The position numbers were made by a program, and so were the translations under genes. This document shows positions 1 through 64,000 of a DNA stretch of 64,000 nt, in pieces; position 1 is the stretch's first letter, and the number at the start of each line of letters is the position of its first letter. Below the pieces are notes generated by a model. The model did no database searches. It worked only from the letters and a program-made list of their open reading frames with translations, and was not told the origin of the DNA. Source of the stretch: Stutzerimonas zhaodongensis (GTDB taxonomy: Bacteria; Pseudomonadota; Gammaproteobacteria; Pseudomonadales; Pseudomonadaceae); the NCBI RefSeq assembly GCF_003696365.1, contig NZ_RFFM01000001.1, positions 1,565,852-1,629,851 of the forward strand, written 5' to 3'.

Positions 1-1503
1 GGCCTGGCCGTTGCGCAGTACCACGCAGGCCTTAACCGTCTCGCCACGCTTGGGGTCGGGGCAGGATATGACGCAGCATTCCTGAATTGCAGGGTGGCGG
101 TACATCAGGCTCTCCACCTCCGACGGCCAGACCTTGAAGCCCGAGGCGTTGATCATCCGCTTGACCCGGTCGACCAGGAAGAAATAGCCCTCTTCATCGT
201 AGTAGCCCATATCACCGGTGCGAAAAAACCGGTGGCCATCGAGGTCGATGAAGGCGCGCTCGGTCTCTTCTGGGCGGTTCCAGTAACCCTGGAACAGCTG
301 TGGCCCTCGGCTGATGATTTCGCCCACTTCGTTGGGGCCGAGTTCCTGGCCGGTGGTCAGGTCGATGACGCGGCTGTCGACGTCAAACACCGGAATGCCA
401 AGGCACTGCGGCTTTGGTCGCGGCACGGGATTGATGTGGGTGGCCGCGATGGTTTCCGACAAACCATAGCCTTCGATATAGCGAAGCCCGGTGAGGCGGT
501 GCAGTTTCTCCTCTACGGCCTTGGGCATTGCAGCACCACCGCCGCCAACGCTGACCAGGCTGGACAGGTCATAGCGCTCGACATCCGGATCGGAGAGAAA
601 ATCGATGGCCATGGTCGCGATGTTCACCCAGCCGGTGACTTTGTGTCGCTCGATCAGCTGGGCCGCCACGGTGCGGTCCCAGCGGGTCATGATGACCGCG
701 GTACCGCCGTTATATATCGGCCCGCTCATGGCACCCTGCATGCCTGTGACATGAAAGTACGGCAGCGTCGCGAGGATGACCGATTCACTGGTGCTGTTGG
801 TCCATACCACCCGATGAATGATCGTCGCCATGGCCGAGCGATGGGTGTGCATGCAACCTTTCGGCGCGCCCGTTGTGCCGGAGCTATAAGGAAACACACA
901 CAGATCGTCAGGTCCGGCCGTATGCGGCCCCGCCTTGTGACCAGCATTCAGAGCCTCGCTCCAGGCAATAGCCCCTGCGAAGTCCGGCGTAACGGCCGGT
1001 GCCTGCACCTCAGCCGGCAGCGCCAGATCGGTGGGCTGGCGAACGTAATCCGAGTAAGTCGCTACGATGACATGACCTAGCTGTGCAGTACCGACCAGTG
1101 GCGAGATGAATCCGGTCAGCTCCTGCCCGCAAAGGCACACGGCAGCGCCGGTGTCGTGCAGGTAGTGCTCGAGCTCCGCGCTGTGGTTCATCGGGTTGAC
1201 CGGGATCACCACTGCGTCCGCGCGCAGGATCGCGTAATAGGCAATGGTGAACTGCGGCGAGTTCTGCATGTACAGCAGCACCCGATCACCCTTTGCGACG
1301 CCCAGATGCCGCAGGTAGCCCGCCATTGCTTCCACTTCGCGCAGCAGTTCGGTGTAGGTGATCAAGGTGTCGTAGAAGATGATCGCCGTCTTGTTCGGGA
1401 AGCGCCGGGCGGAGACTTCGAGATTATTGAACAGGCTGGTCTCCGGCACGCTCAGGTGCTTGGGCAGATCGTCTGGCCAGACCGCATGATGACGAGTGAA
1501 CAT
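1..1503 (-). CDS. Acyl-CoA ligase (AMP-binding), C-terminus cut by window edge
   Basis: An ATP-dependent acyl-CoA synthetase that would activate a free carboxylic acid to its CoA thioester through an acyl-adenylate. My translation of the open minus-strand frame gives 501 codons without a stop. It contains the P-loop motif YSSGTTGAPKG near residues 205-215, the GYGLSET motif, the RTGDMGYYDEEGYF hinge region, and KVWPSEVES leading into the small C-terminal domain. The final catalytic lysine lies outside the window; the family is usually about 540-560 residues. The ATG shares one base with the TAA stop of the surE-like gene (TAATG), so translation is probably coupled. It is the last visible gene of an operon with kinase, dehydrogenase, SDR and thioesterase genes, which suggests it feeds that pathway. 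Medium-chain or hydroxy-acid substrates are plausible; the exact acid is unknown. Confidence 0.88.
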   Translation of the reverse strand, partial: MFTRHHAVWPDDLPKHLSVPETSLFNNLEVSARRFPNKTAIIFYDTLITYTELLREVEAMAGYLRHLGVAKGDRVLLYMQNSPQFTIAYYAILRADAVVIPVNPMNHSAELEHYLHDTGAAVCLCGQELTGFISPLVGTAQLGHVIVATYSDYVRQPTDLALPAEVQAPAVTPDFAGAIAWSEALNAGHKAGPHTAGPDDLCVFPYSSGTTGAPKGCMHTHRSAMATIIHRVVWTNSTSESVILATLPYFHVTGMQGAMSGPIYNGGTAVIMTRWDRTVAAQLIERHKVTGWVNIATMAIDFLSDPDVERYDLSSLVSVGGGGAAMPKAVEEKLHRLTGLRYIEGYGLSETIAATHINPVPRPKPQCLGIPVFDVDSRVIDLTTGQELGPNEVGEIISRGPQLFQGYWNRPEETERAFIDLDGHRFFRTGDMGYYDEEGYFFLVDRVKRMINASGFKVWPSEVESLMYRHPAIQECCVISCPDPKRGETVKACVVLRNGQA

Positions 1504-2306
1504 TACTGAACTCCTGAGTCGCAATTGACGGCCAGATCGGCCATGGCCTGTTCTTCGCCCCATTCGAGCCACCCACGGGTATCGCGCAATGGGGTGATTG
1601 CGATGCACTTTTGGCGCAGCGCCGTGACGTCCAGTGCAGGGTCGGTGAGATGTGCGGACGAATGTTCGAAGCCGAGCCACCAGTAGGGCAGCCCGCGGCC
1701 ATCCCGCCCCGCCTGCAGTCGCGGCCGGGCGATCGAGCCCCGAGATTGCCGAGCCATTCGCAGATGGCTGACTGCGTCAGCCGAGCAAGCCGGGAAGTTC
1801 ACATTCCAGCAACAGCCGTTTTCGTCACGACGCGCCCATAGCCCGCGGATGATCAATGCCGCATAGCTTTCAACGCATGACCAATCAATACCTGTGCGAT
1901 CCAGGAAGGCCTGGCTGAGGCCAATTGCCGGAAGGCCCAGCAGGTCGGCGCTGAGCACCGCTCCCAGCGTGCCGGAATAAGGCACCGAATCGCCAATGTT
2001 CGCGCCACTGTTGACGCCGGACAGCACCAACTCAGGTGGCGACTCCGCTAGCCATTCGGCCATGGCGAACATCACGCAGTCCGACGGCGTCCCTGAGACG
2101 GCGAAGCGTCGCTCGCCATGGTGGTACACGCGCAACGGCGCATGCACCGAGATGCCCTGCCCTGTACCGCTTTGGTCGTGCTCGGGCGCAACTACCCAGA
2201 CTTCCTCGGCCAGTTGTGAGGCAATGCGCTCGAGCAGTGCCAGCCCCGGTGCGGCAATACCGTCATCGTTGGTCAGCAGGACGCGGCGCAGCAAGGGTCC
2301 ATTCAT
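1503..2306 (-). CDS. surE: SurE-family 5'-nucleotidase/phosphatase paralogue
   Basis: SurE enzymes are metal-dependent phosphatases that act on nucleoside monophosphates and some other phosphoesters. From the ATG at 2306 the protein is 267 aa. Family metal ligands are visible: the N-terminal LLTNDDG (D14, D15), APEHDQSGTG (S46) and SGVNSGANIGD (N99), then the conserved PYSGTLGA loop. I chose this start because its ATG overlaps the upstream kinase stop by four bases (ATGA) and the NDDG motif follows at the normal distance; an in-frame start at 2345 would add residues inside the kinase gene. The canonical Pseudomonas surE sits in the pcm-nlpD-rpoS region, so this looks like a second, pathway-dedicated copy. 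It lies between a CoA-thioester kinase and an acyl-CoA ligase, so a role on a phosphorylated pathway intermediate or by-product nucleotide is an inference. Confidence 0.9.
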   Translation of the reverse strand: MNGPLLRRVLLTNDDGIAAPGLALLERIASQLAEEVWVVAPEHDQSGTGQGISVHAPLRVYHHGERRFAVSGTPSDCVMFAMAEWLAESPPELVLSGVNSGANIGDSVPYSGTLGAVLSADLLGLPAIGLSQAFLDRTGIDWSCVESYAALIIRGLWARRDENGCCWNVNFPACSADAVSHLRMARQSRGSIARPRLQAGRDGRGLPYWWLGFEHSSAHLTDPALDVTALRQKCIAITPLRDTRGWLEWGEEQAMADLAVNCDSGVQ

Positions 2307-3373
2307 AGCGCCGCTCCTCGGTCGCCAGCTTGAGCGATGCGCCAACCAGACTCGGCGAGAAGACCGGCCCGCTGGCCGACCTGCAGCGCATCGGCATTGC
2401 TGGCGTTGCCCTGCAGCGCACGCGCATAAACGCCCTGCAAAATGGCCGCAAGCCGGAACAGCGAAAACGCCACAAAGACATGCCAGTCATCAATGGCCGC
2501 ACGTCCGCTCTGCTCGCAATAACGCGCCAGCAGCTCCTGCTCGGATGGAATGCCCTGAGCTTTCAAATCGATTCCAACCAGGCCACGCAGGCCTTCGACA
2601 CCCGCCGGCAAGTGATAGGGCAAGCAGAAGTAGGCAAGGTCCGCCAGCGGATGACCGACCGTGGACAGTTCCCAATCGAGGATGGCCGCGACCCTCGCTT
2701 CCGCCGGCGCGAAGATGAGGTTGCCAAGCCGATAGTCGCCATGAGCAATTGCACATTCATCGCGCTGGGGCACCTGCTCTGGCAACCATTGCATCAGCCG
2801 CTCCATCGCTGGCATGTCGCCGGTGCGGGTAGCCTGGTACTGGCCGGACCAGCGTTTCACCTGACGGGCAAAATAGCCTTGAGCCTTGCCGAAATCACCC
2901 AGACCTACAGCTTCGACATCGACCTGATGCAGAGCGGCCAGCGTGTCGATGGCTGCCAGGTGAATCGGTGGGCGCTCAGCTGCGGTCAGCTGTTGCAGCG
3001 CGGGATGACTGAAGATGCGCCCATCGATGTGGTCCATCACATAGAAGGCGGTGCCGATGATGCTTTCGTCTTCGCATAACAGATGTACCGACGGCACCGG
3101 CACGCTGCCGTGTTCGAAAAGCGCCCGGATCACCTTGTACTCCCGCTCGACCATATGTGCCGAAGGCAGAACCTGGCCCGGCGGCTTCTTGCGCAGCACA
3201 TAGCGGCGACCGGCGCTTTCCAACAGGTAGGTCGGATTGGATTGGCCGCCCTGGAATTGGCGAACACTCAGCTGGCCGCCCATTTCCGGCAGGTGGTGGC
3301 GGAGGTATCGGGCCAGCGCAGCTTCGTCGAAACGATGCGCGGGAAGAACGTCGATCAGCTCGGGTTCGTTCAT
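2303..3373 (-). CDS. APH-fold kinase of the ACAD10/ACAD11 and LvaA type
   Basis: A small-molecule phosphotransferase with the aminoglycoside-phosphotransferase fold, 356 aa from the ATG at 3373. The N-lobe has GGQSNPTY, then VLRKKPPG (lysine near 62) and PSAHMVEREY, wording very close to the kinase domain of eukaryotic ACAD11. The C-lobe has the Brenner motif HGDYRLGN (H211, D213, N218) and LDWE (D233) for Mg2+ binding. In that family and in LvaA of Pseudomonas putida levulinate catabolism, the enzyme phosphorylates a 4-hydroxyacyl-CoA. A longer in-frame start at 3400 exists; 3373 is preferred because it has a GAGG ribosome site and leaves a 10-bp gap after the SDR gene. It overlaps surE by four bases. 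The substrate is inferred, and choline or sugar kinases of the same fold are the alternative. Confidence 0.88.
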   Translation of the reverse strand: MNEPELIDVLPAHRFDEAALARYLRHHLPEMGGQLSVRQFQGGQSNPTYLLESAGRRYVLRKKPPGQVLPSAHMVEREYKVIRALFEHGSVPVPSVHLLCEDESIIGTAFYVMDHIDGRIFSHPALQQLTAAERPPIHLAAIDTLAALHQVDVEAVGLGDFGKAQGYFARQVKRWSGQYQATRTGDMPAMERLMQWLPEQVPQRDECAIAHGDYRLGNLIFAPAEARVAAILDWELSTVGHPLADLAYFCLPYHLPAGVEGLRGLVGIDLKAQGIPSEQELLARYCEQSGRAAIDDWHVFVAFSLFRLAAILQGVYARALQGNASNADALQVGQRAGLLAESGWRIAQAGDRGAAL

Positions 3374-3383
3374 CGCCACGCCC

Positions 3384-4151
3384 TCAACATGCCGTTTCAC
3401 CGCCGTCGGCGACGATCACCTGGCCAGTGATGTAACCGCTGGCGGGGGCTGCCAGGAAGACCGCGAGACCGGCAATGTCCACCGGCTCACCAATTCGACG
3501 CAGCGGCGTTTTTTCGGCAGCGCGGCGTACTCGCTCCGGATCGTCCAGCAGTGCCTTGGCGAAATCGGTGCGCACAAGGCCCGGTGCAATGGCGTTGACG
3601 CGGATGCCCCTGGGACCCCACTCGGCCGCAAGATTACGCGCCAGCGCCGCCTCTGCCGCCTTGGATACACCGTAGGTGCCGATCACGGTATTGCCGCGCA
3701 ACCCGGCAATGCTGGAGAGCATGATCACCGCACCCTCGCCACGCTCGGCCATCTGGGGCAAGACCATGTTCGAAAGCCAGAAAGTGCCCTTGACGTTGGT
3801 GTCCATGATCTTGTCCCAGGCGTCGTCGGTCAGCTCGCTGGTCGGGCCGTAGACCGGGTTGGTCGCGGCATTGCAAACCAGCACGTCGATACGCCCCCAG
3901 GCCTGCAGAGTGGTGTCCACCAGCCGCTGGAGGTCTTCCTTGCGGCCCACATGGCAAGGCACTGCGATGGCCTCGTAGCCCGCAGCGTTCAGCTCGGCGG
4001 CAACAGCGTCGCAGGCATCGGCCTTGCGGCTGGAAATCACAACGCGCGCGCCGCACTTGGCCATTTCCTCGGCAATGGAGCGGCCGATGCCGCGGGTGGA
4101 GCCGGTGATCAGCGCCACCTTCCCGGTCAGATCGAATAGCGGATTGGTCAT
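3384..4151 (-). CDS. Short-chain dehydrogenase/reductase (SDR)
   Basis: A classical 255-aa SDR that oxidises or reduces a hydroxyl/keto group with NAD(P). Visible features are the nucleotide-binding TGSTRGIG (residues 17-23), the CNAA segment (N94), catalytic S147, and YGVSK with Y160 and K164, plus the IAPGLVRTDF stretch after strand six. It resembles 3-oxoacyl-ACP reductase-like enzymes, but its place between an acyl-CoA dehydrogenase and an acyl-CoA kinase suggests a hydroxyacyl-CoA/ketoacyl-CoA step, as proposed for LvaD in levulinate breakdown. An AAGGA ribosome site lies nine bases upstream of the ATG. It follows the dehydrogenase gene by 35 bp and precedes the kinase by 10 bp. Confidence 0.92.
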   Translation of the reverse strand: MTNPLFDLTGKVALITGSTRGIGRSIAEEMAKCGARVVISSRKADACDAVAAELNAAGYEAIAVPCHVGRKEDLQRLVDTTLQAWGRIDVLVCNAATNPVYGPTSELTDDAWDKIMDTNVKGTFWLSNMVLPQMAERGEGAVIMLSSIAGLRGNTVIGTYGVSKAAEAALARNLAAEWGPRGIRVNAIAPGLVRTDFAKALLDDPERVRRAAEKTPLRRIGEPVDIAGLAVFLAAPASGYITGQVIVADGGETAC

Positions 4152-4186
4152 CTGGCTGCGTCCTTCTTGTTGGTGTTATCAGGCGC

Positions 4187-5398
4187 TCAGCGCTTGCTGG
4201 AATAGTTCTTCAGCTCAAGCTTGGCGATGGTGTCCAGGTGAACTTCATCCGGCCCGTCAGCCAGACGCAGCGTTCGTTGATGAGCCCATGCAGCGGCGAG
4301 AAAGCTGTCCTGGGAAACGCCCTTGGCACCATGGACCTGGATGGCTCGATCCAGCACGCGCAGCGCCATGCTAGGGGCCGCGGCCTTGATCATGGCGATC
4401 TCCTGCCGCGCCACCTTGTTGCCGACGGTGTCCATCATCCGCGCCGCTTTCAGCGTCAGCAGGCGGGTCTGCTCGATCTCAATGCGCGAGCGAGCGATGT
4501 CCTTGCGGATCGAGTCGAAGTCCGCCAGCGGTTTGCCGAACGCCACCCGCTCATGTATGCGCTCGCACATAGCCTGCAAGGCGCGCTCGGCCACGCCGAT
4601 GGTGCGCATGCAGTGGTGGATGCGGCCGGGGCCGAGACGCCCTTGGGCGATTTCGAAACCGCGCCCCTCCCCCAGCAGCATGTTGCTGGCCGGGACGCGC
4701 ACGTTGTCGTAGTGGATCTCGGCGTGGCCATGGGGCGCATGGTCGTAGCCAAAGACGTTGAGCGCCCTGATGATCTCGACGCCTGGCGTGTCCAATGGGA
4801 CGAGGATCATCGACTGCTGCCGATGCCGCTCGGCGAAGGGGTCGGTCTTGCCCATGACGATAGCGATCTTGCAGGTGGTCGTCATTGCACCGGATGACCA
4901 CCACTTGCGGCCATTGATGACGTATTCATCGCCTTCACGGCGAATCTCGCAGGCGATATTGGTGGCGTCGGACGACGCCACCTCAGGTTCGGTCATGGAG
5001 AAGCAAGAGCGTATCTCGCCGTTCAGCAGTGGTTTCAACCACTTGTCCTGCTGTTCTGGCGTGCCGTAGCGCGCCAGAACCTCCATGTTGCCCGTATCCG
5101 GTGCCGAGCAGTTGAACACCTCGGCAGCGACAGGGGAGCGCCCCATGATTTCGCACAGGTGTGCGTATTCGAAATTGGTCAGCCCAGCACCGTGATCACT
5201 GTCCGGCAGAAACAGGTTCCACAAGCCCTGGGCACGAGCTTTGAGTTTCAGCTCTTCAAGGATCGGAGGGGGCGCCCAGCGATTACTGGCCGTGGCGACC
5301 TGCTCATGGAAAACGTGCTCGTTCGGGTAGATGTGTTCTTCCATGAATGCCGTGAGCTGCTGCTGGAGCTCCAGCGCTTTACCGGTCAGTTCATACAT
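4187..5398 (-). CDS. Acyl-CoA dehydrogenase of the ACAD10/ACAD11 type
   Basis: A FAD enzyme of the acyl-CoA dehydrogenase fold, about 403 aa. The signature [16 protein letters not shown], the WWSSGA segment, [10 protein letters not shown] and the C-terminal LADGPDEVH are the pattern I associate with ACAD10/11 dehydrogenase domains rather than with short-chain FadE enzymes. In ACAD11 and in LvaC this partner acts on a 4-phosphohydroxyacyl-CoA, with loss of phosphate and rearrangement toward a normal beta-oxidation substrate. The ATG at 5398 is preferred over 5404 because the AAGGA ribosome site is then eight bases away instead of two; the difference is two residues. The start overlaps the thioesterase stop by eight bases. 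The kinase domain fused to this one in ACAD11 is here encoded two genes downstream. Confidence 0.92.
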
Positions 5399-5894
5399 CG
5401 CCATGTTCCTTATTGTTGTTATGTGTCAGGAAATCCAAGGGCACGCCTTGCGCTTGCTCGCTGCCGGAGCGCAGGCGAAATGTGGCTTCGCCGATGGCCA
5501 GCAGGCGATCTTCGGCGTCGCGGACTTCTCCCGAACTATTGAAGATGCGACTGCCGCCGGCGCGTCGCTTGCCGATCGCGCGGATCACCCCACCCGAGCA
5601 TTGCCCGGTGAAGGTAGTGTTGAGCACCAGCGTGATGGCCTTGCGGACCCGTCCGGGATATGGGCAATAGGTGCCAGCTTCAGCCAGAACTACATCGAGC
5701 AGCGCGGTAATCACACCGCCATGAAGCACACCGGCCATATTCAAGTGGCAGGACTGAACGTCGAGCTCGATCACCGCCTCGTTCTCGCTCCATGACACCT
5801 GACGGTAGCCAAGCACCTGATGGAAACCGGGAAGGTCCTTGCCGCCGCTGATGGGCAGATCGCCCCTAGGGGTCGCGATTGTGGGCTCGTCCAT
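5391..5894 (-). CDS. PaaI-type hotdog acyl-CoA thioesterase
   Basis: A 167-aa hotdog-fold thioesterase that hydrolyses acyl-CoA to free acid and CoA. The family motif [17 protein letters not shown] (about residues 57-73) carries the HGG oxyanion loop and the acidic catalytic residue of PaaI/YdiI-type enzymes, and the [13 protein letters not shown] strand follows. It is the first gene of the six-gene minus-strand operon. The most likely role is release of CoA from dead-end or excess thioesters of the pathway, which is an inference. A plain PaaI-family assignment is safe; the chain-length preference cannot be read from sequence. Confidence 0.9.
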
Positions 5895-5925
5895 TTCGAG
5901 GCCTAGCGCGCGCGGATCAGGTCAT

Positions 5926-5938
5926 ACACATGATGTGT
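5926..5938. promoter_or_regulatory. Candidate operator ACACAT-N1-ATGTGT
   Basis: A 13-bp interrupted palindrome centred about 38 bp upstream of the thioesterase ATG, in the right place for a repressor site of the acyl-CoA operon. No regulator gene is visible nearby, so the protein that would bind it is unknown. Confidence 0.35.
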
Positions 5939-5984
5939 GCCGCCCGATACCGTTCTGTCTGTAATGCTGATGCATGAATGCATA

Positions 5985-6021
5985 GCGAGTCCTCTCGATT
6001 GTTTTTGTGGCGAGTCCTCTC
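5985..6021. repeat. Direct repeat GCGAGTCCTCTC, two copies
   Basis: Two identical 12-bp copies at 5985-5996 and 6010-6021, offset by 25 bp, in the divergent intergenic region. The spacing (about two and a half helical turns) would suit two protein protomers on opposite faces or may be incidental. No other copy was noticed in the window. Confidence 0.5.
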
Positions 6022-6243
6022 CCTTTGAAGCTGGCATGCCTGAATCCATGCGTCAATTCGAAATCCAGTTCCATCAGGCAGAATTATGATGACCCACAAA
6101 CAGAACCGTCTAAGCTGAACCGCGAGCTTGCGTGGCAGCATCCAGTCAGCGATCTGACACAATCTGAATGACCTGCCCTGCAGCGATAGCCTTCTGCTAG
6201 CGCTTGAAAAAGCCCTGCGCTATGTTAGCTTTCGATCAGCTTT

Positions 6244-6284
6244 GCAAAAGACAGTTTTGCTGTGCGAAACAAGCATGCGAAACA
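6244..6284. promoter_or_regulatory. Inverted and direct repeats upstream of dctP
   Basis: A perfect inverted repeat GCAAAA-N5-TTTTGC at 6244-6260 is followed at once by two copies of TGCGAAACA at 6263-6271 and 6276-6284. The cluster ends about 50 bp before the dctP ATG, so it could be an operator for the TRAP transporter genes or a leader structure. Confidence 0.4.
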
Positions 6285-6335
6285 GATGACACAAAGATGG
6301 CCCGCAGCCTGACAATTACAACAAGAGGACGCGTT

Positions 6336-7370
6336 ATGAAATCCATGCTCAAGAAGCTACTCGTACCGGCCAGCCTGGTCGCGTTTGCAGTGGCTACGGT
6401 GGCCTCCCCGGTGGCGGTCGCGCAGGACGTCACCAAGTGGCGTGTTCAATCCCACTGGCCGAGCGCCAGCAGCTCCTACAAGGACAGCCTTGAGCGGTTG
6501 AAACGCGAGATCGAAAGCCGCACCGAGGGCCGTCTGCAACTGCAGCTGTTCGAGGCCGGTGCTCTGTTCAAAGATACGGAAACCTTCAATGCGGTCAGCC
6601 GCGGCATCCTGCAGATGGGCACGATTTCGCCCGGTTACGCCCAGGACAAAATAAGCTTGGCCGGTATCGCCTCCGGTTTGCCCTTCGCGTTCCGCAACGT
6701 CTGGGAAGCCGCGTATTTCCATAAACACATGGGCTTCGAGGAGATGCTTCGCGAAGAGGCAGCCAAGCACAACGTGTACTGGTCGACCGACAAGGTCTAC
6801 CCCACCGAGATGGTGGTGAAGAAGCCAATCAACAGCTGGGAGGATTTCACCAAGCTGAAGATCCGCTCTTCCGGTGCGCTTCAGAAGTTTCTCAGCGAAG
6901 CCGGTGCATCCACCACTTTCCTTCCTGGCAGCGAGCTCTATCCCGCGCTGGATACCGGTGTGGTGGACGCTGCACATTGGGGCGCCGCGCAAGGGGCGGC
7001 CAGCATGAGCTTCTATGAGGTGACCAAATACCACGTCAAGCCGGCACTCAATATCGCTGGCACTGACGTGATCATCATCAGCCAGAAAGCCCTCGATGCG
7101 CTGTCCGAAAAGGATCAAGAAGCCGTCAAGCAGGTCCTCGATGAGCAATTCTGGTACCGCACCAACGAGTATCTGTACCAGGAGCAGATCGCCCTCTCCA
7201 ACGAGATCAAAGAGCACGGCGTCGAAGTCAACACGCTGCCTGAGGATGTGCAGAAGCGGCTGACGGAAGCCGCCCAGAAAACCTGGAACGCAGAAGGCAA
7301 GCGCAGCGACAACGCGGCAAAGGCGCTGCAGATGCTAAAGACCATGCTTGGCGATCTCGGCTATCTCTGA
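6336..7370 (+). CDS. dctP: TRAP transporter solute-binding protein (DctP family)
   Basis: Periplasmic receptor of a tripartite ATP-independent periplasmic transporter, 344 aa. Residues 1-29 form a signal peptide (KK, hydrophobic core, AVA cleavage site before Q30). The conserved KLKIRSSG contains R177, the arginine that in this family binds the substrate carboxylate, so an organic acid ligand is likely. The start at 6336 is chosen over the in-frame ATG at 6204 because it has an AGAGGA ribosome site and gives the signal peptide directly at the N-terminus. It is followed by the two membrane subunits. Divergence from the acyl-CoA/kinase operon suggests it imports the acid degraded by that operon; this is inference. 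Confidence 0.93.
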   Translation: MKSMLKKLLVPASLVAFAVATVASPVAVAQDVTKWRVQSHWPSASSSYKDSLERLKREIESRTEGRLQLQLFEAGALFKDTETFNAVSRGILQMGTISPGYAQDKISLAGIASGLPFAFRNVWEAAYFHKHMGFEEMLREEAAKHNVYWSTDKVYPTEMVVKKPINSWEDFTKLKIRSSGALQKFLSEAGASTTFLPGSELYPALDTGVVDAAHWGAAQGAASMSFYEVTKYHVKPALNIAGTDVIIISQKALDALSEKDQEAVKQVLDEQFWYRTNEYLYQEQIALSNEIKEHGVEVNTLPEDVQKRLTEAAQKTWNAEGKRSDNAAKALQMLKTMLGDLGYL

Positions 7371-7488
7371 CCTGCCAGGCTAGCCAGCACACCAGATTGC
7401 TCGCACTGGACCGGTCTCAGGGCCTGCCAGCGCGAGCGCTCCCGGTGTGGTTTCGCTCCCGATTCGCCATGCTGTCCTGGAGTTAGCG

Positions 7489-8034
7489 ATGCGCTTCATT
7501 CATGCGTACATCAACGGCATTACGCGGCTGAACAACCTGATCGGTCGTTGGGCGGCGTATCTGATACTGGTCATCTTTGTGCTGCTGATCGCCGAAGTGT
7601 TCATGCGGTATCTGCTCTCTGCGCCGACATCGTGGACCAACGAACTCGGGCAGATGCTGTTCGGCCTTTATATCGTCCTGTCCGGTGGCTTCGTCATGGC
7701 GCAACGCGGGCACGTCAACGTTGATCTTCTCTACAGCTCCCTCTCAAGAAGAACGCAGGCCTGGGTGGACATCTTTACCTCGTCGATGTTCTTTCTGTTC
7801 ATGGCCGCGCTGCTCTACTTCGGCAGTTCCATGGCCTGGGAGTCGGTCCAAAGCATGGAAACGAGTTATTCGGCCTGGAATCCGCCGATCTGGCCGATCA
7901 AGTTGGCCATTCCCATCGGCACGACTCTGCTACTCCTGCAGGGCGTGGCAAAGCTGCTGGACGACATTCTCGTAGCGCTGAACATCGAGCAAGACAAGGA
8001 TTTGTCTGAGTCTTCCATGGAGGGGAACAAATGA
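7489..8034 (+). CDS. dctQ: TRAP transporter small permease (DctQ)
   Basis: Small membrane subunit of the TRAP transporter, 181 aa, with four hydrophobic segments (about residues 19-40, 53-74, 91-115 and 132-153). Motifs typical of DctQ are EVFMRYLL near 33-40 and the WTNELGQMLF stretch. The ATG at 7489 is chosen over an upstream GTG (7447) because of the CTGGAG ribosome site. The gap after dctP is 118 bp, and the 3' end overlaps dctM by four bases, so the two permease genes are translationally coupled. Confidence 0.92.
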   Translation: MRFIHAYINGITRLNNLIGRWAAYLILVIFVLLIAEVFMRYLLSAPTSWTNELGQMLFGLYIVLSGGFVMAQRGHVNVDLLYSSLSRRTQAWVDIFTSSMFFLFMAALLYFGSSMAWESVQSMETSYSAWNPPIWPIKLAIPIGTTLLLLQGVAKLLDDILVALNIEQDKDLSESSMEGNK

Positions 8035-9341
8035 GCATCGAGATCACGACGCTGTTGTTCTTCCTTTCGCTGATTTTTTTCCTGGTACTTGGCCTGCCAC
8101 TGGCGTTCGTGCTCGGTGGTGTCTCGGTGTTGTTCCTGTATTTCACCTGGGGGGCGGACGCCTTCTACATGGTCGCCTCGCAGATGTGGGGCACTATGGG
8201 CAGCTTTACCCTGGTGGCCATCCCGCTGTTCGTGTTCATGGCCATGTTGCTGGAGCGTACCGGGGTAGCCCGCGACCTCTATCGAATGATGCACCTGTGG
8301 TGCGGCGGTATGCGCGGCGGTCTGGCGGTCGGCACCTTGGGAATCTGCGCGATCTTCGGTGCGATGGTCGGTATCAGCGGTGCCGCGGTGGTCGCCATGG
8401 GTACCATCGCGTTACCGGCCATGCTGGAGCGCGGATACGACAAGCGCATGGTGCTCGGCTGCATCAATACCGGCGGCGGCTGGGGCATCCTGATCCCGCC
8501 GAGCATCATGATGATTCTCTACGCCATGATCAGCGGTGTCTCGGTCGGCAAGATGTTCGCTGCTGGCGTCCTGCCGGGCCTTCTGCTGGTTGCGCTGACG
8601 GTCATCTATGTTCTGGGCCGCTGCTTTTTCCAGCCGCATCTCGCACCCGCGCTGCCGAAAGAGGAGCGCGGAAGCTGGGGCGAGAAGCTACGCGCCATCC
8701 GTGCGGTCATCCTCCCCATCGGTATCGTGGCAATGGTACTTGGCTCGATCATCGGCGGCATGACGACGCCTACCGAAGCCGCAGCCATGGGCGTGCTCGG
8801 CGCGCTGATCTCCGCAGCCGTATACCGCAAGCTCAACTGGGACATTGTTCAGGAAGCCGCCATCCGCACCTTCAAGCTGACCGGGATGATCGCCTGGATC
8901 CTGTTCGCGGCCCACGCTTTCAGCTCGGCCTACCAGGGTATGGGTGCGCAGTCGCTGATCGAAGGATTGATGATGGATCTGCCCGGAGGCCGCTGGGGCA
9001 TCATCATCACCATGATGGCCGTGGTGTTCCTGATGGGCATGTTGCTCGACCCCGTGGGTATCATGCTGATCACACTGCCGGTGTTTCTGCCCATCGTGGC
9101 GTCGCTGGGCTTCGATCCGATCTGGTTCGGCATCCTCTTCGTGATCAACATGGAGATTGGCTACATGACGCCGCCGTTCGGGTTCAACCTGTTCTACCTC
9201 AAGGGCATCGTGCCGCCGGGCATCACCATGCGTGATATCTACTGGTCGGTGATCCCCTTCGTGATAGTCAACATCATCGGGCTGGGCATCATCATGGTCT
9301 TTCCCGAGATCGCGACGTATCTGCCAAACCTGCTGTTCTGA
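8031..9341 (+). CDS. dctM: TRAP transporter large permease (DctM)
   Basis: Large membrane subunit that carries the Na+-coupled transport path, 436 aa with about eleven hydrophobic segments. Family motifs are visible: GSFTLVAIPLFVFMA, GISGAAVVAMG, NTGGGWGILIPPSI (the repeat-1 clamshell region) and LITLPVFLPI, PPFGFNLFY near the C-terminus (repeat 2). It starts inside the last codons of dctQ (ATGA). A strong terminator follows the stop codon by about 10 bp, ending this three-gene unit. Confidence 0.94.
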   Translation: MSIEITTLLFFLSLIFFLVLGLPLAFVLGGVSVLFLYFTWGADAFYMVASQMWGTMGSFTLVAIPLFVFMAMLLERTGVARDLYRMMHLWCGGMRGGLAVGTLGICAIFGAMVGISGAAVVAMGTIALPAMLERGYDKRMVLGCINTGGGWGILIPPSIMMILYAMISGVSVGKMFAAGVLPGLLLVALTVIYVLGRCFFQPHLAPALPKEERGSWGEKLRAIRAVILPIGIVAMVLGSIIGGMTTPTEAAAMGVLGALISAAVYRKLNWDIVQEAAIRTFKLTGMIAWILFAAHAFSSAYQGMGAQSLIEGLMMDLPGGRWGIIITMMAVVFLMGMLLDPVGIMLITLPVFLPIVASLGFDPIWFGILFVINMEIGYMTPPFGFNLFYLKGIVPPGITMRDIYWSVIPFVIVNIIGLGIIMVFPEIATYLPNLLF

Positions 9342-9351
9342 CATTGATGCA

Positions 9352-9393
9352 GAAACGAAAAAGCCGGAGCAGATGCTCCGGCTTTTTCGTTTC
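9352..9393. terminator. Bidirectional terminator, dctM / QEGLA gene
   Basis: A perfect 19-bp stem with loop AGAT; the stem has GCCGGAGC at its top and A5/T5 tracts lower down, so it works as an intrinsic terminator on both strands. It separates the convergent dctM and DUF1704 genes. Confidence 0.92.
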
Positions 9394-9399
9394 GATTGA

Positions 9400-10695
9400 T
9401 CAGATGATGTTGGCGTAATCCGCCTCGATCCGATCCAGGCTCAGGTGATTGAGGAAGTTGGAAAAGCACATCCAGGCGGATAGCGCATTGAGGTCCTGGA
9501 ATTGCTGCGGCAGGTATTTGGGCGGTACCACCATGCCCTCCTCCACCAGTTGGCGCAGGGTCCGCATATCTTCCAGCGTGGTCTTGCCACAGAACAGCAG
9601 CGGTATGTGCTCCAACTTGCCTTTGCGCACCGCAAGCTGGATGTAGTTGTAAATCATGATGAAGCCCTTCAGGTAGGACAGGTCCTTGGTAAAGGGCAAG
9701 CCATCGGGCGTCGAACCACGGAAGACCCGGCTGGCATTGCTGTAGCACTCGTCCTGTGCATATCCCTGGTCCTGGAAGAAGGCGAATACATCGAGGAAAT
9801 CCGCGCCCTCCTCGGCCATGTGGATCGCGCGGGTGCGGTTGGTGAGCTTGCGCAGCCGTGTCGGGTAGGAGGCGAAAGCGATCACCTCCATGAGGATCGC
9901 CAGACCTTCCTGCGTGACCGTTGACGACGGTGGCCCCTTGGCGAGAAAGGTGCAGATAGGCTGGTTCTGTCCGTTGAGCGTGGTGCCGACGTGTACCAAA
10001 CCCTCGTGGACTTCCAGTGCGCGCACATCGCGCTCGTTGAACATCGCATCGCTGCGGATCTTGATGTAGTCGGCGCCGGCTGCGGCATCAGCAAGGATGC
10101 CATCGGACTCGAAGACGCGGATCACACCTTCACCTTCGCCGAACACCAGGTCGAGGCGACGCTGCAGCATGTCCACCGCCTGCGGTGCGGTCAGGATCTT
10201 GGCTTCGTCTTTCAGGTCGCCGCGGTCGGCAATATTGTTCAGGTAATCGGAAAGCATCAGCCCGAGGTCGGCCAGCGTGGGATCACCAGCGTGGAAGGCA
10301 TCGGAGGCGGCACCGTAAAGCTCTTGGGAAATCAGTCCGAAATCGGCAGTCCCGCGCGCTTCGAGCATGCGGATGACCATGCGGTATTCCTTGCACATGC
10401 GCCGCATGATCTGCCCGACCGGGTTGAACTGGCCCAGCTGACGGGTGATATCACGCTCGATGTTCTGAAATTCTTCTTTCTTCGCGCTTGAGTCGAAGCC
10501 CAGGGGCCGGCTCTCGTAATAAGCACGGTCGACCTTAGGCAACTCGCGTCCGCCGGCGGCAAGAAAGCCTTGGCGGATGCTGTCGTCCCACTTCACTGCA
10601 TCGAGTACCCGAACCGGAGTTTGAGCCTCGACGATGCGGTCGGACAGGCAACGCACCGTTAGTTGGTATTCGTCCAGGTTGTTACGGGAATTCAT
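9400..10695 (-). CDS. DUF1704 QEGLA-motif putative metallopeptidase (MATCAP-related)
   Basis: A 431-aa protein of the family annotated as flavohemoglobin expression-modulating QEGLA motif protein (DUF1704, TIGR02421-like). It carries H230-E231-x3-H235 (HEGLVH), followed by TQEGLA with E263, the metal-ligand arrangement of the eukaryotic tubulin detyrosinase MATCAP/KIAA0895 family. This suggests a zinc carboxypeptidase-like enzyme. No signal peptide or membrane segment is seen, so it should be cytoplasmic. The bacterial substrate is unknown and the flavohemoglobin name reflects one early observation. It stands alone between a terminator and an intergenic gap. Confidence 0.85.
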   Translation of the reverse strand: MNSRNNLDEYQLTVRCLSDRIVEAQTPVRVLDAVKWDDSIRQGFLAAGGRELPKVDRAYYESRPLGFDSSAKKEEFQNIERDITRQLGQFNPVGQIMRRMCKEYRMVIRMLEARGTADFGLISQELYGAASDAFHAGDPTLADLGLMLSDYLNNIADRGDLKDEAKILTAPQAVDMLQRRLDLVFGEGEGVIRVFESDGILADAAAGADYIKIRSDAMFNERDVRALEVHEGLVHVGTTLNGQNQPICTFLAKGPPSSTVTQEGLAILMEVIAFASYPTRLRKLTNRTRAIHMAEEGADFLDVFAFFQDQGYAQDECYSNASRVFRGSTPDGLPFTKDLSYLKGFIMIYNYIQLAVRKGKLEHIPLLFCGKTTLEDMRTLRQLVEEGMVVPPKYLPQQFQDLNALSAWMCFSNFLNHLSLDRIEADYANII

Positions 10696-10839
10696 CCGTA
10701 CCTCGTCAGTGATGATCCGTAGCCTTCAACTTATACACCAGCGGACCATGCTGATCCGTGCCCGGTTCGCCGAAGGCTCCATACAGGAGCATTTCGGCAG
10801 CGCTGGAGCGATCTGAAGCGGCTGATAGAACGCCTGCCG

Positions 10840-10898
10840 GGTTGGGAATATCTGTCGCCGAGCCGAGCGCTGGCTCGGCGGCATCTCGGTGCCCAACC
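10840..10898 (-). terminator. Long imperfect hairpin downstream of lysS
   Basis: An inner perfect 9-bp GC stem (10856-10864 with 10872-10880, loop of 7) is nested in an outer GGTTGGG/CCCAACC pairing (10840-10846 with 10892-10898). It lies just after the lysS stop. There is no U-tract, so it may instead be a 3'-end stabiliser. The remaining space up to the DUF1704 gene (10696-10839) shows nothing recognisable. Confidence 0.4.
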
Positions 10899-10933
10899 GC
10901 TCAGCGTGTTGCCGAACGGTTAGGCCTCGGCCA

Positions 10934-12436
10934 TCAGGCTTCCGGGCGCATGTGCGGGAACAGAATCACGTCGCGGATCGACGGCGAGTTGGTCAGCAGC
11001 ATCACCAGACGGTCGATACCAATGCCTTCGCCGGCGGTTGGCGGCATGCCGTATTCAAGCGCGCGGACGAAATCGGCGTCGAAATGCATCGCCTCGTCGT
11101 CTCCGGCGTCCTTGTCACGGACCTGCGCATGGAAGCGCTCGGCCTGGTCTTCGGCGTCGTTAAGCTCGGAATAGGCGTTGGCGATCTCACGGCCGCCAAT
11201 AAACAGCTCGAAGCGGTCGGTGACGCTCGGATCGTCGTTGCTGCGACGTGCCAGTGGCGAGACCTCGAACGGATAGCGCGTGATGAAGGTCGGCTGCTCC
11301 AGTTTGTGCTCGACCAGCTCCTCGAAAATCATCACCTGCAGCTTGCCCAGCCCTTCGAAACCGAGCACTTTGGCGCCGGCCTTCTTGGCGATGGCGCGCG
11401 CAGTGTCGATGTCCTGCAGGTCGGCGGCGCTGATGTCCGGGTTGTACTTCAGGATCGAATCGAACACCGACAGTCGGGCGAAGGGCTCACCGAAGTGGAA
11501 GACCTTGTCGCCGTACGGCACATCGGTGCTGCCCAGAACCAGCTGGGCCAGTTCGCGGAACAGTTCCTCGGTGAGGTCCATGTTGTCTTCGTAATCGGCG
11601 TAGGCCTGGTAGAACTCGAGCATGGTGAACTCGGGGTTGTGCCGGGTCGAAACGCCTTCGTTACGGAAGTTGCGATTGATCTCGAAAACACGCTCGAAGC
11701 CTCCAACCACAAGCCGTTTGAGGTAGAGCTCGGGCGCGATACGCAGGAACATCGGCAGGTCCAGCGCGTTGTGATGAGTCTCGAACGGCTTGGCCGCGGC
11801 GCCACCGGGAATGGTCTGCAGCATCGGCGTTTCGACTTCGAGGAAGTCGCGCTCGTTGAGGAACTTGCGGATGTGGCCAATCACCTGCGAGCGCACGCGG
11901 AAGGTATGGCGGGTTTCCTCGTTGACGATCAGGTCGACATAGCGCTGGCGGTAGCGCTGCTCGGTGTCGGTCAGGCCATGATGCTTGTCCGGCAACGGAC
12001 GCAACGACTTGGTCAACAGGCGTACGTCAGTCATCTCGACGTAGAGGTCGCCCTTGCCGGAACGCGCCAGGGTGCCTTCGGCGGCGATGATGTCGCCCAG
12101 ATCCCAGGTCTTGATGGCTTCGAGCGTCTCGGCCGGCAGCGTCTTGCGGTTGACGTAGACCTGGATGCGCCCGGTCATGTCCTGCAGCACCATGAAGGCG
12201 CCGCGATTGAGCATGATGCGCCCGGCAACCTTTACCGGGATCGCCGCTTCTGCCAGCTCTTCCTTCGTCTTGTCCGCGTATTTCTGCTGCAGATCGTTGC
12301 AATAGCAGTCGCGACGGAAGTCATTGGGGAAAACGTTGCCCTTGGCGCGCTCAGCGGCCAGCTTTTCCTTACGTTGAAGGATCAGGCTGTTTTCTTCCTC
12401 TTGGGTGGCATGCTGGTTCAGCGGTTGTTCGCTCAT
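10934..12436 (-). CDS. lysS: Lysyl-tRNA synthetase, class II
   Basis: Charges tRNA-Lys with lysine in the cytoplasm. The 500-aa length is normal. An N-terminal OB-fold anticodon-binding domain spans roughly residues 60-165. The catalytic core shows class II motif 2 ([20 protein letters not shown]) and motif 3 ([24 protein letters not shown]) near the C-terminus. It lies downstream of prfB on the same strand, as in many proteobacteria, with a 182-bp gap that holds a REP-like hairpin, so it may have its own promoter. Confidence 0.97.
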
Positions 12437-12519
12437 GGTTTAAAAATGCCTGGATCGAATGGATGAATCCTGGGAAGACCATGCCGGAAAGTGCTCCGCA
12501 GCAGGTACTGCCCCGTCTT

Positions 12520-12598
12520 GGTCGGCTGAAGCCCACCCTACATGGTATGCAAAGCTGATGGAGAGAGGGCCGAGCGACGTTCCGCTTCAGCCCACCTC
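12520..12598. repeat. REP-like palindromic element between prfB and lysS
   Basis: GGTcGGC-TGAA-GCCcACC at 12520-12537 forms a small stem with one C-C mismatch. A related CGCTTCAGCCCACC segment follows at 12584-12597 in the opposite sense of the GGCTGAAG core. The TGAAGCCCACCCTAC wording resembles intergenic REP elements of pseudomonads. Only this locus was seen in the window, so copy number cannot be judged. Confidence 0.4.
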
Positions 12599-12618
12599 CA
12601 CTCGCCAAGCACAGCGGC

Positions 12619-13714
12619 TTAGAGCCCCTGTTTCAAACTGGCTTCGAGGTACTGGTCGATGTCGCCATCCAGCACCTTCTGGCAGTCGCTACGTTCCACA
12701 CCGGTACGCAAATCCTTGATGCGCGAGTCGTCGAGCACGTAGGAGCGAATCTGATGACCCCAGCCGATATCCGACTTGGTGTCTTCCAGCGCCTGGGAGG
12801 CCGCGTTGCGCTTCTGCATTTCCTGCTCGTACAACCGGGCCCGCAGCATTTTCATGGCGGTGTCCTTGTTGGCGTGCTGGGAACGCTCGTTCTGGCAGGC
12901 CACCACCGTGTTGGTCGGTACGTGGGTAATACGTACCGCCGAGTCAGTGGTGTTGACGTGCTGACCGCCGGCACCGGAGGACCGGTAGGTGTCGATGCGC
13001 AGATCCGCCGGATTGATGTCGATCTCGACCCTGTCGTCGATCTCGGGCGAGACGAACACTGCCGAGAATGAAGTGTGACGGCGGGCGCCAGAGTCGAACG
13101 GACTCTTGCGCACCAGGCGGTGCACGCCAATCTCGGTACGCAGCCAGCCAAAGGCGTACTCGCCCTTGATGTGTACGGTAGCGCCCTTGATGCCGGCGAC
13201 TTCGCCTTCGGACAGTTCGACGATCTCGGCGCTGAAACCGCGCTTGTCGGCCCAGCGCAAGTACATGCGCAGCAGGATGTTGGCCCAGTCCTGGGCCTCG
13301 GTACCGCCGGAGCCGGCCTGGATGTCGAGGTAGGCGTTGTTGGGGTCCATCTCGCCGCTGAACATGCGACGGAATTCCAGCCCTTCGAGGATGCCGCGCA
13401 GGCGGTCGAGTTCGGCGGCGACATCGTCAACGGCGCTCTGGTCGTCTTCTTCGACAGCCATGTCGAGCAGGTCGCGGGAATCTGCCAGGCCGCCTTCCAG
13501 GTCGTCTATGGTCTCGACGATCTGCGCCAGAGTAGCGCGCTCGCGGCCCAGGTTCTGGGCGTACTCAGGTTTGTTCCAGACGTTGGGGTCTTCGAGCTCG
13601 CGGTTTACTTCGACGAGGCGATCATGCTTCTGATCGTAGTCAAAGATACCCCCGAATAGACTGGGTGCGCTCGGACAGGTCCTTGATGCTGTTGAGGATC
13701 GGGTTAATTTCCAT
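12619..13714 (-). CDS. prfB: Peptide chain release factor 2, with programmed +1 frameshift
   Basis: RF2 recognises UGA and UAA and triggers peptide release. Translation starts at the ATG at 13714, reads 24 codons (MEINPILNS...), then meets an in-frame TGA at 13642-13640. The site reads CGGGGGTATCTTTGAC: an internal Shine-Dalgarno-like GGGGG, the slippery CTT and then TGA-C, the classic autoregulatory shift. Shifting +1 continues at GAC (Asp25) for a total of 364 aa. The codon-recognition tripeptide SPF is in [12 protein letters not shown] and the catalytic GGQ in [11 protein letters not shown] naive frame from 13731 mistranslates the N-terminus. Low RF2 levels favour the shift, giving feedback control. 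Confidence 0.97.
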
Positions 13715-13841
13715 AAGTAGGCAGCTCTCAATCGGACGTTGCGAAAAGCCGGCGATTATAGCGCAGCAGGCTGCGGCTGACAGCCCGTGCGGGACTATCG
13801 GCGCAGCCTATGTCAAGCGAGCGAACGGCTGGACGCAAGGG

Positions 13842-13865
13842 CGAGGCGGCAATATGACCGCCTCG
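13842..13865 (-). terminator. Hairpin after the DUF533 gene
   Basis: CGAGGCGG and CCGCCTCG form a perfect 8-bp stem with an 8-base loop, starting six bases after the DUF533 stop codon. There is no strong U-tract, so termination would be weak or factor-assisted. Confidence 0.45.
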
Positions 13866-13870
13866 TCGGG

Positions 13871-14638
13871 TCAGGCGGAAATGCCGCGAACCTGGCTCTC
13901 CAGTTCAGCCTTCAGTTGGTCGTCAAGCTTCATCTGGCGGGCCAGCTCATCCAGATAGGCTCGCTCCATGTACTGCTCTTCGTCGACCATCAAGACGCTG
14001 GCTAGGTACATTTCCGAGGCCATTTCCGGCGTAGTGGCCGCAGCGGCAACTTCTACCGGGTCCAACGGCTTGTTCAGTTCGGCTTCAAGCCAGCGCCGCA
14101 GTTCCGGGTCATCGGTCAATTGGGCCAGCTCGGCCTCGATCATCTGCTGCTCCTGATCGTCGACATGCCCATCGGCCTTGGCCGCAGCTACCAGCGCTTT
14201 CAGGATGCCGCGACTGTGCTCCTCGACCTGTTCCGGCGGCAAGCGATCGACCGTCTTCGGTTCAGCCCGAGCGGCGGTTGGTTGCATCGCCCCACCCTGT
14301 TGCGCCTGCTGAGCCTGTTGCGCCTGCCAGTTGCCATAGGCCTTGTACGCGAGCATGCCAAGCGCAGCCAGCCCACCATAGGTAACGACCTTGCCGCCCA
14401 TGCGGCGACCGCTCCGGCTGCCGAGCAGCATGCCGAGCGCGCCGGTCGCCAGCGCGCCCTTCCCGGCCCCACCCACGCCGCCGAGTATGCTGCCGAGCGG
14501 TCCACCGGCGCCGGAAAGCATGTCGCCGAGCGAACCCGTTCCATTAGTCGCCGGCGAGCGGGAGACCGATCCCTGCTGCTTCTGCAGCAGATCCTGTCCT
14601 GACTTGAGTAGCTGATCGAGCAAACCACTGGTTTTCAT
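13871..14638 (-). CDS. DUF533/TerB-like membrane-associated protein (YebE type)
   Basis: A 255-aa protein related to E. coli YebE. The N-terminal part is a short amphipathic start, then a Gly-rich stretch (GGVGGAGKGALATGALGMLLG, about residues 50-75) and a hydrophobic segment near 83-98, then a QAQQAQQAQQ run. The C-terminal half is an all-helical TerB-like domain with acidic residues (AKADGHVDDQEQQMIEAEL, DDQEQ reminiscent of metal-binding loops). Function is unknown; YebE is reported as envelope-stress related. The ATG at 14638 is chosen because the longer frame reaching 14809 runs into the neighbouring reductase gene. Confidence 0.82.
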   Translation of the reverse strand: MKTSGLLDQLLKSGQDLLQKQQGSVSRSPATNGTGSLGDMLSGAGGPLGSILGGVGGAGKGALATGALGMLLGSRSGRRMGGKVVTYGGLAALGMLAYKAYGNWQAQQAQQAQQGGAMQPTAARAEPKTVDRLPPEQVEEHSRGILKALVAAAKADGHVDDQEQQMIEAELAQLTDDPELRRWLEAELNKPLDPVEVAAAATTPEMASEMYLASVLMVDEEQYMERAYLDELARQMKLDDQLKAELESQVRGISA

Positions 14639-14669
14639 CGAAAATACCTGCAGCGAGTTTGTGTGGAGT

Positions 14670-15779
14670 TCAGTTGAGCGAATCTGGAATCTTGCGGATG
14701 GGCGTGTCACGGTGTGCGGCACGCACGTACTGAGCGGGCCAAGGCACCGAGCTGTCGCGCAGGTCCTCGGCCGCATGCAACGGCCAGTAGGGGTCACGCA
14801 GCAGTTCACGCGCCAGCAAGATCAGATCTGCCTGGCCGGTACGCAGGATGTGTTCCGCCTGTACCGCTTCGGTGATCATGCCGACGGTGCCGGTGGCAAT
14901 GCCGGCCTCACGCCGGACCTGTTCGGCAAATTGAGTCTGGTAGCCCGGGCCGACCGGAATCTCGGCGCTCGCCGCCGTTCCGCCGGATGAAACATCAATC
15001 AGGTCGACGCCAAGCGCCTTGAGTCGCCGCGCCAGTTCAACCGTTTCTTCAGCGTTCCAGCCATCCTGGACCCAATCGGTAGCCGACAGGCGGACGAACA
15101 ACGGCAGCTCATCCGGCCAAACCGCCCGCACAGCCTCCGTGACTTCAAGCAACAACCGGATGCGGTTGTCGAAAGACCCGCCGTAAGCATCCTGCCGCTG
15201 ATTGGATAACGGAGAAAGAAACTGATGGAGCAGGTAGCCGTGCGCGGCGTGCAGTTCGGCGACCTTGAAGCCTGCTGCCAGCGAGCGCTCAGCGGCGCGT
15301 ACGAAAGCCTGAATGACCTCTTTTATCCCCGCCTCGTCCAACGCCGTGGGCACTGCGTGTTCCGGATCGAACGCAATCGTCGATGGCCCGACGGGCGTCC
15401 AACCACCTGCCGCGATGGGCACGCTGCCGTGCCGTCCGAGCCAGGGCTGCCAAGTGCTCGCCTTGCGGCCGGCGTGAGCCAGCTGGATGCCGGCGAACGC
15501 GCCTTGATTTTCGATAAAGCGGGTGATGCGTCTTAGCGGCTCAACATGCTCGTCCGTCCAGATCCCCAGATCCTCCGGCGAAATACGCCCGTCCGCCGTG
15601 ACGGCAGTGGCCTCGATGATGACCAGACCCGCCCCGCCAACCGCTCGACTGCCGAGGTGTACCAAGTGCCAGTCGTTAGCCATTCCGGCCTTGGCCGAGT
15701 ACTGACACATCGGCGAAACAACGATGCGATTGGGCAGGGTCAACTGGCGCAGGGTGAGCGGCTGGAAGAGCTGTGTCAT
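14670..15779 (-). CDS. Old Yellow Enzyme family NADPH:flavin oxidoreductase
   Basis: A 369-aa FMN enzyme of the YqjM/XenA branch of Old Yellow Enzymes, which reduce activated C=C bonds and nitro or enone compounds with NADPH. Seen are the N-terminal FQPLTLRQLTLPNRIVVSPMCQYS with the Cys typical of the thermophilic-like/YqjM subclass, HLGSRAVGGAGLVIIEATAV, the HAAHGYLLHQFLSPLSNQR substrate/FMN segment and YGGSFDNRIRLLLEV. The ATG at 15779 has a GAGG ribosome site; a frame from 15815 adds 12 residues without support. The 251-bp region upstream, before the molybdopterin gene, should hold its promoter. Confidence 0.93.
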   Translation of the reverse strand: MTQLFQPLTLRQLTLPNRIVVSPMCQYSAKAGMANDWHLVHLGSRAVGGAGLVIIEATAVTADGRISPEDLGIWTDEHVEPLRRITRFIENQGAFAGIQLAHAGRKASTWQPWLGRHGSVPIAAGGWTPVGPSTIAFDPEHAVPTALDEAGIKEVIQAFVRAAERSLAAGFKVAELHAAHGYLLHQFLSPLSNQRQDAYGGSFDNRIRLLLEVTEAVRAVWPDELPLFVRLSATDWVQDGWNAEETVELARRLKALGVDLIDVSSGGTAASAEIPVGPGYQTQFAEQVRREAGIATGTVGMITEAVQAEHILRTGQADLILLARELLRDPYWPLHAAEDLRDSSVPWPAQYVRAAHRDTPIRKIPDSLN

Positions 15780-15819
15780 GAAAACCTCGACTGCGATGGA
15801 TGCGTATTTGGACACCCAT

Positions 15820-15831
15820 CAGTACAGACTG
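15820..15831. promoter_or_regulatory. Candidate operator CAGT-ACAG-ACTG
   Basis: A short interrupted palindrome about 40 bp upstream of the reductase ATG, inside the likely promoter. It could bind a repressor that senses enones or electrophiles, as is common for this enzyme family; the repressor itself is not seen here. Nothing else is recognisable in 15780-16030. Confidence 0.3.
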
Positions 15832-16030
15832 TTTCGACAACTTTGCTCGGCGCCGCTCCGCGGAAGGCACGAATCGGTCACTTGGTATTTCGGGATAAAG
15901 CACCTCGACGAAGCGGCAACGGGCCGGGAGCGGAAACCTCCATGTCTCGCTCATCTCACCGGCGATTGTGATCGCGAGCGAAACACCGTCGGTCACTTCT
16001 TCAATGGACGCCTTCTATGAAACCCCGGGC

Positions 16031-18127
16031 CTAAGCCGCCTCAACCCAAACAGGGACACCGTTGAGCGCGGCGTTGCCCGAGAGCACGTCCAACTGGCGC
16101 TCGTCCGTCAGATCGTTGGCACTCGCCCCTGGCTGGCGACTGGCGATGTCCAGCTGGACGCCGGGTCGCCCATGCCCCCAACCGTGCGGAAGGCTCACGA
16201 CACCGCGCATCATTTCGTCGCTGACGGCAACCTCGACTTCAATCATCCCGACGCGGGAACGCACCCGCACGCGCTGCCCGTCGAGCAACCCCAGTCGACT
16301 GAGATCGGTGGGGTTCATCAACAACTGATGGCGCGACTTGCCTTTGACCAGGCGATGATAGTTGTGCATCCATGAGTTGTTGCTGCGAACGTGGCGACGA
16401 CCGATCAGCACCAATTGATCGGGCTGTACCGCAGCCGCCGCGGCGAAGCGTGCCACATCGTTAACGAACAACGACGGGGCGGCCTGCACTCGTTGATTCG
16501 CTGTTTTCAGCCGTCGCGCCAGATTCGGTTTGAGCGCACCGAGATCAAGCCCGTGCGGGTAGTCGCGCAGCCTGTCCACGCTGAGGGTCAGCTCGCTATT
16601 GTCTCCGTAGGGGCCTGCACGCAACGCACGATCGATCATCTGATCGGGCGCCATGGTGGGCTTGAGCTCAGCCCCGATTCGGCTCGCGAACGCTTTGGCC
16701 AGCCCGACGAAGATCTCCCAGTCATGCAGCGCACCCACCGGCTTGGCGAGCACCGACTCGTTGAAGCGGGTCACATTACGTACTGCAAAGACATTGAAGG
16801 TGGTGTCGTAGTGATCATGCTCCAGGGGTGCAGTGGGCGGCAGGATCAGGTCAGCGTAGCGTGTGGTTTCGTTGATGTAGAAGTCTACGCAAACCATGAA
16901 CTCCAGCCCGTCCAACGCCTGCTCGAGCTGCCGGCCGTTGGGCGTGGAAAGCACAGGATTGCCCGCCACCGTGACCATTGCGCGAATCTGCCCGTCCCCC
17001 TCGGTCAGCATCTCCTCGGCCAGTGCAGACACCGGTAGTTCTCCGCCATATTCCGGCAGGCCTGAAACGCGACTCTGCCAGCGGTTGAAATGGCCGCCCG
17101 AGGTGTTCGCCACCAGATCAACCGCAGGTTCGGTGCAGAGCGCCCCACCTGCCCGATCGAGATTGCCGGTTACCAGATTGATCGACTGCACCAGCCATTG
17201 ACACAGCGTACCGAAGGCCTGGGTCGAGACGCCCATACGCCCATAGCAAACGGCGCTGTCCGCTGCCGCGAAATCTCTTGCCAGCTGTCGGATCTGCTCG
17301 GCAGGCACGCCGCAGCGCGAACTCATCGATTCAGCCGAGAATGGCGCGACCGCCGCGCGCAACTCGTCCAGACCATCCACAGGCAGGTGCCCGGTACGGG
17401 TCAGGCCTTCATCGAACAACGTGTTCAGCAGACCGAAAAGCAGCGCAGCATCTTCGCCAGGGCAGACGAACAAATGTTGATCGGCAATGGCAGCGGTTTC
17501 GCTTCGACGTGGGTCGACGACCACCAACTTACCGCCGCGCGCCTGCAACGCCTTGAGACGCTTTTCCACATCGGGTACGGTCATGATGCTGCCGTTGGAG
17601 GCCAGCGGATTACCGCCCAATATGAGCATGAAGTCGGTGTGGTCGATGTCCGATATCGGAATCAATAGACCGTGGCCATACATCATCAGGCTGGTCAGAT
17701 GATGAGGCAGCTGATCGACCGAGGTCGCGGAGAATCGATTGCGGGTCTTCAGTTGACCGAGGAAGTAGTTGCTATGGGTCATCAGCCCGTAATTGTGCAC
17801 GCTGGGGTTGCCCTGATAGACCGCCACTGCATTATTTCCATGACGCTCTCGGATTTCCGCCAGTCGCTCGGCAACCAGTGTGAACGCCTCGTCCCACTCG
17901 ATGGCCTGCCACTCGTTGCCTATACGGCGCATAGGGTGGCGCAGACGATCCGGGTCATTCTGGATATCCTGCAACGCAACGGCCTTGGGGCAGATATGGC
18001 CTCGACTGAAGGTGTCCTGCGGATCACCCTTGATCGACAGGATCTGTTCATCGCGGGTTTCGATGGTCAGGCCACAGATGGCCTCGCACAGGTGGCAGGC
18101 ACGGTGATGCCGGATCGTTTCACTCAT
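16031..18127 (-). CDS. Molybdopterin-dependent oxidoreductase, cytoplasmic
   Basis: A 698-aa member of the DMSO-reductase superfamily. The N-terminus has CHLCEAICG and a fourth cysteine in GHICPKA, a C-x2-C-x3-C-x27-C ligand set for one [4Fe-4S] cluster. The C-terminal domain (QLVLIGRRHVRSNNSWMHN through SLPHGWGH) is the molybdopterin-guanine-dinucleotide binding part. No Tat signal precedes the cluster motif, so it should be cytoplasmic. The usual Mo-ligand Cys/Sec region appears to read RNRFSATSVDQLPHH without a cysteine. The ATG at 18127 (GGAG site) is preferred to 18208. No partner subunit or maturation gene is adjacent. Substrate unknown. Confidence 0.9.
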   Translation of the reverse strand: MSETIRHHRACHLCEAICGLTIETRDEQILSIKGDPQDTFSRGHICPKAVALQDIQNDPDRLRHPMRRIGNEWQAIEWDEAFTLVAERLAEIRERHGNNAVAVYQGNPSVHNYGLMTHSNYFLGQLKTRNRFSATSVDQLPHHLTSLMMYGHGLLIPISDIDHTDFMLILGGNPLASNGSIMTVPDVEKRLKALQARGGKLVVVDPRRSETAAIADQHLFVCPGEDAALLFGLLNTLFDEGLTRTGHLPVDGLDELRAAVAPFSAESMSSRCGVPAEQIRQLARDFAAADSAVCYGRMGVSTQAFGTLCQWLVQSINLVTGNLDRAGGALCTEPAVDLVANTSGGHFNRWQSRVSGLPEYGGELPVSALAEEMLTEGDGQIRAMVTVAGNPVLSTPNGRQLEQALDGLEFMVCVDFYINETTRYADLILPPTAPLEHDHYDTTFNVFAVRNVTRFNESVLAKPVGALHDWEIFVGLAKAFASRIGAELKPTMAPDQMIDRALRAGPYGDNSELTLSVDRLRDYPHGLDLGALKPNLARRLKTANQRVQAAPSLFVNDVARFAAAAAVQPDQLVLIGRRHVRSNNSWMHNYHRLVKGKSRHQLLMNPTDLSRLGLLDGQRVRVRSRVGMIEVEVAVSDEMMRGVVSLPHGWGHGRPGVQLDIASRQPGASANDLTDERQLDVLSGNAALNGVPVWVEAA

Positions 18128-18341
18128 CGCTGGCTCCGAAGATTGTTCTTGTAATGGGAACACTCTAGGCCCGAGGCGGGCAGCAGCCAATGAAAGACGT
18201 TGCGGCAAATAGGGTTCGATTCATATGACCGATCTCGCGAGCGGTCCAGCGGCCAGCGAGCCATAAGATCTGGAGATGCAGGGCCTATGTGGCGCGAGTT
18301 GCGCGCTGCCAAGTCACCTCCTGACAGCGACAGACCCGCTC

Positions 18342-18376
18342 GGCGCATGCGCCATGCTTGGCGCGATCAACGCGCC
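18342..18376 (-). terminator. Palindrome and hairpin at the recJ 3' end
   Basis: GGCGCG-ATCAA-CGCGCC at 18360-18376 overlaps the recJ stop codon and is followed on the minus strand by the perfect palindrome GGCGCATGCGCC at 18342-18353. No U-tract is present. They may mark the 3' end of recJ. Nothing further is recognisable up to the molybdopterin gene start at 18127. Confidence 0.35.
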
Positions 18377-20082
18377 GCGATGTGCGCCACCAGCAGTTGC
18401 ACGCTCTCCCTTCCGCGGAATTCATTCACATCCAGTTTGTAGGCCAGATCCGCCCAGCGCACGGTGGGGTTTGGCCAGAGCTCGCGATCGATGTTGAAGG
18501 CGATGCCATCGAGGGTCAGCGAACCGCATTCGCTCTTGAGCACCATCTTCAGGTGTTTCTCACCCACCAGCCGCTGCTGCACCAGCTGGAACACGCCGTG
18601 AAAAACCGGCTCGGGGAAGTGCTGCCCCCAGGGCCCCGCATTGCGCAGCGCCTTGGCCAGTTCGAGATGGAATTCTTCGACGCTCAACTGGCCATCGGTG
18701 AGCAGACGCCCGGTGAGGTCGTCCTCGCACAGTTGGCGCCGGACCTCGGCATCGAAGGCGGCCGTGAATGTGCCGAAATTCGCTTCCGGCAGTGACAAAC
18801 CGGCTGCCATCGCATGGCCGCCAAACTTACTGATCAGACCGGGATGACGCGCCGCGACAGCATCCAACGCGTCACGAATGTGAAAGCCCGGCACTGAACG
18901 CGCCGAGCCTTTGAGCATCCCCTCGCCAGCATCGGCAAAAGCAATGGTGGGGCGGTGATAACGCTCTTTGAGACGCGAAGCGAGAATGCCGATAACACCC
19001 TGGTGCCACTCCGGTTCGAACAGGCATAGCCCGAACGGCATGTCTTCTAGCGGCAGATCCTTTAGCTGAGCCAGCGCTTCGCGCTGCATGCCCTGCTCGA
19101 TGCCCTTGCGATCCTGATTGAGTTGGTCGAGCTGCACCGCCATGTCACGGGCCAGCGCTTCGTCTTCACACAGCAGGCACTCGATACCTAGGGCCATGTC
19201 ATCAAGCCGCCCCGCCGCGTTCAGTCGAGGTCCGAGGATGAAACCCAGATCGGTCGAGGTGATGCGGCTGTGATCGCGCCCGGCCACTTCGAGAATGGCT
19301 CGCAGCCCCGGCCGTGCCCGACCGGCACGAATGCGCGCCAGGCCCTGATGCACCAGGATGCGATTGTTTGCGTCCAGCGGCACCACGTCGGCCACGCTTC
19401 CCAGCGCCACCAGGTCCAGCAGCTCGGCCAGGTTCGGCTCCGACCAGCCGTTGCGGCTGAACCAGCCCCGTTCGCGCAGGGCAGCACGCAGGGCCAGCAA
19501 CACATAGAAGATCACCCCGACGCCGGCGATGCATTTACTCGGAAACGCGCATTGCGGCTGGTTGGGATTGACGATGGCATCGGCTGCCGGGAGATCGGAA
19601 CCTGGCAGGTGGTGATCGGTAACCAATACCTTCAGCCCCGCTGCCTTGGCCGCTGCCACACCGTCGACGCTGGAGATGCCGTTATCCACGGTCACCAGCA
19701 GATCGGGTTGCCGCTCGAGCGCGACGGCCACGATTTCAGGCGTCAGGCCGTAGCCGTATTCGAAGCGATTGGGCACCAGATAATCCACATGGGCCGCCCC
19801 CAACTGGCGCAAGCCCAGCACACCGACGGTACTGGCGGTGGCGCCGTCGGCATCGAAATCGCCGACGATCAGGATGCGCTGACGCTTCTCCAGCGCGTCG
19901 ACCAACAAGGACACAGCAGCATCGATCCCGCTGAGCTGACCGTAGGGGATCAGTCGTGCCAGCCCTTTGTCCAGCTCGCTGATCGACTGCACGCCACGAG
20001 CCGCGTAGAGACGCGTCAGCAGTGGAGGCAGGTCGCCCAGGTCTGGAAGCCGCTCGGGAAGTGGACGGGGTTCGATGCGCAT
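18367..20082 (-). CDS. recJ: Single-stranded-DNA exonuclease RecJ
   Basis: 5'-3' ssDNA exonuclease of the RecFOR, mismatch and base-excision repair routes. 571 aa is normal. DHH-phosphoesterase motifs are in order: VGDFDADGATAS (motif I), LVTVDNGISS, VLVTDHHLPG (the DHH motif), NPNQP, then LGPRLNAAGR of the linker, and the DHHA1 domain with FGGHAMAAGLSL. The OB-like C-terminal domain follows. Most pseudomonads have recJ near homoserine dehydrogenase and threonine synthase genes; here the neighbours differ. Confidence 0.96.
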   Translation of the reverse strand: MRIEPRPLPERLPDLGDLPPLLTRLYAARGVQSISELDKGLARLIPYGQLSGIDAAVSLLVDALEKRQRILIVGDFDADGATASTVGVLGLRQLGAAHVDYLVPNRFEYGYGLTPEIVAVALERQPDLLVTVDNGISSVDGVAAAKAAGLKVLVTDHHLPGSDLPAADAIVNPNQPQCAFPSKCIAGVGVIFYVLLALRAALRERGWFSRNGWSEPNLAELLDLVALGSVADVVPLDANNRILVHQGLARIRAGRARPGLRAILEVAGRDHSRITSTDLGFILGPRLNAAGRLDDMALGIECLLCEDEALARDMAVQLDQLNQDRKGIEQGMQREALAQLKDLPLEDMPFGLCLFEPEWHQGVIGILASRLKERYHRPTIAFADAGEGMLKGSARSVPGFHIRDALDAVAARHPGLISKFGGHAMAAGLSLPEANFGTFTAAFDAEVRRQLCEDDLTGRLLTDGQLSVEEFHLELAKALRNAGPWGQHFPEPVFHGVFQLVQQRLVGEKHLKMVLKSECGSLTLDGIAFNIDRELWPNPTVRWADLAYKLDVNEFRGRESVQLLVAHIAAR

Positions 20083-20114
20083 CTTTGGTAGTCCGGCCTG
20101 TAGCGTGAGGTGGG

Positions 20115-20642
20115 TCAGAGCGAAGTGGCAGCTCGTGCGGCCTGGTCATAGAGCCCAGACATGGCGCGCAGCAGCCCGGCTAGGCGATGGATATCGTCCG
20201 GGTCGATGTTCAGGTTCTCGAACGACGCGATAAGGCACTCGCGGCGGATGTCGGCATATTCCCTGCACAGCGCGCCACCCTTTTCGGTGGGCCGGTAGAA
20301 CATTTCCTTCCCCTGCTTCTCGCCTTCTACCAGACCAAGCTTGCCGAGCTTCTTCAAGGCATAGGTCACGGTGTGAGTGTCTTCGATATTGAGCAGCAGG
20401 CAGATATCCGCTTGTCGCTTGGCACGGCCACGGCTCGCGAGGTTGTGCAGCACCATCACGTCCAGCGCATTCATCTCCACTGCGCCGGATGCCTTCATGC
20501 ATCGCTCCATCCAGCGCATCAGCGCGGCGCTGGCAACGATGATGCCGTACTCGAGTTCGGAGAGTTCCTGGGACTGCTCGGCGAGATGCGCCGATGCGAC
20601 GATGGACGATCGCAACGGGCGAGTAGATTTAGCGTCAACCAT
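20115..20642 (-). CDS. Winged-helix (MarR-like) regulator divergent from pxpA
   Basis: A 175-aa transcription factor. Residues about 60-140 form a winged helix: MNALDVMVLHNLASRGRAKRQADICLLL, then DTHTVTYALKKLGKLGLVEGEKQGKEMFYRPTEKG, the recognition helix and wing of MarR-type proteins. It is divergent from the 5-oxoprolinase operon and separated by a 196-bp region with a strong AT-rich inverted repeat, so it is very likely the local repressor responding to 5-oxoproline, glutamate or a related signal (inference). The start at 20642 is chosen by analogy with protein length; a longer frame reaches 20705 and would cover part of the promoter. Confidence 0.8.
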   Translation of the reverse strand: MVDAKSTRPLRSSIVASAHLAEQSQELSELEYGIIVASAALMRWMERCMKASGAVEMNALDVMVLHNLASRGRAKRQADICLLLNIEDTHTVTYALKKLGKLGLVEGEKQGKEMFYRPTEKGGALCREYADIRRECLIASFENLNIDPDDIHRLAGLLRAMSGLYDQAARAATSL

Positions 20643-20754
20643 CTTGTGGACCACGGGATGAGGGGCGAAGCGTGATGCCGCCCGGGGAATCGGGGCGGCA
20701 AGCATACATCAATGTACTCGCAGCGACCGCCGCAGGGATCGTCATTAAATTTTT

Positions 20755-20780
20755 ATTGATAAATCATTGATAATTTATCA
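20755..20780. promoter_or_regulatory. AT-rich operator/promoter of the pxp locus
   Basis: TGATAAAT-N8-ATTTATCA at 20757-20780 is a perfect 8-8-8 inverted repeat, and ATTGATAA is directly repeated at 20755-20762 and 20766-20773. This is far more AT-rich than its surroundings and lies between the regulator and pxpA, about 60 bp before the pxpA ATG. It is the obvious binding site for the adjacent winged-helix protein. Confidence 0.65.
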
Positions 20781-20838
20781 TCGTTACCTCACTTTCCCGC
20801 CGGCATGCCGGAGCGGGCCAGCCGACAGCGAGGATCGT

Positions 20839-21588
20839 ATGAAACGTCTTCTTCTCAATTGCGACATCGGCGAAAGCTTTGGCGCCTGGACCATGGGCCT
20901 CGATGCCGAGGTCATGCCCTTCATCGACTGCGCCAATGTGGCCTGCGGATTTCACGCGTCAGACCCCCAGATCATGCGTCGCACTGTCGCGCTGGCAACG
21001 CAGCATGACGTGAAGATTGGCGCGCATCCTGCCTACCCCGACCTTGTAGGCTTCGGCCGCCGATCCATGGCGTGCAGCCCGGATGAAGTGGAGAACATGC
21101 TGCTTTATCAGATCGGCGCGCTGGATGGCATCTGTCGCGCTGAAGGCACTCAGGTCCGGTACGTCAAACCGCATGGGGCCCTGTACAACGACATGATGCG
21201 TAAACCTGAGTTGCTTCGGGCGGTGATGAAGGCGGTCACGGCCTACTCGCCGTCGCTTCCGCTGATGCTGATGTCCACCCGCGACAACAGCGCTGCCCAG
21301 ACATTGGCTGACGAAGTGGGGATCAAGCTGTGGTTCGAGGTGTTCGCTGATCGAGCCTACGACCCGGCTGGCATGCTGGTATCCCGGTCCTTGCCCGGTG
21401 CCGTGCATCACGACGCCGAAACCGTCGCAGCTCAGGCGTTGAGCCTGGCCAAAGGCGATGCGCTGACAGCCAGCGATGGCAGTGCCCTGATACTTCGTGC
21501 CGATACGCTCTGCGTTCACGGCGACAACGCCGGTTCGGTCGCAGCGGTGCAGCGCATTCGCAAAGCGCTTGAGCAGCTTCCCGCATGA
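20839..21588 (+). CDS. pxpA: 5-oxoprolinase subunit A (LamB/YcsF family)
   Basis: Subunit of the ATP-dependent 5-oxoprolinase PxpABC, which opens 5-oxo-L-proline (pyroglutamate) to glutamate. 249 aa with the family start [14 protein letters not shown], then [27 protein letters not shown] and [11 protein letters not shown], all conserved in YcsF proteins. The ATG at 20839 has a GAGGATC ribosome site; an earlier ATG at 20767 lies inside the operator. The 3' end overlaps pxpB by four bases, so the three subunits are coupled. Confidence 0.95.
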
Positions 21589-22289
21589 CGCCGCGCATCG
21601 AAGTGGTCGGCATCGATTGCCTGATGCTGCGCCTGTTCGACGAGATCGATGAAGCCCACATGCCCTGGCTGCTGGCCGCTACACGTCGTCTGCGTGAAGC
21701 CTTTGGACCGGCTTTGGTTGATCTGGTCCCGTCCTACACGACACTGCTGGTGCACTACGATCTGACTCAACTGAACGACGACCAGGCGCGCGAACGAGTT
21801 TCCCAAGCACTCAATGAACTGCGACCGGACACCGGCGGGCAGGCGCGTGAGCTGGAGATCCCGGTCTGGTATGACACAAGCGTCGGCCCGGAACTCGAGG
21901 CACTGGGGCAGCGCAGCGGGCTCGGCGTCGCCGGAGTGATCGAGCGCCACAGTGCCCGCCCCTATCAGGTCTTTGCGCTGGGCTTCGCGCCGGGGTTCGC
22001 CTTCATGGGACTGGTCGACGAGTGCCTTGCCAGCCCCCGCTTGCAGACACCTCGCAAGCAGGTTCCGGCCGGCAGCCTGGGTATCGCCGACCGCCAGACT
22101 GCTATCTACCCACTGGTTTCGCCAGGGGGCTGGAACCTTATTGGCCGCAGCCCGACCCGGCTATTCGACCGAGAATTGGATGGTTACAGCATCTGGCAGC
22201 CCGGCGATCGCGTGCGCTTCCAACCCATCGATCACGCCGAGTTCGTTCGCCTCGGCGGAGACGACACACCCTTCGAGGTGATGCCATGA
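21585..22289 (+). CDS. pxpB: 5-oxoprolinase subunit B (KipI family)
   Basis: A 234-aa KipI-like subunit of the 5-oxoprolinase complex. It shows the family segments [17 protein letters not shown], the [17 protein letters not shown] signature and [30 protein letters not shown]. It overlaps pxpA at its start (ATGA) and pxpC at its end (ATGA). In Bacillus the homologue was first described as an inhibitor of the sporulation kinase KinA, but in complexes with YcsF it is the oxoprolinase subunit. Confidence 0.95.
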
Positions 22290-23200
22290 GCCTGTTGATC
22301 GAACGCAGTGGTGCCATGGCCAGCTTGCAGGACGGCGGCCGTTTCGGCGTGCGTCATCTTGGTGTGACCCAGGGGGGCGCTGCGGACTGGGTATCTCAAG
22401 CCTGGGCCAACTGGTTGCTGGGTAATCCGCTGCAGGCTGCGACGATCGAGATCACGCTCGGGAGTTTCGTCCTGCTCGCCGAAGCCGACAGCTGCCTGGC
22501 GCTGTGCGGCGCCGACCTGTCCGCATCGCTCGATGACCAGCCTCTGGAGCCAGGACGCAGCTTCACCATTCGCAAGAGGCAACGCCTGGCGTTTGCCCAG
22601 CCGCGCCAAGGTGTGCGGGCCTACCTTGCCGCACCTGGCGGCTTCGCAGCACCACAAATGATGGACAGCTGCGCAACGGTGCGGCGAGAGGCGCTTGGGG
22701 GGCTGCACGGTGATGGCGAACCACTGAAGATGGGCGACCGCCTCACTTGGAGGGGTACTGCCCCCGCACCGCGGACGCTGGACAGCAGCTTGGCGACGCC
22801 ACTGTCAGGGCCGGATCCGCTACAGGTGGTACTCGGCGCCCAGATCGGGGACTTCAGCGGGAGAAGCCTGTTTGACGCATTCAATAGCGAATGGACGGTT
22901 GATCAGCGCGCAGACCGCATGGGCATCCGCCTGCTTGGTCCGGCGCTGCGCAGCTCACGACAGTCGATGATCTCCGAAGGCGTGCCGCTGGGTGCGATAC
23001 AGGTTCCGCCCGACGGGCAGCCGATCGTTCTGCTCAATGATCGACAGACCATTGGAGGCTATCCGCGTCTCGGCGCCCTGACCCCCTTTGCCGTTGCTCG
23101 TCTGGCGCAGTGCATGCCGGGCACCACACTGCGGCTGCAGCCGACCGCGCTGGAAGCGGCCCAACGTCAGCAACGCAAACTGCTCGCCTACTGGCGATAA
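22286..23200 (+). CDS. pxpC: 5-oxoprolinase subunit C (KipA family)
   Basis: A 304-aa biotin-dependent-carboxylase-like subunit (KipA/allophanate hydrolase subunit 2 fold) of the 5-oxoprolinase complex. The N-terminus [34 protein letters not shown] matches the family, and GVRAYLAAPGGF, QADRMGIRLLG-type and SEGVPLGAIQVPPDGQPIVLLNDRQTIGGYP segments follow. The ATG at 22286 overlaps the pxpB stop; the longer frame from 22022 lies within pxpB. Confidence 0.95.
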   Translation: MSLLIERSGAMASLQDGGRFGVRHLGVTQGGAADWVSQAWANWLLGNPLQAATIEITLGSFVLLAEADSCLALCGADLSASLDDQPLEPGRSFTIRKRQRLAFAQPRQGVRAYLAAPGGFAAPQMMDSCATVRREALGGLHGDGEPLKMGDRLTWRGTAPAPRTLDSSLATPLSGPDPLQVVLGAQIGDFSGRSLFDAFNSEWTVDQRADRMGIRLLGPALRSSRQSMISEGVPLGAIQVPPDGQPIVLLNDRQTIGGYPRLGALTPFAVARLAQCMPGTTLRLQPTALEAAQRQQRKLLAYWR

Positions 23201-23220
23201 CCCTAGAGCGGAGCGAAGCC

Positions 23221-24018
23221 ATGAACCTGAACCCTTATCGCCACCTCCCGCCTTCGGAATTGCGCCGATTGATCCGCCGTGGCGAGCTGAGCGGGCCAAC
23301 CGCGGGGCTGGCTAATGGCTTTGCCCAAGCGAATCTGATGATCGTCCGCCGGGAGCTCGCCTACGACTTTCTCCTGTTCTGTCAGCGCAACCCCAAGCCC
23401 TGCCCTTTACTTGACGTGACCGATCCTGGCTGCACCGAACCGCTGCGCGCGGCACCTGGAGCAGACATTCGCACCGACTTTCCAAAATATCGGATCTACC
23501 GTCACGGCAGCCTGGAACAGGAAGTCAGCGATATCACGGCGTTCTGGGAAGACGGCATGGTTGCCTTCCTGATCGGCTGCAGCTTCAGCTTCGAGGGTGC
23601 ATTGCTGGCTAACGACGTACCGGTCCGACACATCGAGGACAATCATAACGTGCCGATGTACCGCACCAATATCCCCTGCCAGGCAGCGGGATCGCTAAAC
23701 GGGCCAATGGTCGTCAGCATGCGACCGATGCCGGCAGACAAGGTAGTGCGAGCGGTGCAAGTCACCTCACGGTTTCCAGCAGTGCATGGAGCGCCGGTAC
23801 ACATCGGTGATCCGCGACAGATCGGCATACACGATATCGACCGTCCCGACTTCGGAGAGCCGTCGGCGATAGGTGACGACGAGATCCCTGTGTTCTGGGC
23901 CTGCGGGGTGACGCCTCAGGCCGTGGCCATGCAAGCCAAGCCAGAACTGGTCATTACCCACGCTCCCGGACACATGTTCATCACCGACATCCGTGATGAA
24001 CATATGGGGGTGCTCTGA
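23221..24018 (+). CDS. D-glutamate cyclase/YcsI-like putative hydro-lyase (DUF1445)
   Basis: A 265-aa protein of the YcsI/DUF1445 family, to which the main domain of mammalian D-glutamate cyclase (D-Glu to 5-oxo-D-proline) belongs. Visible family segments are PYRHLPPSELRRLIRRGEL, GLANGFAQANL, FLLFCQRNPKPCPLLDVTDPG, DIRTDFPKYRIY, FLIGCSFSFEGAL, VPMYRTNIPC and the C-terminal FWACGVTPQ, THAPGHMFITD. It follows pxpC by 20 bp with an AGAGCGGAG ribosome site. Its place beside 5-oxoprolinase genes fits a role in interconverting glutamate and 5-oxoproline, perhaps the D-isomer; the direction is not established. Confidence 0.85.
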   Translation: MNLNPYRHLPPSELRRLIRRGELSGPTAGLANGFAQANLMIVRRELAYDFLLFCQRNPKPCPLLDVTDPGCTEPLRAAPGADIRTDFPKYRIYRHGSLEQEVSDITAFWEDGMVAFLIGCSFSFEGALLANDVPVRHIEDNHNVPMYRTNIPCQAAGSLNGPMVVSMRPMPADKVVRAVQVTSRFPAVHGAPVHIGDPRQIGIHDIDRPDFGEPSAIGDDEIPVFWACGVTPQAVAMQAKPELVITHAPGHMFITDIRDEHMGVL

Positions 24019-24125
24019 CCCAGACCTCACTAACTTCATCTCAAGAATAAAAATGACATCGAGAGTCCGGTTTGTACCCGGCTGCATTCCCTACCTGCCC
24101 CAACATCAAGAAAAAAGGTATCCCG

Positions 24126-25343
24126 ATGCACCCCAGCCCCAGCGCTACCCCAACGTCACAACGCAACGTCCTGCGCGGCGCCATTTTCATCATGGCGACG
24201 TCTTCGATCGGCCCCGCCTTCCTGACTCAGACATCCCTGTTCACCGAGAAATATCTGGCGAGTTTCGCGTTCGCCATCATCATTTCACTGCTGATCGACA
24301 TCGGTGCGCAACTCAACATATGGCGCGTGATTACCGTCGCCAACCTGCGCGGCCAGGACGTGGCAAACCGGGTCATTCCGGGTGTCGGGCATCTGATTTC
24401 GGCATTCATCGTACTGGGCGGGATCGCCTTCAACATCGGCAACATCGGTGGGGCCGGTCTAGCGATGAATGTGATTTTCGGCGTGCCTCCTGTGATCGGA
24501 TCGCTGATCGCCGCCGTGCTCATCATCGGCATCTTTCTGCTGCGCAACGCCAAGGGCGTAATGGATTCCATCATGCAGGTGCTCGGGCTGATCATGCTGT
24601 GCATGATCGGATACGCCATGATCCAGTCGAGCCCACCGGTGATGGAAGCGCTGAGCCGCAGCTTCAATCCGGACGATCCATTGATTCTCCTTCTACCGAT
24701 CGTGACGCTCGTTGGCGGGACCGTGGGCGGCTACATCTCCTTTTCCGGTGGACATCGGCTGGTTGAAGCCGGAATCACTGGCGTGCAGAACGTAGGCGTG
24801 GTAACGCGTGCCGCAGTAATCGGCATTGCCACGACAGGTGTGGTTCGTATCTGCCTGTTTCTCGCCGCGCTTGGGGTCGTCAGCCAGGGCCTGAGCCTGG
24901 ATCCGGCCAACCCGGCGGCTTCGGTGTTCTCCCACTCCATGGGCACGGTGGGCTACAAGATGTTCGGTGTCGTGTTGCTGGCCGCATCGGTGTCGTCGGT
25001 GATCGGTGCCGCCTATACCAGCGTTTCCTTCATGTACTCCCTGCACGAGAGCATTCAGCGTCATAACCAGCGTGTAGTTATCGGCTTCATTGCCTGCTCG
25101 ACGCTGATCTACAGCCTTGTCGGTCAACCGGTCAAAGTGCTGGTGGTGGCCGGGACACTCAATGCGCTGGTATTGCCGCTGGCCCTGGCCTGCATTCTCT
25201 GGGCGGCGAAGAAGCCGAGCATCGTCGGTAACGAGTACCGTCATCCGACCTGGATGCTGGTGTTCGGGCTGTTGGCGATGGTGGCCACAGCGGTGGGTGT
25301 GGTGATGTCGTTCAACGCGTTCGTACAGTTCTGGCAGTCCTGA
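24126..25343 (+). CDS. NRAMP-fold transporter (YcsG type), metal motif absent
   Basis: A 405-aa membrane protein with about eleven hydrophobic segments and an NRAMP/MntH-like fold. Genuine NRAMP metal transporters carry a DPGN motif in TM1 and an MPH motif in TM6. Here TM1 reads SSIGPAFL (about residues 26-33), and the equivalent of TM6 is YISFSGGHRL, so the metal-binding aspartate and methionine are missing. Its companion genes are 5-oxoprolinase subunits, as in the Bacillus ycsF-ycsG-ycsI-kip cluster. I infer transport of 5-oxoproline or a related compound instead of a metal. The ATG at 24126 follows an AAAAGG site. Confidence 0.85.
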   Translation: MHPSPSATPTSQRNVLRGAIFIMATSSIGPAFLTQTSLFTEKYLASFAFAIIISLLIDIGAQLNIWRVITVANLRGQDVANRVIPGVGHLISAFIVLGGIAFNIGNIGGAGLAMNVIFGVPPVIGSLIAAVLIIGIFLLRNAKGVMDSIMQVLGLIMLCMIGYAMIQSSPPVMEALSRSFNPDDPLILLLPIVTLVGGTVGGYISFSGGHRLVEAGITGVQNVGVVTRAAVIGIATTGVVRICLFLAALGVVSQGLSLDPANPAASVFSHSMGTVGYKMFGVVLLAASVSSVIGAAYTSVSFMYSLHESIQRHNQRVVIGFIACSTLIYSLVGQPVKVLVVAGTLNALVLPLALACILWAAKKPSIVGNEYRHPTWMLVFGLLAMVATAVGVVMSFNAFVQFWQS

Positions 25344-25391
25344 CGTAGACCTCGGAGGGCCGTCGCGCCCTCCTCTACGATCGCTGAGCGC

Positions 25392-25934
25392 TTAGCCGCG
25401 CTCGCCGATCAGCCATTCCAGCGGCACTTCGTGCTGGCCACGCTCATCGGTAATGAACAGTGCGCCTTCGCTGACCATCACGCTCCAAGTGATGGAGCGC
25501 GGCAGGTCACGCGCAACGGTCTCCAGCGCCTCCTGCCCCACTGCTACAACGTTTATTTTTTTCAAATTGCGGACACTATCGAGCACCTTGGTCTGCCAGA
25601 CGCGCAGATTGCCATAGGCCACCAGACTGAAGCGCTCGGCACGGCGCGAGCACCAGGTGATCCGCTCGGCGTCGGGCTGACCCACTTCGATCCAGTGCAG
25701 CACGCGATCGTCCAGACTCTTTTCCCACAACGCAGGTTCATCCACATCTGACAGCCCGCGGCCGAAGGCCAACTGCTCGCCGTACCAAAGTATGTAGGCG
25801 ATCAGCCGCGCGACCATCCGCTCTTCAGTCTCCGATGGATGACGAGCCACGGTGAAGCGCAGATCTTGATAAACATGACGATCGAGATCGGTGAGATTGA
25901 TTTCAACTTTGTAAGGGGTGGCTTGCAGGGCCAT
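25392..25934 (-). CDS. yaeQ: YaeQ family protein
   Basis: A 180-aa protein of the YaeQ family, which has a PD-(D/E)XK nuclease-like fold. Seen are the N-terminal YKVEINLTDLDRHVYQDLRFTVARHPSETEERM, AYILWYGEQLAFGRGL, DEPALWEKSLDDRVLHWIEVGQPD and the C-terminal RSITWSVMVSEGALFITD. In some enterobacteria YaeQ can affect haemolysin or RfaH-dependent expression, but a general biochemical role is not established. Convergent with the NRAMP-like gene (48-bp gap), divergent from bfd. Confidence 0.93.
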   Translation of the reverse strand: MALQATPYKVEINLTDLDRHVYQDLRFTVARHPSETEERMVARLIAYILWYGEQLAFGRGLSDVDEPALWEKSLDDRVLHWIEVGQPDAERITWCSRRAERFSLVAYGNLRVWQTKVLDSVRNLKKINVVAVGQEALETVARDLPRSITWSVMVSEGALFITDERGQHEVPLEWLIGERG

Positions 25935-26030
25935 GACGGCTCCAGGCGGAAAACGGGGTCGCAGTTTACCTCATGACTACAGAGGGATAAGCCACCTGGA
26001 CATAACCAGCGAAACCGACGAACGAGCTTT

Positions 26031-26053
26031 GACAATCATTCTCATTATATTTA
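26031..26053. promoter_or_regulatory. Fur-box-like site upstream of bfd
   Basis: The minus-strand reading ATAATGAGAATGATTGTC matches the Fur consensus GATAATGATAATCATTATC at most positions. It lies about 40 bp before the bfd ATG, where Fur would repress bfd in iron-rich cells so that iron is mobilised from bacterioferritin under iron limitation. Confidence 0.75.
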
Positions 26054-26089
26054 GCATCTCCCCATTCGCAGACCCAACGGGTAGTCCCT

Positions 26090-26308
26090 ATGTACGTGTG
26101 TCTCTGCCAAGGCGTGACTGATGGCCAGATTCGTGAAGCCATTTACGAAGGTTGCTGCAGCTATCGTGAAGTGCGTGAAGCCACAGGCGTGGCCACTCAG
26201 TGCGGCAAATGCGCATGCGTTGCCAAGCAGGTCGTCCGTGACACGTTGAGTGATATTCAGGGCGCCAGCGCCTCCCTCGCCTATCCGGCTGGCTTCGCAC
26301 CAGCCTGA
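26090..26308 (+). CDS. bfd: Bacterioferritin-associated ferredoxin
   Basis: A 72-aa [2Fe-2S] protein that docks on bacterioferritin and donates electrons to release stored Fe2+. Cluster ligands are C4, C6, C38 and C41 (CLC and CGKC). It lies upstream of bfr on the same strand, behind a Fur-like box, and is closed by an intrinsic terminator, so bfd and bfr can be regulated in opposite ways by iron. Confidence 0.96.
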   Translation: MYVCLCQGVTDGQIREAIYEGCCSYREVREATGVATQCGKCACVAKQVVRDTLSDIQGASASLAYPAGFAPA

Positions 26309-26324
26309 ATAAAAATTTTGCAGG

Positions 26325-26350
26325 AGCCGGGCACATGCCCGGCTTTTTTA
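26325..26350 (+). terminator. Intrinsic terminator after bfd
   Basis: AGCCGGGC-ACAT-GCCCGGCT stem-loop (26325-26344) followed by six T residues, 17 bp after the bfd stop codon. Confidence 0.92.
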
Positions 26351-26503
26351 TGCCCGTAAATCAAGACCTTGCCGGCAAGTCGCGGAACAGACTTATTCTT
26401 ATTCCGGTTTACCCTTTTACATTCAATGACTTAGGTTTGACAGAGCCCTTCTTCGTGGCCAGACTGCGCGCATTACGAACTTGATTCGACGCAGGGCATG
26501 ATC

Positions 26504-26974
26504 ATGAAAGGCGACAAGCTAGTTATTCAGCATCTCAACAAGATTCTCGGCAACGAACTGGTCGCCATCAATCAGTACTTCCTGCACGCGCGCATGTACG
26601 AGGATTGGGGCCTCGGCAAACTGGGCAAGCACGAGTACAAGGAATCCATCGATGAGATGAAGCATGCCGACAAGCTGATCAAGCGCATTCTCTTTCTCGA
26701 AGGCCTGCCCAATCTGCAAGACCTCGGTAAGCTGCTGATCGGCGAAAACACTCGTGAAATGCTCGACTGCGATCTCAAGCTCGAGCAGAGCGGCATGCAG
26801 GATCTCAAGGTAGCCATCGCCTACTGCGAGAGCATTGGAGACTACGGAACGCGTGAGATGCTTGAAGACATCCTCGAGTCCGAAGAAGAGCACATCGATT
26901 GGCTCGAAACTCAGCTCAGCCTGATCGACAAGGTCGGGATGGAAAATTATCTGCAATCGCAGATGGATGAATAA
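26504..26974 (+). CDS. bfr: Bacterioferritin (BfrB-type, heme-binding)
   Basis: Subunit of the 24-mer iron-storage cage, 156 aa. With the ATG at 26504 the numbering fits the family: heme-ligand M52, ferroxidase residues E18, E51, H54, E94, E127 and H130 are in place. The earlier ATG at 26498 would add Met-Ile and shift the numbering. The 195-bp region between bfd and bfr holds the bfd terminator and the bfr promoter. Its electron donor Bfd is the upstream gene and an Fe-S glutaredoxin is downstream, forming an iron-handling cluster. Confidence 0.96.
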
Positions 26975-26989
26975 AAAGTTCGATATGAC

Positions 26990-27010
26990 AAGGGGAGCTC
27001 CGGCTCCCTT
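26990..27010 (+). terminator. Probable terminator after bfr
   Basis: GGGAGC-TCCG-GCTCCC stem followed by TTCTTTATT, 16 bp downstream of the bfr stop codon. Confidence 0.7.
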
Positions 27011-27061
27011 CTTTATTGCGCGTTGCACCTCGGCTACGTTGACTTGCGAAACAGCAGGCAT

Positions 27062-27085
27062 AAAAAAACCCGCCAACGGCGGGTT
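27062..27085 (-). terminator. Intrinsic terminator after grxD
   Basis: On the minus strand AACCCGCC-GTT-GGCGGGTT is followed by a T-tract. It lies 17 bp after the grxD stop codon. Confidence 0.9.
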
Positions 27086-27101
27086 CTTCAAATCGTCTCG
27101 A

Positions 27102-27428
27102 TCAGGCGCCGGCTTTCTGCACGGCCTGCTTGATCAACGGCTGCAGCTCACCTTTCTCGAACATCTCTAGAATGATGTCGCTACCCCCAACCAGCTCGCC
27201 ATCGACCCATAGCTGAGGGAAAGTTGGCCAGTTAGCGTACTTGGGCAGGTTGGTACGGATTTCAGGATTCTGCAGGATGTCGACGTAAGCGAATTTTTCA
27301 CCACACCCCATAATCGCCTGGGTGGCGCGGGCCGAAAAGCCGCATTGCGGAGCGTTGGGCGAGCCTTTCATATAAAGCAGCACCGGATTCTTCTCGATCT
27401 GCTCTTTGATAGTTTCGATGATATCCAT
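27102..27428 (-). CDS. grxD: Monothiol glutaredoxin GrxD (CGFS type)
   Basis: A 108-aa cytoplasmic monothiol glutaredoxin that binds and passes on [2Fe-2S] clusters. The CGFS active site is C29-S32 in APQCGFSAR; the glutathione-binding WPTFPQLWVDGELVGGSDI segment follows. It converges with bfr and is divergent from argF. Confidence 0.96.
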   Translation of the reverse strand: MDIIETIKEQIEKNPVLLYMKGSPNAPQCGFSARATQAIMGCGEKFAYVDILQNPEIRTNLPKYANWPTFPQLWVDGELVGGSDIILEMFEKGELQPLIKQAVQKAGA

Positions 27429-27479
27429 GGGGCACCTCGGCTAGTCTCGGTTGCGGCGCATTGTACAGGAACAGTGCTG

Positions 27480-27508
27480 TAAAAGCCGAGTCGCGGGCTC
27501 GGCTTTTA
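27480..27508. terminator. Bidirectional terminator-like hairpin between grxD and argF starts
   Basis: TAAAAGCCGAG-N7-CTCGGCTTTTA, an 11-bp perfect stem with A/T tails on both sides. It lies upstream of both flanking genes, where no annotated transcript needs to end: 52 bp before grxD and 190 bp before argF. Either an attenuator or the end of an unannotated RNA. Confidence 0.7.
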
Positions 27509-27625
27509 TCGCGACACACAGTACCTGTTGCACCTGCAGGGCCGATTTCTGGCGCTCCGAGGCCGATTTGCGCCCGCTGAGCCTTTCTGGATAAGATCGC
27601 GCCTTTCCCGTTTCGTCGCTCTGTA

Positions 27626-27641
27626 TGCGACCCCTGTCGCA
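27626..27641. promoter_or_regulatory. Candidate ArgR-type site upstream of argF
   Basis: TGCGAC-N4-GTCGCA, an inverted repeat containing TGTCGC, the core of Pseudomonas ArgR half-sites as I recall them. It lies about 57 bp before the argF ATG. Arginine repression of argF is known in P. aeruginosa; the site here is a visual match only. Confidence 0.4.
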
Positions 27642-27697
27642 GGCCCTCCCTTTTCCGTCGAAATCTGGCCTCGACTGCGGCAATAAAGGTAGCTGAT

Positions 27698-28618
27698 ATG
27701 AGCGCAAGACACTTTCTCTCACTGATGGATTGCACGCCCCAGGAGCTCCAAGGCCTGGTGCGTCGCGGCATCGAGCTGAAGGATCTGCGCGAGCGCGGCA
27801 TTCTTTTCGAGCCGCTGAAAAACCGTGTCCTTGGGATGATCTTCGAGAAAGCTTCGACCCGGACCCGCCTGTCGTTCGAAGCAGGCATGATCCAACTCGG
27901 TGGCCAGGCAATCTTCCTATCCCCCCGCGATACGCAACTGGGTCGCGGAGAGCCGATCAGCGATTCGGCCATCGTCATGTCGAGCATGCTCGACGCGATC
28001 ATGATCCGCACATTTGCTCATTCGACGTTGACCGAATTTGCCGCTAACTCCTCGGTCCCGGTAATAAATGGCCTGTCGGATGATCTACACCCGTGCCAGC
28101 TTATGGCCGACATGCAGACCTTCCATGAGCTACGCGGCAATATCGCCGGCAAGACCGTAGCCTGGATCGGTGATGGCAATAACATGTGCAACTCTTATAT
28201 GGAGGCCGCCATCCAGTTCGACTTCCAGTTGCGCATCGCTTGCCCCGAAGGGTACGAACCCGAGGGCCAGCTGTTGGCGCAAGCTGGCGACCGGGTGCAA
28301 GTCTTCCGTGACCCTCGTGAAGCCGTGAGTGGCGCGCACCTGGTCAGCACCGACGTGTGGGCCTCAATGGGCCAGGAAGACGAGGTGGCTGCACGTATCG
28401 CCACGTTCCGACCCTATCAGGTCGACCGCGCGCTTCTCGACGTGGCAGCCGAAGACGTGCTGTTCATGCACTGCCTGCCCGCGCATCGCGGCGAAGAGAT
28501 CAGTCACGACCTGCTGGACGACAAGCGCTCGGTGGCCTGGCAGCAAGCAGAGAACCGCTTGCATGTACAAAAGGCATTGCTTGAATTCCTGGTCGAGCCG
28601 GCTTACCACCACGCATGA
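27698..28618 (+). CDS. argF: Ornithine carbamoyltransferase (anabolic)
   Basis: Makes citrulline from ornithine and carbamoyl phosphate in arginine biosynthesis. 306 aa with the carbamoyl-phosphate motif STRT at 53-56 ([12 protein letters not shown]), the HPCQL-type segment [12 protein letters not shown], and [13 protein letters not shown] for ornithine binding. Length and motifs fit the anabolic trimeric form. The AAAGG ribosome site precedes the ATG. The stop overlaps the next gene (ATGA), so an ABC ATPase is translationally coupled to it. Confidence 0.97.
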
Positions 28619-29724
28619 GCCATGAACCGCTGTTGCACCTGCGTAATCTTGACTGCGGCTACGGTGGCCAGAGCGTTGTGCAGCACCTCAATCTGCACCT
28701 CAATCGCGGCGACATCGGCTGCCTGCTCGGGCCTTCCGGCTGCGGTAAAACCACGACCCTTCGCGCCATCGCCGGTTTCGAGCACGTAAATGAGGGCGAG
28801 ATTCAGCTAGGCGACGCCGTGTTGTCGCGGCGCGGTTATACCCTTGCTCCAGAGAAGCGTCGCATCGGCATGGTGTTTCAGGACTACGCCCTGTTCCCTC
28901 ACCTGACCGTCGCTGAGAACGTCGCCTTTGGCATTCGCAAGCAACCGAACTGGCAGAACATCGTCAACGACATGCTCGAGCTCGTGCACCTTGCGCCTTT
29001 GAGCCAGCGTTACCCGCACGAGCTGTCAGGCGGTCAGCAACAACGTGTCGCACTTGCTCGGGCGCTTGCGCCAGAACCGGAACTGCTATTGCTGGACGAA
29101 CCATTCTCCAATCTTGATGGAGACTTGCGACGGCGCCTGAGCCATGAGGTTCGGGAGATCCTGAAGACACGCGGCACCAGTGCCATTCTGGTTACCCACG
29201 ATCAGGAGGAAGCATTCGCCGTCAGCGATCAGGTTGGTGTGTTCAAGGACGGCCGGCTCGAGCAATGGGACACGCCTTACAACCTCTACCATGAGCCTTT
29301 CACGCCCTTCGTGGCGAGCTTCATAGGTCAGGGCTATTTCATTCGCGGTCAACTGATCGACCCGGAAACGGTGCAGACTGAACTCGGCGTGATCCGAGGC
29401 AACCGTGCTTACACAATGCCGGCTGGAAGCTCCGTGGATGTGCTGTTGCGCCCTGATGACATCATCTATTCACCGCAGAGCGCACTCAAGGCGCTGATCG
29501 TCGGCAAGACCTTTCTCGGCGCCTCGACCCTGTATCGATTGCAGTTGCCAACCGGCAACCAGCTGGAAGGGATATTTCCCAGCCATGCGGACTATCCGAC
29601 CGGCCAGGAAGTCGGCATTGGAATAGCCGCTGATCACTTGGTGGTATTTCCCGCTCAGGGCAGCGTCGCTGCGCATGAAAAACTTCCTAAAACGGGCGTG
29701 CGCCGATACAGCGGTGGAATTTGA
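28615..29724 (+). CDS. Orphan ABC transporter ATPase (FbpC/PotA-like)
   Basis: A 369-aa nucleotide-binding subunit. Walker [10 protein letters not shown] is at 39-47, Q-loop [11 protein letters not shown], signature [15 protein letters not shown], Walker [13 protein letters not shown] and the H-loop VTHDQEEAF. The C-terminal third (after about 240) is a TOBE-type regulatory domain ([12 protein letters not shown]). It resembles the ATPases of ferric-iron, polyamine or similar importers. No permease or binding-protein gene is adjacent, and it is coupled to argF by a four-base overlap. The partner must be encoded elsewhere; a link to amino acid or polyamine uptake is a guess from context. Confidence 0.9.
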
Positions 29725-29740
29725 GCTAAAAGATCAGCCG

Positions 29741-30250
29741 CTATGAGCTTTCCGCAGTTCCCCCACTTCGAGCTAGATGGCGGCGGGCGCGAAAAAAAGC
29801 GCTCAACATATCGCTGCACGCTTCGCCCATCAGGCCACCCTCAACCAGCACGCGGTGATTGAGAAATTCCTGAGAGAAGAACTGACCTCGGCTGATCGCA
29901 ACACCAGCCTTCGGCTCCTTAGCGCCATACACGACACGCTGCACCCGCGAGTGGACGATCAAACCAGCGCACATGCTGCATGGCTCCAGCGTGACGTACA
30001 GCGTGCTGCCTGGCAGCCGATAGTTCTCCAGGCTCGACGCCGCCTCTCGGATCGCAACCATCTCGGCATGAGCACTGGGGTCGTTTCGAGAGATCGGACA
30101 ATTGAAGCCACGACCGATGATCTTGCCGTCTTGGACCAGCACAGCCCCAACAGGCACCTCGCCCAGCAACGCCCCTTGCGCGGCGAGCTCGAGCGCCTCC
30201 CGCATGAAGTCCTCATCGCGAGAACGGTCGATGATCATTGGTCTTTTCAT
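29741..30250 (-). CDS. tadA: tRNA-specific adenosine deaminase
   Basis: Deaminates A34 of tRNA-Arg(ACG) to inosine; usually essential. 169 aa with zinc ligands and catalytic acid in HAE (H61, E63) and PCSMC (C91, C94), and the VPVGAVLVQDG strand. An alternative ATG at 30238 would remove four residues. It lies 24 bp after the multicopper oxidase gene on the same strand and converges with the ABC ATPase gene (16-bp gap). Confidence 0.95.
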   Translation of the reverse strand: MKRPMIIDRSRDEDFMREALELAAQGALLGEVPVGAVLVQDGKIIGRGFNCPISRNDPSAHAEMVAIREAASSLENYRLPGSTLYVTLEPCSMCAGLIVHSRVQRVVYGAKEPKAGVAISRGQFFSQEFLNHRVLVEGGLMGEACSDMLSAFFRARRHLARSGGTAESS

Positions 30251-30274
30251 TTGTCGATCCGGTAGTGCTTTCGC

Positions 30275-31645
30275 TCAAACAACTTCGATCGCCGCCATCA
30301 GGCCCGTTTCCATATGGTCGATGACGTGGCAATGGAACATCCAGACGCCAGGATTATCCGCGACCAGCGCAATCCGCGCAGTCTCGTTCTTGCCGAGCAG
30401 ATAGGTATCGGTGAACCAGGGGTCGATACGCTTGCGGTTGGAGGAGATGACTTTGAAGGTCATGCCATGCAGATGGATTGGATGCTGATATTGGCTGAGG
30501 TTTCGTAGTTCGAAAATGTAATGACCGTCGCGTTGAAGGGTAGCTATCGGCCGATCCGCACAGGTCTTGTCGTTGATATCCCATGCTTGTCCGTTGATCT
30601 GCCAAAAGGTGAACGCGCCGGTCGGCCCTGTATCAGCCGAGAGTGTGCCAGCCCATTCGAAATTGAAGCGCAGCGTTTCTGCCTTCTCAAGGTCGGGTTC
30701 AGCAACGGGATTGGCCGGCAACGGCGCAGGCCAATCGCCTTCAGTTTCTGCAGTAGCCACCGAGGTGAGGGTCGCCAGCCTCAGCGGACCGTTGCGCAAC
30801 GAAATATGCTCCCCCACTGCTGGCACCTTGAGCGCCAGATCGATGCGCATCCCAGGGCCCAGCCAGTATTCTTTGCCAAGTGGGCGCGGCAAGATCGGAT
30901 GACCGTCTATTGCGTAGATGCGAGCCTGCCCATCCGACAGGTTCAGTCGGTAGGTCAGGGTGTTTGTCACGTTGAGGATACGCAACCGCACCACCTGCCC
31001 TGCAGGCAACTCCAGAGTCGGTGCATGCTCACCGTTGACGGTTGACAATACGCCCGGCGTACCGGCCCTGGCGGCCTCGCGCGGCACGCTGAAATCAGTG
31101 AATGCACCTTGTTTGTCGACATGCCAATTTTTCAGGCTCAACGTCCGTTCATGGCGAAACCCGCTCGGCTCACGCTCCTCCACGATCAACGGCCCGACCA
31201 GACCTCTCCCCAGTTGCCCAGCGCTGGTGGTGTGTGGGTGATACCAGAAGCTTCCCGCATCGTGCACCTGAAACAGGTAGTCGAACGACTCGCCCGGCAT
31301 CACCGGCAGCTGAGACACGTAGGGCACGCCGTCCATGTTCAGTGGCAGGCGGATGCCGTGCCAGTGAATGGTCGTGGGCTCCGGCAAGTGATTGATGAAG
31401 CGCACCCGCAGCCAATCTCCCTGCCGGGCGCGAAGCTCGACGCCGGGCGCTTGACCGCCGTAGCACCAGGCCGGTGTCTTGGCTCCCGCGACCAGCTCGA
31501 TGTCAGCGGGCGCCGCGATCAGCTCATAGTCATGCGTTACGGGGTCTGCTGGCCGGCCCAGCCAGTAGCGTGCGCCACCACCCACCACACCTAGCGCTAC
31601 CACTCCGGCCATGCCGACCAGCATCTTTCTTCGGGTAAAAGTCAT
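30275..31645 (-). CDS. Multicopper oxidase with Tat signal
   Basis: A 456-aa periplasmic multicopper oxidase. The N-terminus TFTRRKMLVGMAGVVALG is a Tat twin-arginine signal. Copper motifs are complete: HWHG, HPHTTSAGQ (HxH), HPIHLHG and HCHVIDHMETGL, which provide the trinuclear site and the T1 copper with its axial Met. It likely oxidises Cu+, metals or phenols; proximity to copper-uptake genes in the same window is suggestive only. I chose the ATG at 31645 because the GAG ribosome site is six bases away; ATGs at 31651 and 31699 are in frame. Confidence 0.9.
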   Translation of the reverse strand: MTFTRRKMLVGMAGVVALGVVGGGARYWLGRPADPVTHDYELIAAPADIELVAGAKTPAWCYGGQAPGVELRARQGDWLRVRFINHLPEPTTIHWHGIRLPLNMDGVPYVSQLPVMPGESFDYLFQVHDAGSFWYHPHTTSAGQLGRGLVGPLIVEEREPSGFRHERTLSLKNWHVDKQGAFTDFSVPREAARAGTPGVLSTVNGEHAPTLELPAGQVVRLRILNVTNTLTYRLNLSDGQARIYAIDGHPILPRPLGKEYWLGPGMRIDLALKVPAVGEHISLRNGPLRLATLTSVATAETEGDWPAPLPANPVAEPDLEKAETLRFNFEWAGTLSADTGPTGAFTFWQINGQAWDINDKTCADRPIATLQRDGHYIFELRNLSQYQHPIHLHGMTFKVISSNRKRIDPWFTDTYLLGKNETARIALVADNPGVWMFHCHVIDHMETGLMAAIEVV

Positions 31646-31832
31646 CTTCATCTCATTGAAAAACTGCACGAGCAGTCGCCAGATTGGAATCGCTCGCATT
31701 TGCTTAATGCTACAACTTCGTGCCCCACCCCGCAGCCCTCACCCCAGAAAGCATCATCATTGCTTGCTGCGAACCCTTGCGGCTGATTGAGCGTCTACTA
31801 CGACAACATTCATTCACATCCAAGGAGGCGCT

Positions 31833-32675
31833 ATGCACACCACCGCAGCCCACGCCAAAGGCGAAGTCAGCCGCGGGATCACCTGGCTCGCCCGCAGCGG
31901 GTACGCCGCGCGAGGGGTGGTTTACATCATTGTCGGCGCATTCGCATTCATGGCGGGTATCGGCAGCGGGGAAACCGTAGGTACCAAGGGCGCCATTCAG
32001 CAATTGTTGAGTCAACCCTTCGGTACGGTCTTGCTCTGGATCATGGTTGTCGGCCTGTTGGCCTACGCCGCTTGGCGCATCACTCAGGCCATAACCGATC
32101 CCGAGGGGCATGGCACCAAAGCCAAAGGTCTGGTCATCCGCGCCGGTTTGGTAGGCGGCGCGATCACCTACAGCCTGTTGGCGCTGTTCACCCTTGGCCT
32201 ACTCGGCACATCCATCGGTGAATCATCGGGTGGAGGCAATGGCGGCTCCGGCGCCGGTGGTGACTTCCTCTCCGGCCTGCTCGGCTGGAAGTACTCTAAC
32301 TACCTGGTATACGCCGTTGCGTTGATTCCGCTTGGTGTGGGCATCGCGCATATCATCAAAGGGTGGAAAGCCAAGTTCGAAAAGTACTTCTACGCCTCCG
32401 AGGACGTCATGCGCTGGGTCCGCCCAATTTCCCGTGCAGGCCTGATTGCGCGTGGCATCGCATTTCTGATCGTAGCCGGAATGCTCTTCAGCGGCGGCAC
32501 GCGGTATGAACCCACCGACCCACCTGGGCTGGAGGATGCATTGAATGCACTGCAAAGCCTGCCGTTCGGAGCGTTCTGGTTGTCGATCGTAGGCCTTGGG
32601 CTCGTGGCCTTCGCCCTTTACAGCATCTCCGAAGCCATCTGGCGCCGTATCGATACCGCTGCCGTCATGGGCTGA
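31833..32675 (+). CDS. DUF1206 membrane protein
   Basis: A 280-aa inner-membrane protein with about six hydrophobic segments in three repeats. Each repeat opens with an ARSGYAARGVVYIIVGAFAF-like start (residues about 12-32, a degenerate copy near 105-130, and 201-221, RAGLIARGIAFLIVAG), followed by an Ala-rich loop and a second helix. A Gly-rich linker (SGGGNGGSGAGG) lies near 131-142. The function of this family is unknown. An AAGGAGG ribosome site precedes the ATG. Divergent from the multicopper oxidase gene. Confidence 0.88.
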   Translation: MHTTAAHAKGEVSRGITWLARSGYAARGVVYIIVGAFAFMAGIGSGETVGTKGAIQQLLSQPFGTVLLWIMVVGLLAYAAWRITQAITDPEGHGTKAKGLVIRAGLVGGAITYSLLALFTLGLLGTSIGESSGGGNGGSGAGGDFLSGLLGWKYSNYLVYAVALIPLGVGIAHIIKGWKAKFEKYFYASEDVMRWVRPISRAGLIARGIAFLIVAGMLFSGGTRYEPTDPPGLEDALNALQSLPFGAFWLSIVGLGLVAFALYSISEAIWRRIDTAAVMG

Positions 32676-32684
32676 TCAGCCGAT

Positions 32685-32714
32685 AAAAAAGCCCCGGCAT
32701 GCCGGGGCTTTTTT
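32685..32714. terminator. Bidirectional terminator, DUF1206 / guaA
   Basis: A perfect 30-bp palindrome: A6, GCCCCGGCA, then TGCCGGGGC, T6. Intrinsic terminator on both strands between convergent genes. Confidence 0.95.
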
Positions 32715-32735
32715 TTACCATCAACCGTTAGGTCA

Positions 32736-34316
32736 TCATTCCCACTCAATCGTCGCTGGCGGCTTGCTCGACACGTCGTAGGTCACGCGGGAGATACCCT
32801 CGATTTCGTTGATGATGCGGTTGGAGACCTTTTCCAGCAGTTCGTAGGGCAGATGTGCCCAACGCGCGGTCATGAAATCTATGGTTTCAACCGCACGTAG
32901 CGCAACGACCCAGGCGTAGCGGCGGCCGTCGCCTACCACACCAACGGACTTGACCGGCTGGAAAACCACGAAGGCCTGGCTGGTCTTGTGGTACCAATCG
33001 AAGTTACGCAGCTCCTGGATGAAGATGTGGTCGGCACGACGCAGCAGGTCGGCATATTCCTTCTTCACCTCGCCAAGGATGCGCACGCCCAGACCCGGGC
33101 CCGGGAAAGGATGGCGATAGACCATGTCATACGGCAGGCCCAACTCCATACCGATCTTGCGGACCTCGTCCTTGAACAGCTCGCGCAACGGCTCGACTAG
33201 CTTGAGGTTCATTTCCTCCGGCAGGCCACCCACGTTGTGGTGCGACTTGATCACATGAGCTTTACCGCTCTTGGCACCGGCGGACTCGATGACGTCCGGG
33301 TAGATGGTGCCCTGGGCGAGGAACTGGATGTTGTCGAGCTTACTGGCCTGGGCGTCGAAGACGTCGATGAAGGTGCGACCAATGATCTTGCGCTTCTTCT
33401 CGGGGTCGGCTTCGCCAGCCAGATTTTCGAGAAACTGAGCTTCGGCGTCCGCGCGGATCACCTTGACGCCCATGTTCTCGGCGAACATCGCCATCACCTG
33501 ATCGCCTTCATGCAGGCGCAGCAGGCCGTTATCGACGAACACGCAGGTCAGCTGATCGCCAATGGCCTTGTGCAACAGCGCCGCAACTACGGAGGAATCG
33601 ACACCGCCAGACAGACCCAGCAGCACGTTGGCCGATCCAACCTGGTTGCGTACCTGCTCAACCAGATCATCAACGATGTTGGACGGCGTCCACAGCGCTT
33701 CGCAGCCGCATATTTCCAGCAGGAAGCGCGACAGGATGCGTCCGCCCTGGCGGGTGTGGGTTACCTCCGGGTGGAACTGCACGCCATAGTAGCGACGGTC
33801 ATCATCACCCATGGCTGCGATCGGGCAGCTCGGAGTGCTGGCCAGGATGTGGAAACCGGCTGGCAATTCGGTGACCTTGTCACCGTGGCTCATCCAGACG
33901 TCGAGCCCGAACACGCCGTCATCGTCCATATGGTCTTCGATGCCGTCGAACAGCTTGGACTTGCCAACCAGATCGACCCGCGCGTAGCCGAACTCGCGCT
34001 CATCGGAACCCTGCACCTCGCCGCCTAGCTGCTCGGAGATGGTCTGCATGCCGTAGCAGATGCCGAACAGCGGTACGCCCAGCTCGAATACCGCCTGTGG
34101 AGCGCGCGGGCTGCCTTCCGCGTGCACCGACTCAGGCCCGCCCGCGAGAATGATGCCGCGCGGGGCAAAGGCGCGAATGTCTTCATCCGTCATGTCGAAC
34201 GGATGCAGTTCGCAATAAACGCCGAGCTCGCGCACGCGACGGGCGATCAACTGGGTGTACTGCGAGCCGAAATCCAGAATCAGGATGCGGTGAGCGTGAA
34301 TGTCTTGATGGGCCAT
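32736..34316 (-). CDS. guaA: GMP synthase (glutamine-hydrolysing)
   Basis: Converts XMP to GMP with glutamine and ATP. 526 aa: an N-terminal class I glutamine amidotransferase domain ([19 protein letters not shown], nucleophile Cys in FGICYGMQ near residue 88, catalytic HPEV near 186), the ATP pyrophosphatase P-loop [17 protein letters not shown], and the C-terminal dimerisation domain ending in KPPATIEWE. The ATG at 34316 is preferred to 34373. It follows guaB by 102 bp. Confidence 0.98.
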
Positions 34317-34352
34317 TTTTTTCCCCTGGGAAAAACAGCTGAAGGCTGAACG

Positions 34353-34389
34353 CCGGCTGACTGATCGGGGCACAGCCCCGTCCAGCCGG
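34353..34389 (-). promoter_or_regulatory. Nested hairpin between guaB and guaA
   Basis: An inner GGGGC-ACA-GCCCC stem (34367-34379) is enclosed by CCGGCTG/CAGCCGG (34353-34359 with 34383-34389). No U-tract follows, so it is more likely to affect mRNA stability or the guaB:guaA ratio than to terminate. Confidence 0.45.
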
Positions 34390-34418
34390 TCGGCGATCAG
34401 CCTCCAGCGACAGAAATA

Positions 34419-35987
<1,569 letters not shown>

Positions 35988-36014
35988 TCAGCCGCTGACC
36001 AAATGACCAATCGG

Positions 36015-36566
36015 TCACGAGTGATCGATCACTATCGTCACGCCGAAGCCTAGCCTCGCGGCGAACTCATCAAGAAACGACTCACGAAAGCCGGCCTCCC
36101 CCCAGCCATTGAAGATGAACCCCAGGTTGGAAAATCCACAGGCAGGGATGAACAGAAAGCCGTTGATATCGTCCTCGAAGCCGCATTCCGGGCATGTGAA
36201 ATTGTCGGAGTGCTTGGGCATCCACTCGTCCAGGCTTTCGAACAGCGCCTCGCCGATCTCGCGACGGCACTCGGGGCAGCCCGCCTCCTCGGCGAACTCA
36301 CGGGTCGGCGTATAAATACAGCGCTTGGTGATCACTTCCAATCCATTGATGGCCTCGCCGAAGGGCAGTCGTTCGGGGCGCTTCACGACATTGCGAGCGC
36401 CCTGCGCAACCGCGTATCCCATGCCGCCGACTCCGCGACCGCAGGTGGTTGGCAACGCCTCGATAACCCGCCGCTCAGCAAGCCAGCGCAGGATCATCCG
36501 TGCTTTCGACTCATGGCCGGGAAAGGTGGAAATACGCGGCACGATGATGGCTTGGCTGTAGCTCAT
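36015..36566 (-). CDS. Conserved zinc-ribbon protein of unknown function
   Basis: A 183-aa protein. The first half resembles a small alpha/beta domain (MSYSQAIIVPRISTFPGHESKARMILRWLAERRVI). The middle has two CPxC pairs (GCPECRRE and FTCPECGFED) that probably form a zinc ribbon, and the C-terminus is aromatic-rich (FNGWGEAGF). Pseudomonas homologues are sometimes labelled sugar ABC transporter ATPase, but no Walker motif is visible, so that name looks wrong. The ATG at 36566 avoids the overlong frame to 36650. Divergent from xseA. Confidence 0.8.
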   Translation of the reverse strand: MSYSQAIIVPRISTFPGHESKARMILRWLAERRVIEALPTTCGRGVGGMGYAVAQGARNVVKRPERLPFGEAINGLEVITKRCIYTPTREFAEEAGCPECRREIGEALFESLDEWMPKHSDNFTCPECGFEDDINGFLFIPACGFSNLGFIFNGWGEAGFRESFLDEFAARLGFGVTIVIDHS

Positions 36567-36694
36567 GAGGGCTCGAACGAGAGACGGAGAGAGGCCGCGC
36601 AGCTTAGCGCCGCGTCCCGCACGGTCAAGAGCACTTGGGCGATGCATCACGGTTTCGGTTTGCGCATGACCGTGCGCGGCTTATCATCGCCGTC

Positions 36695-38074
36695 ATGCTA
36701 AATGATCCCTTCCAACGCCTGAACCTCGACCGAGAAGTGCTGACTGTCAGCCAGCTCAACGGCCGCGCTCGGCAATTACTCGAAGACGTGTTCGCCCAGG
36801 TCTGGGTCGAAGGCGAGATTTCCAACCTGGCCAAGCCGGCATCCGGCCACATCTATTTCACATTGAAGGACAAGAACGCTCAGGTCCGATGCGCACTGTT
36901 CCGGCAGAACGCCTTGCGCGTGCGCCAGGCGCTGCGCGATGGCCTGGCGGTAAAGGTGCGCGGGCGGGTGTCGTTGTTCGAGGGTCGCGGCGACTATCAG
37001 CTGATTCTCGATAATGTCGAGCCGGCCGGTGACGGTTCGCTGCGCCTGGCCTTCGAAGCGCTGAAGGAGAAGCTCTCTGCCGAAGGCCTGTTCGACGCCT
37101 CTGGCATGCGCGCCCTGCCCTCTCACCCACGGCGCATCGGCATCGTCAGCTCGCCCACTGGCGCTGTGATCCGCGACATCATTTCGGTGTTCCGCCGACG
37201 TGCCCCGCATGTCGCCCTGACCCTGGTGCCGACGCCAGTGCAAGGCCGCGAAGCGACCGCGCAGATCGTCCGTGCCCTTGAGCTTGCAGACCGTGGCGGC
37301 TTCGATGCGCTGATCCTGGCTCGAGGTGGCGGTTCGCTTGAAGACCTCTGGTGCTTCAACGAGGAAGTGGTCGCCCGTGCCATAGCCGCTTGCGAGACGC
37401 CGATCGTTTGCGCGGTCGGCCACGAGACGGATGTCTCGATTGCCGATTTCGTCGCCGACGTCCGCGCACCAACGCCATCTGCTGCCGCCGAACTCCTGGC
37501 TCCCAGTAGCGCGGATGTGCGTCAGCGTCTTGAGGGGCTGCGCCAGCGCCTGTTGCTGCGCATGCGCGATCGCCTTCATCGCGACGCGGCGCGCGTGGAG
37601 GGCCTGACCCGACGCCTGCGCCATCCGGGCGAACGCCTGCAACAGCAAGCCCAACGCATCGACGATCTTGAGGCGCGCCTGTTGCGTGGTATCGATCGCC
37701 GGCTCTGCGCTGGGCAAGAGCGTCTCGCGCGTCTCGAAACGCGTCTCGCCGGGCAGCATCCAGGTCGGTCATTGAATCTGCTTCGCCAGCGCCTGGAGCA
37801 TCTGTCTAGCCGGCTGCCCCGCGCCATGCAAGACACCTTGAAAACCCAACGCCAGCAGCTGCAAGGTCTGGCCCAGACATTGAACGTCGTCAGCCCGCTC
37901 GCCACGCTGTCACGTGGTTACAGCATCCTGCTCGATGAGCGCGGCCAAGCGATCCGACGAGCCGATCAGACCCAGCCCGGTCAACGACTCAAGGCCCGGC
38001 TCGGAAACGGCGAGCTGGATGTGCGTGTCGAAGACAATCACCAGACGCCGGTAACCTTGTCGTTGCTGGACTGA
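36695..38074 (+). CDS. xseA: Exodeoxyribonuclease VII large subunit
   Basis: Catalytic subunit of exonuclease VII, which degrades single-stranded DNA to oligonucleotides. 459 aa: N-terminal OB fold (VWVEGEISNLAKPASGHIYFTLKDKNAQVRCALFR), catalytic domain with IGIVSSPTGAVIRDI, LILARGGGSLEDLWCFNEE and GHETDVSIADFVADVRAPTPSAAAELL, a long coiled coil and the C-terminal SRGYSIL segment. The ATG at 36695 removes 20 unlikely residues. The small subunit xseB is not in the window. Confidence 0.97.
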   Translation: MLNDPFQRLNLDREVLTVSQLNGRARQLLEDVFAQVWVEGEISNLAKPASGHIYFTLKDKNAQVRCALFRQNALRVRQALRDGLAVKVRGRVSLFEGRGDYQLILDNVEPAGDGSLRLAFEALKEKLSAEGLFDASGMRALPSHPRRIGIVSSPTGAVIRDIISVFRRRAPHVALTLVPTPVQGREATAQIVRALELADRGGFDALILARGGGSLEDLWCFNEEVVARAIAACETPIVCAVGHETDVSIADFVADVRAPTPSAAAELLAPSSADVRQRLEGLRQRLLLRMRDRLHRDAARVEGLTRRLRHPGERLQQQAQRIDDLEARLLRGIDRRLCAGQERLARLETRLAGQHPGRSLNLLRQRLEHLSSRLPRAMQDTLKTQRQQLQGLAQTLNVVSPLATLSRGYSILLDERGQAIRRADQTQPGQRLKARLGNGELDVRVEDNHQTPVTLSLLD

Positions 38075-38097
38075 CTTACCCATCACTCGGGATTTCC

Positions 38098-38916
38098 ATG
38101 CGTTTCGTCCTTGCCCTGCTCCTGTGCTTGACCCTGCCTGCTCACGCCGAAGGCTTTCTCACCCGTCTGCTGAACAAACCGGTGCCAGGCGGCGTTGCGG
38201 TCGTTGATCTCGGCAACGATGCCAGCGCCCCGAAAGCGCGTTACGACGGCAAGCCCGTGCTGGTGGTGCGCGAGGATGATCAGCGCTGGATCGCCATCGT
38301 CGGCATTCCGCTGACGGTCAAAGCGGGCCAGCACTCGCTGGATGTTGCCGGCAAAGCACATGGCTTCCGCGTCGAGCCTCGTACCTACCGCGAGCAGCAC
38401 ATCACGCTGAAGAATCAGCGGCAGGTCAATCCAAACCCGGACGACCTCAAGCGCATCGAGCGTGAACTGGACGAACAGACCCGCGCCTATCGTCAGTTCA
38501 GCGAGCGCCAGCCCAGCAACCTGCTTTTCGACAAGCCGGTCAATGGCCCTCTGTCCTCGCCGTTCGGGTTGCGCCGCTTCTTCAATGGTGAGGAGCGCAA
38601 CCCGCATTCGGGGCTCGATTTTGCTGCCAAGACCGGCACGCCGATAAAAGCACCGGCGGCCGGCAAGGTGATTCTCACTGGCAACTATTTTTTCAATGGC
38701 AAGACGGTGTTCGTCGACCACGGCCAGGGGCTGATCAGCATGTTCTGCCACCTGTCGCAGGTCGACGTAAAGGTGGGCGACGAGTTGGTCCGCGGCGCCG
38801 TACTGGGCAAGGTCGGCGCGACCGGCCGGGCCACGGGGCCACATCTACACTGGAATGTCAGCCTCAACGACGCGCGCATCGATCCGTCCATTTTCATTGG
38901 TGCGTTCAAGCTCTGA
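38098..38916 (+). CDS. M23 family peptidase (LytM/NlpD-type)
   Basis: A 272-aa exported metallopeptidase domain protein. Residues 1-18 are a signal peptide (MRFVLALLLCLTLPAHA). The peptidase domain (about 155-270) has N-P-H-S-G-L-D (HxxxD zinc ligands) and GPHLHW (HxH), so the zinc site is complete and it may cut peptidoglycan cross-links. An N-terminal beta domain precedes it. It follows xseA by 23 bp and may be co-transcribed. Confidence 0.93.
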   Translation: MRFVLALLLCLTLPAHAEGFLTRLLNKPVPGGVAVVDLGNDASAPKARYDGKPVLVVREDDQRWIAIVGIPLTVKAGQHSLDVAGKAHGFRVEPRTYREQHITLKNQRQVNPNPDDLKRIERELDEQTRAYRQFSERQPSNLLFDKPVNGPLSSPFGLRRFFNGEERNPHSGLDFAAKTGTPIKAPAAGKVILTGNYFFNGKTVFVDHGQGLISMFCHLSQVDVKVGDELVRGAVLGKVGATGRATGPHLHWNVSLNDARIDPSIFIGAFKL

Positions 38917-38935
38917 TCTATTCGAGGACAACGGC

Positions 38936-39478
38936 ATGCTCATCAACGCGCAGGACTCCACCCTTCTAATCATCGATATCCAGGAACGGCTTTTCCCCGC
39001 CATCGAGGGCCACAGCGAACTTGCTGAGCACAGCGCCTGGTTGATGCAGGTTGCCGAGCGCGTCGGCGTCCCTGTGCTCCTTACCGAGCAGTACAGCAAG
39101 GGCCTGGGCCCCACGGTCGCCTCTTTGCGCGATGGCGTAGCCGAAGAGGCGATCATCGAGAAGCTGCACTTTTCCGCTGCGCGCGACGGCGAACTTTTCA
39201 AGAGACCCGGGGGTGAGCGCAAGCAATTCGTGATCAGCGGGATCGAAACTCATATCTGCGTATTGCAGACCGTTATCGACCTGCTGGCTCGCGGCAATCA
39301 GGTTTTCGTGGTGGACGAAGCCGTCGGCTCGCGCCGCGCCAGTGACAAAGTGCTGGGCCTCGCACGTATGCAGCAGGCCGGAGCAAGCATCGTTTCGCGC
39401 GAAATGGTCGCCTTCGAATGGATGGAGCAAGCCGGGACTGATCTGTTTCGGTCAATCAGCCGCGAATTCATCCGCTGA
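38936..39478 (+). CDS. Isochorismatase-like cysteine hydrolase
   Basis: A 180-aa alpha/beta hydrolase of the nicotinamidase/isochorismatase superfamily. The triad D14 (LLIIDIQERLF), K76 (EKLHFSA) and C108 (ETHICVLQTVIDL) is intact. The specific substrate cannot be read. The ATG at 38936 follows a TCGAGGAC ribosome site and starts 19 bp after the M23 gene; an overlong frame reaches back into that gene. Confidence 0.92.
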   Translation: MLINAQDSTLLIIDIQERLFPAIEGHSELAEHSAWLMQVAERVGVPVLLTEQYSKGLGPTVASLRDGVAEEAIIEKLHFSAARDGELFKRPGGERKQFVISGIETHICVLQTVIDLLARGNQVFVVDEAVGSRRASDKVLGLARMQQAGASIVSREMVAFEWMEQAGTDLFRSISREFIR

Positions 39479-39532
39479 TATGAGCCGCTTGAAAAACCCC
39501 GCTTGCCTGGCGCGGCATGACGGTGAGGACAT

Positions 39533-40843
39533 ATGCAGGACGAATTGAACGTCTGGCTGGCATGGCTGAACGAGCATGCGGAGCTGCAAACTCTCGTGTC
39601 CAGTGCCGCATTGATATTTGCGGCCTGGCTCGCCAACTGGGTGGTCAAACGTATCCTGGTGCGCGGGCTGTACAAGGTGCTGCGCAACACACGGGAAAAC
39701 AAGCTGCAGGACTTCGGCATTATCCGGCGACTGTCCAACATTGTGCCGGCGCTGGTGCTGTCCATCGGTGTGAATGCCGTCCCGGGTCTGCCGGAAGCCG
39801 CCGTTACCGTGGTGCGCAACGTATGCGGCGGCTTCATCGTGCTGACCATTGCACTCGCCATGGGCGCGCTGCTGGACATCATCAACATGATGTATCAGCG
39901 CAGACCGGACGCACGTCTGCACCCGATCAAGGGCTATCTGCAGGTCGTGAAGATCGTTGTCTACGCCATCGCGACCATCCTCATCATTGCGACCTTGATC
40001 GACCGTTCGCCATTGATCCTGCTGTCCGGGCTCGGCGCCATGGCGGCCGTGCTGATGCTCATATTCCAGGACACCCTGCTTTCACTGGTGGCGAGCGTGC
40101 AGATCACCTCCAACGACCTGATCCGCGTCGGCGACTGGGTGGAGATGCCGCAGCTCAATGTTGATGGCGACGTCATCGATATCGCCCTGCATACCGTGAA
40201 GGTGCAGAACTGGGACAAAACCATCAGCAACATCCCAACCAAGCGCTTCATCAGCGATTCGTTCAAGAACTGGCGCGGCATGCAGGAAAGCGGCGGACGG
40301 CGGATCAAGCGTTGCCTGTACCTCGATCAGCAAAGCGTGCACTTTCTCAGCAGTGAGGAGTGCGAGCACCTGCACCGATTCAACCTGCTGGATGAATACC
40401 TCTCGGAAAAGCGCCGCGAGATCGATGAATGGAATGCCAAGCTCGAGGAGCGGGGCAAGGAGCCGGTCAATACGCGCCGGATCACCAATATCGGCAGTTT
40501 TCGCGCTTACGTGGAACGTTATCTACGCAGCCACGGTGGCATCCACCAATCCATGACCCTGATGGTGCGCCAGCTAAGCCCCACCGCTGACGGCCTGCCT
40601 CTTGAAATCTACTGCTTCACGAACACCGTCGCCTGGACACAGTACGAGGCGATTCAGTCAGACATCTTCGACCACTTGCTAGCGATCCTGCCGGAGTTCG
40701 GCCTGCGTGTATTCCAGCATCCGAGCGGCGGGGATATGCGCGACTGGCGCGACTCAATGAACGACCGCGGCGCACCGGCGCTGCACAGTCCGCAAAGGTG
40801 CCAGATCGAGAAAGTGTCGACCGAAAGCCGCACCGAGACATGA
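39533..40843 (+). CDS. MscS-family mechanosensitive channel (YbdG/MscM-like)
   Basis: A 436-aa inner-membrane channel. Hydrophobic segments are near residues 20-40, 68-90, 95-118, 140-160 and 165-185; the last is the pore helix (LILLSGLGAMAAVLMLIFQDTLLSLVAS). The MscS beta domain follows (DLIRVGDWVEMPQLNVDGDVIDIALHTVKVQNWDKTISNIPT). The extended cytoplasmic C-terminal part and the five-helix layout match YbdG rather than the three-helix MscS. It would open on hypo-osmotic shock. Confidence 0.92.
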   Translation: MQDELNVWLAWLNEHAELQTLVSSAALIFAAWLANWVVKRILVRGLYKVLRNTRENKLQDFGIIRRLSNIVPALVLSIGVNAVPGLPEAAVTVVRNVCGGFIVLTIALAMGALLDIINMMYQRRPDARLHPIKGYLQVVKIVVYAIATILIIATLIDRSPLILLSGLGAMAAVLMLIFQDTLLSLVASVQITSNDLIRVGDWVEMPQLNVDGDVIDIALHTVKVQNWDKTISNIPTKRFISDSFKNWRGMQESGGRRIKRCLYLDQQSVHFLSSEECEHLHRFNLLDEYLSEKRREIDEWNAKLEERGKEPVNTRRITNIGSFRAYVERYLRSHGGIHQSMTLMVRQLSPTADGLPLEIYCFTNTVAWTQYEAIQSDIFDHLLAILPEFGLRVFQHPSGGDMRDWRDSMNDRGAPALHSPQRCQIEKVSTESRTET

Positions 40844-40936
40844 GTAACGCGCGAGACGCGCCGCTCCCCTGCTCTCAGCATGCCAGGCTGCATCCGAAGC
40901 GAGGAGGCCTCGCTTCGGGGCACAGCCATCCCTCGT

Positions 40937-43042
40937 TCAGAAGCTCATATCAACCCGCGCCCAATAAGTGCGCCCCGGTTCGTTGATGCGCGCGTCGGCG
41001 GGCAGTCCGATGCCGGCGTTGCCCGCCTGATTGAGGTGCTCGCTATAGGCCTTATCAAGCAGATTGTCGATCCCGCTGCTGAGTTTGAAGTGTTGGTTCA
41101 GCCGATAGGCCCCGTTAAGCGAGAGCACGCCAAAGCCCGAGCTGTCATCGAAGTCCTTGCTGGTCACGTTGCCCTTCCCTGCAGCGATACGACTCTGGGC
41201 TGCCACTACCCGCCAAAGGGTTGCAGCGCTCCAGTCGCCCTGCTCGTACGTCAGCCCCAGCCGCCCTTCCAGGGGCGGCATCTGCGGCAATGCCTCGCCA
41301 TCAGAGCTGTTCTTGCCCCAGGCGTAAGCCAGGCTGGCGTCGCTTTTCCAGTTCGGCGAGAGGCGATAACTGCCGCCTACCTCCCCGCCCATGATGCGGG
41401 CATCGATGTTATCGGCAGTCGATGTGGAGATGCCCATCATATTGGTCTGGTAGCTGAACAGAACGTAATCGCGGATCTGGCCGATGTAGGCCGAAGCCCA
41501 TGCATCCAGCGGCCCGCGGCTGTATTGCAGCCCAACGTCTAGCTGCGTCGTTTTTTCGGGCCGCAGCTTGTCGAACGCATCAGCTCCCCCGGAGAACAAC
41601 TCCCAGTAATCGGGGAAGCGCTGGGTATGACCAAGTCCCGCATAGACAGTCGCCGATAGCGCTTGCAGGTCGTGCTCATAACGTATGAAACCGCTTGGCA
41701 GCGTGTCGCTGCGGCTGTCCAGGGCAGAGGAGTTGGCTCCACGCGAGTCGCGGGCCTGCACATGATCCAAACGTGCACCGCCGATCAGTCGGCTGTCCCC
41801 GTTCAGATCATGGGTAAGCTCACCGAACAGGCCATAGCTGTGAAAATCAGCGTCCTTGGTCCAGGCGAAGCGGTCATGTTCAGTCAATGTGCCGGTCATC
41901 ATGTTGAACTGGGAACTTCGCTTGCGATGCTCGTTGCGTTGCGCATCGACACCCGCCACAAGCTCATATGTGTCCCATTGCCAGGTGGCAGCGAAGCGAC
42001 CGCCCAGGGTACGCCGATCCACGTTGCTCGCCATCGGCCGGCCCATCATGCCCATGCCGGATGGCGCGCGCAGACTGTAGTTATCCATTACATGGTCGGC
42101 GTAGTTGTAATAGATCCGCGCATCGATCTTGCGTAGCACTTCTGCGAGGTTGTCCCGTTCGAAGCGCAGCGCAAGGCTCTCGCGATCAAACTGGCTGCCG
42201 TCCATGCCGCGACCGGCATAACGGGCCTCGCCATCGCCTTGACCGAACGTCAATTCCAGAAGCGTATCGTCGTCGGGCACCCATCCAAGGACCATATCGG
42301 TGCTCCATTTGTCCCAGCGAGAATGCACCCTGTCGCCATTCCCATCCTGGTAGTCGTCCGAATCCGAACGGTTGGCCAGCAGCCGCAGGTAACCCTTGTC
42401 GCTGCCGGCAGCGGCGTCGACATTGCGGTCGAAACGACCGTCAGAACCAACCAGGAAGCTGGCGTCGACACGCCCGCCCAACCCGGTGAAATCCTCTGGA
42501 TCTCGCTCGAAGAGTATCGTCGCCGCCGAGTTACCCGGCCCCCAAAGTACCGTCTGCGGACCCTTGATAACAGTCAGGTTGTCGTAGTTTTCCGGCGTGA
42601 TGTATGAGCTTGGCGAATCCATGCGGCTCGGGCAGGCGCCTAACATCTCGCCGCCATTGGACAGCAACTTCAGACGCGAGCCGAACATGCCGCGAAACAC
42701 CGGATCACTGTTGGAGCCGCCGCCGCGCACCGCGGAGAAGCCGGGGATGGTCTGCAGGTAATCCCCGGCATCGCTTGCAGGCACTGGCTGCCGTGGAATC
42801 TTCGGATCGGTCACGACGGTCAGTGGCGACTGCTGAGCAACCCCCGTGATAACCAACGGTGCCAACTCGATCGCACCGGCATTATCCGAGTGATGCGCAT
42901 GCCCCTCGGCGGCCAGCGCACCGCTGGTGATCATAACCAGGAGCGCCGCATGGGCTAGCTGCCAGCGCCGACGGGACGGCAGGATCGAAAACGTTTTGGA
43001 CAGGCGCTCACGCGCCAGACCGTCATGACTATTTCTGGACAT
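40937..43042 (-). CDS. oprC: TonB-dependent copper receptor OprC
   Basis: Outer-membrane TonB-dependent receptor for copper, 701 aa. After a signal peptide (about residues 24-45) come a His-rich segment (EGHAHHSD), a TonB-box-like ELAPLVITGVA, a plug domain, and a beta barrel ending in YWARVDMSF with the terminal Phe. The copper site described for P. aeruginosa OprC (Cys and Met from CxxxM, His and Met from HxM) is recognisable as C137-PSR-M141 and H317-V-M319. The Met-rich SGMGMMGRPM loop follows. The ATG at 43042 is preferred to 43075. It lies 51 bp downstream of the DUF2946 gene and should be co-transcribed. Confidence 0.94.
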   Translation of the reverse strand: MSRNSHDGLARERLSKTFSILPSRRRWQLAHAALLVMITSGALAAEGHAHHSDNAGAIELAPLVITGVAQQSPLTVVTDPKIPRQPVPASDAGDYLQTIPGFSAVRGGGSNSDPVFRGMFGSRLKLLSNGGEMLGACPSRMDSPSSYITPENYDNLTVIKGPQTVLWGPGNSAATILFERDPEDFTGLGGRVDASFLVGSDGRFDRNVDAAAGSDKGYLRLLANRSDSDDYQDGNGDRVHSRWDKWSTDMVLGWVPDDDTLLELTFGQGDGEARYAGRGMDGSQFDRESLALRFERDNLAEVLRKIDARIYYNYADHVMDNYSLRAPSGMGMMGRPMASNVDRRTLGGRFAATWQWDTYELVAGVDAQRNEHRKRSSQFNMMTGTLTEHDRFAWTKDADFHSYGLFGELTHDLNGDSRLIGGARLDHVQARDSRGANSSALDSRSDTLPSGFIRYEHDLQALSATVYAGLGHTQRFPDYWELFSGGADAFDKLRPEKTTQLDVGLQYSRGPLDAWASAYIGQIRDYVLFSYQTNMMGISTSTADNIDARIMGGEVGGSYRLSPNWKSDASLAYAWGKNSSDGEALPQMPPLEGRLGLTYEQGDWSAATLWRVVAAQSRIAAGKGNVTSKDFDDSSGFGVLSLNGAYRLNQHFKLSSGIDNLLDKAYSEHLNQAGNAGIGLPADARINEPGRTYWARVDMSF

Positions 43043-43093
43043 AGAGAATTCCACTTCTGCATTGGATGACCGCAACGAGGCGGCTGGTGAATG

Positions 43094-43498
43094 TCAGCAG
43101 TGGAGCGATGGCGGAGCACGTGGACTTGCGTTGCTTCGGCGTACCGTCGACGGTAGCGGTTGGGCGGGAATGGCCTGGAGGTAGAAAGGTTCGTGCCGCA
43201 CCAGGACCAGCTGCACGCGCAGGCTAAGCGGCGGGTTCGCCGCCAGCAGCTCGCAATAGCCGCAGAGATCCAACCCTGACAACCAAGCCGGACTAGCTGC
43301 TTTAGCCGACCCGTGATGCCCATGGGCCGAAGATTCTAAGCCGGTATGGTTACCGTGCAGGCTTGCCTCGGCAGCCTGGAATGCCGAATACACCGGGCCG
43401 ACATGAATTATCAGCATGGCGAACAGGCCAAGCCAGTAACTCATCGTTGAAAGCCCTTTGCGTGTCACCGGCAGGTCCTTTAGTCGAGCAAGATCCAC
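43094..43498 (-). CDS. DUF2946 small Cys/His-containing protein upstream of oprC
   Basis: A 134-aa protein of the DUF2946 family, often found beside oprC. It has one hydrophobic N-terminal segment (SYWLGLFAMLIIHVGPVYS, residues 20-38) that may be a signal or anchor, a His-rich stretch (GLESSAHGHHG) and the conserved DLCGYCELLA (CxxC near 78-81). These are plausible copper ligands. The start is uncertain: a GTG at 43498 gives 134 aa; an ATG at 43444 gives 116 aa with the hydrophobic segment at the very N-terminus. Role in periplasmic copper handling is inferred from the neighbour. Confidence 0.75.
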   Translation of the reverse strand: MDLARLKDLPVTRKGLSTMSYWLGLFAMLIIHVGPVYSAFQAAEASLHGNHTGLESSAHGHHGSAKAASPAWLSGLDLCGYCELLAANPPLSLRVQLVLVRHEPFYLQAIPAQPLPSTVRRSNASPRAPPSLHC

Positions 43499-43761
43499 CT
43501 CAACGGGATCGACTGGATGATCGCATGCCCCTATCGCCTTGGATGCTGCGACACGAAGACGCGATTACCGGAGCAATGAAGCACGACTTTTACTCCCGAA
43601 ACCGGCAGAAAAATCTCAAATATTCTATTCATTGGCATAAACCATCAATTTCTTATCTGACGTTGCAATACCCAGCCAATAAGTCATAACTTTGCACCAT
43701 AGACAGCTGCCCGATACGGGTAGTCAAGTCGTTCGCTCAAAGGATCGCCCGGGGAAACGCC
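43499..43761. other. Intergenic leader of leuA, with hairpin
   Basis: A 263-bp stretch between the oprC operon and leuA. An AT-rich block (about 43600-43685) is the probable promoter zone. A hairpin CTGCCCG-ATA-CGGGTAG lies at 43707-43723, about 39 bp before the leuA ATG. No U-tract or leucine-rich leader peptide was found, so classic attenuation is not supported. Confidence 0.5.
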
Positions 43762-45432
43762 ATGACCATGCTCAAGAATCCATCGACGAAATATCGCGCC
43801 TTTCCAACCATCGACATCGCGGATCGCACCTGGCCGTCCAAGACCATTACACAGGCACCGATCTGGCTGAGCTCGGATCTGCGAGACGGCAACCAGTCCT
43901 TGATCGAGCCGATGGACGCGGCCAAGAAGATGCGCTTCTTCAAGACACTGGTTCAGGTCGGCCTGAAAGAGATCGAAGTGGGTTTCCCCTCTGCGTCGCA
44001 AACTGATTTCGACTTCGTGCGCGAGTTGATTGAAGGTGGTCATATCCCTGACGATGTCACCATTCAGGTGCTGACTCAGGCGCGTGAAGACTTGATCACT
44101 CGTACCTTCGAGTCACTCAAGGGCGCCAAGCGGGCCATCGTCCACTACTACAACGCCACCGCACCGAGTTTCCGCCGTATCGTCTTCAACCAGGACAAGA
44201 CCGGAGTGGTGGGCATAGCCGTCGCCGCTGCGCAGGTGGTCAAGCGTTTGGCTGAAGCCGCACCAGAAACGGACTGGCGCTTCGAGTACTCCCCAGAAGT
44301 GTTCAGTTCCACCGAAACCGACTTCGCCGTCGAGGTCTGCAACGCAGTCATCGAGGTATTCCAGCCAACCCCGTCGAAAAAACTGATTCTCAATCTGCCC
44401 GCCACCGTGGAAGCGGCTACGCCGAATATCTATGCAGACCAAATCGAGTACTTCGGGCGCAAGATCAACAAGCGCGACAGCGTATTGATCAGCCTGCATA
44501 CCCATAACGACCGCGGCACCGGCGTTGCCGCGACCGAACTGGGGCTGATGGCAGGTGCTGACCGTGTAGAAGGCTGCCTGTTCGGCAACGGCGAACGCAC
44601 CGGCAATGTCGATCTGGTGACCGTGGCGCTGAACATGTACAGCCAGGGTGTCGATCCACAGCTGGATTTTTCCGACATCGATGCCGTGCGCAAGGTGGTG
44701 GAAGAGTGCAATCAGTTACCGGTACACCCACGCCATCCTTATGTGGGAGATCTGGTGCATACGGCGTTCTCCGGTTCCCATCAGGACGCGATTCGGAAGG
44801 GCTTCACCCAGCAGGACCCGAACGACATATGGGAAGTCCCTTATCTGCCGATCGACCCGGCCGATATCGGCCGCAGCTACGAAGCGGTCATCCGCGTCAA
44901 CAGCCAGTCGGGCAAAGGCGGCATCACCTATCTGCTGGAACAGGAGTATGGCATCAGCCTGCCACGGCGCATGCAGATCGAGTTCAGTCAGGTGGTCCAG
45001 AAGGAAACCGATCGTCTGGGGCTGGAGATGAGCGCCAAGCAGATCTATGCCTTGCTCGAAGAGGAATATTTACAGGCGACCGCCCCCTACACGCTGAAGA
45101 GCCATCGGCTGCAGGAAGAAAACGGCACGAGCGCGGTAGAAGTAGAGGTCTCCAATGGTGGTGAGATCGTGCACTGGCGCGGCATCGGTAAAGGTCCATT
45201 GGAAGCGCTGGTCGCCGGATTGCCGGTCAAGCTGGAAATTATGGACTACCACGAGCACTCCATCGGTGCCGGCAGCAATGCCCGCGCGGCCGCTTATATC
45301 GAGGTGCGCCTCGATGGCGAGCGAGCGTTGCACGGCATTGGCATTGACGAGAACATCACCACTGCAAGCATCCGTGCCCTGTTCAGCGCGCTGAACAGAG
45401 CCCTGCGCGAAGCAGAGGCCAAAGCGGCCTGA
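43762..45432 (+). CDS. leuA: 2-isopropylmalate synthase
   Basis: First committed step of leucine biosynthesis: acetyl-CoA plus 2-ketoisovalerate. 556 aa, the long form with a C-terminal LeuA allosteric domain. The catalytic barrel shows [17 protein letters not shown] (metal-binding RDGNQ), HTHNDRGTG (metal-binding HxH near 240) and [11 protein letters not shown]. The C-terminal domain (about 430-556) ends in [16 protein letters not shown] and is expected to give leucine feedback inhibition. A GGGGAAACGCC stretch precedes the ATG. It is monocistronic here. Confidence 0.97.
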
Positions 45433-45439
45433 TCCAACA

Positions 45440-45461
45440 GGCGAGCCCGAAAGGGCTCGCC
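45440..45461 (+). terminator. Hairpin after leuA
   Basis: GGCGAGCCC-GAAA-GGGCTCGCC, a perfect 9-bp stem with a stable GNRA loop, eight bases after the stop codon. The following ACTTCC is not a proper U-tract, so termination efficiency is uncertain. Confidence 0.65.
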
Positions 45462-45632
45462 ACTTCCGTACTGCAGCCCTCCATCGGCGTCGACGCAGCA
45501 ATCGACTACCACTTCACACCTCCCCTTTTCGCAGAAACGCACCAGTCATCGACAGGATTGTGCAAGCGCATTGGCATGCGCGCACCTTAGGCTTGAAGGT
45601 CTTCACACCCACTCCGAATACAGGGGAGACGT

Positions 45633-46691
45633 ATGAGCCAAGCCATCGGTTATGCGGCCAACGACGCAAGCACACCGCTCGCACCTTTCAATTTCACCCG
45701 CCGCGCTGTCGGCCCGAACGACGTACAGATCGACATCCTCTACTGTGGCGTTTGCCATTCGGATCTGCATACCGCACGCAATGAATGGAACAATACGCTT
45801 TACCCATCCGTACCGGGCCACGAAATAGTCGGCCGCGTCACGGCCGTCGGTGATTCGGTAGAAAGCTTCAAGGTGGGCGATCTGGCTGGCGTCGGTTGCA
45901 TGGTCGACAGCTGCCAAAGCTGCCTATCCTGCGGTGAGGGGCTGGAGCAATACTGCGAGAACGGATTCATTGGCACTTACAATGGTCACGCGTTCGGTGG
46001 AGGCGAAAATACCCTTGGTGGCTATTCCGACCATATCGTGGTCGACAAGCGATTCGTTCTGCGAATCTCCCACGGCGAAGAAAACCTTGCGGCGGTTTCA
46101 CCGCTATTGTGCGCCGGCATCACCACCTATTCGCCGCTGCGCCAGTGGAAAGTCGGGCCAGGGCAGAAGGTCGGTGTGGTTGGCCTCGGTGGCCTGGGGC
46201 ACATGGCAGTAAAAATCGCCAATGCGATGGGTGCACATGTGGTGTTATTCACGACCTCACCCGACAAGAAAGAGGATGCGCTGCGTCTTGGCGCAAGCGA
46301 AGTGGTGGTCTCCAGGAACAAGGATGAGATGGCTGCTCATGTAAACAGCTTCGACTTCATCCTCAATACCGTCGCCGCACCACATGACCTCGACGCGTTT
46401 CTTTCACTGCTCAAGCGCGATGCGACCATGACCCTAGTGGGCGCGCCGGCGTCACCGCACCCCTCCCCCAACGTGTTCGGGCTCATCTTCAAACGGCGCC
46501 GCCTGGCCGGCTCGCTGATCGGGGGAATCGCCGAGACTCAGGAGATGCTCGACTTCTGCGCCAAGCACAACATCGTTTCGGACATTGAGATGATCGATAT
46601 CCAGAACATCAATGATGCCTACGAGCGCATGCTCAAAAGCGATGTGAAGTACCGCTTCGTCATCGATATGGCCTCGTTGAAGTCCGCCTGA
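45633..46691 (+). CDS. Zinc-dependent NAD(P) alcohol dehydrogenase
   Basis: A 352-aa medium-chain alcohol dehydrogenase of the cinnamyl-alcohol/YahK-AdhC subfamily that reduces a wide range of aldehydes. Catalytic zinc ligands are in CGVCHSD and GHEIVGRV; the structural zinc site has four Cys in MVDSCQSCLSCGEGLEQYC. The Rossmann motif GLGGLGHMAVK is near residue 190. A GGGGAG ribosome site precedes the ATG. Stands alone. Confidence 0.94.
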   Translation: MSQAIGYAANDASTPLAPFNFTRRAVGPNDVQIDILYCGVCHSDLHTARNEWNNTLYPSVPGHEIVGRVTAVGDSVESFKVGDLAGVGCMVDSCQSCLSCGEGLEQYCENGFIGTYNGHAFGGGENTLGGYSDHIVVDKRFVLRISHGEENLAAVSPLLCAGITTYSPLRQWKVGPGQKVGVVGLGGLGHMAVKIANAMGAHVVLFTTSPDKKEDALRLGASEVVVSRNKDEMAAHVNSFDFILNTVAAPHDLDAFLSLLKRDATMTLVGAPASPHPSPNVFGLIFKRRRLAGSLIGGIAETQEMLDFCAKHNIVSDIEMIDIQNINDAYERMLKSDVKYRFVIDMASLKSA

Positions 46692-46795
46692 GTCTCGGCC
46701 CGACAGCTGGGCGTCAAGCGCGGAACATCCTTCCAGGCTTCCCTGATCGTGACCGAGCGGCTAATGTCGCCGCCCGTTCTGCTGAGAAGCCTGGT

Positions 46796-47650
46796 ATGCG
46801 CTATTTGATCTTCGTCACGCTGCTCTGGGCGTTTTCCTTCAATCTGATCGGTGCATATCTGGCCGGCCAGGTAGACAGTTACTTCGCCGTCCTGACACGA
46901 GTCGTGCTCGCCGGGCTGGTGTTCCTTCCTCTGACACGCTGGCGGGGCGTCGCGCCTGGCTTCATTGCGGGCGTGACCCTGGTAGGCGCTTTGCAGTTCG
47001 GTGTCACTTACCTGTGCCTCTACCTCAGCTTCAACGTGCTGACGGTGGCCGAAGTATTGCTTTTCACTGTGCTCACCCCACTGCACGTGACGCTGATCGA
47101 CGATGCACTCAATCGCCGTTTCAATCCCTGGGCTCTGGTGGCGGCCGCAGTTGCCGTATTCGGCGCAGGGCTGATCCGATACGACGGTGTATCCAGCGAT
47201 TTCCTCGGAGGCTTTCTGCTGATGCAGCTGGCCAATTTCACCTTTGCCGCCGGGCAAGTCGGGTACAAGCATCTGACACGCCGATATCCTTCGGATATTC
47301 CACTGCATCGGCGCTTCGGCTATTTCTTCCTGGGCGCTTTGGTCGTGGTTCTGCCAGCCTGGCTGTTGTTCGGCAATCCCGAAAAACTGCCATCGACTAC
47401 GAGTCAGTGGGCCGTGCTTGTATGGATGGGCGTACTAGCCACTGCATTGGGCCAATTCTGCTGGAACAAGGGCGCCACCCTGGTTGATGCCGGAACCCTG
47501 GCCGTGATGAACAACATGGCGGTACCGGTAGGGCTGGTACTCAACCTCGTGTTTTGGGGCACCAAAACAAATCTGCTGCTGCTGACGGTTGGCGGGCTGA
47601 TCATTCTTGCGTCGCTTGGGATCAACCGTCTCGGCCGACAAACGGCTTGA
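46796..47650 (+). CDS. EamA/DMT-family transporter
   Basis: A 284-aa inner-membrane protein with ten hydrophobic segments in two EamA repeats, typical of drug/metabolite exporters. The N-terminus FVTLLWAFSFNLIGAYLAG and the second-repeat VLVWMGVLATALGQFCWNKG, NMAVPVGLVLNL are characteristic of the carboxylate/amino-acid/amine subgroup. Substrate unknown. Confidence 0.9.
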   Translation: MRYLIFVTLLWAFSFNLIGAYLAGQVDSYFAVLTRVVLAGLVFLPLTRWRGVAPGFIAGVTLVGALQFGVTYLCLYLSFNVLTVAEVLLFTVLTPLHVTLIDDALNRRFNPWALVAAAVAVFGAGLIRYDGVSSDFLGGFLLMQLANFTFAAGQVGYKHLTRRYPSDIPLHRRFGYFFLGALVVVLPAWLLFGNPEKLPSTTSQWAVLVWMGVLATALGQFCWNKGATLVDAGTLAVMNNMAVPVGLVLNLVFWGTKTNLLLLTVGGLIILASLGINRLGRQTA

Positions 47651-47754
47651 TAAAAAGCCTTCAAGCCTATGTTTTAAAATGATTTTCTGTTTGCACACAG
47701 TTAAGATGCGACGTCCCGCATGGATGCATTTCTCAGTCAGTCGTCGAGAAGCCC

Positions 47755-48486
47755 ATGCGCCGCATCAGCTTGTTTTTGTTCGTCCTCTTTTTTTCCACTA
47801 CCACTCATGCAGACGCCCCGCGGACCTTTCGCGAAGCGAAGAAAGTGGCATGGAACATCTACGCCGAACGCCCGGTAGACTTCTATTGCGGCTGCGCCTT
47901 CAAAGGCAAGAACATCGACCTTGCCGGCTGCGGCTACATCCCGCGCAAGCAACCCAAGCGTGCTGCGCGCGTGGAATGGGAGCACATCGTCCCTGCGTGG
48001 GTCATTGGCCATCAGCGGCAGTGTTGGCAACAAGGCGGGCGTAAGCACTGCACTGCGAGCGACCCGGTGTTCAGCAAGGCCGAGGCCGATCTGCACAATC
48101 TCGTTCCGGTAGTCGGCGAGGTGAATGGCGACCGCAGCAACTACGGTTTTGGGATGCTCAGCGAAAAGCCTAGCCAGTACGGCGCGTGCCCCTTCGTGGT
48201 CAACTTCAAACAGCGCACCGCCATGCCGCCGGAATACAGCCGCGGCGCGATCGCTCGCACTTACCTATACATGAGCGAACGCTATCAGTTGCGCCTGTCC
48301 AAGCAAGACCGCCGGCTCTACGACATCTGGAATCGCCAGTACCCGGTCAGCGAATGGGAGCAGTGGCGCAATCGCAGCGTCGCCTGTGCTCAGGGCAACG
48401 CCAACCGCTATGTCGGCATGGTCGACCTGCGGCGCTGCAGCCGATCGATCTCACATACCGGTACGCCCAAGAGCGGCCAGGGCTGA
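47755..48486 (+). CDS. endA: Endonuclease I (EndA), secreted DNase
   Basis: A 243-aa periplasmic or extracellular nuclease. Residues 1-19 are a signal peptide (RRISLFLFVLFFSTTTHA). The His-Me finger motif VEWEHIVPA carries the catalytic His. Cysteines (CGCAF, CGYIP, CWQQGGRKHC, CPF, CAQ, RRC) suggest disulfides, as in Vvn/EndA nucleases. NLVPVVGEVNGDRSN supplies the metal-binding Asn. It would degrade extracellular DNA for nutrient use or matrix turnover. Confidence 0.95.
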   Translation: MRRISLFLFVLFFSTTTHADAPRTFREAKKVAWNIYAERPVDFYCGCAFKGKNIDLAGCGYIPRKQPKRAARVEWEHIVPAWVIGHQRQCWQQGGRKHCTASDPVFSKAEADLHNLVPVVGEVNGDRSNYGFGMLSEKPSQYGACPFVVNFKQRTAMPPEYSRGAIARTYLYMSERYQLRLSKQDRRLYDIWNRQYPVSEWEQWRNRSVACAQGNANRYVGMVDLRRCSRSISHTGTPKSGQG

Positions 48487-48593
48487 TCTACCAGGACGTT
48501 ACAGCGCAGCGCGGCGTTCAGAGGATGTGGTTGCGTCCTCCAGGTCGCACGCGGCATTCTGCCGGCTATCCCGACGAATCTTGGCAGCTTTCG

Positions 48594-49220
48594 ATGCAGG
48601 AAAAGACGCTTTACACAACGCTCGCGCTGGTCGTGCTGCTCGCCCTGATCCTGTCTGGCATCGCGCCCTATGATCGAGCAACCTGGTTGCTTGAGGTCGC
48701 TCCGGTTCTGATTGCCGCCCCGTTGTTGATTTGGAGTTACCGGCGATTCCCTTTGACTCAGTTGCTCTACTGGGTCATCGCTGTCCACTCCCTGATATTG
48801 ATCATGGGCGGCACCTACAGCTATGCGCGTGTGCCGGCAGGTTTCTGGGTCCAGGATTTATTCGAACTCAGCCGCAACCCGTACGACAAGCTAGGCCATT
48901 TCATACAGGGCGTTACACCTGCGCTGCTCGCTCGCGAAATACTGCTGCGCTTGCGTTATGTAGCGCCCGGCAAAATGCTCGGTTTCCTTTCACTCTGTGT
49001 GGCACTGGCGTTCAGCGCGTTCTACGAACTCATTGAATGGTGGGTTGCGCTGCTCGCAGGGCAAGGCGCGGATGATTTCCTCGGCACGCAGGGGGACCCC
49101 TGGGACACCCAATCGGACATGTTCATGGCGTTGCTAGGCGCATTGCTGTCGGTCAGCTGGCTATCACGAATTCAGGACCGACAGATCGACCCTGCGGTCC
49201 CGACAGCCAGGGCCGTGTAG
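48594..49220 (+). CDS. DUF2238 (YjdF) inner-membrane protein
   Basis: A 208-aa membrane protein with about six hydrophobic segments. YjdF-family segments are SRNPYDKLGHFIQGVTPALLARE, FYELIEWWVA and FLGTQGDPWDTQSDMFMALLGAL. The acidic and His residues at the membrane edge (DKLGH, ELIEW) could bind a metal, but function is unknown. The ATG at 48594 is chosen; the frame extending to 48186 lies within endA. It is two bases before the next gene. Confidence 0.88.
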   Translation: MQEKTLYTTLALVVLLALILSGIAPYDRATWLLEVAPVLIAAPLLIWSYRRFPLTQLLYWVIAVHSLILIMGGTYSYARVPAGFWVQDLFELSRNPYDKLGHFIQGVTPALLAREILLRLRYVAPGKMLGFLSLCVALAFSAFYELIEWWVALLAGQGADDFLGTQGDPWDTQSDMFMALLGALLSVSWLSRIQDRQIDPAVPTARAV

Positions 49221-49222
49221 CT

Positions 49223-49603
49223 ATGTTCTATAGGCTCAGCGCTGATGCGGTGCTCATCCTGCACCTGGGCTTTATCGTCTTCGTTTTGCTCGGCGGCTTG
49301 CTTGTGGCCTGGAAACGACCTTTTTTGATACTGCATCTGCCAGCCATGGCGTGGGGCATATTCGTGGAGCTGACCGGGCGGCTATGTCCACTCACCTATT
49401 GGGAGAACGATCTACGCAAGCTCGCTGGTGGCGCTGGCTATGAGACCAGCTTCGTGGAGCAGTACCTCCTGCCACTGATTTATCCATCCTGGCTGAGCGT
49501 ACCGGTGCAGTATCTGCTGGCCGCGGTGGTGGTCACCGTCAACCTGCTGATCTATGGCTGGGTAGTGTGGCGCTGGCAACGCAGGCCAGCGCCGGCTGAC
49601 TGA
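49223..49603 (+). CDS. DUF2784 small membrane protein
   Basis: A 126-aa protein with four hydrophobic segments (about 7-26, 32-50, 78-92 and 95-116). The DUF2784 pattern is seen in ADAVLILHLGFIVFVLLGG, GRLCPLTYWENDLR and EQYLLPLIYP. Function is unknown. It starts two bases after the YjdF stop, so both are probably co-translated. Confidence 0.88.
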   Translation: MFYRLSADAVLILHLGFIVFVLLGGLLVAWKRPFLILHLPAMAWGIFVELTGRLCPLTYWENDLRKLAGGAGYETSFVEQYLLPLIYPSWLSVPVQYLLAAVVVTVNLLIYGWVVWRWQRRPAPAD

Positions 49604-49615
49604 CGGCTACCCAAA

Positions 49616-50410
49616 CTAAAGTCTCAGCTCGAAGGAATCGCCATCGTGATAGGCAGGGAATTTGTTGCGAAAGGCCGCGAGATCCCGAGCACGCAGCGTT
49701 GTGCGGAACACTCCATCGGCTGCTCCCGCCTCCAGCAGCGGGTCGCCCAGATAATCGAGCACTTGCGAGTCCCCGCTGTAGGGATAGCCTTTACCGTCTT
49801 CGCCGACTCTGTTCACCGCCGCGACATAGCAGAGGTTCTCGATTGCACGCGCCGGTAACAAGCGATTCCATGCATTGCGTCGGGCAGCGGGCCAGTTCGC
49901 AGTGTAGAGAAGCAGGTCGGTGTCATGAGGATCGCGGCTCCAGACCGGGAAACGCAGGTCGTAACAGATCAGCGGACGTACATGCCAGCCCTGGAGTTCG
50001 AACAGCGCTTGTTGCTCTCCAGCGGTGTAGTGCTTGTGCTCCCCTGCCATGCGGAACAGATGACGCTTGTCATAGTGCGAAATCTCACCATCTGGCCGCG
50101 CCCAGAGCAGGCGATTGCGGTGGCTGCCGTCAGCGGCTTCGATGATTACGCTCCCGGTAATCACGGCCTCAACGCGGGCCGCCTGCTCGCGCAACCAGCT
50201 GTAGGTGGGGCCTTCCTCAGGCTCCGCGAGCTCGGCGGAATTCATCGAGAATGCTGTGGTGAACATCTCGGGCAAGACAATGAGGTCCGCGCCACGGGCC
50301 TCATCCAGCAAGCCAACAAAACGCGCTCGATTAGCGTCGGCATCCTGCCAGACGAGAGTGGTCTGGATCAGAGCCAGCTCAAGGTCCGGCAGATTGTTCA
50401 GATCGCGCAT
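49616..50410 (-). CDS. Omega-amidase-like carbon-nitrogen hydrolase (YafV/Nit2)
   Basis: A 264-aa nitrilase-superfamily amidase. The Glu-Lys-Cys triad is visible: E48 in VLPEMFTTAF, K in YDKRHLF and C in LICYDLRFPVW. YafV/Nit2 enzymes hydrolyse 2-oxoglutaramate or 2-oxosuccinamate made by glutamine/asparagine transaminases. The upstream gene is such an aminotransferase and overlaps it by 13 bp, which supports a transamination-deamidation pair. The ATG at 50410 is chosen over 50545. Confidence 0.93.
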   Translation of the reverse strand: MRDLNNLPDLELALIQTTLVWQDADANRARFVGLLDEARGADLIVLPEMFTTAFSMNSAELAEPEEGPTYSWLREQAARVEAVITGSVIIEAADGSHRNRLLWARPDGEISHYDKRHLFRMAGEHKHYTAGEQQALFELQGWHVRPLICYDLRFPVWSRDPHDTDLLLYTANWPAARRNAWNRLLPARAIENLCYVAAVNRVGEDGKGYPYSGDSQVLDYLGDPLLEAGAADGVFRTTLRARDLAAFRNKFPAYHDGDSFELRL

Positions 50411-51546
50411 AGTCGTTCCGCTGCCTGACGCAGCGTCTCCTCTCGTTTGGCGAAGCAGAAGCGGACCAGCCGCGACTCTGCAGGAGGCGTTTGATAGAAA
50501 ACGGAGATCGGGATGGTCGCCACCCCGTGCTCGCGAGTCAGCCATTGCGACATGGCAACATCGTCCAGCTCGGGGCGGATCTCGGAGTAGTCCGCCAGCT
50601 GGAAGTAAGTACCGGCCGCGCGGGTAAAGCTGAAGCGCGATTCTGCCAGCAAGTCGCAGAAAAGGTCCCGCTTCGCCTGGTAGAACCCCGCCAGTTCACT
50701 CAGGTGTTCCGGGTGCGCGGCCATGAACTCCGCTAGCGCCCATTGCAATGGCGTGACGCCGGTGAAACTGACGTACTGATGCACTTTGCGCAACTCGGTG
50801 CTGAGCGCAGCTGGCGCAACCACATAGCCGGTCTTCCAGCCTGTGACGTGATAAGTCTTGCCAAAAGAACTGACGACGAAGGCGCGCTGATACAGCTCCT
50901 CATGACGAAGCACACTGGCGTGCTCGTGACCGTCAAAGACCAGATGCTCATAGACCTCGTCACTGAGCAGATAGATATCTTTGTCGCGAATCAGGCTGGC
51001 CAGACGGTCCAGATCCGCCAGATCTATCAGCGCTCCGCTCGGGTTATGCGGCGTGTTCAGGACGATCATGCGAGTGCGAGGCGTAATTGCATCGGCCAGC
51101 TTTTGCCAGTCGATAGTGAAATCCGGCAGGCTAAGCGGCTGGTGAATGCACAGGCCACCGGCAAGCTCCATCGCGGGCTCGTAGCTGTCGTAACAGGGAT
51201 CGAAAACAATCACCTCATCACCCGGTCGGATAACGGCGTGGATTGCGCAGAAAATCGCCTGCGTCGCGCCAGGCGTAATGGTGACTTCGCTGTCGGCGCT
51301 GACCTGGCGACCATAGAGTGACGCAACTTTGATCGCCACCTGGTCGCGCAGCGCTGGCAAACCAGTCATCGGCGCATACTGATTGTGTCCGGCCATAACG
51401 TGTCGGCCTACCGCCTCGCGCAACGCGTCCGGGCCGTCGAAATCTGGAAAACCCTGAGACAGGTTCAACGCACCGGTCTGCGCCGCCAGCTGCGACATGG
51501 TGGTGAAAATCGTGGTGCCTACATTGGGCAATTTACTGATGAGCAT
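50398..51546 (-). CDS. PLP aminotransferase (YbdL/methionine-glutamine type)
   Basis: A 382-aa class I fold-type aminotransferase. The PLP lysine lies in SSFGKTYHVTGWKTGY; the N-terminal GALNLSQGFPDFDGP and ITPGATQAIFCAIHA, NTPHNPSG and YLLSDEVYEHLVFDG are family segments. It resembles the methionine/glutamine transaminase used in the final step of methionine salvage (MtnE/YbdL), whose keto-amide product is removed by the adjacent omega-amidase. The ATG at 51546 is preferred to 51609. Confidence 0.92.
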   Translation of the reverse strand: MLISKLPNVGTTIFTTMSQLAAQTGALNLSQGFPDFDGPDALREAVGRHVMAGHNQYAPMTGLPALRDQVAIKVASLYGRQVSADSEVTITPGATQAIFCAIHAVIRPGDEVIVFDPCYDSYEPAMELAGGLCIHQPLSLPDFTIDWQKLADAITPRTRMIVLNTPHNPSGALIDLADLDRLASLIRDKDIYLLSDEVYEHLVFDGHEHASVLRHEELYQRAFVVSSFGKTYHVTGWKTGYVVAPAALSTELRKVHQYVSFTGVTPLQWALAEFMAAHPEHLSELAGFYQAKRDLFCDLLAESRFSFTRAAGTYFQLADYSEIRPELDDVAMSQWLTREHGVATIPISVFYQTPPAESRLVRFCFAKREETLRQAAERLCAI

Positions 51547-51708
51547 GAAAGCCTTCCGACAGGCCTGCCGTACGGGGCCTCGGCAGGGGAAAACAGCATA
51601 GCTGATCAAAGCGACCTGATACGAGGGGCGGACGGCATAGCAGGTTAGTGCCTGCTAAAGTTGACTCCACGATCCAGCCCGACCTACATCCATCAAAAAG
51701 GAGCTCAC

Positions 51709-52503
51709 ATGCCTTTCGATCTTTCCGATTCGTTATGGAACGAACTGCGTGAGCAGGCCAAAACTGCACGGGAGAGGGAACCTGCACTGGGCACGATGTT
51801 CAAGCTGGCGATACTTGATCATTCGGACCTAGGGGGGGCTTTGGCTTATCGGGTAAGCCAGGCGCTGTCCGACACGCCAGACCAGCAGGCTGCGCTTTTC
51901 GACCGCTTCGCCGGCATCCTCTGCCAGATTCCGGCCCTGGCTGATCATGCGAGCCACGATCTGAGCGCTATAGTCAGTCGCGACCCGGCCTTCGACAACG
52001 CTCTCGAAGTATTTCTGTTCTCAAAAGGTTTTCTCGCGCTGCAGGCTTACCGTATCGGACACCGCTTGCTACACCAGGGCGAGCGCTTGACGGCTTTGTT
52101 TATTCAAGCGCGCTGCAACGAGCGCCTGGCCATTGATATCAATCCCGCGAGCCGCATAGGCAGGGGCATCATGCTCGACCATGGAACCGGCATCGTCATC
52201 GGCGAAACCGCTGAAGTCGGCGATGACGTATCGATCTTGCAAGGCGTGACCCTGGGTGGCACAGGAAAGGAAAGCGGCGACCGACACCCGAAGGTGCGCA
52301 GCGGCGTGATGATCGGCGCGGGGGCAAAAATTCTCGGCAACATCGAAATTGGCGAAGGCGCGAAAATCGGCGCAGGCAGTGTAGTGCTGCATGCTGTTCC
52401 ACCGCATACCACTGTGGTAGGCAACCCAGCGCGCCCCGTTGGCAAGCCGAAGCATGCAAGACCGGCCCTTGCCATGGACCAGTCCTGCGATGAAGGCAAT
52501 TGA
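51709..52503 (+). CDS. cysE: Serine O-acetyltransferase, E. coli CysE type
   Basis: Makes O-acetylserine for cysteine biosynthesis. 264 aa with the helical N-terminal domain (LWNELREQAKTAREREPALGTMF) needed for the dimer-of-trimers, and a left-handed beta-helix C-terminal half (GRGIMLDHGTGIVIGETAEVGDDVSILQGVTLGGTGK, HPKVRSGVMIGAGAKILGNI). It looks like the long, feedback-regulated type. The AAAAAGGAG ribosome site is excellent. Many pseudomonads also have a cysE in the isc cluster, so this may be a second copy. Confidence 0.93.
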   Translation: MPFDLSDSLWNELREQAKTAREREPALGTMFKLAILDHSDLGGALAYRVSQALSDTPDQQAALFDRFAGILCQIPALADHASHDLSAIVSRDPAFDNALEVFLFSKGFLALQAYRIGHRLLHQGERLTALFIQARCNERLAIDINPASRIGRGIMLDHGTGIVIGETAEVGDDVSILQGVTLGGTGKESGDRHPKVRSGVMIGAGAKILGNIEIGEGAKIGAGSVVLHAVPPHTTVVGNPARPVGKPKHARPALAMDQSCDEGN

Positions 52504-52506
52504 GAC

Positions 52507-53985
52507 TCAGCGCTTGTCGCGGCGCTTCTTTTCAGCCTTCTTGTGGTGCGACATGAGGCGGCGCTTCTTGTTTACCTGCCTGTCGGTGAGGGTGTTCTTC
52601 TTGCCCTCGTAAGGGTTCTCTCCACCCTTGTATTCGATGCGAATGGGCGTACCCACCAACTTGAGGACCCGCCGATAGGTGTTCTCCAGATAGCGCGTAT
52701 AAGACTTCGGAATCGCGTCGACCTGATTGCCGTGAATGATGATCAGAGGCGGGTTTGCACCACCCAGATGCGCGTATCTGAGCTTGATGCGCCGGCTAGC
52801 GACCATTGGCGGCGCATGCTCGCGTACCGCATCTTCGAGAATCTGCGTCAATCGGCTCGTAGGCCAACGAGTGACGGCGGATGTGAATGAAGCCTGTACG
52901 GACTTGTAGAGACTACCGACCCCAGTACCGTGCTTGGCCGAAATGAAGTGGATATCGGCAAACTCGACAAAGAACAACCGACGCTCGAGCTCGGTCTTCA
53001 CGTAATCACGCTCGCTCGGCTCCATGCCGTCCCACTTGTTCAGCGCTATCACCAGCGCACGACCGCTTTCAAGAACAAAACCGAGCAAGTTGAGATCATG
53101 CTCGACCACCCCTTCACGGGCATCCATGACAAAGATCACCACGTTGGCGTCCTGGATTGCCTGCAGCGTCTTTACCACCGAGAATTTTTCCACCGCCTCG
53201 AAGATCTTGCCCCGGCGCCGCACACCTGCGGTATCGATCAGCGTGTATTTTTCATCACCACGTTCGAACGGAATATAAATGCTGTCGCGCGTAGTGCCTG
53301 CCTGGTCATAGACGATAACCCGCTCTTCGCCGAGCATGCGATTGACCAGCGTCGACTTGCCCACATTAGGACGGCCGATGATCGCGATCTTGATACCGTC
53401 CTTCTCGCTAGGCCCAGGGATACGCTTGAGCTCTTCACCCTCGGCAACCGGTTCGCTCTCTTCGCCCTCACCCTCGATTTCTTCGGCGTTGTCCTTGGGA
53501 AATACTCCCAGTGCTTGCTCAAGCATGTGGGTGATACCGCGACCGTGTGCGGCGGCAATCGGCAACGCATCCCCAAGCCCTAGAGGGCTGAACTCAGCTC
53601 GTGCAATGTCCGGGTCAATGCTGTCAACTTTGTTGGCTACCAGAAAATGCCGTTTGTTCATCTTGCGCAGGTGCTCGGCAATCATTTGATCGCCAGGCGT
53701 CATGCCAGCACGCGCATCGACCATGAACATCACTACATCGGCTTCCTGCATCGCCTGCAATGACTGCTCGGCCATCTTGGCGTCAATGCCCTCTTCGTCC
53801 CCGGTCAAGCCGCCCGTATCGATAACGATATAGGTACGACCCTGCCATTTGGCCTCGCCATACTGGCGGTCGCGGGTCAGACCAGCGTACTCAGCGACGA
53901 TAGCGTCACGGCTCTTGGTGAGTCGGTTAAACAGGGTGGACTTGCCAACGTTCGGGCGGCCCACCAGGGCGATTACGGGAACCAT
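52507..53985 (-). CDS. der: Ribosome-assembly GTPase Der (EngA)
   Basis: Essential double GTPase for 50S assembly. 492 aa with two G domains: GRPNVGKST near residue 8 and again in [21 protein letters not shown] and NKWDG as G4 motifs, DTGG and DTAGV as G3. A C-terminal KH-like domain ends in a very basic tail ([20 protein letters not shown]). An acidic Glu-rich linker joins the G domains. The ATG at 53985 removes four residues from the open frame. Converges with cysE (3 bp apart). Confidence 0.97.
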
Positions 53986-54020
53986 GCGGCTCTCCACTGC
54001 GATATTTCAGAAAACACGAA

Positions 54021-54070
54021 GGCCGCTGCAAGGCAGCGGCCAGATATAAGCGCTCCGCCATACGCGGAGC
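54021..54070 (-). terminator. Twin hairpins between bamB and der
   Basis: Two adjacent stems in the 101-bp gap: GCTCCGC-N5-GCGGAGC (54052-54070) and GGCCGCTGC-N3-GCAGCGGCC (54021-54041). On the minus strand the second is followed by TTCGTGTTTTC, a weak U-tract, then the der start 36 bp further on. It may partly terminate or tune the der message. Confidence 0.65.
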
Positions 54071-54086
54071 CAAGCGAATTCGGGTG

Positions 54087-55235
54087 TCAGTCCGCCGGGC
54101 GAATGGTCAATGCGACAAGCTTGCCGTCATTACCATAGGCATACAGCCAGTCACCTTCAACAACCGGCCGAGCGCGTACGCCCGCCCTTTCGACACGCGT
54201 TCGCGCAACGAAGCGTCCATCTACCTGACTCAGGAAGTGCAGATAACCTTCCTTATCGCCAACTGCTACATAGCTGGAAAACACGGCAGGTGCCGAGAGC
54301 TCGCGGCGCAGAAGCGAATCGTTGGTCCATAGCACAGTGTTCGAGCGCTCATCGATACCTACCACGGATCCATCGGCCTGGCTGACATAGACACTTCCGT
54401 ATCCCATGGCGACACCAGTTGCTGTAGAAGCATCCCGTTGCCAAAGGATACGGCCGCTCTCCAGGTCCAGCGCAGCGGCGCGGCCTTGGAACGAAGCGAC
54501 GTAGAGGGTACCGCTGGAAAGCAGCAGACCACCGTCGATATCGACTACGCGCTCAAGTTCGGAACGACCCTGGGGGATAGCAACTCGTTGCTCCCAGATC
54601 GGTAGGCCGCGGCGGGTATCCAAGGCCACGACCTTGCCACTGGAAAGACCGGCGATGGCCAGCTCATTAGTCAGCAGCGGTGAACCAGTACCACGCAGCG
54701 TAAGAACGGCGGGTGAACTTTCATAGCTCCAGCGTTGCGCACCAGTATCGATTTCCAGCGCGATGACGCGGTCGTCTTGGGTCTGAACTACCACAACGTC
54801 GCCATTTACAGCTGGTGCGGCAAGTACCTCGCTGCTGACCTGGCTACGCCACCGCTCTTCACCGGTGGATACATCCAGCGCTAACACTTCGCCACGCAGG
54901 GTACCGACCAGAATCAAACCGTAGCCCGCTCCAACCGCACCGGAAACGGGGACGTCCAGTTTCTTTTTCCAATTGACCTTGCCGGTTGTGCGATCCATCG
55001 CCATGACCAGCCCGTCGATATCGGCTGCGAAAATCTCGTTGCCATACACGACGGGAGTCAGAAGGTTATAGGTCTCGCCCTGGCCGTCGCCAATGGAGCG
55101 GCTCCACTCTTCTTTCAGCTGGATCTCGGCGTCAAACTTAACCAGCTCGGCAGGTTCAGGCTCTTTCTTGTCGTTGCTGCTGCAACCAGCAGCCAGAACG
55201 GCAAGGGTCAGCAGTGCTGCAGTTTTCCAACGCAT
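54087..55235 (-). CDS. bamB: Outer-membrane assembly lipoprotein BamB
   Basis: Lipoprotein of the BAM complex that inserts beta-barrel proteins. 382 aa. The signal ends in lipobox LAAGC (Cys near 18). The rest is an eight-bladed PQQ-like propeller with repeated W-x-DT/ALD strand motifs (VLALDVSTGEERWRS, VIALEIDTGAQRWS, AALDLESGRILWQ). The ATG at 55235 is chosen over 55265. Four bases separate it from yfgM. Confidence 0.96.
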   Translation of the reverse strand: MRWKTAALLTLAVLAAGCSSNDKKEPEPAELVKFDAEIQLKEEWSRSIGDGQGETYNLLTPVVYGNEIFAADIDGLVMAMDRTTGKVNWKKKLDVPVSGAVGAGYGLILVGTLRGEVLALDVSTGEERWRSQVSSEVLAAPAVNGDVVVVQTQDDRVIALEIDTGAQRWSYESSPAVLTLRGTGSPLLTNELAIAGLSSGKVVALDTRRGLPIWEQRVAIPQGRSELERVVDIDGGLLLSSGTLYVASFQGRAAALDLESGRILWQRDASTATGVAMGYGSVYVSQADGSVVGIDERSNTVLWTNDSLLRRELSAPAVFSSYVAVGDKEGYLHFLSQVDGRFVARTRVERAGVRARPVVEGDWLYAYGNDGKLVALTIRPAD

Positions 55236-55239
55236 CAAT

Positions 55240-55881
55240 TCACGCCTCTCCACGAGCCAGATCATCCAGTTTCAGCTGTAGCCCACCAATAGCGGCATCC
55301 TGCGACAGCAATTCTTTCGCCTTGGAATAGGCCGCGTGCGCCTCGTCGGGCCGTTCAAGCTTGACCAGCAGATCACCGCGCAACTCTTCGCGGCTCGCAG
55401 CGAACGCTTCAGCAGCTTTACCTTCCAGAAGCGCGAGCCCTTCTTCCGCTTTGTTCTGCGCGGCAAGAATACGGGCCAGGCGTTGGCGAGCCAGTTCCTC
55501 GAGCGTCTTGTCGGCAGGCTTGTTCAGTACGCTCTGCAACTCGCTTGCTGCTTCATCGAGACGGCCTGATTCAACCGCTACTTTGGCTACGAACAAGCTG
55601 CCGTACTGCGCGTAATGAGTTCCAGCGAACTCCTTCTGCAGAAGGCTACCCAGGCGTGACACCTCCGCCGTGTCCACCTCGCCATTACTCAATGCCGCGT
55701 TCAACAGCTGCTGATACGTGGCCGATGCGCTTTGCGCCTGATTGATCTGATGCTTTTGCCAAAACTGCCAGCCAAACACCAATACCAGCGCGAGTGCGCC
55801 CCCCAGCAGCAGAGGCTTGCCGTTGCGCTGCCACCATTCCTTGACCTGCGCCAGCTGTTCTTCATCGGTACCCGAGGTCAC
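55240..55881 (-). CDS. yfgM: YfgM-family translocon-associated TPR protein
   Basis: A 213-aa inner-membrane protein with one N-terminal transmembrane helix (PLLLGGALALVLVFGWQFW, residues 23-41) and a periplasmic TPR domain. YfgM is an ancillary factor of the SecYEG translocon that works with periplasmic chaperones, fitting its place beside bamB. The start is a GTG at 55881 with AAGGAG seven bases upstream. It follows hisS by 39 bp. Confidence 0.93.
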   Translation of the reverse strand: MTSGTDEEQLAQVKEWWQRNGKPLLLGGALALVLVFGWQFWQKHQINQAQSASATYQQLLNAALSNGEVDTAEVSRLGSLLQKEFAGTHYAQYGSLFVAKVAVESGRLDEAASELQSVLNKPADKTLEELARQRLARILAAQNKAEEGLALLEGKAAEAFAASREELRGDLLVKLERPDEAHAAYSKAKELLSQDAAIGGLQLKLDDLARGEA

Positions 55882-55920
55882 ACTGTCACTCCTTACTTCG
55901 CTGAATTCAAACCGGTCCGA

Positions 55921-57204
55921 TCAAGCCAGACAGGCGGCCAGACGCTCGGGCAGAGCATCCCAGGCAATGCTTTGTTGCTCGCTGTCGTCTCGTAGCGGCT
56001 TGCAACCTACCACGCGCCCGGCTAGTTCGTCGTCACCCAGAATCAACGCGAATAGAGCGCCGCTCTTGTCAGCTTTCTTAAATTGGCTCTTGAAACTACC
56101 GCCGCCTGCGTTAACGAGAAGTCGAAGGCCCGGCAAGGCGTCGCGGAGCCGTTCCGCCAATCCCAGCGCGGCCAGTTCCGCCGCCTCGCCGAAAGCACAA
56201 ATGAAGGCATGTGCCGGCAGATTGAGTTCTTCTGGAACCAGCTCAAGAGTCTCCATCAGCAGAACCAGGCGCTCGATGCCCATGGCGAAACCTACACCCG
56301 GCGTCGGTTTGCCGCCGAACTGGCTGACCAGCCCGTCATAGCGGCCGCCAGCACAAACAGTTCCCTGCGAGCCGAGTTTGTCGGTTACCCACTCGAATAC
56401 AGTACGTCCGTAATAATCCAGGCCACGAACCAGCTTCGGGTTGATCTCAAAGGCGATGCCGGCCGCGTCTAGCCGACGCTTGAGTCCGTCGAAGTGCGCA
56501 CGCGATTCGTCGTCAAGGTAGTCATGCAATGTCGGCGCGTCGGCTAGCAATGACTGAGTCTGATCATTCTTGCTATCCAGGATACGCAGAGGATTGGTGG
56601 TCAGACGGCGCTGGCTGTCTTCGTCCAACTGATCGAAATGCTGCTGCAGGTAGCTCACCAGCGCATCACGATAAGTCGCTCGCGCCTCGCTCGATCCCAG
56701 GCTGTTGAGCTGCAGCGTGACAGCGTCCGACATGCCCAGCTTCTTCCACAGCCGAGCAGTCAATACGATCAGTTCAGCATCAATGTCCGGCCCAGGCTGA
56801 TTGAAGACTTCCACACCGATCTGATGAAACTGGCGATAACGCCCTTTCTGCGGCTTCTCGTAGCGAAACATAGGGCCGGCATACCAGAGCTTCTGCACCT
56901 GCCCACCACCGGTCATCCCATGCTCAAGCACAGCGCGCACGCACCCTGCAGTGCCTTCCGGACGCAACGTCAACGACTCTTCATTGCGGTCGAGGAAGGT
57001 ATACATCTCCTTGTCGACCACGTCGGTTCCTTCGCCGATTCCGCGCGCGAACAGGTCGGTAAACTCAAGAATCGGTAAACGGATTTCGCTGTAACCATAG
57101 CTATCGAGAAGCTGTGCGAAAGTTGTTTCAAGATAACGCCAGACCGGAGTCTGTGCTGGCAGGATATCGTTCATGCCACGAATGGCTTGCAGGGACTTGC
57201 TCAA
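55921..57204 (-). CDS. hisS: Histidyl-tRNA synthetase
   Basis: Charges tRNA-His. 427 aa, class II. N-terminal GMNDILP, motif 2 ([21 protein letters not shown]), the HisA motif [16 protein letters not shown] and [13 protein letters not shown] are all present, and the C-terminal anticodon-binding domain ends in [10 protein letters not shown]. Sits between ispG and yfgM in the conserved order. Confidence 0.97.
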
Positions 57205-57218
57205 TTCGATTCCTTAAA

Positions 57219-58331
57219 TCAGCTGCGCAGAATCAGCGCAGCATCTGTCTCGGCCTTTTCTGCAGCCTTGCGACGAATCAGCTGCTCCAATTCGTCAACC
57301 AGATTTTCATTGTTCAGTTTTTGCGCAGGTTTGCCATCGATATAGATGAGGTTGTTCGGTGTCCCGCCGGTTAAACCAATGTGAGCTTCCTTGGCCTCGC
57401 CCGGCCCGTTGACGACGCAGCCGATGACCGCGACGTCCAGCGGCACCAACAAATCGTCGAGTCGCCCTTCGAGCTCATTCATGGTCTTGACCACATCGAA
57501 GTTCTGCCGAGAGCAGCTCGGGCAGGCGATGAAGTTGATCCCCCGCGAACGAAGACGCAGTGACTTGAGGATGTCGAAGCCAACCTTGATCTCTTCAACC
57601 GGATCAGCCGCCAAAGAAATCCGGATGGTGTCACCGATGCCTTCAGCCAACAACATGCCCAAGCCCACAGCGGATTTCACGGTACCAGAGCGCAAGCCAC
57701 CAGCTTCAGTGATACCCAGATGCAGCGGCTGCTCGATCTTATCCGCCAACAGCCGGTAGGCAGCAACGGCCATAAACACATCTGAGGCTTTCACACTGAC
57801 TTTGAAGTCTGGAAAGTTGAGCCTGTCCAAATGCTCGACATGGCGAAGAGCAGATTCCACCAGGGCTTCCGGAGTTGGCTCGCCGTATTTTTTCTGCAGG
57901 TCTTTTTCAAGGGATCCCGCATTCACACCAATCCGAATCGGTATTCCACGGTCCCGCGCAGCCTCTACCACCGCCCGGACACGATCCTCGCGGCCAATGT
58001 TGCCCGGATTGATCCGCAAGCAATCCACGCCGAGTTCGGCAACCCGAAGCGCGATCTGATAGTCGAAATGAATATCGGCCACCAGCGGCAATGTCACACG
58101 CTGTTTGATCTTCCCAAAGGCTTCGGCTGCTTCCATGGAAGGCACAGAGACGCGCACGATGTCAGCACCCGCATTCTGCAAGCGTTCGATCTGACCTACC
58201 GTCGCGTCCACATCGCAAGTTTCGGTATTGGTCATGCTCTGAACGGCGATAGGCGCATCGCCACCGACCGGGACATTGCCCACCCAAATCTTTCGGGTCA
58301 CGCGGCGTTTGATGGGGGACTCACTATGCAT
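57219..58331 (-). CDS. ispG: 4-hydroxy-3-methylbut-2-enyl diphosphate synthase (IspG)
   Basis: [4Fe-4S] enzyme of the non-mevalonate isoprenoid pathway that converts MEcPP to HMBPP with flavodoxin or ferredoxin. 370 aa with the cluster Cys in [10 protein letters not shown] and [16 protein letters not shown], and the N-terminal TIM-barrel start [17 protein letters not shown]. Starts two bases after rodZ ends. Confidence 0.97.
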
Positions 58332-58333
58332 GA

Positions 58334-59326
58334 TTACTGTCCGAGCTTGAGGCGCGCCGTTTCACCGCGCGTTTTGCCAGAGAGACTGACGGCTTCGCCA
58401 TTGAAGGCAACCTGGACGCCGGAGGCAAAGCCCAGATGAAGATCCAGCGGTGTTTTACCGACCAGGGTGCGACTGCTGCCCGCCTTTGCGAGTCCGCTGT
58501 ACAGCACTTTTCCGTCAGCATCAGTAACTCGGGTCCAGCAGTCCGCTGTGAAATCCAGCGTAAGACGGCCTTCACCCGCTGCAACTGGCTCAGCCTCAGG
58601 AACTGATGCGGGCGCTGTACTAGCATCCGGAGCAACAGTCGGTGCATCGGCGGACGGCGCAGCGGCACTCTGCTCTGCCGTAGTACTGGCGGGGCTTTCC
58701 GTTACAGCCTGTTCACCCAAGGGGAGTGGCTCGGTTGCAGAGTCAGGGGCGCCCTCTTCGGCAATCGATGGCACAGGATCAGAGGATTGCTCGGGAGCGG
58801 TCTCGACCGGCTCTTCAGCGCGATCCAACAGGTGAATCTCAGTCGTCCCGTCCGCAGCTTCGACTTCTATGCGCTCGAGGGCCGTTACGGACCGGCCGGA
58901 CTCGGTTCGAGCCGAACGGTCCTGCCACCAGAGAAACGCACCCACGCCGATCACCAGGGTCAGGATGAACGTAAAGAAGCGCACCATCATTCGAGACAGG
59001 CGCACGGGCTGATCGATATGACCGAGGCTGTTGACGCTGCTACCGGTGGCATCGGTCCCGGTGTGCTGGTCAAATTGTTGAACGAGACGATTCTGATCCA
59101 GGCCCAGCAATTTGGCATAGGCCCGAACATAACCTCGGGCAAAGGTGTGGCCTGGCAGCTGACTGAAGTCTCCGGCCTCGATCTGAGTCAGCGAGCGCTC
59201 GGACAGATTGAGCTGCTTGGCCACCGAAGAAAGGGGCCAGCTTTTGCTTTCGCGCGCGGCGCGCAACGTTTCTCCAGGATTGGCCAGAGGCGTCGAGGCA
59301 GCGGCTTCAGAGTGTGGCGCTATCAT
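58334..59326 (-). CDS. rodZ: Cell-shape protein RodZ
   Basis: Membrane protein that links MreB to the envelope. 330 aa. Cytoplasmic HTH (about 19-85, [36 protein letters not shown]), one TM helix near 114-130 ([17 protein letters not shown]), a long Ala/Pro/Glu-rich periplasmic linker (about 150-245) and a C-terminal DUF4115 beta domain ([24 protein letters not shown]). Overlaps pilF by four bases. Confidence 0.95.
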
Positions 59327-60090
59327 CGTTGCTCCGCTAGAAACTGTTGATATTCAGGACTACCCGGATAGAGGCGCTTGAGCTGCAGACCCAGGCTAGC
59401 CGCCTGATCTCGGTCCTGATGAATGTTCGCAAGGCGGATACCCAGAAGCAGACTGCGCGCGTTCTGCTCGGAGAGGCTGCTGAACCCCTCGTAATAACGT
59501 TTGGCCGGCACGTACTGCTTGTCCTCGTAAGCCATCAGAGCCAACTCAAGCAAAGCACGTGGCTGACGACTGTCGAGGCGCAGGGAGCGGGTGAAATAGG
59601 TTTCCGCCTGTTCGCGCTGACCGAGCTGGAGCGCGGTCATGCCCATATTCTGAAAGACGTGGGAGCGGCCCGAATAGAGGTTGTCCTCGGCAGCTTTGGC
59701 GAATCGCTCCATCGCTTCCTGATAGCGCTTCTGTTCGAACAGAAAGCTGCCGTAGTTATTCAGGATGCGTGCATCGTTACGGCTGGAAAGCGCCTTACGA
59801 TAGTGTTCGTCAGCGAGCTGGTTTTCCATCTCGTTCTGGAAAACCAACGCCAGCGCAGCATGTGCGTCAGCGCTACTCGGATCAAGCTCGAGCGCTTTAC
59901 GCAACGGCGTCTTGGCCCGCGAAGCTTCACCCTGTTGTAGATAGCCGATACCAAGCTGAACGTACGCGTCTCGCGCCTCGTCGCGCCCTTCCGACGTCCG
60001 CATCGGATTACCCGACCCGGAAGACACACAGCCAGCTATGAGGCCGGCGAAAAGAAAAAGCAGCGCAACGCGCAAAATCATCAACAGCAT
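59323..60090 (-). CDS. pilF: Type IV pilus pilotin PilF (PilW)
   Basis: Lipoprotein that takes the secretin PilQ to the outer membrane. 255 aa with lipobox LIAGC (Cys near 21) and about six TPR units (AYVQLGIGYLQQGEASRAKTPLRKAL and repeats). An ATG at 60081 gives a three-residue shorter N-terminus. Between rlmN and rodZ as in other pseudomonads, which shows that type IV pili are part of this organism's biology. Confidence 0.94.
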   Translation of the reverse strand: MLLMILRVALLFLFAGLIAGCVSSGSGNPMRTSEGRDEARDAYVQLGIGYLQQGEASRAKTPLRKALELDPSSADAHAALALVFQNEMENQLADEHYRKALSSRNDARILNNYGSFLFEQKRYQEAMERFAKAAEDNLYSGRSHVFQNMGMTALQLGQREQAETYFTRSLRLDSRQPRALLELALMAYEDKQYVPAKRYYEGFSSLSEQNARSLLLGIRLANIHQDRDQAASLGLQLKRLYPGSPEYQQFLAEQR

Positions 60091-60095
60091 CTCCC

Positions 60096-61244
60096 TCAGG
60101 AACGGTTCGAGGCAACGGGCGCCGTCACTGGCTCAGACTGCAGCTCGCGCACCGCGATGTACCGCTCGCTTCGGCGTGTCCGATCCAGCACCTGACCAAC
60201 GAGTTGACCGCAGGCGGCATCGATATCTTCGCCACGAGTAGTACGCACCGTTACATTGTGCCCGGCTTTGTGGAGGATGTCCTGAAAACGACGGATTGCA
60301 TTGTTGCTAGGCCGCTCATATCCGGAATGCGGAAAGGGATTGAACGGAATCAGGTTGATCTTGCAGGGAATCTTGGCCAAAAGTTTGACCATTTCCTCGG
60401 CGTGTTCGGGCTGATCGTTCACGCCCTGCAGTAGCGTGTATTCAATCGTCAGGACCCGCTTTTCGCCTAAGTTGGAGATGTACCGCTGACAAGAAGCAAG
60501 CAGCACGTCCAATGGATACTTCTTGTTGATCGGCACTAACTGATCACGCAATGCATCATTTGGTGCATGCAGCGACAAAGCAAGAGAGACGTCAATAACC
60601 TTGGACAGCTCGTCGATCATCGGCACAACACCGGAGGTCGAGAGCGTGACCTTGCGCTTGGATATACCGTAGCCAAGATCGTCCATCATGATATGCATGG
60701 CTGCGACAACATTATCGAAGTTCAGCAAAGGCTCGCCCATGCCCATCATCACCACATTGGTAATGGCGCGATCGACTTTCGCCGGAATGCTGCCAAATGA
60801 CTTGTTGGCAATCCAAACTTGACCGATCACCTCGGCAGCGGTGAGATTACTATTGAAGCCTTGTTTGCCGGTCGAGCAGAAACTGCAATCCAGGGCGCAG
60901 CCAGCTTGAGAGGAGACGCAAAGGGTGCCTCGCCCCCCCTGGGGAATGTAAACGGTTTCCACACAACTTCCCGAAGCCACCCGAACGACCCATTTGCGGG
61001 TACCGTCGGTTGAAATGTCTTCGCTGACGACTTCAGGACCTCGGATCTCGGCAGAGGCCTTGAGCTTTTCGCGCAGGGCCTTGCCGATGTTGCTCATGGC
61101 ATCGAAATCATCGATGCCAAAATGGTGGATCCACTTCATGACCTGACCGGCACGAAAACGCTTCTCCCCGATTGAATCGAAGAAGTTTTCCAACTGGGGC
61201 TGAGTCAGCCCAAGTAGATTTACTTTACCGGTCGTAGCAGTCAT
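60096..61244 (-). CDS. rlmN: 23S rRNA/tRNA adenine-C2 methyltransferase RlmN
   Basis: Radical SAM enzyme that methylates A2503 of 23S rRNA and A37 of some tRNAs. 382 aa. The cluster motif is C116-x3-C120-x2-C123 (CALDCSFC). C345 in DIDAACGQL is the conserved mechanistic Cys near the C-terminus; its partner is the earlier conserved Cys region. It lies between ndk (20-bp gap) and pilF. Confidence 0.97.
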
Positions 61245-61264
61245 CAGAATTCACCTTCGCCTGA

Positions 61265-61696
61265 TCAGCGAATGCGGGCGCACACTTCGGTGGCGGAAAA
61301 GAAGTAGGCGATTTCGCGCGCAGCGGACGCCTCGGAATCGGAACCATGAACCGCGTTTTCGTCGATGGACACCGCGAAATCAGCGCGAATGGTGCCAGGT
61401 GCCGCTTCTTTCGGGTTGGTAGCCCCCATCAGCTCACGATTCTTGGCGATAGCGTCTTCACCTTCCAGAACTTGCACGATTACCGGGCCGGAAACCATGA
61501 AAGCGACCAGATCCTTGAAGAAACCGCGCTCGCTGTGCTCAGCGTAGAAACCGCCAGCTTCGCGCTCGGATAGCTGAACCATCTTCGAAGCGACGACACG
61601 CAGGCCTGCTTTTTCGAAACGGGAGGTGATCTCGCCAACAACATTCTTGGCGACGGCATCAGGCTTGATGATGGAGAAAGTGCGTTGCAGGGCCAT
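61265..61696 (-). CDS. ndk: Nucleoside diphosphate kinase
   Basis: Balances NTP pools by phosphate transfer through a phospho-histidine. 143 aa with catalytic H117 in ENAVHGSDS and the N-terminal [11 protein letters not shown]. Precedes rlmN on the minus strand. Confidence 0.97.
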
Positions 61697-61735
61697 TTGT
61701 AACTCCAGAAATCTAAAGGTTAAGCGAACAAGTAA

Positions 61736-61756
61736 ACCCGCGAATTATACGCGGGT
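61736..61756 (-). promoter_or_regulatory. Hairpin containing a TATAAT box between iscX and ndk
   Basis: ACCCGCG-N7-CGCGGGT. Read on the minus strand its loop contains TATAAT, a consensus -10 element about 40 bp upstream of the ndk ATG, so the stem may serve both as a weak terminator for the isc genes and as part of the ndk promoter. No good -35 box was picked out. The rest of 61697-61852 is unremarkable. Confidence 0.45.
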
Positions 61757-61852
61757 CCTTTGTGAAAATATAAGAGCAGTGGTCGGGTACCGAATTAGGA
61801 CTGATGCCATAGTTCGAACGAGGCACATCAGCCCGCTCCCTGAAGAACCTCC

Positions 61853-62050
61853 CTAGACCTCTTCGATCCAGGCGGCCTGTATCGCTTCGAGAACTTTCTC
61901 CCCGCCGCGCTTCGGGTCATCCGAAAAGTCCGGCAACTCAATGACCCAACGGTGCAGCTGGACAAAGTTTACATAACGGGGATCGACATCCGGCTTGCTC
62001 TCGGATAATTCGATAGCGATATCCAATACGTCAGCCCATTTCAGCGCCAT
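61853..62050 (-). CDS. iscX: Fe-S assembly regulator IscX
   Basis: A 65-aa acidic protein that binds IscS and modulates iron delivery. Matches the family: LKWADVLDIAIELSE, DPRYVNFVQLHRWVIELPDF and the C-terminal AIQAAWIEE. Last gene of the isc operon, 14 bp after fdx. Confidence 0.96.
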   Translation of the reverse strand: MALKWADVLDIAIELSESKPDVDPRYVNFVQLHRWVIELPDFSDDPKRGGEKVLEAIQAAWIEEV

Positions 62051-62064
62051 GCTTCACCCCGCAC

Positions 62065-62403
62065 TCAATGGCCTTCCGAAACCTGATTGATTGTGTACTT
62101 GGGGATCTCGACAACAAGGTCAACGTCCGCCACTGCAACCTGACAGGACAAACGCGAATTGGGCTCGAGCCCCCAAGCCTTGTCCAGCATGTCATCCTCC
62201 AGCTCATCTGATGCTTCGAGCGAAGTAAAGCCCTCGCGAATCACCACATGGCAGGTAGTACAAGCACACGACTTTTCACAAGCATGCTCAATATCAATGC
62301 CGTTTCGAAGAGCAGCGTCCAACACCGTCTCACCGGGCTGCGCGTCCACCACAGCCCCTTCTGGACAATGGTCGGCGTGAGGCAGGAATACTATTTGCGG
62401 CAT
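62065..62403 (-). CDS. fdx: [2Fe-2S] ferredoxin of the isc operon
   Basis: A 112-aa adrenodoxin-type ferredoxin that supplies electrons for cluster assembly. Ligands C42, C48, C51 and C87 (CEKSCACTTC and LSCQV). Five bases after hscA. Confidence 0.97.
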   Translation of the reverse strand: MPQIVFLPHADHCPEGAVVDAQPGETVLDAALRNGIDIEHACEKSCACTTCHVVIREGFTSLEASDELEDDMLDKAWGLEPNSRLSCQVAVADVDLVVEIPKYTINQVSEGH

Positions 62404-62408
62404 CTAAA

Positions 62409-64000
62409 TCAATCCTCGATATCGTTAAGCCGCCGACCAGCCAGCGCGGCCTTGACGGTGGAATCCAATCTGCGTGCGGCAAAGGCATCGGTAATCTGGC
62501 TCAAACGCTTGATCTGACGCTCGATGGCGAGTTCATCCTGGCTGTCGAGTAGCTCACGCAGCTCTTGCATCTGGGTTTCGATGGCGACGCGCTCCTCTTT
62601 GCTGAGCAGACGTTCGCCATCGGCAGCAAGCGCTGCCTCCACCGCCTCAAGCAACCGCCGAGCATCGACCAGTTGCTCGCGCAAGGCACGAGCTGCTTTG
62701 TCCTCGCCAGCCTTGTGGAACGAATCCTCCAGCATTTTTGCAATCTCGCCATCAGTTAGCCCATAAGAAGGCTTCACCTGAATGCTCGACTCGATTCCTG
62801 ACGCGAGCTCGCGCGCCGACACGCTAAGCAATCCATCGGCGTCGACTTGAAAGGTCACGCGTATCTTCGCTGCGCCGGCCACCATTGGCGGAATGCCCCG
62901 CAACTCGAACCGCGCAAGCGAACGGCAATCGGCGATCAGTTCACGCTCACCTTGCAGCACGTGAATCATCATGGCCGACTGGCCATCTTTGTATGTGGTG
63001 AAATCCTGAGCCCGCGCAACGGGAATAGTGGTGTTGCGCGGAATGATCTTTTCCATCAGACCGCCCATCGTCTCCAACCCCAAAGACAATGGAATTACGT
63101 CGAGCAACAACAGCTCGTCGCCATCTCGATTATTGCCCGCAAGCGTCTCAGCCTGAATTGCAGCACCAATCGCAACGACTTGATCAGGATCGATATCGGT
63201 CAGCGGATCTTTACCGAACATTTCACCGACCCGCTCGCGCACGCGCGGCACGCGGGTAGAGCCACCAACCATCACAACGGCATGGACATCTTCCAGTTCA
63301 ACCGCCGAATCACGCATAGCTCGGCGGCAGGACTTGAGACTGAGCGAGATCATCGGATCGATCAGCTCATTGAGGCCTTCTCGTGTAAGGACACCCCGCC
63401 AACTGCCATAGCTGAGATCGACCGAATCTGCAGAGCTGAGCTGCTCCTTGGCATCGCAAGCGATCTTGAGCACTTCGCGCTGAGCGCCAGGATCCAGATC
63501 CTCGGATGCGTTAGCTTGCCCCAATATCCAACCGGCAATGGCATGATCAAAATCATCGCCCCCAAGCGCGGTATCACCGCCAGTGGCCAATACTTCGAAC
63601 ACGCCTTTGGTCAATCGCAGAATCGAGATATCGAACGTGCCGCCGCCCAAGTCATAGATCGCGACGACGCCTTCGGCCTCGCGGTCGAGCCCGTAGGCGA
63701 CAGCGGCGGCAGTGGGTTCGTTGAGCAAACGCAACACGTTGAGGTTGGCCAGCCGCGCAGCGTCCTTGGTCGCCTGCCGTTGCGCCTCGTCGAAATATGC
63801 CGGGACCGTTATGACCGCCCCGACCAGCTCGCCGCCCAGTACAGCTTCGGCACGCTCTCTCAAAGAGCGGAGGATCTCAGCAGACACTTCTACAGGGCTC
63901 TTCGCGCCTTGTATCGTCTCGATGAAAGGCATTTGCGACTGCCCTTCAGTAAATCGATAAGGCAGCTGACCACCCAGTTGCTTCACATCCCCGATACCGC
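62409..64000 (-). CDS. hscA: Fe-S chaperone HscA, N-terminus cut by window edge
   Basis: Specialised Hsp70 that transfers clusters from IscU with HscB. About 530 residues are visible and the frame continues to the window edge, so roughly 90 N-terminal residues are missing. Visible are [49 protein letters not shown] (ATPase) and the substrate-binding domain. A GTG at 63986 is an internal codon, not the start. Upstream isc genes lie outside the window. Confidence 0.96.

Follow-up and report, generated by a model that had tools for sequence, protein, structure and literature searches.

Known systems and the locus analysed

ACAD10 and ACAD11 have only recently been linked to the breakdown of 4-hydroxy fatty acids. 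ACAD11 is reported to be a kinase fused to an acyl-CoA dehydrogenase (ACAD) and to act in mammalian 4-hydroxyacyl-CoA catabolism (PMC12440821, PMC11342911). In ACAD10, a HAD domain is joined to a like kinase and an ACAD; it is reported that this HAD domain does not have the full DxD motif, shows negligible phosphatase activity and restrains the ACAD10 kinase, and that free 4-phosphohydroxy acid forms in mammalian cells (PMC11342911). Among bacteria, the lva operon of Pseudomonas putida (LvaA-LvaE) brings together a kinase, an ACAD, a short-chain dehydrogenase/reductase (SDR) and a ligase, and LvaB is reported to interact with LvaA (PMC6692424). The same report describes an lva-like cluster of P. 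citronellolis LA18T with no lvaB, a histidine phosphatase gene adjoining the kinase gene and a PrpR-type sigma-54 regulator, and proposes that the phosphatase may dephosphorylate 4-phosphovaleryl-CoA. SurE proteins, in turn, are known nucleotidases and exopolyphosphatases (excerpted in PMC8475336).

Here we analysed a window of 64,000 nucleotides from Stutzerimonas zhaodongensis, at one end of which a SurE gene lies within an operon encoding a kinase and a dehydrogenase of this type. The minus strand carries the six genes, in the order thioesterase, dehydrogenase, SDR, kinase, SurE and ligase (Table 1). The overlaps of 8 bp (thioesterase/dehydrogenase), 4 bp (kinase/SurE) and 1 bp (SurE/ligase) given in an earlier note on this DNA were confirmed on the called starts, and gaps of 35 bp and 10 bp separate the dehydrogenase from the SDR and the SDR from the kinase, respectively. 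The operon is longer than the six-gene extent stated there: the full ligase frame in the genome (560 aa, L004:9821-11503) reaches 180 bp past window base 1, and an aldolase-II gene and a 2-hydroxyacid dehydrogenase gene resembling GhrA follow beyond the window edge.

Table 1. Features of the operon and its surroundings; plain coordinates refer to the window, those with the prefix L004 to the genomic locus
Feature	Coordinates	Strand	Evidence
Hotdog-fold acyl-CoA thioesterase, 167 aa, operon gene 1	5391..5894	-	TIGR00369 53.5 bits, cut-off 36.6
ACAD11-type acyl-CoA dehydrogenase, 403 aa, predicted phosphate elimination from phosphoacyl-CoA	4187..5398	-	ACAD11 structures, residues, tree
Short-chain dehydrogenase/reductase, 255 aa	3384..4151	-	PF13561 225 bits; NCBIfam PRK07231 268 bits, cut-off 215
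ACAD11-type APH-fold kinase, predicted hydroxyacyl-CoA kinase, 356 aa	2303..3373	-	PF01636 170 bits; 3dxp 1e-105; ACAD11 1e-91
SurE-family phosphatase, operon-specific paralogue, 267 aa	1503..2306	-	PF01975 177 bits
AMP-forming acyl-CoA ligase, cut by window edge	1..1503	-	PF00501 300 bits; NF006181 793 bits, cut-off 705
Aldolase-II gene, beyond ligase, same strand	L004:9020-9766		
2-hydroxyacid dehydrogenase resembling GhrA, after aldolase-II gene, same strand	L004:8016-8951		280 bits, cut-off 403
Divergent DctPQM TRAP transporter, upstream of operon	6204..9341	+	PF03480 154 bits; TRAP_S1 108 bits

The DctPQM transporter is the likely substrate importer. Of the 66 named loci that span at least 18 kb, 49 have a DctP relative in their flanks; the named loci are the best 80 of 357 relatives and lean to close kin. 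The label PaaI, previously given to the thioesterase, proved too specific, since the protein scored 25.9 bits against TIGR02286 where 118.9 are required; it matched the hotdog family TIGR00369 and fell slightly below the cut-off of Pfam 4HBT (20.3 against 20.6 bits). As had been noticed before, no small LvaB-like gene is present between the six genes. The operon shares its kinase, ACAD, SDR and ligase with lva but differs in the absence of LvaB and in the added thioesterase and SurE. The 20 kb surrounding the operon gave no Rfam match at gathering score, and the gap between the divergent genes contains one weak sigma-70 site (0.4 expected) and no clear promoter of this type. No LvaR-type sigma-54 regulator was seen among the scanned frames, which make up part of the flanking frames.

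The kinase and dehydrogenase belong with ACAD11

The earlier note had read the kinase and the dehydrogenase as the two halves of ACAD11, which is borne out by structure matches, diagnostic residues and trees. The dehydrogenase matched ACAD11 structures at 1e-146 to 1e-143 and 4hr3 at 1e-137, with the next class at 1e-38. In the alignment it keeps equivalents of R626, H634 and R637 of ACAD11 together with the catalytic D753, the roles of which are taken from excerpted work on ACAD11 (PMC12440821), and all 68 dehydrogenases tested among the named relatives have both HCMR, with the Arg upstream of it, and DGPDE. Likewise, the kinase retains the catalytic Asp and Asn. Among the named-relative kinases, HGDxRxGN is found in 80 of 80, and the DWE motif is missed in one; a stricter kinase motif, in which one variable position had to be L, I or M, matched 40 of these 80 proteins, its relaxed form all 80. 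The kinase shares 43% identity with the kinase domain of ACAD11; identity is higher to 3dxp (48%) and lower to the lva-type kinases (28%).

The same note had also likened the two proteins to LvaA and LvaC, and this part did not hold in the trees, all of them from quick searches in which SH-aLRT was the only support measure; the operon is not of the lva kind. Both proteins cluster with ACAD11 and apart from the lva-type clusters L186 and L187 (a search of 30 rows, with the lva rows recognised by gene order only and standing in for LvaA and LvaC of P. putida, which a search did not recover as such), and the dehydrogenase is set apart from ordinary acyl-CoA dehydrogenases by starred branches (99). 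The ACADs of L186 and L187 also carry the HCMR motif and are 33-34% identical to the window dehydrogenase, whereas LvaC is reported to be 62% and 56% identical to the dehydrogenase domains of ACAD10 and ACAD11 (PMC11342911); either the ACADs of L186 and L187 are not genuine orthologues of LvaC or identity was calculated in different ways. Because the dehydrogenase and the kinase belong with ACAD11, a phosphorylate-then-eliminate route for a hydroxyacyl-CoA is likely, here encoded by two genes instead of a single chain and accompanied by an SDR, a ligase, a thioesterase and SurE.

An operon-specific SurE travels with one clade of the kinase

The operon protein has the PF01975 match, the N-terminal Asp-Asp motif and the strictly conserved Asn of the SurE family (motifs as described in the excerpt of PMC8475336), and its predicted fold is that of SurE (pLDDT 83.5, best PDB match 4zg5). 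The least certain parts of this model are the loops near residues 41-60 and 101-110, so that it is uninformative on specificity, and a literature search for an active-site numbering of SurE found none. The possibility that this is the sole SurE of the genome was ruled out by a second copy at G000:C12:561224-561928, which is 33% identical to it. In the tree, the operon SurE is far from the gammaproteobacterial housekeeping SurE, and the operon SurEs form one side of a branch with a support of 90, not starred. All 22 operon SurEs compared retain every residue that is universal in the SurE set, in contrast to the HAD domain of ACAD10 with its incomplete DxD motif; position 107 is an invariant Ser in these 22 proteins and Asp or Glu in the 22 other SurEs compared. 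The partial SurE of L102 was excluded from this residue comparison and included in the tree. More broadly, TNDDG and DxSG occur in 71 of 71 SurEs of the named relatives and the SGxNxG..DSVxYSGT loop with its Asn in 70. The gene is under purifying selection, with a dN/dS of about 0.08 for both L039 and L043 and of 0.18 for L048 (dS near 0.8-1.2). SurE distances track kinase distances with an r of 0.90 over 23 loci, a value that carries no control for shared species history, from which such co-divergence is also expected.

A search for this gene pair in other genomes refuted the notion that SurE adjoins these genes in this strain only, and excluded a local accident. SurE lies directly downstream of the kinase, with its start at most 400 bp away, in 71 of 77 named loci, three of the 80 with no more than 900 bp downstream of the kinase being left out of this count. 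The pair occurs in Stutzerimonas, Salinicola, Marinobacter, Vreelandella, Alloalcanivorax, Halopseudomonas, two Pseudomonas species and some MAGs. A sample of 249 genomes across the phylum is fairer than the named loci; by comparison of two coordinate lists, it placed SurE beside the kinase in five of 102 matches, limited to one kinase clade. Of 53 sampled kinase loci fetched, 52 were kept, L144 having no called kinase frame, and none of them has SurE within 5 kb. SurE is dispensable, as three genomes (L062, L094 and L095) retain thioesterase, ACAD, SDR, kinase and ligase, while their SurE is solely of the housekeeping kind by identity (31-34%).

A histidine phosphatase in the SurE position beside other kinases

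Beside other kinase clades, a histidine phosphatase takes the place of SurE, in some cases within genomes that also have the SurE-type operon. In L161, L163, L167 and L169 the order is ACAD-SDR-kinase-phosphatase-SDR, the phosphatase being a histidine phosphatase. Overall, this enzyme was found within 5 kb of 18 of the 52 sampled kinases, 17 by a profile built from 13 of the same 52 loci and L137 by PF00300 coordinates among the matches listed, against 0.59 expected from genome-wide PF00300 counts, likewise among the matches listed, an expectation that ignores shared ancestry. Two loci weak by the profile, L142 and L146 (27 and 29 bits), are strong by PF00300 (114 and 106 bits). Neither phosphatase lies within 5 kb of the other 34 kinases. 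We then placed the histidine-phosphatase label on a kinase tree of 25 of the 80 named loci (hand-chosen, all six exceptions included), the 52 sampled kinases, five family-sample rows, the window and three PDB chains; nine changes were needed, at least seven of them forced by starred branches.

In Marinobacter piscensis (L080), the order is histidine phosphatase, 4HBT_2 thioesterase, SDR, ACAD and kinase, with enzymes unrelated to both SurE and the operon thioesterase. Among five loci added later, chosen after the fact and outside the count of 18, L185, L187 and L188 have a histidine phosphatase near the kinase, and L184 and L186 gave no match to the profile. The L187 cluster, with its histidine phosphatase (PF00300, 133.5 bits), goes with the case already in print for P. 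citronellolis (PMC6692424): as in the window, lvaB is missing and a phosphatase gene adjoins the kinase gene; the phosphatase family and the PrpR-type regulator differ. A survey of other phosphatases, covering 106 neighbours of 110-700 aa within two genes of the kinase and not yet classed, returned one PhoD and no recurring phosphatase among the 25 families listed out of 114.

A possible role for SurE in salvaging stuck phosphates

Considering these data, we propose with moderate confidence that the operon may encode a bacterial split ACAD11 pathway with its own phosphatase, SurE, for the salvage of stuck phosphates. The substrate, the individual reactions and the part of SurE and the thioesterase in salvage are inferred. 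In this scheme, the TRAP transporter would import a hydroxy acid, the ligase would form the CoA thioester, the SDR would set the oxo/hydroxy state, the kinase would phosphorylate the hydroxyl and the dehydrogenase would eliminate the phosphate, yielding an enoyl-CoA for beta-oxidation. SurE would dephosphorylate phosphohydroxy-acyl products on which the dehydrogenase stalls, either because their position or stereochemistry is wrong or because loss of the thioester has left the free phosphohydroxy acid; the thioesterase would release CoA, and the ligase would re-activate the acid. In favour of this reading are the ACAD11 membership and retained residues, the conserved adjacency and co-divergence, the histidine phosphatase in the equivalent position, the formation of free 4-phosphohydroxy acid in mammalian cells and the company that SurE keeps with other pathway genes where it is apart from the kinase (L182 and L183). 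Against it count the three genomes that have the operon but not its SurE, the separation from the kinase in those two loci, the 34 of 52 sampled kinases with neither phosphatase nearby, the known nucleotidase and exopolyphosphatase activities of SurE proteins and the negligible phosphatase activity of the ACAD10 HAD domain. More tentatively, and with some doubt, unrelated phosphatases (SurE, histidine phosphatases and the HAD of ACAD10, since become a brake) may have been recruited several times to the same kind of kinase because the pathway profits from undoing misplaced phosphates, a repair module not described as such. With kinases that travel with a SurE of intact conserved residues, or with a histidine phosphatase, the repair idea becomes testable on small soluble proteins, and if it is true, SurE, a known nucleotidase, gains a specific metabolic job.

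Several other explanations were weighed. SurE could be a nucleotidase that removes ligase-made AMP or other nucleotides, its position between kinase and ligase being incidental. This fits the 5'/3'-nucleotidase activity known for the family (PMC8475336, excerpt), the 1 bp overlap with the ligase gene and two loci in which SurE is separated from the kinase: L183 of M. piscensis, where its neighbours are thioesterase, SDR and ligase, and L182 of S. azotifigens DSM 17556, where they are an SDR and a ligase. However, all six Halopseudomonas-type loci of at least 18 kb (L103, L105, L114, L116, L117 and L118) have no such ligase in their flanks and still have SurE beside the kinase, a housekeeping SurE is encoded elsewhere in the genome, and an unrelated phosphatase fills the same slot beside other kinase clades, so that we consider this explanation unlikely.

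It is quite improbable that SurE serves chiefly to assist or restrain the kinase as a partner protein, with catalysis secondary. The missing LvaB, given the interaction of LvaB with LvaA, the restraint of the ACAD10 kinase by a HAD with no real phosphatase activity, the exact 4 bp kinase/SurE overlap in 25 of 71 loci and the co-divergence of the two proteins would agree with such a role, but the universal SurE residues, which would be superfluous in a purely structural partner, are all kept, and three genomes have no operon SurE, while in M. piscensis kinase and SurE are not adjacent.

A productive step catalysed by SurE, for instance dephosphorylation of a phosphate-ester substrate that arrives or is made, appears very doubtful: the proposal for the P. 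citronellolis phosphatase and the aldolase-II gene in the operon speak for it, yet the ACAD keeps the residues for phosphate elimination itself, and the operon is retained in three genomes that lack its SurE. That SurE is a passenger unlinked to the pathway, as similar copies in unrelated contexts (L032-L037, L179-L181) might suggest, is extremely improbable in view of the conserved adjacency in several genera, the purifying selection on the gene and the occurrence of a different phosphatase at this position in other loci.

The kinase and dehydrogenase of the operon resemble ACAD11

The six genes are close-packed, as the earlier note had claimed, and lie on the minus strand; the frames read from the sequence give the same overlaps of 8, 4 and 1 bp. 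The ligase is truncated at the window edge and has a full length of 560 aa in the genome. Among the sequences of every solved structure, the best matches to the window dehydrogenase are chains of ACAD11, the mammalian kinase-ACAD fusion acting on 4-hydroxyacyl-CoA (1e-146 to 1e-143), followed by 4hr3 (1e-137); the next class reached only 1e-38. According to passages of PMC12440821, R626, H634 and R637 of ACAD11 hold the 4-phosphate and D753 is catalytic; the equivalents of all four are kept in the alignment with the window dehydrogenase. The window kinase matched 3dxp (1e-105) and ACAD11 (1e-91), shares 43% identity with the kinase domain of ACAD11 and retains the catalytic Asp and Asn.

We included in the trees two clusters of the lva type (after LvaA-LvaE of Pseudomonas putida) found in the family sample, L187 and L186 (see table). 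The dehydrogenases of the window and of ACAD11 group together (starred, 99), apart from the ordinary dehydrogenases and from the lva-type pair, which comes next. In the kinase tree the window protein again falls with ACAD11, on an unstarred branch with support 94, far from the lva-type kinases. Because the window proteins group with ACAD11 in trees that include lva-type members, the operon is, as judged from sequence, an ACAD11 system divided over two genes and not an lva operon. Of the likeness to both ACAD11 and LvaA/LvaC that had been proposed, the ACAD11 half is borne out by matches, residues and trees, and the lva half is not in comparison with these two lva-type clusters. The gene layout of L187 is the one that passages of PMC6692424 give for P. 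citronellolis. The two kinase copies of L186 lie about 8.7 kb apart, are identical in protein sequence and flank the ligase-SDR-ACAD set and the symporter.

Loci outside the six-gene operon and their coordinates (G, genome; C, contig; G000, the window's own genome)
Feature	Position	Content
L187, lva-type cluster	G028:C1:3520000-3533500	two divergent gene sets on opposite strands: PrpR-type sigma-54 regulator with ligase; kinase-histidine phosphatase-ACAD-SDR
L186, lva-type cluster	G044:C3:226000-245500	kinase, 159-aa frame, ACAD, SDR, ligase, SSF symporter
L166, second kinase cluster of the window's genome	G000:C23:47692-58669	histidine phosphatase, SCP2-domain protein, kinase, SDR
TIGR02421 QEGLA-motif protein	window 9400-10695 (-)	

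SurE accompanies one clade of the kinase

A kinase profile search of named genomes yielded 80 loci, the best 80 of 357 relatives. Of the 77 in which the sequence extends more than 900 bp past the kinase, 71 have SurE directly downstream of it, so that the presence of SurE beside these genes is not confined to this strain, the case that the earlier note had named as refuting; in 25 of these 71 SurE and kinase overlap by exactly 4 bp. Within the 59-genome family sample, SurE of the operon kind adjoins the kinase in three of the five sampled genomes of the window's genus and in all five of genus g5; six more related SurEs (g11, g14, g15, g17) are located elsewhere. The 249-genome phylum sample gave 102 kinase matches, and SurE is adjacent for five, the only matches at 64% identity or more (the next is at 56%). 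SurE-linked kinases form one clade (SH-aLRT 99). The kinase-SurE link is therefore old yet confined to one kinase clade.

A single branch, with support 90 and unstarred, separates the operon SurEs from all others included in the tree, and the gammaproteobacterial housekeeping SurE is far from them. SurE distances track kinase distances (r 0.90 over 23 loci), a pattern that a common species history could also produce by itself. All 22 operon SurEs in the comparison retain its universal residues, and their Ser107 is invariant at a position taken by Asp or Glu in the others. The SurE fold is seen in the predicted model (pLDDT 83.5), whose closest match is 4zg5 and whose loops near residues 41-60 and 101-110 are weak. 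For SurE, two close loci give a dN/dS of about 0.08 and locus L048 gives 0.18. In L102 (Marinobacter salarius CP007152) the SurE frame is in two pieces with separate matches, perhaps through a frameshift. SurEs less than 60% identical to that of the window are carried by 41 plasmid or megaplasmid records, and in the three inspected no kinase or ACAD is annotated near SurE.

Six of the 77 named loci have no adjacent SurE (L051, L080, L062, L094, L095 and L096). The genome of L051 has its SurE gene by another SDR and ligase (L182), and that of L080, from Marinobacter piscensis, carries thioesterase-SDR-SurE-ligase at L183. The ACAD and kinase genes of that genome are relocated to a site about 55 kb from L183, provided that the two contig copies share one orientation. 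The operon of M. piscensis is thus split between two places; at L080 the partners of kinase and ACAD are instead a histidine phosphatase and a thioesterase of the 4HBT_2 family, in the order histidine phosphatase-4HBT_2-SDR-ACAD-kinase. The sole SurE found in the genomes of L062, L094 and L095 is 31-34% identical. Because SurE of the operon kind keeps company with other pathway genes at L182 and L183 and is missing from these three genomes, it is tied to the pathway but dispensable. L096, in a record labelled Rhodopirellula, is probably mis-binned.

A histidine phosphatase in the same slot beside other kinases

We examined the neighbours within 5 kb of 52 phylum-sample kinases that are 33-56% identical to the window kinase. 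By profile, a histidine phosphatase occurs near 17 of the 52, always on the kinase's strand, and PF00300 coordinates place one further near the kinase of L137; genome-wide counts predict about 0.59 by chance, although the relatives are not independent. Neither SurE nor a histidine phosphatase is near 34 of the 52. RH(G/A)QASFG is present in all 13 proteins of the histidine-phosphatase profile. L161, L163, L167 and L169 share the order ACAD-SDR-kinase-histidine phosphatase-SDR, which is the Halopseudomonas order ACAD-SDR-kinase-SurE-SDR except that SurE there takes the histidine phosphatase's place. Second clusters, with a histidine phosphatase, exist alongside the SurE operon in genomes G117, G149, G100 and G077 (L188) and in the window's own (L166, kinase 34% identical to the window kinase). 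Since single genomes hold both, phosphatase type goes with the kinase clade and not with the organism.

For P. citronellolis, passages of PMC6692424 describe a histidine phosphatase gene in lvaB's place beside the lvaA homologue, and its authors suggest that the enzyme may remove the phosphate. Among the matches listed in open-access PMC full text, none dealt with SurE in an operon of this kind, and none other than PMC6692424 with a recurring phosphatase slot.

Proposed role of SurE and flanking genes

In the most likely scheme, all of it predicted, SurE would hydrolyse those phosphate esters on which elimination by the ACAD fails; the thioesterase would free CoA and the ligase would re-activate the acid. 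SurE could alternatively clear AMP for the ligase, and the chief finding in favour of this is that at L182 and L183 SurE accompanies a ligase instead of the kinase. Two observations argue against AMP clearing and in favour of a product of the kinase as substrate: SurE remains beside the kinase at loci that lack such a ligase nearby, and an unrelated phosphatase holds the same slot beside other kinase clades.

On the 3' side of the ligase, an aldolase-II gene and then a GhrA-like 2-hydroxyacid dehydrogenase follow on the same strand, and past them lies a second acyl-CoA ligase on the opposite strand. A divergent DctPQM TRAP transporter stands upstream of the operon. A branched-chain-type ABC transporter, possibly a second importer, lies 3' of the ligase in seven of the 16 named loci with clustered neighbours (L052, L058, L072, L078, L097, L106 and L111). 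The QEGLA-motif protein adjoins the TRAP transporter, and a 431-aa frame of the same length occupies the equivalent place in L025 and L026.
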